DNA of 28,514 nt from a virus. Position 1 is the stretch's first letter; each line of letters begins with the position of its first letter. This document shows, in pieces, positions 1 to 28,514 of the stretch. The DNA lies in the IMG/VR virus record IMGVR_UViG_3300042288_002168, positions 1-28,514 of that record; one strand, 5' to 3'. A model generated the notes under the pieces. It was not told the DNA's origin. It worked only from the letters and a program-made list of their open reading frames with translations, and did no database searches. The translations under genes were made by a program, and so were the position numbers.

Positions 1-396
1 ACAATACTCCACCAACAAATGCAGCACTACCAGGATAAGTACCTGATGGAGTCGTTACTGTATCAGTAGCAGGATTGTATATTCTTGCTGTAGTTGAATT
101 GAAAGGTACACAAAAAACTCTTCCATCGGGTAACAATACTCCACCAACAAATGCAAGATTACCAGGATAAGTACCTGATGGAGTCGTTACTGTATCAGTA
201 GCAGGATTGTATATTCTTGCTGTAGTTGAATTGAAAGGTACACAAAAAACTCTTCCATCGGGTAACAATACTCCACCAAAAAATGCACCACCACCAGGAT
301 AAGTACCTGATGGAGTCGTTACAATGTCGGACAAAGTTCCGTAATTGTAATTACGGGCTGCCATAAAATTAGCAACGGGTTCGAGAGGAAAATAGT
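1..396. repeat. 132-bp tandem coding repeats
   Basis: Three units start at 1, 133 and 265 with exact 132-bp spacing, the third diverging after about 57 bp. They lie in frame in the partial minus-strand propeller-like gene (44 residues per unit). The units differ mainly in two or three codons. Confidence 0.9.
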
Positions 397-451
397 AGTT
401 TGGAAAAGAAGAGTTCTTCCCCAATACCACCATTCTAGTAGAAGGTCTCAT
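1..451 (-). CDS. Partial repeat protein, propeller/Kelch-like, probable tail fibre or adhesin
   Basis: The gene starts at ATG 449-451, overlapping the stop of the upstream gene as ATGA, and remains open to the left edge, so only about 150 N-terminal residues are seen. After a unique N-terminus of roughly 45 residues the protein is built from 44-residue units (132 bp). Each unit carries the phrases LLPDGRVFCVP, ARIYNPATD and TPSGTYPG, which resemble Kelch or galactose-oxidase type propeller blades. Three copies begin at 265, 133 and 1 (plus-strand numbering). They are almost identical at DNA level except just after YPG. Position at the end of a late gene series suggests a virion-surface or receptor-binding role; that is inference. 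The full length and number of blades cannot be known here. Confidence 0.7.
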   Translation of the reverse strand, partial: MRPSTRMVVLGKNSSFPNYYFPLEPVANFMAARNYNYGTLSDIVTTPSGTYPGGGAFFGGVLLPDGRVFCVPFNSTTARIYNPATDTVTTPSGTYPGNLAFVGGVLLPDGRVFCVPFNSTTARIYNPATDTVTTPSGTYPGSAAFVGGVL

Positions 452-1506
452 GGTGCAAAACTCCTAGCACGAATAGTAAAACTCTCACTATTTGCAGCAG
501 GTGTGAAAGCACCATTAGTAACCACATATCCAAACAGAGAAGTACCTGTTAGTTTATAAAGTTGGTTCAAGTTTCTTGTTTCAGCAACTACACTACCACC
601 ACCTTGAGCTAATAATGCAAATAAATTAATTCCTCTAGGAGTTAGAATACTTGCTCTATCCCCAGATGATATAGAAAATGCTAAGTTATCTGCTATTGCT
701 GATGGTGGAGTAACGCCGTATAGATATATCGTAAAGCTACTCATACCACTAGGAACTGCTGTGATATTAAAAATAATATCTAAGCTTTCAATAAATATAA
801 ATCCACCACTAGCACCAATATTTGTCAACTCAAATACACCGCCATAAACATCATTAGCCGTATACGGTGTAACGTTAGCAGGTCTTGTTACTAGCCTCGA
901 TGCAACATAAGCTAGTCCTGCTGGAGCAGTAGCCATGCTTACAGGTTGTGTCGTTTGGAAGAATGTTCCGGTTACAGGAATCTTCCCTCCGACTAATTCT
1001 GGGAAGCGATCGCTCAACAATTGAAAAATATCACCCAGTGCTTTAAACGCACCAGAAACCCATCCCAACAAACCTACACCACCTGTAGGCATGGTGGCAG
1101 TATCTATTTTATTGCCAAGGTCAATAGTGGTTGATTCACCACTACTAGCAGCCGGAGCTATCAATAAATTGCTCTTTACTGCAAGCAATTCAACCACAGC
1201 AGTACCAGATTCAATGGTAGGAACTATTTTTATCTGGCTAAATGCAGTAGAATTTATCCCATACTGCCCAGCAGTTGTGATAGTTGCAGATTCAGTGTTG
1301 TCGGACAGCCGATAAACATCGATCGCACTCCAACTCGTTCCACTGACTGAACCTTCAAAAGCGAGCGATCCCGTGAAAGTTCCACTAACTGAAATACTTA
1401 CACCTGATAAATCGCCAACAGCAACTTGAATAGGTTGGCTAGAATCCGTAAAACTTAACGACGTTGTTCTATCAATAGCATCAATGGCTTTCTGAAAAGC
1501 TGCCAT
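448..1506 (-). CDS. Probable phage virion/tail-associated protein
   Basis: This 352-residue protein has no family I can name with certainty. It is rich in Ser, Thr, Gly and Ala, has almost no Cys, and is dominated by short beta-strand-like segments, as is usual for phage tail or baseplate proteins. Residues about 20-110 (phrases VSGTFTGSLAFEGS and YRLSD) read like a beta-sandwich domain often seen in phage structural proteins. Residues 215-350 form a second beta-rich block. Its stop overlaps the start of the propeller-like gene by ATGA, so the two are probably translated together and may form one fibre or baseplate assembly. A terminator lies just upstream at 1541-1574, so it probably has its own promoter. 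No strong Shine-Dalgarno sequence is seen. The structural role is inferred from composition and neighbours. Confidence 0.65.
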   Translation of the reverse strand: MAAFQKAIDAIDRTTSLSFTDSSQPIQVAVGDLSGVSISVSGTFTGSLAFEGSVSGTSWSAIDVYRLSDNTESATITTAGQYGINSTAFSQIKIVPTIESGTAVVELLAVKSNLLIAPAASSGESTTIDLGNKIDTATMPTGGVGLLGWVSGAFKALGDIFQLLSDRFPELVGGKIPVTGTFFQTTQPVSMATAPAGLAYVASRLVTRPANVTPYTANDVYGGVFELTNIGASGGFIFIESLDIIFNITAVPSGMSSFTIYLYGVTPPSAIADNLAFSISSGDRASILTPRGINLFALLAQGGGSVVAETRNLNQLYKLTGTSLFGYVVTNGAFTPAANSESFTIRARSFAP

Positions 1507-1540
1507 AAAATATTAAATACCAATAACTATCATAATTATA

Positions 1541-1574
1541 ACAAACAAAACCGCACATCAAGGGATGCACGGTT
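1541..1574 (-). terminator. Rho-independent terminator after the HTH gene
   Basis: On the minus strand AACCG pairs with CGGTT and CATC with GATG around the loop CCTT, with one 2-nt internal loop, and a T-rich run follows. It lies about 60 bp past the stop of the gene at 1635-2162. Confidence 0.7.
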
Positions 1575-1587
1575 TCCGAGTTCGTTG

Positions 1588-1629
1588 TAAAAATTCAGTA
1601 TAAATTAGGAGAGTTAAAAATATTCTAGC
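1588..1629 (-). repeat. Copy 1 of a repeated 3'-UTR element
   Basis: The 15-mer TAAAAATTCAGTATA (plus strand) at 1588-1602, followed by GAG...TAAAAATATTCTAGC, is repeated almost unchanged at 2281-2324. Both copies sit between a stop codon and a terminator. Confidence 0.75.
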
Positions 1630-1634
1630 ATGAA

Positions 1635-2162
1635 CTACGGCTGTTTTTTCTCAATTTTGTACCACACACCACTAGACTTCTTGAATTTGAATCCATAAGC
1701 CTGTCGTGGCAATTGAGGCATATCCAAAATTTCTAGTAATTCTTCCTTGGTTCGCTCCCAACCATTAGCTGCGTGTTCATCTAATCGTCGCAACATTTCA
1801 TCAGGGTGAGGACGATTAAACTGAGAAGCTACAGCCATCAAAAAGTCTTGATTACTGGGAATAATATCATCTATAGGTATACCTATAGATTCACCAACCC
1901 GTTCAGTTTTGTATTCTGCTACTGTTTCCATGTCGGCATAATTATAATTAAATTCTGCCATTACTTTACCACTTTTTAAATGCTCATGCAAAGCGTCTAA
2001 TATCTCTACTTGATATTGATAAATGTATGATTTCCTCTTATCTCCAGGCTGTTTAAATGTTTTAATTCTTAAATAGTTTAACCTGTTATTCAAAGTCTGA
2101 TCTGATATTCCATACTTAGCTTCAAGCGATCGCAGAAGTACAGGAGTATTATTGAGTTCCAT
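1635..2162 (-). CDS. Helix-turn-helix DNA-binding protein, probable phage regulator
   Basis: The 175-residue product starts with a segment (residues about 8-45, including LRSLEAKYGISDQTLNNRL) that reads as a MerR/excisionase-like helix-turn-helix. A basic stretch KQPGDKRKSYIY and a helical region follow. The C-terminal half (about 100-175) is a charged domain I do not recognise. The start ATG at 2160-2162 follows a weak AGGGTG-type ribosome site. The gene sits alone between two terminators. A 20-bp dyad (TCTATAG, 6 nt, CTATAGA) lies at 2210-2229 just upstream, and a perfect 20-bp palindrome with the same arms lies inside the gene at 1870-1889, which suggests autoregulation. DNA binding is inferred; the target is not shown. 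Confidence 0.6.
   Translation of the reverse strand: MELNNTPVLLRSLEAKYGISDQTLNNRLNYLRIKTFKQPGDKRKSYIYQYQVEILDALHEHLKSGKVMAEFNYNYADMETVAEYKTERVGESIGIPIDDIIPSNQDFLMAVASQFNRPHPDEMLRRLDEHAANGWERTKEELLEILDMPQLPRQAYGFKFKKSSGVWYKIEKKQP
1870..1889. promoter_or_regulatory. Perfect 20-bp palindrome inside the HTH gene
   Basis: TCTATAGGTATACCTATAGA is its own reverse complement. It shares its seven-base arms and total length with the dyad in the upstream region of the same gene. Confidence 0.55.
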
Positions 2163-2209
2163 GCCGACACCCTAGTTATTGTAAGTACAGGATATCATGA
2201 GTTGGTGTT

Positions 2210-2229
2210 TCTATAGTTATATCTATAGA
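2210..2229. promoter_or_regulatory. Operator-like dyad upstream of the HTH gene
   Basis: TCTATAG and CTATAGA flank a 6-nt centre. It lies 48 bp upstream of the HTH gene's ATG and next to the terminator of the preceding gene, as expected for an operator of that gene. Confidence 0.5.
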
Positions 2230-2261
2230 CACAAAAAAGCCACACTTTACGCGGAGTGTGG
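2230..2261 (-). terminator. Rho-independent terminator after the gpG-like gene
   Basis: On the minus strand CCACACT pairs with AGTGTGG around CCGCGTAA, followed by CTTTTTT. It ends the transcript of the gene at 2326-2760. Confidence 0.85.
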
Positions 2262-2280
2262 TGGTTTGTTGGGGTTGATA

Positions 2281-2324
2281 TAAAAATTCAGTATATTAAG
2301 ATGGGAGATATAAAAATATTATAG
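2281..2324 (-). repeat. Copy 2 of the repeated 3'-UTR element
   Basis: It repeats the 1588-1629 element, with the same 15-mer and a GAGATATAAAAATATTATAGC-like tail, in the same place relative to a stop codon and a terminator. Confidence 0.75.
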
Positions 2325-2325
2325 C

Positions 2326-2760
2326 TTAAATATCCTCCAAATAATCATTAATAATATTCAAAATTTCCTGTTTATCTTCTTCATTAATTCCCAGTATTTT
2401 TCTTTGGGGAACACCAATACCAAATTGATGTTTATATGCTTTGGCATCATTAATCCCAATTGTACAAGAAGTAGGAGTAACTTTATAATTTACCCTACTT
2501 CTCATTAATCCAGTTCGTTGCAATATTCTGAGTATTTTACCCTCAGATCGCTTGAGTCGGATAGTAAATATTGACAACGGTTTCCAAGGTCTACCGTCCG
2601 GGTCTACTTCCTGCTGAAACCGCAAATCAACAGATGCAATCCCGTATTCGCCAATCTCCTGCATTACAGGAGATAAATTACTGGTTTTGCTCAGTAATTT
2701 GGTTAGTGCCTCCTGAATGGCTTTGTCTTCATACTTGATTGAGAAGCTGGGGTCTGACAT
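2326..2760 (-). CDS. Phage virion morphogenesis protein, Mu gpG-like
   Basis: The 144-residue protein carries the hallmarks of the gpG/phage virion morphogenesis family (tail completion or head-tail joining): the motif DPDGRPWKPL at 53-62, then LQRTGLMRSRV, HQFG at 111-114 and PQRKILGI at 118-125. Length fits the family. In Mu, gpG follows the minor head protein gpF. Here a gpF-like gene lies at 7142-9046 on the same strand, but some 4.4 kb of unrelated genes intervene. The protein would act in virion assembly. The start ATG at 2758-2760 has no clear Shine-Dalgarno sequence. The family call is confident; the precise step in assembly is not shown. Confidence 0.85.
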   Translation of the reverse strand: MSDPSFSIKYEDKAIQEALTKLLSKTSNLSPVMQEIGEYGIASVDLRFQQEVDPDGRPWKPLSIFTIRLKRSEGKILRILQRTGLMRSRVNYKVTPTSCTIGINDAKAYKHQFGIGVPQRKILGINEEDKQEILNIINDYLEDI

Positions 2761-2914
2761 ATTGTGGGGTGATCGCTAGTGGATGCGATCGCACTATTAT
2801 TCTATCAAAAAGCTATGCTGCCATCTCGCTATCATTAATAACTCACCTTTGTTTTTGCGATCGCTATGTATTTTGAAGTTCTATTAATCTTTCTTGATGT
2901 ATTTCTAGTTTCAG

Positions 2915-3049
2915 CTAATTAGATGCAACGTATTTTCTCCGCCAAGGATAAGCAATCCCGTCGTTCCTAACAAAATCTTGCTTGTCCTTGTCAAAAATAC
3001 CATATCCTCCGGACGGAAGTGTTTTTACCGTAAATCTCTTGTTTGCCAT
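2915..3049 (-). CDS. Small 44-residue protein
   Basis: ATG at 3047-3049 is preceded by GGAG eight bases upstream, and the frame runs 44 codons to a TAG. The product begins MANKRFTVKTLPSGGYGIFD and ends with a basic WRRKYVASN tail. The ribosome site lies inside the end of the upstream gene, whose stop is 2 bp away, so the pair is probably translated together. The pattern of beta-like segments around GGYGIFD resembles short cyanobacterial phage or plasmid proteins of unknown function. I do not recognise a named family. Confidence 0.6.
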   Translation of the reverse strand: MANKRFTVKTLPSGGYGIFDKDKQDFVRNDGIAYPWRRKYVASN

Positions 3050-3051
3050 GA

Positions 3052-3381
3052 TTATTCTCCTAATGTTTTAGCGATCGCTTGCTGTTGCTTAGTCAAAAAT
3101 TCTTTCACCTCTAACAAAGCATTTCCTAAAGGCATACTTTTTAGCGATCTGACAAGAACATGATTGTACTTGAAGTTTCCAGCAGCAACAGTGTAAACGA
3201 AACTGCCAGAACTCATCTGGTCTAAATTAATCACAAAGCAACCACAAGAAAACGCAACATCAATTCCCTCGAAAACTATTAAATCGGGACAAGGAAAATG
3301 TTCTTTGATTCTGTTAATTATTTCATCCACAGGCATACACGCAAGATTGGGTCTATTGAATGTTATTTTTTCTTCCTGCAT
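3052..3381 (-). CDS. Hypothetical protein, 109 residues
   Basis: No family is recognised. The protein has three cysteines in the middle (FPCPDL and FSCGCF) and a mixed alpha/beta pattern, then a C-terminal helix rich in Lys, Gln and Ala (EFLTKQQQAIAKTL). GGAG lies nine bases before the start. It is the fourth gene of a minus-strand series (4354 down to 2915) containing a PadR-like regulator, and its end carries the ribosome site of the 44-codon gene that follows. Confidence 0.55.
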   Translation of the reverse strand: MQEEKITFNRPNLACMPVDEIINRIKEHFPCPDLIVFEGIDVAFSCGCFVINLDQMSSGSFVYTVAAGNFKYNHVLVRSLKSMPLGNALLEVKEFLTKQQQAIAKTLGE

Positions 3382-3462
3382 TTTCTTTCTCCGAATTACT
3401 TAACTTTTTAATGAAGCGCGATCGCTCACTCTTTACAAACTCTGCATTTTATAGAGCGATCA

Positions 3463-3687
3463 CTAGTCGGCATCATCAGAATAATCTGGGCTATCCCCAG
3501 TTATTAGCTCAAATATTTCTTCAGCTATCATCAGAGATTGTCTTTCTCTTGGGTCATCAAGGGGTTCTTTTCTGAAGAAATAGCCAGGCTCTTGTCTTTT
3601 AACACCGTGCATACGCATATACACAATATTGGAAATATCCTCAACAAACTCTCTTTGTGTACAGTCAAATTCCATGTCAATTTTCAT
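3463..3687 (-). CDS. Hypothetical protein, 74 residues, acidic C-terminus
   Basis: The start ATG overlaps the end of the PadR-like gene by 11 bp, a sign of translational coupling. The product is short and ends in an Asp-rich tail (SPDYSDDAD). Residues about 10-30 and 50-65 look helical. No motif is recognised. It may work with the PadR-like regulator made from the same transcript, but nothing in the sequence proves this. Confidence 0.5.
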   Translation of the reverse strand: MKIDMEFDCTQREFVEDISNIVYMRMHGVKRQEPGYFFRKEPLDDPRERQSLMIAEEIFELITGDSPDYSDDAD

Positions 3688-3973
3688 TCACTTTCTCCCA
3701 ATTATTTAGCTTTTCAAAACCTTCATTAATCGCGCTCAAAGTATCAATTCCCAACTCAGTCAATTTGTAGTAATCGCGGACAGTTCCGTTGGCTGCTTCA
3801 GTGAGTCTAGATACTAGCTTTTCTTTTCGTAATCGCCGCAGGGATGGATATAAAGTACCTTCCCTGATATGGCGATCGCAGCACTCAAGTAATGCCTTAG
3901 CTATTTCCGCCCCGTACATTTCTCTGTGTGCGATCGCTCTTAAAATTAATTCTTCAGACGGTGACAATTTCAT
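3677..3973 (-). CDS. PadR-family transcriptional regulator
   Basis: The 98-residue protein is a winged helix of PadR type: an N-terminal helix pair with MYGAEIAKAL (19-28), then the diagnostic REGTLYPSLRRLRKEKLV (37-54) including the recognition helix, and a wing ending in DYYKLTELG (67-75). It has only a short C-terminal helix, so it belongs to the small PadR type that dimerises through its last helix. It lies 3 bp after the gene at 3977-4354 and overlaps the next gene by 11 bp. It probably represses a nearby promoter; the effector is unknown. Regulators of this kind are usual cargo on mobile elements. Confidence 0.85.
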   Translation of the reverse strand: MKLSPSEELILRAIAHREMYGAEIAKALLECCDRHIREGTLYPSLRRLRKEKLVSRLTEAANGTVRDYYKLTELGIDTLSAINEGFEKLNNWEKVNEN

Positions 3974-3976
3974 GGG

Positions 3977-4354
3977 TTATAGGTTAGGAGCGATCGCTAA
4001 ATTTCTCTTTTGCCAAAGAAGCGAGCGATCGCTAAGTACATCCTCCCAGTGAAAGTAATCAGCAACACCGTCTTTGGCGTAGTGAGTTAATATTGACTCT
4101 TGCTCCTCTGGGGTAAAACTACTCAATCTGTAAGACTTATAAGAGCGATTATCCTTACTGCCGTATTCCATCAAGAAGGATTTGAGTGGACACTCGACGA
4201 CGTAATAGTAATTATCCTGAGCAGGATATACAGTTTTATGACCAATATTGCATTTTCTGGCGTACTCTTCTAATTCCTGCTTGTTCGTGGAGGTTTGTAT
4301 GGGCGATTTTTCTGCCTCGTCAATTCCATCATTTTCTAGAATCATGTACAACAT
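3977..4354 (-). CDS. Hypothetical protein, 125 residues
   Basis: First gene of the minus-strand series that includes the PadR-like regulator, whose start lies 3 bp after this stop. The product has a beta-rich middle (YYYVVECPLKSF, about 49-60) and a helical C-terminal half with several aromatic residues (YFHWEDVL). There is no signal peptide or membrane segment. I do not recognise it. The alternative starts are ATG codons 1 and 4, close together; the first is given. Confidence 0.5.
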   Translation of the reverse strand: MLYMILENDGIDEAEKSPIQTSTNKQELEEYARKCNIGHKTVYPAQDNYYYVVECPLKSFLMEYGSKDNRSYKSYRLSSFTPEEQESILTHYAKDGVADYFHWEDVLSDRSLLWQKRNLAIAPNL

Positions 4355-4905
4355 GACTTTTAATTCCCCTTGCTATCTAAATTTCAATGTACATCGAATT
4401 ATAGATAATGTCAACTACTTAAACTAAAATCCCTGCTGCAACTAAATTATTTATATCCTAGTGTTTGATATTCAACAACTAATAACCAACAATACTTACA
4501 ATATGTAATCAAATAAAGCAGCAAATTTGACATCCTGCTTAAAAGCAAAATATCAGCGATCGCAAATCACAACGCATCTAAAACCCTTGCAGAATCAGCA
4601 CTTTTCGGGAAGTAGTTACAAAATCCTCCTCGTTAGACAAACACGCTTAATTTAATTAAAATTCTTTTTGATTTAATTTTTTTAATTTTAATTCTTCTCT
4701 TTGATTAAGAGAAATTAGCTCTTGAATAATTATGAGAATGCTTTTGTAACTATTTTCAAAATTACGTAAAATCAATGCTTTTGGATACTTGCTATTTTCA
4801 CTGAGATGGACTAGAATGCTATCAATGGACAAAACGCCCCAGTAGTATCGAGCTACCAAGACGTTTTTTATCAGTCCACTCCGATCACAAACCGATCTAA
4901 AGTAA
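4355..4905. other. 551-bp intergenic region between divergent genes
   Basis: AT-rich DNA between the minus-strand PadR series and the plus-strand gene at 4906. It must hold promoters for both directions. I see no convincing -35/-10 pair, RNA gene or long repeat. Poly-T and poly-A tracts lie at about 4650-4700. A weak minus-strand frame at 4656-4859, opening only at TTG, is not accepted as a gene. Confidence 0.5.
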
Positions 4906-5802
4906 ATGAATCATACCCTTGAACTGCCCCAATTGCAAGGTACGACCGTACTAAGTAAGCAAGAAATCCTAGAAACCCGCGAATTGGCCTTTGAAGTTGC
5001 CAATAGCTTGAGCGTCAGAAAACTCCTAACTCACATGGGAATCCTCAACTCTATGGCATGGAGAGCCGCTATAGATTATGGAGCTATATATAAGGATGAC
5101 ATTGGAGTTTACAGAATCATTCCTGAGAAATGGGAAAACCTTCTAGCCTGTTCTGCTGCTGGAGATGTGCAAATTACAGTCTCAATCGAATGGACAGAAG
5201 ATTATCTAAAACAGTGCTGGCCAACAGCATTTTATAACGATGTCACCCTACGAGCTTACCGTGCCAAGCATTTAGAGTTAGGCTTGTTCTACTACGACAT
5301 AGCGAATCGTCCTAGAGGTGCAGCATGGGGACATAAACATGGTGTTCCCTGTCAGGGAGTTGCTACATCCCCAATACTGGAAAGGTTTGATATCGCTAGA
5401 ACCCTCATCTTCTATCAAGTTTTTGATCAGGTTCGTAGAGATAAAGTTGCCAAAAAAGACAAATCTGATGATGCAGCATTTAATTCCATGCCCAAACATG
5501 GGGGAATGGTAATGGTTGAGCTATACAACGCCCTATTTTTCGGCATCGCTGAATTTCATGGTGCATCCTTTGGCAGTAGAGATATTGTCATTGGAGTTGT
5601 AGACCCATTACCAGCAACCAATACCTTTATTTGGAAGTGGAAATACAAAAATACTCTCAGCAAGAATTGGTCACAACATCTCTATCCCCAAGTCTGGCGA
5701 GATATGGTTGACCGAGTTGGGCAAAAAGCAGAACGGGCAATTGAGATTATCACTGACTTAATACGTGAACCACTGGGAGACATAGCAGAAGTGCCGTTTT
5801 GA
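4906..5802 (+). CDS. Hypothetical protein, 298 residues
   Basis: No known domain is recognised. The N-terminal 80 residues look helical and include VRKLLTHMGILNSMAWRAA, which could be a helix-turn-helix but lacks a clear match. The middle is rich in aromatic residues (LGLFYYDI, WGHKHGVPC) and the C-terminus contains an amphipathic helix (VGQKAERAIEIITDLI). There is no signal peptide or membrane segment. It opens a plus-strand group continued by the genes at 5854, 6261 and 6619, each separated by 50-85 bp with HIP1 sites between. It belongs to the block between the gpF-like and gpG-like genes, so it may be accessory cargo. Confidence 0.6.
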   Translation: MNHTLELPQLQGTTVLSKQEILETRELAFEVANSLSVRKLLTHMGILNSMAWRAAIDYGAIYKDDIGVYRIIPEKWENLLACSAAGDVQITVSIEWTEDYLKQCWPTAFYNDVTLRAYRAKHLELGLFYYDIANRPRGAAWGHKHGVPCQGVATSPILERFDIARTLIFYQVFDQVRRDKVAKKDKSDDAAFNSMPKHGGMVMVELYNALFFGIAEFHGASFGSRDIVIGVVDPLPATNTFIWKWKYKNTLSKNWSQHLYPQVWRDMVDRVGQKAERAIEIITDLIREPLGDIAEVPF

Positions 5803-5853
5803 TTAGAGAATGAGCGATCGCATTAACCACATAAATAATCGAGGAATAGAAAA

Positions 5854-6177
5854 ATGATTGACATTCAAAGATTCATTGATTCTGACAACTATAAAACGGT
5901 TGGATATTTCACCAAATCTCATGTAGAAACGAATGAGTTTTTAGAAGCTGCAATAGAAGCATGGGAGGATGAAAATGATTCAGATGAGTTTGTATGCTTG
6001 TTTGCAGCAAGTGATGTTAAGCATGAATATTGGAAAGTAATGAATGACGAAGAAATAGAGGATGAAGGAGTAGGCGATGATGACTTAGAAGAATATTATT
6101 CTTTGTCGAATGATTCAGATCCTCGCTCATTCCCAGTTACCGTAATCTTTTCGGACAAAAGTTACAAGGTAAGATAA
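5854..6177 (+). CDS. Hypothetical acidic protein, 107 residues
   Basis: The start is supported by GAGGAA 10 bases upstream. The protein is very acidic, with clusters such as EDENDSDEF and DEEIEDEGVGDDDLEE, and ends in a short beta-like segment. Such charge is common in DNA-mimic or protein-sequestering phage products, but no specific similarity is seen, so function is left open. It is followed directly by the HU-like gene. Confidence 0.55.
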   Translation: MIDIQRFIDSDNYKTVGYFTKSHVETNEFLEAAIEAWEDENDSDEFVCLFAASDVKHEYWKVMNDEEIEDEGVGDDDLEEYYSLSNDSDPRSFPVTVIFSDKSYKVR

Positions 6178-6260
6178 TTAAGCGATCGCACACCCTAATT
6201 ACTAGCTTTATCAAAATAAATGTGTTTTAATAATTATCAAGTCCAGATTATTAGAACATC

Positions 6261-6548
6261 ATGAATAAAGCAGAATTAGTTGATGTGATCGCTATCGAAT
6301 TACCAGGAACAACAAAAAAAAGTGTTAACCAATTCCTAAACGCTTTGACTAAAGTTATTTCTGAATCTGTAGCTGAAGGTGAAAAAATCACTATCGTCGG
6401 ATTTGGAACTTTTGAAGCTGCACAAGTCAAAGAACGCAATGGACGTAACCCCAAAACCAATGAACCTATGCTCATCCCTAGCAGTGTAAAACCAAAGTTT
6501 ACACCTGGAAAAGAGTTCAAAGAAAAAGTTTTGGCAGCAAGCAAATAG
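6261..6548 (+). CDS. HU-family DNA-binding protein
   Basis: The 95-residue protein is a full-length HU/IHF homologue: MNKAELVDVIA at the start, VGFGTFEAAQVKER at 46-59, the DNA-intercalating arm around GRNPKTNEPM (61-70) and the closing PKFTPGKEFKEKV. It would bind and bend DNA as a dimer. HU genes are normally chromosomal, but cyanobacterial phages and plasmids carry their own copies, and HU or IHF aids phage transposition, packaging and repression. The neighbours here are unknown accessory genes, so it is probably a second HU of the element. No strong Shine-Dalgarno sequence is visible. Confidence 0.92.
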   Translation: MNKAELVDVIAIELPGTTKKSVNQFLNALTKVISESVAEGEKITIVGFGTFEAAQVKERNGRNPKTNEPMLIPSSVKPKFTPGKEFKEKVLAASK

Positions 6549-6618
6549 TTTTTAGGCGATCGTTCTTGTGGGCGCTCGCATATTAATAAATTTATATAAC
6601 ATTAATTAGGGAGGAGAA

Positions 6619-6816
6619 ATGGACTCAATTCAAGAAGTAGCTCGATCTTTGGAAATTGCATTAGGCAATAATTACAAAGTTCAAACATGGACTAATATCG
6701 TATTCGAGAACAACATGATAATAGGTACGTTCAAACAATTTAATGACCCCAAACACTACATTATAGCAGTATCGAAAGACTCTGATGATTTTATTTTAGC
6801 TGAAATAAACGAGTGA
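6619..6816 (+). CDS. Small hypothetical protein, 65 residues
   Basis: A strong ribosome site (GGGAGGAG, about five bases before ATG) supports translation. The product has an N-terminal helix (SIQEVARSLEIALG), then beta-like segments. I do not recognise it. It is the last plus-strand gene before the IS200/IS605-like remnant, which begins within about 10-20 bp of its stop codon. Confidence 0.6.
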   Translation: MDSIQEVARSLEIALGNNYKVQTWTNIVFENNMIIGTFKQFNDPKHYIIAVSKDSDDFILAEINE

Positions 6817-6823
6817 TTTAGCT

Positions 6824-7146
6824 TAATCAGCAGAAGCCCCACGTCTCACTCTTAGGAGCGTGGGATGAATGCGCGTGAGTTGAGTTGCGTAGCCCAAATT
6901 GTATTTGAGCGTAGCGAAAACAAAGAAGGCTACAGCGACGAAACGAACAAAATATTGATTTTATGTTATTATAAAAAAGTAGGTGTAGTCCAATTAAATG
7001 CAGAAATGCAGCCTACAAAACAAAAAACAAATCTCAAAACCAAAGAACCGTGGGGCGCACGGTCTTAAAGCTCAGTTAATGTCCTCATAGAGGAGTCACT
7101 GAGAAGCCTACATTCACCTGAAAGGGAGTGTGTGGAGTACGTCACG
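6824..7146 (+). mobile_element. Shrunken IS200/IS605-like element (MITE-like)
   Basis: The left side has CCCACG/CGTGGG hairpin arms near 6838-6865 followed by GCGTAGC-type words. Next comes an AT-rich promoter-like stretch near 6950-6985. The right side has three successive hairpins ending in GGAGTACGTCAC. This order, with guide-RNA-like scaffold at the right end, resembles cyanobacterial tnpB elements with nearly all of tnpB deleted. A short frame ending in NRGAHGLKAQL may be a relic of the start and end of tnpB; this is uncertain. The exact ends are not defined, and no transposase remains. It abuts the stop codon of the gpF-like gene. Confidence 0.5.
7048..7145 (+). ncRNA. Candidate omega-RNA (TnpB guide RNA) scaffold
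   Basis: Three hairpins follow each other: CCGTG/CACGG (7048-7062), CTCAGT...GTCCTC paired with GAGGA...ACTGAG (7071-7103), and ACATTC.CC/GGGAGTGT (about 7109-7133). GTCAC then marks the probable junction with flanking DNA. In such RNAs the guide is the sequence just outside the right end, which here would be the 3' end of the gpF-like gene. No TnpB is encoded nearby. Confidence 0.45.
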
Positions 7147-9046
7147 GGGAATTATTTGAATTGTTTTGGTTGCTTGCCCCTGGATTATTTGCGCGTCTTT
7201 CTCTGATTTTTCGTATTATCTCCTTGATATCAGTTGGATTTATAAATTCTGATGCAAGGGTAGTGACAATATCATTATTTAAAGTTCCCGCAATATTCTC
7301 CGCAATCCATCCTGATACCGTATCTTTGACAGTTTCTTGGTGTTCTTTAGATGTTCGTTTGATTTCGTTTGCTATATTTTCTGCCAGCATTTTTGTTTTT
7401 GCGATCGCGGAAGCAGTTTGAAAGGCTTGATCTAATGCTGCTTTCGCGTATTCTTTTTTGGAGATTTTCGTAACGTGCTTAATCCCATCACTTGCTATAG
7501 ACCCTAAAAGTCCTCCAATTAATTCGCCGGGCTTACCACCTGTTATACCTCCTAAAACATTGCCCAATCCTTCTCCACTTATTTCAGCGATAAGATTAGT
7601 TGCTTCTTCTTTTAAATTAGCATTCTCGCCGGCTATTTTTTTAGCAGTTACATTTGCACCAACTTTAGCCGCTTTTTTAGCTGCTGTAGGCAAATTACTT
7701 GCAACTATTCTCGTGCCTACTTTTATAGTTCTACCAACTGCTTTTTTGGCAAATTGTCCACGCGAATTTCTTATGTGTTGCATTGGATTCCACCAAGCAT
7801 CTTCTCTAGATTGATCGCTGACATTAGCCTCAACCTTCTCCCTAATTTCAGGAGACAACCGAGCCAGAGTTGAATCAATAATTTCCTGTTTTTCTGCTTC
7901 TGGCATTGAACCTGCTGCACGTTGAAAACCCTGTTCTGCTACAGTCATCGGGTCTGGGGGGTTATCTAAAATAGTTGCCCCCATCCTATTCAACATTCTT
8001 TCATTGGCAGTAAAAGCAGTACACCGACATCCAAAAGCGCAAGTTGGAAATGCGACTTTCCAGAATGGATGATCTGAGCGAATAGCCTTATTATTTAAAG
8101 CCAAGTGGTTAGGACGTGGTACAACACTATCACGATGAACCCACACTAAATAAGGACGACGCTGCATAATCTCAGGAGTCATCGCCTGTTGCCACCGTCC
8201 AGCCGCATAACTTCTACGAGAATTGGTGTCTAAAATTGTGTAAATTCTGTTGTCGTCAGCTTGCCACCCCTTCCTACCAATTAAGCGCTTGAATTGACGT
8301 TTGAAAGTTTCAACGTCGTCACCATTAGTAATTGCTTTATCAACCAACCATTTAGCGTCTTCCAGTAAATCACCGCGAGTTAAGCCAGAAATAGTAAACG
8401 CTACATCATGCTGTTCTGCCTTAAAATCCTTCCATGACTTTGTAGTGAATATAAATTTACTGCGGAAATAGGCTAACTGCTCCTCAAATGTTTGCTTAAA
8501 CCAGTCAGGTATACTATCAGTTTTAAAGTCAATTTCATCATTTTCAGTATCCAGCATCCCAGCTAATTTAGATATCGTAATTGCCTGTTCCAATTGATTC
8601 ATAAATTGTTTGCTGGACAATGAATCATAGTAGTCAGCAACATTGATATCTTCTAAATTATCCTCACTTTGGATTTTTTTGGTAATTACATTAATCCAGG
8701 AATTTATAGATAGAGCGATCGCTCTTTGGTATTTTTCTACAATTAAATCAACTATATCTTCATCTTTTTCGGCATTATCATTTTTTTTTACGGGTTCAAG
8801 AATAACACCGTCAGTTGGTTTAATATTGCCAACAATAACGCCATACATTTTTTCAGCCATAAAAAGACTGTAACCATAAACGAATTGCATTAACAAAAGA
8901 ATATCTTTGTATTCAATTCCTTTTTTGACGCAATCATGAATATCAAAAAAATCAGGATCTAAGGAAAAATTATCCGAAATTACTTCTACTGTCTTTTTAC
9001 TTATTCCAAAATCAAGTAACTCGCTGGGTTGAGCATAGTTAATCAT
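7142..9046 (-). CDS. Phage minor head protein, Mu gpF / SPP1 gp7-like, with long C-terminal extension
   Basis: Residues about 195-345 form the head morphogenesis domain: RLIGRKGW, the helix TNSRRSYAAGRW (275-286), and the metal/Cys-bearing end RPNHLALNNKAIRSDHPFW followed by PTCAFGCRC (335-343). This protein normally joins the portal during head assembly, and some relatives are injected. The N-terminal 190 residues are helical and typical of the family. Residues 430-634 are an extra region not expected in gpF: Lys/Ala-rich, with a Gly-rich hydrophobic stretch (490-520, GLGNVLGGITGG). It starts with ATGA overlap on the portal gene. The stop codon lies at the edge of an IS200/IS605-like remnant, so the last few residues may have been altered by that insertion. 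Confidence 0.88.
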   Translation of the reverse strand: MINYAQPSELLDFGISKKTVEVISDNFSLDPDFFDIHDCVKKGIEYKDILLLMQFVYGYSLFMAEKMYGVIVGNIKPTDGVILEPVKKNDNAEKDEDIVDLIVEKYQRAIALSINSWINVITKKIQSEDNLEDINVADYYDSLSSKQFMNQLEQAITISKLAGMLDTENDEIDFKTDSIPDWFKQTFEEQLAYFRSKFIFTTKSWKDFKAEQHDVAFTISGLTRGDLLEDAKWLVDKAITNGDDVETFKRQFKRLIGRKGWQADDNRIYTILDTNSRRSYAAGRWQQAMTPEIMQRRPYLVWVHRDSVVPRPNHLALNNKAIRSDHPFWKVAFPTCAFGCRCTAFTANERMLNRMGATILDNPPDPMTVAEQGFQRAAGSMPEAEKQEIIDSTLARLSPEIREKVEANVSDQSREDAWWNPMQHIRNSRGQFAKKAVGRTIKVGTRIVASNLPTAAKKAAKVGANVTAKKIAGENANLKEEATNLIAEISGEGLGNVLGGITGGKPGELIGGLLGSIASDGIKHVTKISKKEYAKAALDQAFQTASAIAKTKMLAENIANEIKRTSKEHQETVKDTVSGWIAENIAGTLNNDIVTTLASEFINPTDIKEIIRKIRERRANNPGASNQNNSNNSP

Positions 9047-12000
9047 CTCAATAATCCTCTGTTTCTAAATAATTTGTCAAACTCAGGCAATATATTCGCG
9101 TTAAACTCTTTCTCGTCCCAATGCCCATTTCCAAAATCTCTGCTTGTTTTAGCAAGAAGGGTTTGCTTTAATTCTTCATTTCCTGATTTTGTTACAATAT
9201 ACTGTGTATATGCTCTAGCAAAAACTTCTGAAGGATCTAAGAGGTAATCTGCGTGTTGTCTCCATCTTCTTTGCCCAACCTCATCTATTCTCTTGATCGC
9301 ATCAGAATTTCTTAATGCGTTCATTAATGGTGACATATCTGGCACTTCTTCCTTGGCTTGGTTTATTAGATTGTTATATACTCCCTGATCATTATATCGT
9401 GTGACAAAAGTGCCATAACGTTTGTTATCTCCAAATAAAAGTAAATCAATTGTATGCCCCATTTCGTGAATAGTATGAGTTTGCGTAAGTAATTCATTTT
9501 CTTTCTTCCCAATATTTTTGTCATCTCTATTTTTTACAGATTGGACATTTATTTGTAAGGTGTTAAAGGATATATCGGCAATACCATTTTCCCCTTTTTT
9601 CCCGGATGTTTGTACCATTCCACCTGTAATACCAGAATCATCAATTTTATTAATATCAATTTCAACTAACTTTGACTCTAATTCTTCAAGAGAATGAACT
9701 CGATTAATTGTATCTAGTGACGCAGAAATAGCCGATTTAGCAATTTCGACAGCTTCTTTAAACTCTGGAGCTTTTGCTGAGTCTGTTACATAGATATCAG
9801 GAGCGTAAGGAATTGCTTCTTGTTCAGCCTTAACTTCCTGTTCACGTTTAACTCGTTCTTGTTCAGCCTTAACTTCCTGTTCACGTTTAATACGTTCTTG
9901 TTCAGCCTTAACTTCCTGTTCACGTTTAATACGTTCTTGTTCAGCCTTAACTTCCTGTTCACGTTTAATACGTTCTTGTTCAGCTTTAGCTTCCTGCTCA
10001 CGTTTAACTCGTTCTTGTTCAGTTCTGGCTTTAGCTTCTTGTTCTGCCTTGGCTTTAGTTTTTTCGATTTCTGGATCTGGATTTCCGTTGCCCGAATTAC
10101 CTGGAGTAGAACCACCTCCGCGACCTGCTAAAGCTAGTGCAGCCACACCTCCAGCTATTCCTAATGCTGCTACCCCACCTGCTACAGCTAATCCTATCCC
10201 TGCACCATTAGGTTTAGATTTATTCTTTTCAGGGTTATTACTTGGCTTGGATTCAGGAGAACGTAGCGATTTAGGAGGATTTTTACGCCAATAGCCACCA
10301 CCTTTAGCTTCTTTGTTGCTAACCCAGTGATATCCTTTACGCTCATTTACCCTAGAGTCCTCACGGCTTTCTCTGTTCCACTTGTAAGTTAAAACATCTT
10401 GGCTTGAACCTTTTTTAATCCCAAATTTATAAGTCCCATATTCGCTAGAAAACTCACCAAAAATATTACCGTTGCCAGCTACAGTCCAGTTATCTAAGCT
10501 AGATATTTTCTCTGGATAAATAGAACTAATTGCATCAGTAATATTCTTGTCATTGACTACATTGATTTGGCGATCGCCACTCAACACTTTAGTCCCAGTA
10601 TCAATTTCTGGGACACTACAACCGCAGTTGTCTTGACGATAAACGCTTAATTCATCAGGTTTGATTGGCTCAATACCACCAAATCTACTAGCACCAGCAT
10701 GATAAATAAAATTGCTCCTAACATCTTCAGGTGTCCTAAATCCTATAAAGTATTTGTCCTCATCATAAAATCCGGTTTTAGGGTCTAATTGTCTGACTTT
10801 GTAACCGTTGGAAGATTTTAAATCATCCCCCACATAAACATCAAGAGCTTTTTTATCAGGAGCATCACCATAAGAACCACGAATATGCCCATAACCACAT
10901 TTCATCGGTTCACTCATGGGAAAACGCACATCCCCGGCTTCATGAGTTAAACCAATGCTGATGTTATTCCAGTTGAGAACTTTCTTGGGACGGGAATAAC
11001 TACTGGCATTTAACTCATCTGCAAATCCGCCAACGCCCATTGCATCATATTTAGCACTACCATCAGCAGGTTCATTGGGATTCCATAAATCTTTGACAGC
11101 CCAATAAGCAGGACTAAATTTATCTTTATAAGCAGGTTTTCCGTCCTTAGTTCTTACTTCCTGCATCCTCGCTAAAAAACTTTTCTTGGCTTCTGGTGAG
11201 TAATTGTGTTTGTAACCTTCTGCTCCATAATGAACCAAAGCAACTTGATTGCCTTCCTTAGCTAAAACCATTCGTTTCTTACCAGCGCGATCGCTGGGCA
11301 TTGGATTATCTGGTTGCCACCATTTGCCAAGGTAAAATACTTTCCCGTCTTTCTGCTTGAGATTGGAAATATCTACAGCATCGGCACGGTAATCATAGGA
11401 ATCCTGTTGAACTTCCTCTGGAGGTAATTCTTCCGATGGTGCTTGTTCTTCAGGGAATCCACCATAGCCACCATAGGGATCTTGCGCTTGCTGCTTGGCT
11501 TCATCCTGTTGTTTCTTGAATAAAGAATCATCAAGGGTAGTTTCAATAGAGAACCCAGACTTACCAAATCGGGATTTTCTCACTTCCTCAATCAACAACA
11601 CTCCAGCAGAAATATAAGTCTGATCAGTTGATGCCATTGTAGCCATGTTTGAGATTTTTTCAGCTTCACTCTCAACCATGAGATTGTGAAACTTAATACT
11701 CCATCCCTTAATTAATTCCCCCTTGGTCGGTCCCTCTTTACTCAGGAATATTAGTTTGAATAATCCGCGTAATTTCTTCCTCCACTTGCTAGTTTGGAAA
11801 TCAGCGATCGTTGAAGCCCAATCTTTTTGCTCACTTTCACCAGATGCTCCTAAACCTGATGGAGATTCACCAAATAGTTTAGTGTGAGGAATATCAGAAA
11901 CACCAATAAAATTGTCTCTTTGTTGGTTTGCAACTTCGGGAACACCTGCAAAATTTCTGCTGATAAATTCCATAGATTCTTTTTCGGCATCTATGATCGC

Positions 12001-12876
12001 ACCACCAATAACACTAAGCATTGATCGGAATAATTTAATTCTCCCCTCTAACAAGAGAGAATCTTTACTCTTCATCATTGCCGATAAATCTTTCAGCTTA
12101 TAAATAAAAATAGAAGCATCCTGAACCATTGCCCCGGTTGCCTTTAAAGAAGTTTTCCACTCAAGATAATCTTCCCATAAAGCAGCTAGTAAACTTTTTG
12201 TCCATCCCTGATTTTTCCGTAGCATATCAGGAGTAGCCCTAATGCCATCGGCATCAAATCTAATGATTCGGCTCTTATCAATAATGTATTGGGGATTATC
12301 TTCTGTAACATTTTTCAGACTTTTCCTGACATATTCTGGCAGAACCAACCTATATTTATCAGGACGCAAAGGGTTAACGTCTGTCAATGCTAAAACAGGC
12401 TCTACTTTATATCTATCTAAAACTTCTAATTTAACTATTTTTTTAAGATTTTTAATATCAATCGGTTCGTAGGCTGGTTTTTTATCATCAACAATAATGA
12501 TAATTACTGCACCACCGTAAACGTTGGCTTGGAATTGAGCCTCATTAAATGCTTCTTCTACTTCCAAATCATCATGTATATCATTAAAATCTTCCAGGAT
12601 GTCGTCATCACCATCCGAACCTAAAGTTAATTCCCAGCCTTTTTGAGTAGCCGCATCTACCTTAGCTGACACTACCCGATTTAAAATTAAATGTTCTGCT
12701 AAATCTTCTAGAGTTTGTTGCCCCCAATAGCCAACCCCATGCGGAATTGTCTGCGTTGTGCGATCGCTCCCAGTCCCCATTTTTGTCAGAAGATTGGACA
12801 TGGTTGCATCAAACCGAATGTCTGACACTTCATCGGCTGAATCGGCATTAAAAATATCTAAAATATCTTCTGACAT
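9043..12876 (-). CDS. Portal protein (DUF1073 type) fused to polyvalent and metallopeptidase domains
   Basis: This 1277-residue protein begins with a phage portal of DUF1073/gp29 type (about 1-450), shown by GVGYWGQQTLEDLAEHLI, YGGAVIIIIVDD and the signature LFGESPSGLGASGESEQKDW (334-353). A linker rich in Pro, Glu and Gln follows. Residues 505-600 are a further module (GKWWQP, VHYGAEGY, DKFSPAYW) known to me only as a recurrent phage domain. Residues 645-745 match the pyrophosphatase-like InPase module of polyvalent proteins (GYGHIRGSYGD, LDVYVGDD, LDPKTGFYDEDKYFIGF). Residues 891-918 are a Gly/Ala hydrophobic segment; 935-1020 a coiled coil of 13-residue repeats; 1030-1277 a zincin peptidase with HEMGH (1137-1141) and probable third ligand E1217. 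The fusion suggests domains delivered with, or displayed on, the portal ring. Confidence 0.85.
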   Translation of the reverse strand: MSEDILDIFNADSADEVSDIRFDATMSNLLTKMGTGSDRTTQTIPHGVGYWGQQTLEDLAEHLILNRVVSAKVDAATQKGWELTLGSDGDDDILEDFNDIHDDLEVEEAFNEAQFQANVYGGAVIIIIVDDKKPAYEPIDIKNLKKIVKLEVLDRYKVEPVLALTDVNPLRPDKYRLVLPEYVRKSLKNVTEDNPQYIIDKSRIIRFDADGIRATPDMLRKNQGWTKSLLAALWEDYLEWKTSLKATGAMVQDASIFIYKLKDLSAMMKSKDSLLLEGRIKLFRSMLSVIGGAIIDAEKESMEFISRNFAGVPEVANQQRDNFIGVSDIPHTKLFGESPSGLGASGESEQKDWASTIADFQTSKWRKKLRGLFKLIFLSKEGPTKGELIKGWSIKFHNLMVESEAEKISNMATMASTDQTYISAGVLLIEEVRKSRFGKSGFSIETTLDDSLFKKQQDEAKQQAQDPYGGYGGFPEEQAPSEELPPEEVQQDSYDYRADAVDISNLKQKDGKVFYLGKWWQPDNPMPSDRAGKKRMVLAKEGNQVALVHYGAEGYKHNYSPEAKKSFLARMQEVRTKDGKPAYKDKFSPAYWAVKDLWNPNEPADGSAKYDAMGVGGFADELNASSYSRPKKVLNWNNISIGLTHEAGDVRFPMSEPMKCGYGHIRGSYGDAPDKKALDVYVGDDLKSSNGYKVRQLDPKTGFYDEDKYFIGFRTPEDVRSNFIYHAGASRFGGIEPIKPDELSVYRQDNCGCSVPEIDTGTKVLSGDRQINVVNDKNITDAISSIYPEKISSLDNWTVAGNGNIFGEFSSEYGTYKFGIKKGSSQDVLTYKWNRESREDSRVNERKGYHWVSNKEAKGGGYWRKNPPKSLRSPESKPSNNPEKNKSKPNGAGIGLAVAGGVAALGIAGGVAALALAGRGGGSTPGNSGNGNPDPEIEKTKAKAEQEAKARTEQERVKREQEAKAEQERIKREQEVKAEQERIKREQEVKAEQERIKREQEVKAEQERVKREQEVKAEQEAIPYAPDIYVTDSAKAPEFKEAVEIAKSAISASLDTINRVHSLEELESKLVEIDINKIDDSGITGGMVQTSGKKGENGIADISFNTLQINVQSVKNRDDKNIGKKENELLTQTHTIHEMGHTIDLLLFGDNKRYGTFVTRYNDQGVYNNLINQAKEEVPDMSPLMNALRNSDAIKRIDEVGQRRWRQHADYLLDPSEVFARAYTQYIVTKSGNEELKQTLLAKTSRDFGNGHWDEKEFNANILPEFDKLFRNRGLLR
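9822..10016. repeat. 39-bp tandem coding repeats (coiled coil)
   Basis: GTTCAG recurs at 9822, 9861, 9900, 9939, 9978 and 10017, an exact 39-bp period. The minus strand encodes 13-residue units of the form KAEQERIKREQEV in the portal fusion. Units are nearly identical, so copy number may vary between strains. Confidence 0.92.
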
Positions 12877-12933
12877 AGAGGTTTTTATAGATTACTGATA
12901 TTTAATATCATATCAAATTAAGTTAAATGCCAA

Positions 12934-12967
12934 TAAAAAAGCCCCTACTACGGGGCTAATTTTTAAT
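12934..12967 (-). terminator. Terminator after the radical SAM gene
   Basis: AGCCCC and GGGGCT pair around TACTAC; on the minus strand the stem is followed by TTTTTT. It separates the radical SAM cassette from the portal gene. A near-copy lies at 17674-17704. Confidence 0.85.
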
Positions 12968-12975
12968 TATTTTAT

Positions 12976-13866
12976 TCACATTCGACGCTCAATAAGCGAT
13001 CGTCTGACAATATCGCTACTAGCAGAACTGGCAACTTGGGCTAGTTGGAGAAGTTGATCAACATTGGCGATCGCTTCACTTTCCGATAATTTTGGCTGAT
13101 TATTAATTGCCTCTCTGTAATACCACTGCTTTGGGGATAACAGCGATAAACCAGCATCTTTTACTTGTTGCCTCCATCCATCTTCGGGGAGGATTTCTTC
13201 TATGCCATGTCCTTCGTATAATAGTTTAGAACTTGAGGGCATCCAAGATCCCATCGTTTCGGGGTTGTAGCGAAGTCCTTTGAAGCAAACTTCGTCATAC
13301 CCCATCTTTTTTAATTCTGGCAGAAATGAGATATCGCTCACACCAGAAATATAAGGATGCACCATTGGGAGTGCTTTCACATTATGTTTTTGGGCTAATT
13401 CTAAATTAGCCAATAATCTTTTAGTTGCGATTCTTTCGATAGTTTCAGCACCAGTTATAGTCACCACCAAATAAAAATCTGGAATGACTGCTAACTGCTC
13501 CATAAACTGATTTGTAATTGGCCATTTACTAACTACAGTTGTTAGCTTGGATTGAGTAGAAACTTTTTCAATCCAGTGCCAGAAATATTTTCTTAAATCT
13601 GACATCAAGCCATCTGTAACCGCAGTCCAGCCAGCAAAATCTCCCTTGAGAAGATGCCAGGGGAAATTGTAGAAGCGATCGCTTGTCTGCCTGTCTTCAT
13701 TGATCCAAGGAGGCACATTCATAAACGTGCAAGCCTTATTTACTCCCACTAACCCATTTGTCCATTTGGCAGTTCTATCAGCGTCCAGTTCTGTTACGTG
13801 GCAATATTTACAAGCCACCGGACAAGCTGGAGAACCAACTTCAAATTTAAAATGCGATACCATCAT
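12976..13866 (-). CDS. Radical SAM protein
   Basis: The N-terminus has the radical SAM iron-sulfur motif CPVACKYC (CX3CX2C, residues 15-22 from the chosen ATG). This binds the 4Fe-4S cluster that cleaves S-adenosylmethionine. Beta-strand phrases LTTVVSKWP, FYLVVTITG and VKALPMVHPYISGVSD fit a partial TIM barrel, and length (296) is that of a minimal enzyme without a SPASM domain. AGGAG lies six bases before ATG 13864-13866, which is preferred over a TTG one codon upstream. Its start overlaps the end of the interrupted upstream frame. With the SplB-like and cupin genes upstream it forms a cassette in the place where terminase genes would be expected. The substrate is unknown; the C-terminal 60 residues are helical and unassigned. 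Confidence 0.85.
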   Translation of the reverse strand: MMVSHFKFEVGSPACPVACKYCHVTELDADRTAKWTNGLVGVNKACTFMNVPPWINEDRQTSDRFYNFPWHLLKGDFAGWTAVTDGLMSDLRKYFWHWIEKVSTQSKLTTVVSKWPITNQFMEQLAVIPDFYLVVTITGAETIERIATKRLLANLELAQKHNVKALPMVHPYISGVSDISFLPELKKMGYDEVCFKGLRYNPETMGSWMPSSSKLLYEGHGIEEILPEDGWRQQVKDAGLSLLSPKQWYYREAINNQPKLSESEAIANVDQLLQLAQVASSASSDIVRRSLIERRM

Positions 13867-14098
13867 CAAAAACTCCTATTAATTGTTGAAATAATTGTTC
13901 TTCTGGTAAAGTTCCGTCATATTTACACCAATTGCAACGATCATTTTTAATCACTTCAATTAACAACGGAAACCTTTGTCTTTCTAATAGAGTGCGACGG
14001 GCGATCGCTTCTTTTTTATCACCACGTCGCAACATTCTTTTTTGACTTTCCTGGAAAGAAATATCTAGCCAAACAATAGATGCTAATATTTCTAATCC
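13847..14098 (-). pseudogene. Detached C-terminal continuation of the SplB-like gene
   Basis: Directly after the TAA at 14099-14101 the same frame stays open for 83 codons, ending at 13847 and overlapping the radical SAM start by 20 bp. The first ATG is at 14033-14035 and has no good ribosome site. The predicted sequence is protein-like, with a basic helix (RRTLLERQRF), CNWC, and an acidic end. It therefore looks like the true C-terminus of the upstream protein cut off by a nonsense change, or a small separate protein made from the internal ATG. CNWC could add a metal-binding pair. Which is right cannot be decided here. Confidence 0.5.
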
Positions 14099-15307
14099 TT
14101 AAACATTAACTAAACTATGATTCAAGATTTGTACTGGACTCATGCCAACTGTTACTTGATATTCTGGAGGCAGAACATCCTTGAACATTGACAGAAAACA
14201 ATATTTGCAATCAAAACACTTATTTGCGGGGACATATTCACTCCATGCCATCCAAGAATTGATGCCATAGAGATTGAACTTACTCTGAAACTTGGGGTGA
14301 AAGCGCACATTGCCACCCTCGCCGGGAGGAACTAAAGGATCTGTTGCCAGCATCCCACCAGTTAAGAATCTGGCTAAACTCATTTCTCCCCATGTGGGGT
14401 ATGAGCCGTCCCATCCCCGGATATTGATATAAGGCATCCCCATGTCTGGGGCTTTGGGACAGTTTGTGCAGCACAAGGAGCATTGACTTCTAATCTCCAC
14501 TGGGCATTTTTGATATCGTTCGCTTGCTGTGTGGACTTCCACTTGAAAACCTAGATATTCTAGGAGTTCAATACTATGGGGAAGAGGTTTTACAAATTGT
14601 GCTGTGCCTTCACAAGTGCCTTGAATGGGACATGAAGCGCAATCCACAAAACCGGGAGCATTGTAATAGGGGTTTAGACTGCGTTTTTTACCCATCAAAG
14701 CAGACACCGCACATTGAGTACGAGTCCAGTAGGGGATATTTAACTGAGTAGCCAACTCTCGCATTAGTTTTGCTGATGCTTGAGAATTTAACTTGAGTGT
14801 CCGCATCCACTTCTGGTCGTCTGGGGCGGGGACATCTTCTAGTCCTGCATCCATTACAACTTGCTCATCACCACGAAAACCAGAGGAGACAATCGCATGA
14901 CAACCCGAATCAACACTACGAGCAAACATCTCCGTGATTGTTTCAGGACTATCATTTACGGTGTGGATGATGGGGCGGATGTAGGCGATCGCCTTTGCGC
15001 CACACTCCCTAGCAGCTTTTAAAGTCCGATAGCGGGGTTCTGTGGGTGCTGGTTCTCTATCTTTGGGGAGATGGGAGATAGAAGCAAACACGAACAGATT
15101 AAGATTTTCAGACCAATAAGTTAATCTTTCACGCCACCAAGAAGACGATAAATCGCCTTTGGTGATAATTGCCACAGCACCAGTATGGCGATCGCTCACC
15201 AACTGGTTTAGTTTTGCCTCTGTGGAGAGGCGGAGAATACTAGGGTCTGCCAAATTATTTATAGAGACTGGCAAATCTCTTAACAATTTTTCCCACTCTT
15301 GACGCAT
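14099..15307 (-). CDS. SplB-like radical SAM barrel protein, Cys-rich, possibly truncated
   Basis: Residues 40-150 resemble the second half of a SplB-type radical SAM barrel (AVAIITKGDLSS, LFVFASISHLP, EPRYRTLKAARECGAKAIAY, IRPIIHTVND). The usual N-terminal CX3CX2C is absent. Instead there are cysteine groups at 223/226/232 (CASCPIQGTC), 268-283 (CSLCCTNC) and 364/367/370 (CFDCKYC), the last resembling a radical SAM cluster motif placed at the wrong end. This could mean a circularly permuted or accessory iron-sulfur protein. A TAA ends the frame at 402 residues but the frame then continues open. It lies 4 bp after the cupin gene and just before the canonical radical SAM gene, so the three are probably one operon and may form a complex. 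Confidence 0.65.
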   Translation of the reverse strand: MRQEWEKLLRDLPVSINNLADPSILRLSTEAKLNQLVSDRHTGAVAIITKGDLSSSWWRERLTYWSENLNLFVFASISHLPKDREPAPTEPRYRTLKAARECGAKAIAYIRPIIHTVNDSPETITEMFARSVDSGCHAIVSSGFRGDEQVVMDAGLEDVPAPDDQKWMRTLKLNSQASAKLMRELATQLNIPYWTRTQCAVSALMGKKRSLNPYYNAPGFVDCASCPIQGTCEGTAQFVKPLPHSIELLEYLGFQVEVHTASERYQKCPVEIRSQCSLCCTNCPKAPDMGMPYINIRGWDGSYPTWGEMSLARFLTGGMLATDPLVPPGEGGNVRFHPKFQSKFNLYGINSWMAWSEYVPANKCFDCKYCFLSMFKDVLPPEYQVTVGMSPVQILNHSLVNV

Positions 15308-15311
15308 AATA

Positions 15312-15764
15312 TTAATTAACTCCTATTGCTAACTTTGGATAAACTAGGCATTTGGGATGCTCTAGTGGTACGAAGGGATTGTGTAGGCTCTCAACCAACA
15401 ATCCTTCTGATCCACTTTTAAAGGTGTGAAGTATTCCCCTTGGCATCCAGACGCGAACGCCTCCAACCAAGGGAAAAGTTTGAACTTTCTTGTCGCGGTA
15501 GCAGATAAAATCACCACTACCTTTAATTACAGTTACACAGCGATCGCTTGCAGGGTGCGTGTGTAACCGATTATCTTCAGTAGAATTAGCAGGAAAATCC
15601 ACCAATAATCTACCGAGTTGATCTGGAGTACAATCAAGCAAGATTGCTTTCATGTACTCTTCATACTCCACCCAGTCAAGATGACCGGGGATGATTATTT
15701 CAGGAGGATCAACTAACTCCCAAAATAAATTACTATTCCATTTTTCTAAACATTGTTGCTTCAT
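15312..15764 (-). CDS. Cupin-domain protein
   Basis: The 150-residue protein has a single cupin fold: motif one is HTHPASDRCVTVIKGSG (68-84), with H68, H70 and D74 as probable metal ligands; motif two is MPRGILHTFKSG (107-118) with H113. Small cupins of this kind act as metal-dependent oxygenases, isomerases or sugar-binding proteins. The N-terminal 60 residues are helical, and the C-terminus has a second His/Cys stretch (LEHPKCLVYP). It is the first gene of the radical SAM cassette, with 4 bp to the next start. A hairpin at 15771-15793 sits directly before its start and may attenuate it. The substrate cannot be told. Confidence 0.8.
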   Translation of the reverse strand: MKQQCLEKWNSNLFWELVDPPEIIIPGHLDWVEYEEYMKAILLDCTPDQLGRLLVDFPANSTEDNRLHTHPASDRCVTVIKGSGDFICYRDKKVQTFPLVGGVRVWMPRGILHTFKSGSEGLLVESLHNPFVPLEHPKCLVYPKLAIGVN

Positions 15765-15770
15765 ATTAAA

Positions 15771-15793
15771 AAGGCATATAAAATATATGCCTT
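15771..15793 (-). promoter_or_regulatory. Hairpin directly upstream of the cupin gene
   Basis: AAGGCATAT and ATATGCCTT form a 9-bp stem with a 5-nt loop. On the minus strand it is followed by TTTT and then, within 6-8 bases, by the cupin ATG. It could act as an attenuator or as an operator; no upstream minus-strand gene needs a terminator here. Confidence 0.5.
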
Positions 15794-15829
15794 AAAAATT
15801 AGTCTGTATAACCAGCTACAATAACAGAG

Positions 15830-15862
15830 ATTATAGTAAGTTGTCAAGCATCTTACTGTAAT
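15830..15862. promoter_or_regulatory. Operator-like inverted repeat in the divergent promoter region
   Basis: ATTATAGTAAG (15830-15840) and CTTACTGTAAT (15852-15862) match at 10 of 11 positions as inverted arms around an 11-nt centre. TTGTCA at 15841-15846 lies in the centre and could be a -35 element for the plus-strand gene at 15891. Confidence 0.5.
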
Positions 15863-15890
15863 TATTTTAAAATTAGCTGAAACATTGATT

Positions 15891-16295
15891 ATGACTACAA
15901 AAATCACAACTCTTGAGAAAGAAACAGAGACTTGGATATTTATTCAAGTCAGGGGAAAAGCAGATAGGCTTGATTTGTTGCAAATGACATTCCCGGAAAT
16001 TAACGGAACAAAGGGATTGATTATATCGTGCGGAAAAATACCTTATTGGTTAGCAGCACCTATAATCAGTCATTATAGAAATAGATGCAAATGGCAAGCG
16101 ATCAAAGAAGCGGGTAAGACCATAGCTATTGTGACGACATCATTTGACCCGGATACACCTGTAGCAAGTGAAATACCAGCAAGCATGAATTGTCTTGTCT
16201 GTAATTCTGATTTAAGAAGCGATGCAATTTACCCATATTGTGAAGCCCACAAAAATTACGCACCGGAAAGACAAACTTATCAGAAGAAAAAATAA
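15891..16295 (+). CDS. Csx3/Crn3-like protein with zinc-ribbon-like tail
   Basis: The 134-residue protein aligns by eye with Csx3, the CRISPR-associated ring nuclease (Crn3) that degrades cyclic tetra-adenylate. Shared features are an initial TWIFIQV strand, FPEINGTKGLIIS (34-46), GKIPYWL (48-54), SHYRN (60-64) and a strand TIAIVTTS. The His and Asp residues that I recall as catalytic in archaeal Csx3 are mostly replaced here, only one His (H61) being kept, so activity is uncertain. A C-terminal CX2C at 101/104 with C117 and H120 may bind zinc and is not usual for Csx3. ATG at 15891 is preferred over a TTG two codons upstream. No CRISPR array or cas gene is in the window. A phage-borne form could blunt type III CRISPR signalling. 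Confidence 0.55.
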   Translation: MTTKITTLEKETETWIFIQVRGKADRLDLLQMTFPEINGTKGLIISCGKIPYWLAAPIISHYRNRCKWQAIKEAGKTIAIVTTSFDPDTPVASEIPASMNCLVCNSDLRSDAIYPYCEAHKNYAPERQTYQKKK

Positions 16296-16342
16296 TTAAT
16301 AAAGCGATCGCACTAACAACAAATAGGCGATCGCTTTATTAA
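16296..16342 (+). terminator. Terminator built from HIP1 sites
   Basis: TTAATAAAGCGATCGC (16296-16311) and its exact reverse complement (16327-16342) form a 16-bp stem around a 15-nt loop, directly after the Csx3-like stop. The stem's AT-rich base gives T residues in both directions. Confidence 0.75.
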
Positions 16343-16382
16343 TGAGTTAAAATAATTCAAGTATTGAAAGTAATTAATAATT

Positions 16383-17027
16383 ATGTCAATCGGAACTATT
16401 TCATACGATCGCCCCGCGAATAGCACAGTGACAGCAACTACTTTAGAGACAGATTATCAAATAAGTTTCCCTTTGGCGAACAGAGTTAGAATCACTCAGA
16501 ATCTAACTTTAGATCCTGCTGCTGTTCCCCAAGTTTCCACAGTAACATTATCGGCTGGCTCAAATGGCGACGATATTGCTGTTCATTTAACGGTTGGCAG
16601 CACAACTTGGATTTATCGTCACGTCAAGGCTGCTGGTGACACAGTGACAACAATGGCTGCTTTCTTGGCAACTTTGATTAATACCAATCCTAATGTTGCA
16701 GCCACATCATCTGCCGGAGTTATCACTATCACCAGTGCCATCCCTGGTCAAGCATTTACATTGGCAAATACAGACTCTACTACTGTAGGCAACGTTGTTA
16801 TTGCCACGACTACTGCTAACTCTGGCACAGCACTACACCGAAAAGTCGCAGACATTGATGTTACTTTCGCTGTCAATGCCAACAAATTCCCCACAATTAC
16901 TTTAGGCGGAAGCTGGTATAACGGTGCCGCCTCTCCTGTGGTTGTACTTCCTGTTTCTGTTTTGTCAACGTCCGGTCCACGATCTATTGACACTTTGCAA
17001 ACTGACGCAGGTATCGCAAGAGTATAA
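16383..17027 (+). CDS. Probable phage structural protein
   Basis: The 214-residue product is rich in Thr, Ala and Val, lacks Cys, and is almost wholly beta-like. Residues about 60-145 (VHLTVGSTTWIYRHVKAAGD, LINTNPNVAATSSAG, ITSAIPGQAFTL) match a repeat-type domain common in phage tail-sheath, tube or decoration proteins. In this domain a strand pair is followed by a helix covering LATLI and then by a further strand pair. It overlaps the next gene by TAATG. Its location opposite the minus-strand head genes is unusual for a virion gene. The structural role is inferred. Confidence 0.65.
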   Translation: MSIGTISYDRPANSTVTATTLETDYQISFPLANRVRITQNLTLDPAAVPQVSTVTLSAGSNGDDIAVHLTVGSTTWIYRHVKAAGDTVTTMAAFLATLINTNPNVAATSSAGVITITSAIPGQAFTLANTDSTTVGNVVIATTTANSGTALHRKVADIDVTFAVNANKFPTITLGGSWYNGAASPVVVLPVSVLSTSGPRSIDTLQTDAGIARV

Positions 17028-17671
17028 TGACTAAACAATTCTGTCGGGCTTGGCTAGAAGTTAAAGGGAAAGTCGTTGACGCGATCGCACTCAACACTTC
17101 TATTAAACTGTCTGAAACTGAATTATCAATGACGTTTCAGGGTAATAGCCAACCCGCAGAATTGACCTCAATTGCGGCTGGTTCAAATTTTGTCGTGGAA
17201 GAAAATTCTATAGTTACAGAAATATTAGAAACTAAAGTTAAAAATAAAGTTGGTAAATTAAAGTTTTCCGGTAGTAGCGATTTTAAAATTCATTCCATTG
17301 ATAGCGCGATCGCATGGTACTTGGTAGGTGAAGGTGAGAAGGAAAGTGAAGCTAAGGGTTTAGAGATTGTCAAAAAGTCAGAAGTTAAATTTGATGACCA
17401 AATTGCTATATCCCAGGATGGGAGAATATTTGTTAGTGAAAATGTTAATGATAAATTGGTAAAAATCAGGACTGATATTTGTATTCCCCGACAAGTAATG
17501 ACAATGCCAATACCGTTACCTGAGATTAAAGCACATTTAATTTATGTGGAAAATAATGCTGTTTGGTATTCGGGAATTGTGGGTAAAGTTATTAATAGTG
17601 ATTCTAGTCTTAGACAACAAAAGAAAGTTGTGATGCAAATTTCTGAGAGAACAGTTGAAGTTGTAAATTGA
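17027..17671 (+). CDS. Hypothetical protein, possibly virion-associated
   Basis: The start overlaps the stop of the preceding structural-type gene by one base (TAATG), so the two are coupled. The 214-residue protein is mixed alpha/beta with repeated strand-like segments (VGKLKFSGSSDFKIHS, DGRIFVSENVNDKLVKI, CIPRQVMTMPIPLPE). There is no signal peptide or membrane segment. I recognise no family. Coupling to a virion-like gene suggests a related role such as tail assembly. A bidirectional terminator follows 3 bp after its stop. Confidence 0.6.
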   Translation: MTKQFCRAWLEVKGKVVDAIALNTSIKLSETELSMTFQGNSQPAELTSIAAGSNFVVEENSIVTEILETKVKNKVGKLKFSGSSDFKIHSIDSAIAWYLVGEGEKESEAKGLEIVKKSEVKFDDQIAISQDGRIFVSENVNDKLVKIRTDICIPRQVMTMPIPLPEIKAHLIYVENNAVWYSGIVGKVINSDSSLRQQKKVVMQISERTVEVVN

Positions 17672-17673
17672 CA

Positions 17674-17704
17674 ATAAAAAAGCCCCATGATAGGGGCTAA
17701 ATTA
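17674..17704 (-). terminator. Terminator between converging genes
   Basis: AGCCCC (17681-17686) pairs with GGGGCT (17693-17698) around ATGATA; on the minus strand TTTTTT follows. It serves the minus-strand operon ending at 17715 and possibly the plus-strand gene ending at 17671. It closely resembles the one at 12934-12967. Confidence 0.85.
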
Positions 17705-17714
17705 GAATTTTAAA

Positions 17715-17945
17715 CTATCTTTCAATATGAGAAGTATAGTCGTCTAATGCGTGTACCTCTTCTAAAATTTCACCAATTAACTCATTGACTCTTTCAATTT
17801 TTTGATCTCTAAATTCACGCAGTTTTCTCGAAAATTCGGGATTATCTATTTCCCATTCTTGCGCTACGTCCAATAGATAAGATGCTCTCGCTTTATACTC
17901 ATCTATTGAATCCTGATCAAAGGAATCAAAATCTAAAAATTTCAT
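17715..17945 (-). CDS. Hypothetical acidic helical protein, 76 residues
   Basis: AGGAGGAG lies directly before the ATG, giving one of the strongest ribosome sites in the window. The product is strongly charged and helical throughout (EYKARASYLLDVAQEW, RKLREFRDQKIERVNELI), with an acidic N-terminus, so a small coiled-coil or partner-binding protein is likely. It is the last gene of the 18744-17715 operon, 10 bp after the ribbon-helix-helix-like gene. It could be its partner or antagonist; nothing proves this. Confidence 0.6.
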   Translation of the reverse strand: MKFLDFDSFDQDSIDEYKARASYLLDVAQEWEIDNPEFSRKLREFRDQKIERVNELIGEILEEVHALDDYTSHIER

Positions 17946-17955
17946 GCACTCCTCC

Positions 17956-18228
17956 TTAAATTAACTCCAGTAAAATTGTTAACGCAGATTGGATAGACGC
18001 GATACCTTCGGTCAGCTTTGCGATCGCATCCTTAATCATTTTCCGTTCTTTCTTGTCCGGTTTACCAGACTTTGATAGTAGAATTTCACCATCAGCGATC
18101 GCCTTTAGTAATGCTGAAATGTTAGGGCGATCGCCCCATAGGCAGCCAAACTCCAAAGCTTTTTGTTCAAGTTCGGCTTTGTGTTCCCAGGAAAGGGAGA
18201 GCGTTATACTCTCCTGTTTTCTACTCAA
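17956..18228 (-). CDS. Ribbon-helix-helix-like DNA-binding protein (TTG start)
   Basis: The N-terminus (SRKQESITLSLSWEHKAELE) reads as a beta-strand with alternating Ser/Leu followed by a helix, then the turn and second helix around GDRPNISALLKAIADGEI (32-49). This is the CopG/Arc-like arrangement found in many small cyanobacterial proteins. The C-terminal half is a helical bundle (IKDAIAKLTEGIASIQSALTILLEL), probably for oligomerisation. The start is TTG at 18226-18228. It has GAGGAG six bases upstream and overlaps the stop of the 43-codon gene as TTGA, which supports it over later codons. It is likely a transcriptional regulator or antitoxin-like protein. Confidence 0.7.
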   Translation of the reverse strand: MSRKQESITLSLSWEHKAELEQKALEFGCLWGDRPNISALLKAIADGEILLSKSGKPDKKERKMIKDAIAKLTEGIASIQSALTILLELI

Positions 18229-18356
18229 TTTGACTCCTCTAAATCACGCAACTTTTTGGCTTTTCTTGTTTCACTTAATTTAGTAAAACCGTTCTTAATT
18301 AAATCTGCTTCTGTGTCGTCGGCAGACAACAGGAACCGACCTTTAGTCTTAGCCAT
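18225..18356 (-). CDS. Small basic protein, 43 residues
   Basis: The frame begins at ATG 18354-18356, overlapping the zinc-ribbon/HTH gene by 8 bp, and ends in TGA overlapping the next gene's TTG. These overlaps on both sides make it a credible operon member despite its size. The product starts MAKTKGRFLLSADDTEADLI and ends in a Lys/Arg-rich helix (RKAKKLRDLEESN). No family is recognised; it may bind DNA or a partner from the same operon. Confidence 0.6.
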   Translation of the reverse strand: MAKTKGRFLLSADDTEADLIKNGFTKLSETRKAKKLRDLEESN

Positions 18357-18744
18357 TTCGCTTTTTATTCCTTCTCGCCCCATTTCTTATCTTGATAAGA
18401 GATATGGCTTGAGATGATACGTTGTAGCGTTCTGCCAATACAGAATATTTTTCTATACTGGCAATTATTTCTTCGTGATCTTGGCAAGTTAATTTACCCG
18501 ATCCACTTATTCCAATTCCTGTAGGGTTGGGAGGATTAACACGAGAGTTTGCAGCGCACGAGCGACATTTAGTGCTTTTTCCCTTAACTAAAACTGCGTG
18601 CTTTTGCTGGGATATTTCCCCACACTTGCATTCACACTCATAGTAAGAATGTGAGTGAGATGTTTCTGAGGCATGAACAAACTTTATAATCCTCCAATCT
18701 CCAATCATTGTTCCGGGGAGGAGAGGATTTGTGATTGTTTTCAT
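18349..18744 (-). CDS. Zinc-ribbon plus HTH phage-type DNA-binding protein
   Basis: Residues 10-66 form a zinc-binding module often found in phage DNA-binding proteins: GDWRII, then YYECECKCGE (C37, C39, C41) and CRSC (C60, C63). The C-terminal part (about 88-131) reads as a helix-turn-helix (IEKYSVLAERYNVSSQAISLI) with a basic tail (RRNKKRNG). Together they suggest a sequence-specific DNA-binding protein, perhaps a homing-type or regulatory factor without a nuclease domain. It heads an operon with the 43-codon, ribbon-helix-helix-like and 76-residue genes, all overlapping or closely spaced. Confidence 0.65.
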   Translation of the reverse strand: MKTITNPLLPGTMIGDWRIIKFVHASETSHSHSYYECECKCGEISQQKHAVLVKGKSTKCRSCAANSRVNPPNPTGIGISGSGKLTCQDHEEIIASIEKYSVLAERYNVSSQAISLIKIRNGARRNKKRNG

Positions 18745-18846
18745 ATTTTTGCTTTTTGCGAATGCGATCGCATTAACTAATTAAGCATTCTCTACAACAT
18801 AGTTTGCGTATTCGCTAACTGAATAACCAGCGATCGCATTTGTTTT

Positions 18847-19515
18847 CTAGATTTCTACGTACAATCTGTCGCCATCAACGAAGGCATCAGTGGGTTTGAA
18901 TTTTCCAGCTAATTCATATTCGCACTCATCATCACTTTTGAAGTACAACTGAGTCAATTTCTCGTTCGTTCTCCCGTAATATTCGCCGTATTCATCTTGC
19001 TCTAAATTAGACACAGAGACGACTTCTTTATGTAAATGCTCAAACATCACTTGCTTAGTTTCTTCTTCAAGCTTGTTAATGATTGCTTGAGAAATTTCAT
19101 AATCACAGCGATCGCTTTCAACTTCTTCGGCATCATTTTCAGGGTAGGAAAAAATATAGTCTGAACCATATTTACGAGGTTCGCCCCGCACTTCAATCAT
19201 TCTTGCAAACCATTCAGGCTCTTGGTCTTTTAGATAGCTGTCAACGAATACGTCAGCCTCTAAATTGATTACCGACTCTGGTGAATACCAGGATTCGGGA
19301 TTAAGAACGACTTTGCGAATTAAGCTATAATCACCTTCTAAAATCTCAGTAAAAGCGTACCACAATGCTTTATTGAAGTCTTGGGAGTATCCATCACATT
19401 TACACCCAGGTGAATCACCCAACAACACATTTATGAAGAAAAATTGGTAGGGATTGGGGTGAAATTCATTTCCCGATTCTGATGCAACGGAAGATAGCAT
19501 TACAAATGTAGCCAT
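18847..19515 (-). CDS. Hypothetical acidic protein, 222 residues
   Basis: No family is recognised. The protein is acidic with few Lys, contains CKC (about 38-40) and many aromatic residues, and has alternating helix and strand segments. A near-consensus promoter lies upstream at 19584-19612. The frame ends with TAG at 18847-18849, but continues open for a further 21 codons with a protein-like string (AGYSVSEYANYVVENA) before TAA. An extended form may therefore exist or have existed. The role of the protein is unknown. Confidence 0.6.
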   Translation of the reverse strand: MATFVMLSSVASESGNEFHPNPYQFFFINVLLGDSPGCKCDGYSQDFNKALWYAFTEILEGDYSLIRKVVLNPESWYSPESVINLEADVFVDSYLKDQEPEWFARMIEVRGEPRKYGSDYIFSYPENDAEEVESDRCDYEISQAIINKLEEETKQVMFEHLHKEVVSVSNLEQDEYGEYYGRTNEKLTQLYFKSDDECEYELAGKFKPTDAFVDGDRLYVEI

Positions 19516-19583
19516 GATACAATACCTTTAAACGATGTTTTACTTAGAGGCTTGGGCTTGCCCCCCTTGTCTCTACATTTATA

Positions 19584-19612
19584 ATATTACACTTATACTT
19601 TATCCTTGTCAA
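19584..19612 (-). promoter_or_regulatory. Sigma-70-type promoter
   Basis: On the minus strand TTGACA (19607-19612) and TAATAT (19584-19589) stand 17 bp apart. It drives the gene at 18847-19515, leaving a leader of about 60 nt. Confidence 0.8.
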
Positions 19613-19638
19613 TAGCAAAGTGTCCGTATATTTAAAAT

Positions 19639-20301
19639 ATGTATATTCGTTTGGATTTCAATGATTCCGACTATATTTTATTATTCAAACATGACATCCC
19701 TGCCCACCGGCACAAAATAATCAGGGCATATCATGTTGAGCTTTTACAGAAAATATCAGATTCAGGATATCCGGTATGGCCGCCTGAAGCAGCAGATGAA
19801 ATTTACCAGAATTTTAGTCTGCACATCAAAAAATTATTCTCAGTTCTAAATCTAAAAATTAACCCCGACGATCTAACTCCTACCAGTCGTCACCATTTCT
19901 GCATCTGCACTGAACCAGTAGGAGATAGTGAAACCTACCGCCCCGGTTTATCACTACTAGAGCAATTAATGGGCTTCTCTCTAAAAGAAGTCCCACCACC
20001 AGACCCCAGTGCGCCAGAATATCCCACAACTGGAGATGAGGTTCTTGATGTCAAAGTGGACTTATTTTTAATATTTAAACGCCATGCCCCTAAATTATGG
20101 GAGTCTCACAGCTTGGAAGAATTGGCTTTGATGAGCCGACAAGCCAACGAGAGAATGCGAGATCCAAATCAGGAGTCGGACAAAGATTGGGCTGACTTCA
20201 AAGAAGCGATGGAAGAATTGCCAGAATTATTCATACAAAGCAAAGATGCTATCTTGTTAAAATTAGAGCAGTTGAATATTTGTATTCCCCATGCCTTCTA
20301 A
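19639..20301 (+). CDS. Hypothetical phage-operon protein, 220 residues
   Basis: First gene of a tightly packed plus-strand operon (19639-21993). The product has a mixed N-terminal domain, a Pro-rich middle (KEVPPPDPSAPEYP) and a helical C-terminal part (about 135-220) with many charged residues. The pattern is like small phage tail-assembly or connector proteins, but there is no motif that proves it. It overlaps the next gene by 11 bp. No clear Shine-Dalgarno sequence is seen. Confidence 0.6.
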   Translation: MYIRLDFNDSDYILLFKHDIPAHRHKIIRAYHVELLQKISDSGYPVWPPEAADEIYQNFSLHIKKLFSVLNLKINPDDLTPTSRHHFCICTEPVGDSETYRPGLSLLEQLMGFSLKEVPPPDPSAPEYPTTGDEVLDVKVDLFLIFKRHAPKLWESHSLEELALMSRQANERMRDPNQESDKDWADFKEAMEELPELFIQSKDAILLKLEQLNICIPHAF

Positions 20302-20809
20302 TTTAAGTCCTTACGCCGAACTATGTGCAGATTTTTTCACCACACTCAACACCCGCTTTGTTGAATTATTTGAACTCAAAACTTTCTACTCAGAGGATAA
20401 TATTCTCCCAGGTGAAAGGTATGGAGTTATCACCCTAAATGGTATTGGACCGGATAGAGATAAAAGTTATGGGTCAGAAGTTCGTGGAAGTCATCAAATT
20501 TTGTCTATGCGAATGGATTTAATTCTCAAGTCAGGAATTAACACAAGAGTTGAAGGTGAAGCCGAAAAAGCCCGATTAATGCTAGACTTACATCATGGTA
20601 TTCCTAAGTTAAAGGAGTATTATGATAATGATGAATTAGTAGGTGAAATCAGAACAGATGAAAATTTCTCAGGAATTTTAGCCCAAGCAAAACGCCCCCA
20701 AGGTAATGTTGCTAATTCTCCAAATTCCTGGATTGCTACTGTCACTTGTTCGGCGATCGCTCTAATTCTAATCAAGGTTGATATTAACGGTTTGCATTTA
20801 ATGAGGTAA
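20291..20809 (+). CDS. Hypothetical phage protein, possible tail terminator/completion type
   Basis: The 172-residue protein starts inside the preceding gene and ends 3 bp before the next. It has an N-terminal helix pair (PYAELCADFFTTLNTRFVELF), then strand-rich segments and a hydrophobic C-terminal strand (VTCSAIALILIKVDI). Length and order of secondary structure recall tail terminator or connector proteins of siphophages, but the match is loose. Function is not established. Confidence 0.55.
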   Translation: MPSNLSPYAELCADFFTTLNTRFVELFELKTFYSEDNILPGERYGVITLNGIGPDRDKSYGSEVRGSHQILSMRMDLILKSGINTRVEGEAEKARLMLDLHHGIPKLKEYYDNDELVGEIRTDENFSGILAQAKRPQGNVANSPNSWIATVTCSAIALILIKVDINGLHLMR

Positions 20810-20812
20810 TTC

Positions 20813-21442
20813 ATGGCTGTTTTTAAATTACGTGGTCAATCATATCCAATTGCCAATGTTGGTACTTTGGGTAATAAAATTCAAACTTGTGCTAAAAATG
20901 CTTTTGCCTCACCTGCTGACGATGCGATCGCTGCTTACTGCGTATCCCGCGCTTGTCCCTCTATTCCTCCAGAAATAGCCAGTTGGAATAGCCAATCAGA
21001 TTTTATATTCACCCTTGATGAATATGAGTTTGCAATATTCACCGGAGCATTTTCTTTAGCAGCATTAGAAAAGCAATTAGAAAATGCTACTGATTCTACT
21101 CAAAAAGGTATTATCAATCAATCAATTCAATCTATAAAATCCAAACTTGGTAATGTAGAATATGAGATGAATCAGGCGATCGCTGCTGAACTCTCAAAAT
21201 CATTAACTGTAGTAGATGTAAAACCTCAAGCAACTATTTCTCAGGACGAGATTGATAAACATGAACGAAATTTAGTTCGCATGGGAGTTCTAACAGAAAA
21301 AGAATTGAACGAAGCAAGGTTGCAAGCGATCGCTGTACAACCTTCTGAAGAAAGTGTAATAACCGAAGAGGAACAGCGATGGTTAAATGAACGCCGAGCA
21401 GCAAGAACAGGAGCAAGAATAGTAGAGGAAATTATCCAATAA
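20813..21442 (+). CDS. Hypothetical phage-operon protein, 209 residues
   Basis: The protein has an N-terminal domain of about 80 residues with three Cys, then long charged helices (ALEKQLENATDSTQKGII, LTEKELNEARLQAIAV, EEEQRWLNERRAARTG). No family is recognised. Its stop overlaps the start of the ParB-like gene as TAATG. The helical C-terminus may mediate oligomerisation or scaffolding. Confidence 0.55.
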   Translation: MAVFKLRGQSYPIANVGTLGNKIQTCAKNAFASPADDAIAAYCVSRACPSIPPEIASWNSQSDFIFTLDEYEFAIFTGAFSLAALEKQLENATDSTQKGIINQSIQSIKSKLGNVEYEMNQAIAAELSKSLTVVDVKPQATISQDEIDKHERNLVRMGVLTEKELNEARLQAIAVQPSEESVITEEEQRWLNERRAARTGARIVEEIIQ

Positions 21443-21993
21443 TGACTAAACCAAAAGTTACCGAGGGGAAGATATCAGACTTAATTCCTGATGATAGAAA
21501 TGCTAACAAAGGCACTGAACGCGGTCGTTACATGATTGAGCGATCGCTTACTACATTAGGAGCAGGTCGTTCAATTGTAGTTGATAAAAACGGTAAAATT
21601 ATTGGTGGCAATAAGACCACTGAAGCCGCTTTTGAAAGTGGAATTGAAGATGCAATTTTTATCGAAACCGACGGTAGTAAATTAATCGTCCATAAACGAA
21701 TAGATTTAGATTTAGATGAGGATGAAAAAGCTAGACAGTTGGCGATCGCTGACAACAGAACTAGCGAAATTTCCTATGCACCGGACGCTGAAATACTAGC
21801 TGAATTAAGCCAAGAAATTGATTTAACTGATTATTATTCTGAGGAGGAAATAGACAACCTTCTGAAAGACATAAATCAGGATAATGGTAAATTGTTTGGA
21901 GGAGGTGCGCCTCCAGATGATAACAAAGAGATTGATGAGGACAAGTTAGGGGAAACAAAACATACTTGTCCAAGTTGCGGTTTTAAGTATTAG
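21442..21993 (+). CDS. ParB/Srx-domain phage protein with C-terminal zinc-ribbon motif
   Basis: Residues about 8-110 show the ParB N-terminal nuclease/CTPase-like domain of the phage type: ISDLIPDDRNANKGTERGRY (11-30), IVVDKNGKIIGGNKT (45-59), and the region DEDEKARQLAIADNRTSE. The usual HTH region of partition ParB is absent, as in phage proteins coupled to DNA methylases. The extreme C-terminus has CPSCGFKY, half of a zinc ribbon. It overlaps its upstream gene by one base and is followed, after a hairpin, by a cytosine methyltransferase. In relatives, such proteins are thought to guide or assist DNA modification or transcription; here that is inferred from the neighbour. Confidence 0.8.
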   Translation: MTKPKVTEGKISDLIPDDRNANKGTERGRYMIERSLTTLGAGRSIVVDKNGKIIGGNKTTEAAFESGIEDAIFIETDGSKLIVHKRIDLDLDEDEKARQLAIADNRTSEISYAPDAEILAELSQEIDLTDYYSEEEIDNLLKDINQDNGKLFGGGAPPDDNKEIDEDKLGETKHTCPSCGFKY

Positions 21994-21999
21994 GAAGTG

Positions 22000-22030
22000 G
22001 CGATATCTATGATCTTAGATATCGCTTATT
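22000..22030 (+). terminator. Hairpin after the ParB-like gene
   Basis: GCGATATCT and AGATATCGC form a 9-bp stem with an 8-nt loop, followed by TTATT. It may end or attenuate transcription before the methyltransferase gene. Confidence 0.6.
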
Positions 22031-22056
22031 AAAATTAGTAAAACAAATTATTTACA

Positions 22057-22992
22057 ATGAATCATAAATATACTGTAGTTGATTCGTTCAGTGGTTGTGG
22101 TGGTAGTAGTTTAGGATGGAAGTTAGCGAATTTTAAAGAACTTCTTGCAGTGGAATTTGACCAAGATGCTGTTACCACTTTCCGCATGAATTTTCCTGAA
22201 GTTAATTTATATGCCGGGGATATTGCCACTTTATCGGGTGAGGAAGCATTAAGAATTACTGGATTAAAACCAGGGGAATTAGATGTGTTCTCTGGGTCCC
22301 CTCCGTGCCAAGGATTTAGTACAGCAGGTAAGCGAGAATTAAACGATCCTCGTAATTCTTTATTCAAAGAATATGCCCGATTACTAAACACTTTTAAACC
22401 TAAAGTTTTCACTTTTGAAAATGTCGGTGGCATGATTAAAGGTCACATGAAACAGGTTTATTTGCAGGTCACAAAATTACTGCGGGAATCTGGCTATGAG
22501 GTCAAAGGACAAGTGATGAACGCTTGTTATTTTGGTGTTCCCCAGGGTAGAGAACGAGTAATTATAATTGGTGTCCGCAAAGATTTAGGGATACCACCAA
22601 GCCATCCTAAACCGTTCACTAGAACTATATCTGTGTCGGAGGCTTTCAAGGATTTAGTTTGCGAACCAGATGCTAAACCTTTGAGTCCTTATTATGTTAA
22701 ATATTGGCATCAAACTAAGCCGGGGAAATCATTTGGTAAATTTGCTAGTTGCAAAAAATTACATCCTGATCGCGTGTCGTTTTGTCTTCCTAAGCATAAT
22801 CATAGTTTGTATCATTGGGCAGAACCTAGATGGTTGCATACTGGTGAGTTAAAACGTATTTCTTCATTCCCCGATGACTTCAAATTTACCTCTTGGAAAA
22901 ATGCGGCTAATCGTATGGGAAACTCAGTTCCACCACTAATGATGAAGGCGATCGCTGAACACATTCGTGATGAAATATTGAGCAAAGTTTAG
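22057..22992 (+). CDS. DNA cytosine-5 methyltransferase
   Basis: The 311-residue enzyme has the motifs of C5-cytosine methyltransferases in order: VVDSFSGCGGSSLG (7-20, SAM binding), SGSPPCQGFSTAG (79-91) with catalytic C84, ENVGG (121-125), GVPQGRERVIIIG (160-172) and GNSVPP (288-293). The target-recognition region (about 175-265) is short, so the site may be simple; it cannot be read from sequence. No restriction enzyme is adjacent, so this is an orphan methylase of the kind phages use to shield DNA from host restriction or to mark host-type sites. It follows the ParB-like gene by about 60 bp. Confidence 0.95.
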   Translation: MNHKYTVVDSFSGCGGSSLGWKLANFKELLAVEFDQDAVTTFRMNFPEVNLYAGDIATLSGEEALRITGLKPGELDVFSGSPPCQGFSTAGKRELNDPRNSLFKEYARLLNTFKPKVFTFENVGGMIKGHMKQVYLQVTKLLRESGYEVKGQVMNACYFGVPQGRERVIIIGVRKDLGIPPSHPKPFTRTISVSEAFKDLVCEPDAKPLSPYYVKYWHQTKPGKSFGKFASCKKLHPDRVSFCLPKHNHSLYHWAEPRWLHTGELKRISSFPDDFKFTSWKNAANRMGNSVPPLMMKAIAEHIRDEILSKV

Positions 22993-23050
22993 TCATTTTA
23001 GCGGTTGCTTGTAAGGGCGATCGCTTAACTATTTCTACTATTATTTGTGG

Positions 23051-23128
23051 TATAATTAATAAATGCCCTCGCGGGATAGTGTTGACAGCACTGAGTCCCC
23101 AGGGCAAGTAACCTGAATCAGAGGTCAC
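23051..23128 (+). promoter_or_regulatory. Promoter -10 and structured leader of the antirepressor gene
   Basis: TATAAT at 23051-23056 would start RNA near 23062. The leader then folds: TGCCCT (from 23064) pairs with AGGGCA (to about 23108), with AGTG/CACT inside. A second small stem, ACCT/AGGT (about 23112-23126), would pair part of the GAGG ribosome site. A 17-codon frame (23063-23116) beginning at the very start of the RNA is also present. No known riboswitch class is recognised. Confidence 0.5.
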
Positions 23129-23839
23129 ATGAATAATATAGCAGTTTTTGAGTTTGAGTCAAAGGAACTTGAAGTAGTTGTTATTGACAACAATCCTTGG
23201 TTTAACGCTTCTCAGTTTGCTAAAGCACTAGGATATACTAATCCGTCAGAAGCTATACAGGACAATGTTTCCGCTAAATATAGCCAGCAGCTAGATTTAG
23301 GAAGACGGGGTAAAAAACCTATTTTTATTAGTGAGCCAGGATTGTATCAGCTAATCATGAGATCAAGCCTTCCTAATGCTGAGAAATTTCAGGACTGGGT
23401 GTTTGAAGAAGTTTTACCAAGCATACGCAAGACAGGCACTTACTCAAAAGACTCTCACAAAGTCTTAGGAGCATACACGGAAAGAGTAGAAGCTATGTTT
23501 GACGCTGCCAATAAAATACCTGAAGGTTATTGGTGCGTACTTCATGAGTCGGCTAACTTGCTAATTTGGGTAGAAGCTAAACTCAAGTATCCAGTAGATA
23601 GACATGATCTGCTTGATGGTAGCATCGGTATTCACTGGTCAAGATATCGCGCAGGAAAATCATGGGCTGGCGATCGCATTAGATTTGATTACCGTTTTCC
23701 TGATGGGCGTCCTTGCCATCCTTGGTGTTATCAAGAGCAGGAATTATTGCATTTTAGAGAGTTCTTGAGTAGTAAATATAAGCCGATTCTACTGCCTCGA
23801 TATTTAGAAGATAAATACCCTGGTTTAGTGAAAGCTTAA
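23129..23839 (+). CDS. Bro-N family phage antirepressor
   Basis: Residues 1-105 form a Bro-N domain: the opening strand pair, then WFNASQFAKALGYTNPSEAI (25-44), the FISEPGLYQLIMRSSLPNAE phrase (66-85) and FQDWVFEEVLPSIRKTGTY (87-105). Bro-N proteins bind DNA and often act as antirepressors that release phage genes from repression. The C-terminal domain (about 110-236), rich in Trp, Tyr and Arg, is unassigned and probably binds a specific partner. GAGG precedes the ATG within a leader that can fold, so expression may be controlled at translation. Confidence 0.9.
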   Translation: MNNIAVFEFESKELEVVVIDNNPWFNASQFAKALGYTNPSEAIQDNVSAKYSQQLDLGRRGKKPIFISEPGLYQLIMRSSLPNAEKFQDWVFEEVLPSIRKTGTYSKDSHKVLGAYTERVEAMFDAANKIPEGYWCVLHESANLLIWVEAKLKYPVDRHDLLDGSIGIHWSRYRAGKSWAGDRIRFDYRFPDGRPCHPWCYQEQELLHFREFLSSKYKPILLPRYLEDKYPGLVKA

Positions 23840-24333
23840 GGTAGGGGCGATCGCTAAAATCAAAACATGAAGACAGCGATCGCTAAAACTCACTAAACAT
23901 TTTCACTAAAAATCACTAAGAATAAGCGCGTTACGATCCGCTAAATGATGCTTGATCCGGGGATCGCGTATTGCACTATATAGATCATTACACGATCCGC
24001 ATATAGCGGTTTTTTACTAATATTTAAAAACTGATAATTGCGGTTATTTCCTAACATTAATTACGGTGTTTTATCACGATATAAAAATTTTATGCCGTGA
24101 TTTTTTAGTGATTTTTTATTGCCTACGGTACGCTTAGGTGAACCGATTTCTGATTATATAAACCGTGATTAATTGGTATTGAATGACTATATATATAGTG
24201 ATTAATTAATAGTAGTACAAATGCTCAAAGCTATATATAGCAAGTGTTCTAAAATAGTTTTTGTAAAGTCTTGACAATGTTTATGGATTGTGTGAACATA
24301 GACACAATCGAATAAATTACAAGTGAAAGAAAA
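23840..24333. other. 494-bp AT-rich intergenic region with repeats
   Basis: It holds two copies of GCGATCGCTAAAA about 30 bp apart. It also has three direct TCACTAA words (23890, 23903, 23913) with an inverted TTAGTGA at 24105, and two ACGATCCGC words (23933, 23992). A CCGC/GCGG hairpin with a T run lies at about 23996-24015, and there are long A/T tracts. It has no credible gene. The mix of iteron-like repeats and AT-rich DNA would suit a replication origin or a regulatory hub. Confidence 0.5.
24271..24309 (+). promoter_or_regulatory. Promoter with overlapping operator
   Basis: TTGACA at 24271-24276 is a consensus -35. A perfect inverted repeat, GATTGTGT (24286-24293) and ACACAATC (24302-24309), covers the expected -10 and start site. 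The arrangement fits a repressed promoter for the gene at 24334. Confidence 0.6.
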
Positions 24334-25302
24334 ATGAAAACTACACAATATAGTCTCCTGGAATTATCCGATTTATTTCATGCCAAGCAAATTGATATGT
24401 TGTCTAATGAGTCTGTCGAGATAACATTAGATGATAAAAGTGATGTGTCTTGTATTGAATTGTTAACTCATGATGACTGTAACTACTTTGTTATTGCTAA
24501 TAATGCAACTGGGTTAAATGAATCATTTTGGACTACTGACGATAGTCACTTTATAACCATAACAACAGTAGAGGAAACAACGTTAAATGAATCATTTTGG
24601 ACTACTGACGATAGTCACTTTATAACCATAACAACAGTAGAGGAAACAACTGTAGAGGAAACAACTGTAGACAATCTAGATATTAACGCGATCGCTGTAA
24701 CCAATGAAGAAATAATTCAAGACCTTCAAAATAAAATAATTGCAGATGGTATAAATGCAGTTATGGATCTATGTTCCGAATTTTCCGGTATTGAATTGCT
24801 GGAATTATGCCAAAAATTACAAACTATGGCGGTTAGAAAGATTAAAACTGAGATCAAAACTGAGAACAAAAAAACCAAAGTAAATAAACCAGAAACACAA
24901 ACCGAAAAAAAAGAGCGCGTAAGCGCCAAAAACTTTAAATATTACGATCTTCTAAAATCGTGGCATGGTGTACCAACTGATAAGATTATCGCAGATAAGT
25001 TAAACGGTGGTTATAGTTCATCTGTGATCAATGAGGATAAACGAGTAATAAATGTACTAATGGGAACCGATCCAAAATTAGAAATTAGTCAAGATTGGGC
25101 TAATTATATTATCGGTTACTGGGAACAAAATCCTGATACGACCTGGGTTAGGTTGCATTATTGCTTTGCCAAAACTAGCAAGTCTAACGGGGCCAGGGAT
25201 TGTCAAGATATCGGATTGCTATGTAATTACATCGTAGATAACGGTGTATCCAAGGAAGACATAGAAGCAGCGATCGCGTCTCAGATCGCGTCTCAAAATT
25301 AG
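24334..25302 (+). CDS. Hypothetical protein with internal duplication, possible DNA-binding C-terminus
   Basis: The 322-residue protein contains a 23-residue segment (LNESFWTTDDSHF and following) repeated in tandem by a 69-bp duplication at about 24513 and 24582, then short TVEETT repeats. A central helix is followed by a Lys-rich linker (170-200). The C-terminal domain (about 200-322) is conserved-looking, with WHGVPTDKIIADKLNG and NVLMGTDPKLEI, and may be DNA-binding. The last codons include a 12-bp tandem duplication giving IASQIASQN. It has its own promoter with an operator. No family is recognised. Confidence 0.65.
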   Translation: MKTTQYSLLELSDLFHAKQIDMLSNESVEITLDDKSDVSCIELLTHDDCNYFVIANNATGLNESFWTTDDSHFITITTVEETTLNESFWTTDDSHFITITTVEETTVEETTVDNLDINAIAVTNEEIIQDLQNKIIADGINAVMDLCSEFSGIELLELCQKLQTMAVRKIKTEIKTENKKTKVNKPETQTEKKERVSAKNFKYYDLLKSWHGVPTDKIIADKLNGGYSSSVINEDKRVINVLMGTDPKLEISQDWANYIIGYWEQNPDTTWVRLHYCFAKTSKSNGARDCQDIGLLCNYIVDNGVSKEDIEAAIASQIASQN

Positions 25303-25311
25303 AACCAATTA

Positions 25312-25342
25312 ATAGATCGTTATCTGATACATAACGATCTAT
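25312..25342. repeat. 12-bp-arm inverted repeat
   Basis: ATAGATCGTTAT and ATAACGATCTAT are exact inverted copies around CTGATAC, 10 bp after the stop at 25302. No T run follows, so it is either an imperfect terminator, an operator or an RNA-stability element. Confidence 0.7.
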
Positions 25343-25379
25343 CTCATTAGTCAATCACAACTTAACAGGAATTAAAATC

Positions 25380-26102
25380 ATGACAGACAACAGAGATCGA
25401 ATCATAGAATCACTAAAAAGTCAAGTTGCAGAACTTAAAAAAACAGCCGAGCTATTAGTTGAGTTAAATCAAAATAGCCAAGACGCTATTAATAACCTAA
25501 AAAACTATTTTGATAATTCTCAGAAAATTTTGGCTAAATTGCAGTTAAGCAATAACAACGCAATTAATAGCGGCATTGAGTGCCAAAAATTAGAAACTAA
25601 ATTAGTTGAGGTTGATCAATCCGATATCCCACCAACTAGCACTCCACCAACTTCTAAACCACCAACAAACACTCCACCAACTAGCACTCCACCAACTTCT
25701 AAACCACCAACAAACACTCCACCAACTTCTAAACCACCAACTAGCACTCCACCAACTTCTAAACCACCAACTAGCACTCCACCAACTTCTAAACCACCAA
25801 CTAGCACTCCACCAACTAGCACTCCACCAACTTCTAAACCACCAACAAACACTCCACCAACTTCTAAACCACCAACAAACACTCCACCAACTTCTAAACC
25901 ACCAACTAGCACTCCACCAACTTCTAAGCCACCAACAAACACTCCACCAACTAGCACTCCACCAACTTCTAAACCACCAACAAACACTCCACCAACTAGC
26001 ACTCCACCAACTTCTAAACCACCAACAAACACTCCACCAACTTCTAAACCACCAACAAACACTCCACCAACTAGCACTCCACCAACTCAGTCCACTAAAT
26101 AA
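25380..26102 (+). CDS. Coiled-coil protein with 30 Pro/Thr-rich pentapeptide repeats
   Basis: The 240-residue protein has a helical N-terminus (about 1-75) that looks like a coiled coil (ESLKSQVAELKKTAELLVEL). Exactly 30 pentapeptides (residues 84-233) follow, of three kinds: PPTST, PPTSK and PPTNT. The tail is PPTQSTK. Such a rod would be extended and could be glycosylated or act as a spacer. There is no signal peptide or membrane segment. The DNA units are nearly identical, so copy number probably changes easily. GCAGG/AACAGGA-like bases precede the ATG. It lies between two long hairpins (25312 and 26111) and before the gene trio at 26154-27442. Confidence 0.7.
   Translation: MTDNRDRIIESLKSQVAELKKTAELLVELNQNSQDAINNLKNYFDNSQKILAKLQLSNNNAINSGIECQKLETKLVEVDQSDIPPTSTPPTSKPPTNTPPTSTPPTSKPPTNTPPTSKPPTSTPPTSKPPTSTPPTSKPPTSTPPTSTPPTSKPPTNTPPTSKPPTNTPPTSKPPTSTPPTSKPPTNTPPTSTPPTSKPPTNTPPTSTPPTSKPPTNTPPTSKPPTNTPPTSTPPTQSTK
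25629..26078. repeat. 15-bp minisatellite, 30 units of three types
   Basis: Units are CCACCAACTAGCACT, CCACCAACTTCTAAA and CCACCAACAAACACT in a mixed order with ABC triplets recurring. Only one synonymous change is seen (AAG for AAA at about 25928). The frame is kept through all units. Confidence 0.95.
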
Positions 26103-26110
26103 CTAACCAC

Positions 26111-26137
26111 AATACAGCACTATTTTAGTGCTGTATT
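26111..26137 (+). terminator. 12-bp hairpin after the minisatellite gene
   Basis: AATACAGCACTA and TAGTGCTGTATT are exact inverted arms around TTT, 8 bp past the stop. The T content after the stem is low, so termination is likely but not certain. Confidence 0.65.
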
Positions 26138-26153
26138 CTACTATCAAGAAATT

Positions 26154-26462
26154 ATGGAACTAATCACAAATCTAATCAACAATATCAAAACTACATTAGA
26201 CAATTTAGAACCACTAATCAACTCGATATCAGATAAAACAAAAGATAGATTAGAACGGATAATAGTAGTCTATCTGGGAACTATCAACAGTCAGATCCCG
26301 ATGTATTCCTCAAATTTTCACTATTTTGGATATTCCTACAAATACGGAATTGTCCGCGTATCGTGCCAAAATCCAGGATACAAAAGCGGGGATCTATTGT
26401 CCGGCACTTATCACGATAAGCAGAATTATCTATTCTCTGGAACTATTCACAAAGTTTATTAA
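26154..26462 (+). CDS. Shared-N-terminus family protein, member 1
   Basis: First of three tandem genes beginning MELITxLIxxIxxTLD. In this member the opening runs MELITNLINNIKTTLDNLE, then a helix and a beta-rich C-terminal part (about 38-102) with several Tyr and Gly residues (FHYFGYSYKYGIVRVSC). The common N-terminus is an amphipathic helix; the remainder is unlike the other two members. There is no signal peptide. The role is unknown; a common docking or targeting helix with different effectors is one reading. Confidence 0.6.
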   Translation: MELITNLINNIKTTLDNLEPLINSISDKTKDRLERIIVVYLGTINSQIPMYSSNFHYFGYSYKYGIVRVSCQNPGYKSGDLLSGTYHDKQNYLFSGTIHKVY

Positions 26463-26475
26463 CTATGGAACTAAT

Positions 26476-26895
26476 ATGGAACTAATAACGGATCTAATAT
26501 CTAGCATCCAGATAACGCTAGATAGTATCAATAAGACTGTTAAAAAGTATCAGTCACAGTCAAAATCAAAAGTCAGTGACAGCAATTTTCAAAAATTATG
26601 CGACGACATAATGAATTCAGGTAGAGCCGAAAGAAGTAGGTGGGAACACATTAAGATCGCCGACTTTCAGCAACACCTAGAAGATAGGGATCTAATAAAA
26701 AAAGTTCATAGCGCACCTGGTCGCTATGCCGAAATATCTGGGAAGGTATGGTTCGGTAGTGCCGAATATGATTTTTCGTTCCTAAGAATCAACGGCAAAG
26801 AGTTTACCTTCTATAGTATCTATGATGATCACCTAACTATAGAAATTCACGTTACCGCAGATCATCCAACCGCAAAAATTCTACTATTAAAATAA
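26476..26895 (+). CDS. Shared-N-terminus family protein, member 2
   Basis: The chosen ATG (26476-26478) matches the start of the family; the frame is open further upstream but that part lies inside member 1. The 139-residue product opens MELITDLISSIQITLDSIN, followed by the common basic linker KKYQSQSKSKV. The C-terminal 100 residues are unique: a helical part (KLCDDIMNSGRAERSRW) and a beta-rich part (KVWFGSAEYDFSFLRI). An 11-bp direct duplication ATGGAACTAAT at 26465 and 26476 precedes the start. The first ATG of the pair leads only to a six-codon frame. Confidence 0.65.
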   Translation: MELITDLISSIQITLDSINKTVKKYQSQSKSKVSDSNFQKLCDDIMNSGRAERSRWEHIKIADFQQHLEDRDLIKKVHSAPGRYAEISGKVWFGSAEYDFSFLRINGKEFTFYSIYDDHLTIEIHVTADHPTAKILLLK

Positions 26896-26908
26896 GAGAA
26901 TATCAACT

Positions 26909-27442
26909 ATGGAACTAATAACGAATCTGATATCTAGCATCCAACTAACGCTAGATAGCATCAATAAGACTGTTAAAAAGTATCAGTCAAAATCAAAAGT
27001 CAGTAGCGATCGCAAGCTACAGATCGCTATCAAAACAGCCCAGGAAATTTGCAGTACCTACGACGCGGTACAACACGGGATCGCCGTTGCTGCACAGCAA
27101 GAGGGTGAGAGATACGCCGCGATATCGCTAGAACTGCAAATACAGGGATACGATCCCTATGTATGCCGTCCCAAATATCGGTACTGGACAGAATTTTGTC
27201 CAGACGTAGCTATAGGTGTCCTACATACCTTAATGGGAGAATACAGCACACCCGCACTTTTAAACCTGATTAAAAAATTGGTAATAATCGTCAAGCCGTT
27301 CCGCGCTCATACACCGGAACAGATAGAGACAAGATCGCTTGGCATCAAACCCTACAAATTCAATTCCTACGCGGTATGGCATAACTCATTCTCAGATCAT
27401 GGTATGAGCTATGCACTTTGGAGAGAGTGCGGCTTTGAATAG
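26909..27442 (+). CDS. Shared-N-terminus family protein, member 3
   Basis: The 177-residue product opens with MELITNLISSIQLTLDSIN and KKYQSKSKV, nearly identical to member 2 at DNA level over about 95 bp. Its C-terminal domain differs: a helical region (KLQIAIKTAQEICSTYDAV), then YDPYVCRPKYRYWTEFC, VLHTLMGEYSTPALLN and a C-terminal aromatic part. It contains four Cys. It is not recognised. It begins 13 bp after member 2 and is followed by a perfect 16-bp palindrome. Confidence 0.65.
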   Translation: MELITNLISSIQLTLDSINKTVKKYQSKSKVSSDRKLQIAIKTAQEICSTYDAVQHGIAVAAQQEGERYAAISLELQIQGYDPYVCRPKYRYWTEFCPDVAIGVLHTLMGEYSTPALLNLIKKLVIIVKPFRAHTPEQIETRSLGIKPYKFNSYAVWHNSFSDHGMSYALWRECGFE

Positions 27443-27444
27443 CT

Positions 27445-27460
27445 TGGCGCGATCGCGCCA
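27445..27460. repeat. Perfect 16-bp palindrome extending HIP1
   Basis: TGGCGCGATCGCGCCA lies 3 bp after the stop of member 3. It contains GCGATCGC and could form a hairpin terminator, but no T run follows. Confidence 0.7.
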
Positions 27461-27541
27461 CCTCAGAGTCGGAGTGCGATCGCCTAACCCGGAACATTTA
27501 TAAAATCATCTAGTACCGGGACTAGATCAAAAGTTAAAAAC

Positions 27542-27997
27542 ATGGAAACCAGAGAAATAGTAACTTCTTACTTTACTAAACACAGTGAGATTATAGATTC
27601 TTGTGTAAGCGATCGCTTTTATGAAGTGATAGAAGGATGTTTAGAGATTGAACACAACATCAAAATAGACTGGTTTTCTACTACGTCAGGCTTGCTTTAT
27701 GGGGAAACCGAAGACGGTTCTACTATTACTTTTTACTGTCGTCCCTGCTTAGATATCGAGAATTATAACTGGCTTTGTTATCAAATCGTGTTGCAAATAT
27801 ACCCACAAGATCATCCTATTCACAAAGATTATTCATGGGTTTATCATCCCTACTTTCACTATTACTCAATAGGGTTAGGAGATGCTGATTTTCTCGGTGA
27901 TACAAACAGGGAATCATATCAAGCCTATCTACTAGGTTGCAGCGATCACTTATTAGAAGCGATCGCGCCACACGCCAAAAGTCCTCTATCCTATTAA
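27542..27997 (+). CDS. Hypothetical protein, 151 residues
   Basis: The product is acidic and rich in Tyr, Asp and His, with strand-like segments (IDWFSTTSGLLYGETEDGS, TITFYCRPCLDI) and an aromatic stretch (WVYHPYFHYYSIG). It has a CRPC pair (about 66-69). It has no family I can name. It follows the gene trio after 100 bp that includes HIP1 palindromes and a CTAGT/ACTAG dyad, so it probably has its own promoter. Confidence 0.6.
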   Translation: METREIVTSYFTKHSEIIDSCVSDRFYEVIEGCLEIEHNIKIDWFSTTSGLLYGETEDGSTITFYCRPCLDIENYNWLCYQIVLQIYPQDHPIHKDYSWVYHPYFHYYSIGLGDADFLGDTNRESYQAYLLGCSDHLLEAIAPHAKSPLSY

Positions 27998-28099
27998 TAG
28001 CAATGCTTTTAAGATATCTTCTCAGATATCTTGACATCTATTAGCTAGTGTGAGATAGAAAGAGAAAAATTAATTAATCGCTCTTGTTTGATATAAATG

Positions 28100-28132
28100 A
28101 AAAGCATATAGTCCTCAAGTATGCTTTTTATA
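28100..28132 (+). terminator. Terminator
   Basis: AAAAGCATA (28100-28108) pairs with TATGCTTTT (28120-28128) around an 11-nt loop, with a T-rich end. It lies about 100 bp after the gene at 27542-27997 and may isolate the promoter that follows. Confidence 0.7.
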
Positions 28133-28179
28133 CAATTATGTCGCTGAAATACTCAATCAAAGTTTTATATTAGAAGTGC

Positions 28180-28208
28180 TTGACAAGTGCTTTCACTTCT
28201 GATATAAC
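28180..28208 (+). promoter_or_regulatory. Strong sigma-70-type promoter with operator-like arms
   Basis: TTGACA (28180-28185) and TATAAC (28203-28208) are 17 bp apart. AGAAGTG (28172-28178) and CACTTCT (28194-28200) are inverted arms around the -35, suggesting repressor control. It drives the partial gene at 28323. Confidence 0.8.
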
Positions 28209-28248
28209 TAGATTATTGAAGCAAAGAGAGAACAATTTATAAATCAAA

Positions 28249-28285
28249 AGGCAGGATGCGTCCTGAGAAAACTAACATCCTGCCT
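28249..28285 (+). promoter_or_regulatory. Leader hairpin with competing folds
   Basis: AGGCAGGATG and CATCCTGCCT are exact 10-bp arms with a 17-nt loop. A smaller stem, CAGGA/TCCTG, uses the left arm and part of the loop, so two exclusive folds exist. It lies about 40 nt before the ATG at 28323. Confidence 0.6.
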
Positions 28286-28322
28286 GAGTTCATAAACATA
28301 AACCTAACTGGAGTATAGCATC

Positions 28323-28514
28323 ATGTCTTTAACAGCAACCCGTTTTTCTCGCGCTTTCAGTTCTTCCGAATATTCCGCCATCCTCTTTTTAGAGGAGGCA
28401 TTGTTTGAAGAAGGGTATTCCTATGATGGTAAAATCCTAGAAGAAATCGAAATTTTTGCCCCCGCCCGTCCCGCGACAGAAGGGGATCTATCCTACCTCA
28501 GAGAAATATTTTGG
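28323..28514 (+). CDS. Partial gene, N-terminal 64 residues
   Basis: The frame opens at ATG 28323-28325 and runs off the right edge. The visible product begins MSLTATRFSRAFSSSEYSAI, followed by an acidic helix (LFLEEALFEEGY) and a segment EIFAPARPATEGDLSYLREI. A GGAG lies about 10-12 bases before the start. The strong promoter and long leader suggest high or tightly controlled expression. No family can be named from this portion. Confidence 0.6.
   Translation, partial: MSLTATRFSRAFSSSEYSAILFLEEALFEEGYSYDGKILEEIEIFAPARPATEGDLSYLREIFW

Follow-up and report, generated by a model that had tools for sequence, protein, structure and literature searches.

The window, i.e., the whole stretch of 28,514 bases that was analyzed, represents a 28.5-kb fragment of a virus whose near relative is Aphanizomenon phage vB_AphaS-CL131 (MG209611), the only phage record that was found with two queries. 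Here, a small gene, P0001, follows a phage tail completion gene and is associated with two copies of an inverted repeat (Table 1). At this locus, the window and CL131 are 89% identical across 901 bases. The orthologue gp024 of CL131 is 95% identical to P0001, occupies the same position after the Neck1 gene and is annotated as a hypothetical protein; beyond CL131, six further viral contigs encode P0001 as well. In the accessible sections of the CL131 paper, genes for an integrase, an excisionase and a repressor are given as absent, and its authors suggest that lytic infection dominates (PMC6293099).

Table 1. Features at the P0001 locus, in window positions.
Feature	Position	Strand	Remarks
Gene P0001	1635-2162	minus	175 aa, ATG at 2162; orthologue of CL131 gp024
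N-terminal HTH-like segment, codons 13-36	2055-2126	minus	from family alignment; residues track the site sequence across the family
Linker-coding stretch, codons 72-119, containing the internal site	1806-1949	minus	boundaries chosen by the authors from the family alignment
Internal dyad TCTATAG-N6-CTATAGA	1870-1889	no strand	TCTATAGGTATACCTATAGA; palindromic across all 20 bp; codons 92-98
Extended internal element, TTGGTGnn + dyad	1870-1897	minus	flank at 1897-1890
Upstream dyad	2210-2229	no strand	TCTATAGTTATATCTATAGA; perfect 7-bp arms, 6-bp spacer
Extended upstream element, TTGGTGnn + dyad	2202-2229	plus	orientation opposite to the internal element
Terminator-like hairpin between Neck1 gene and upstream dyad	2240-2261	minus	
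Terminator-like hairpin 3' of the P0001 gene	1547-1576	minus	
Gene preceding P0001: phage tail completion / Neck1 (Phage_tail_S)	2326-2760	minus	

P0001 appears to consist of an N-terminal HTH-like segment followed by a linker and a C-terminal HTH-like domain. Searches with P0001 itself gave no HTH match in Pfam and no match in Pfam or NCBIfam that would indicate kinship with the LacI family, while a profile search against solved structures returned nothing below E 0.3. The fold model, which was built from seven close sequences, is poor (pLDDT 47.8). A scan of 1480-2420 for sigma-70-like promoters revealed none on the strand of the P0001 gene and a single promoter-like site at 2275, on the plus strand.

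The original prediction had placed two matching 20-bp dyads, one of them a perfect palindrome, upstream of and within this gene at a distance of about 340 bp. Both are present, the internal one is fully palindromic and the spacing is 340 bp. Throughout the window TCTATAG-N6-CTATAGA has exactly these two exact matches, and none occurred in 100 dinucleotide shuffles of the window. Relative to the start of the P0001 gene the dyads begin at -66 and +274, and the upstream dyad ends 47 bp ahead of the ATG with its center approximately 57 bp before the start codon. When up to three mismatches were allowed, one additional match with three mismatches appeared at 5938-5957, which is explained by chance since the shuffles contain 1.74 such matches on average. 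Furthermore, each dyad is flanked on one side by TTGGTG-nn, a feature not mentioned previously. This flank is asymmetric and gives the two elements opposite orientations. The sequence TTGGTRNNTCTATAG has nine matches in the window at up to two mismatches, of which only those at 1883-1897 (minus strand) and 2202-2216 (plus strand) are free of mismatches.

Conservation in relatives, on which the prediction would stand or fall, was assessed in an alignment of eight sequences, the window and seven relatives, and only part of the claim held. Five of the eight (window included) have an exact internal dyad and in the other three it carries one mismatch, so that the window and 7/7 relatives keep it with at most one mismatch. 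Around it the amino acids vary, as do three of the six spacer columns. Within the gene, the 13 of 14 half-site columns that are kept are equalled by 130 of 509 windows of the same size; the conservation of the internal half-sites is therefore not exceptional within the lineage and was not used as proof. Of the upstream dyad, the half CTATAGA together with a TTGGTR flank is kept in all eight sequences. The other half, in contrast, reads CCAATAG with two mismatches in 7/7 relatives, CL131 with its gp024 among them, and is perfect in the window only.

A third exact copy of the dyad is located where a RusA-like gene ends (stop codon or 3' end), in 7/7 records found to carry this gene, namely CL131, the five contigs L005-L009 and one further contig of 60 kb. 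Here, the dyad adjoins a rusA-xre pair, which includes a small Xre-like regulator. In CL131 it lies 3.4 kb away; three genes separate the HTH gene from this dyad, and they are missing in L005. In L005-L009 the RusA-like gene follows P0001 directly, and no RusA gene is present within the available part of the window and of the contig L004. At up to two mismatches, CL131 has the dyad at four places, compared to two for a backwards control. As a side observation, the stretch between the P0001 stop and the RusA-end dyad in L005 (5526-5600) may, judged by eye in the L005 group, be a remnant of the end of a lost gene.

Outside of this lineage the dyad alone is not distinctive. In viral contigs the bare dyad was found in at least 120 stretches, and among the matches listed only records of this phage lineage carry two or more. 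A role as a host motif was rejected, as the extended motif (at most one mismatch, counted by hand) occurs four times in 388 cyanobacterial genomes of the order covered, more rarely than its backwards control (18). In the same 388 genomes there is one RusA homologue.

By profile similarity, P0001 is assigned to an unnamed cyanobacterial family that is found on many plasmids and some chromosomes. A profile of the eight lineage proteins (A2) detected distant homologues in 40/388 cyanobacterial genomes, with a best E-value of 2.1e-13. A 22-member profile is matched by 63 full-length members, among which are the proteins of the window, CL131, L004, L005 and L006. Three of these five sit in the seed of that profile, and the independent support for membership is given by the lineage-only profile A2. 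A wider profile matched 118/386 genomes, where many of the matches are to proteins of about 300 residues and cover nothing but the C domain. In the family, the N-terminal HTH-like segment follows the pattern L..RYGI.RSALYNRLK.L.I, the linker is variable and the C-terminal domain gives weak matches to HTH families. With E ≤ 0.01, 12 of 22 members match HTH_17; for two of them the position of the match is given, and it falls into the C domain. A scan of viral contigs with the family member L281 gave no relative. In the literature covered, mostly open-access and including the accessible part of a study on cyanobacterial plasmid Rep proteins (PMC10899382), no description of the family or of its layout was found.

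A tblastn search with the member L258 matched 52 plasmid records, 31 of them over at least 80% of the query, and for the member L281 these numbers were 40 and 33. The plasmids that carry a family gene include pSYSM of Synechocystis PCC 6803 and range down to 13 kb in size. In total, 15 plasmid records were examined, of which 13 were whole; on six of these 13 (15-36 kb) a separate CyRepA1 replication gene is annotated. The neighborhood of the gene is hardly shared: in a comparison of ten loci (with no family ORF listed at L292), common neighbors were present within two pairs of near relatives, plus a few isolated matches. The pairs L286/L287 and L288/L291 lie in long contigs, at places common to two genomes, and no plasmid genes are evident nearby.

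Several further features of these records were observed. A gene annotated as a tyrosine-type or 'site-specific' integrase is present on 11 of the 15 plasmid records (L346-L348, L350-L356 and L358), and plasmid pANACY.06 (L348, 19038-20072) carries a protelomerase-family gene though it is recorded as circular. In L353 a PadR gene is located after the family gene, and the plasmid in L355 carries two PadR genes in addition to it; the window itself contains the gene of a PadR-like regulator at 3677-3973 (E 5.6e-15). In L250 (1836-2088), the N-terminal extension of a related protein corresponds to a 33-bp DNA repeat of 7.6 copies, perhaps an array of sites that is read as protein.

In many homologues, the linker repeats palindromes such as TGTCCACTGGACA that also stand immediately ahead of the start codon. 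This layout was analyzed by a motif-free approach in which words from the 150 bp upstream of each gene were sought in its N-coding, linker-coding, C-coding and downstream DNA. HIP1 (GCGATCGC) was masked, and a permutation of the upstream regions among the members (300 permutations) served as a control. The member set was derived from 88 matching ORFs, of which 25 were dropped to give the 63 full-length ones, and removal of 16 with at least 80% identity left 47; its loci are the best-scoring matches together with a hand-picked set and not a random draw. The window and L004-L006 are among the 16 removed and are represented by CL131. In CL131 the upstream dyad is imperfect and the sole shared 10-mer is not the dyad, and the family test is therefore independent of the pair found in the window.

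Upstream and linker-coding DNA share 144 9-mers, compared to a mean of 31 and a maximum of 65 after permutation. For the other regions the counts stay below the permuted maximum, with 31 (maximum 33) for N-coding, 28 (34) for C-coding and 33 (41) for downstream DNA. The same is seen on the level of members, since 32/47 share a 9-mer with their linker-coding DNA (permuted maximum 22), compared to 12/47 (17) for N-coding, 17/47 (20) for C-coding and 15/47 (15) for downstream DNA. Without masking of HIP1 the N-coding 9-mers slightly exceed the permuted maximum (35 vs. 32). With 8-mers, downstream DNA does so as well (89 vs. 81), and a weaker downstream signal may therefore exist. Shared 10-mers amount to 36 words in 23 members, with median positions of -30 (10-90%: -77 to -18) and +261 (224 to 310), within the limits of the regions searched. 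No shared 9-mer was found in 15/47 members, some of which belong to a clade with the upstream palindrome only. In the 15 plasmid records, seven of 19 family ORFs have shared words, all located at the gene. Elsewhere on the records of these seven there are zero to four further 9-base matches, and the UHCC 0302 plasmid has a single 11-base match. No shared word is present for the remaining 12 ORFs, among which are those of Synechocystis and Synechococcus elongatus. The upstream-plus-inside layout is thus a trait of part of the family only, and the palindromes differ.

Matched perfect dyads, in the same or reverse-complement form, are present in five of the 47 members, 305 bp (L281), 313 bp (L296), 306 bp (L258), 324 bp (L310) and 261 bp (L301) apart, and near-matching pairs in L306 and L323. 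A search of 13 genomes for TGTCCASTGGACA gave six places, of which two form the L296 pair, two are at known members and two (L297, L298) have no member within 3 kb. L296 had been picked for its dyad pair and was then found to encode a family member missing from the matches of the first profile search. In L281 the linker sites form an array with a period of 21 bp and 4.6 units. The half-sites GGACA/TGTCC occur in the linkers in all three reading frames, used unevenly, and the constraint is therefore likely to act on the DNA and not on the peptide.

The palindromes or shared words differ between subfamilies, with GTCCACTGGAC, GTTCACCGAAC, GTCTGCCAGTCAG, GTACAGTGTAC and TAGACACT in others and TCTATAG in the window. 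For the 47 members, the sharing of words between the upstream region of one member and the linker DNA of another was compared pairwise with protein identity. Site sharing correlates with the HTH residues 13-36 (r 0.24-0.29), and this persists in partial correlation (partial r 0.21-0.22), where p 0.001 is the lowest value that 1000 permutations can give. For the C domain (raw r 0.06-0.14) and the remaining part of the N domain (raw r 0.13-0.20), the partial r is no higher than 0.05 (p ≥ 0.12). With N-coding DNA replacing linker DNA as a control, a weak signal remains (partial r 0.07-0.08, p 0.013-0.018), and a small part of the correlation may therefore reflect common ancestry. That the encoded HTH-like protein would read both dyads, as had been proposed for the window, is in this way supported by comparison: the layout recurs with other palindromes, and site similarity follows the N-terminal HTH residues.

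Based on these comparisons, we consider it probable, though by no means certain, that the two dyads are cognate operators of P0001 and mediate dual-site autorepression from the upstream and the linker-coding site. Here, a P0001 dimer would bind each dyad through its N-terminal HTH. With the upstream operator in the promoter or leader and the second one in the linker-coding DNA, P0001 would repress its own transcription, either by a loop of about 340 bp that bridges both operators or by a block of initiation at one and of elongation at the other. In this phage lineage, the dyad copy at which the convergent RusA-like gene ends would serve as a third operator and be part of the same regulon. Looping, the mechanism favored by the original prediction, is plausible. 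The distances of 261-340 bp between the two sites would allow a loop, and a roadblock, promoter occlusion or a partition-type complex would fit as well. gp024 of CL131 would then be a candidate DNA-binding regulator.

Dual-operator autorepression and repression loops are well-known from the purR, lac and gal systems of E. coli. Similar to these, a candidate operator at the promoter would be paired with a second one within the transcribed gene, at a distance of a few hundred bp. In contrast to them, P0001 has no LacI-family match, the internal candidate operator is found in linker codons and the candidate operators are specific for subfamilies. The layout points to proteins that would regulate or anchor themselves via sites inside their own genes. 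Since the known sites are nearly all within the own gene, the protein would need a further purpose.

Such a purpose is offered by the best rival to autorepression, which by analogy is a centromere-like partition site of the StbA/KfrA type. In a single-protein stability system of this kind, the P0001-type protein would tether, pair or spread the replicon and autoregulation would be a by-product; for the phage, one would have to assume a plasmid-derived gene that was either retained for a plasmid-like stage or co-opted for a different function. We regard this as unlikely, yet several observations are in line with it: the many plasmid records that carry the family (52 and 40 for the two queries), the separate CyRepA1 gene on 6/13 whole plasmids of 15-36 kb, the shared words at the gene with few matches elsewhere on the plasmid record, and the one linker with a 21-bp-period array. 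According to the accessible parts of the respective studies, StbA (PMC3098194) and KfrA (PMC7783346) act on repeats or a repetitive operator and are needed for plasmid stability. The StbA/stbDRs system of R388 resembles the present family as a plasmid DNA-binding protein with a repeat set at its own gene, but differs, as far as the available text describes it, by direct 9-bp repeats upstream of the stbABC operon and by sites in four other promoters (PMC3098194), whereas the family here is solitary and has palindromes also inside the gene. KfrA of RA3 is likewise a plasmid-encoded DNA-binding protein that has a repetitive operator and contributes to plasmid maintenance, and is described in the part consulted as an alpha-helical coiled-coil protein (PMC7783346), in contrast to the second HTH-like domain and the internal site found here. 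Against a centromere-like function speaks the lytic infection suggested as dominant for CL131 in the accessible sections of its description (PMC6293099). Furthermore, L286/L287 and L288/L291 are located in long contigs at shared places without evident plasmid genes, and many members have just one upstream and one internal site.

The location of the sites within the gene, in its linker-coding middle part, together with the iteron-like array in L281, would also fit an internal replication origin, where the sites are iterons read by the initiator that is encoded around them. The lambda O and RepA_N genes are initiator genes with internal origin iterons. Nevertheless, the separate CyRepA1 gene on 6/13 whole plasmids, a second class of sites just upstream of the start and the location of the DnaD-like, helicase and beta-clamp genes elsewhere in CL131 make an origin very unlikely. 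The same low probability is given to another protein as the reader of the dyads, e.g., a host factor or the small Xre-like regulator beside RusA, whose rusA-xre pair the third dyad adjoins. This is opposed by the recurrence of the layout beside family members with unshared neighbors, by the scarcity of the extended motif in the 388 cyanobacterial genomes (4, below the 18 of the control) and by the site sequence, which tracks the family's own HTH. Even less probable are two readings that were rejected. RNA hairpins acting in the transcript would be in line with the good folding of both window sites (z -2.6 and -3.2), but the upstream hairpin is lost in CL131 (z 0.22) and L005 (z -0.56). Since one half of the upstream dyad and its flank stay constant while the fold is lost, DNA recognition fits better. 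As sites of a site-specific recombination, the dyads with their short inverted arms and 6-bp spacer would move neighboring modules, such as the three genes that separate the RusA-end dyad from the HTH gene in CL131 and are missing in L005. However, it is the stop codon of the HTH gene, and not any dyad, at which the alignment breaks, and the spacers differ among the dyad copies.

Individual cases of operators inside regulator genes are known. In the present case the arrangement recurs across a family, in linker codons and with several different operator sequences. The family therefore offers many candidate pairs of protein and site from which a recognition code might be learned, possibly orthogonal repressors for cyanobacteria, and a candidate explanation, open to testing, of the coexistence of several plasmids in one cyanobacterium. 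A wider and rather doubtful scenario would be that the phage acquired a gene of a widespread plasmid family, in which the linker exists at the DNA level for the protein's own sites, the gene serves both as a regulator and as a centromere-like locus, and protein and site co-diverge. If true, a private recognition code per replicon would set plasmid identity (incompatibility) in cells with many plasmids.

Apart from the P0001 locus, the window contains three repeat regions. A 132-bp tandem repeat (2.4 copies, 95% matches) at 1-322 is cut by the end of the record, and a 39-bp tandem repeat (5.3 copies, 95% matches) at 9817-10022 is located within an ORF of 1277 residues. An array of 30/45/75-bp units at 25629-26087 is rich in CCACCAAC.
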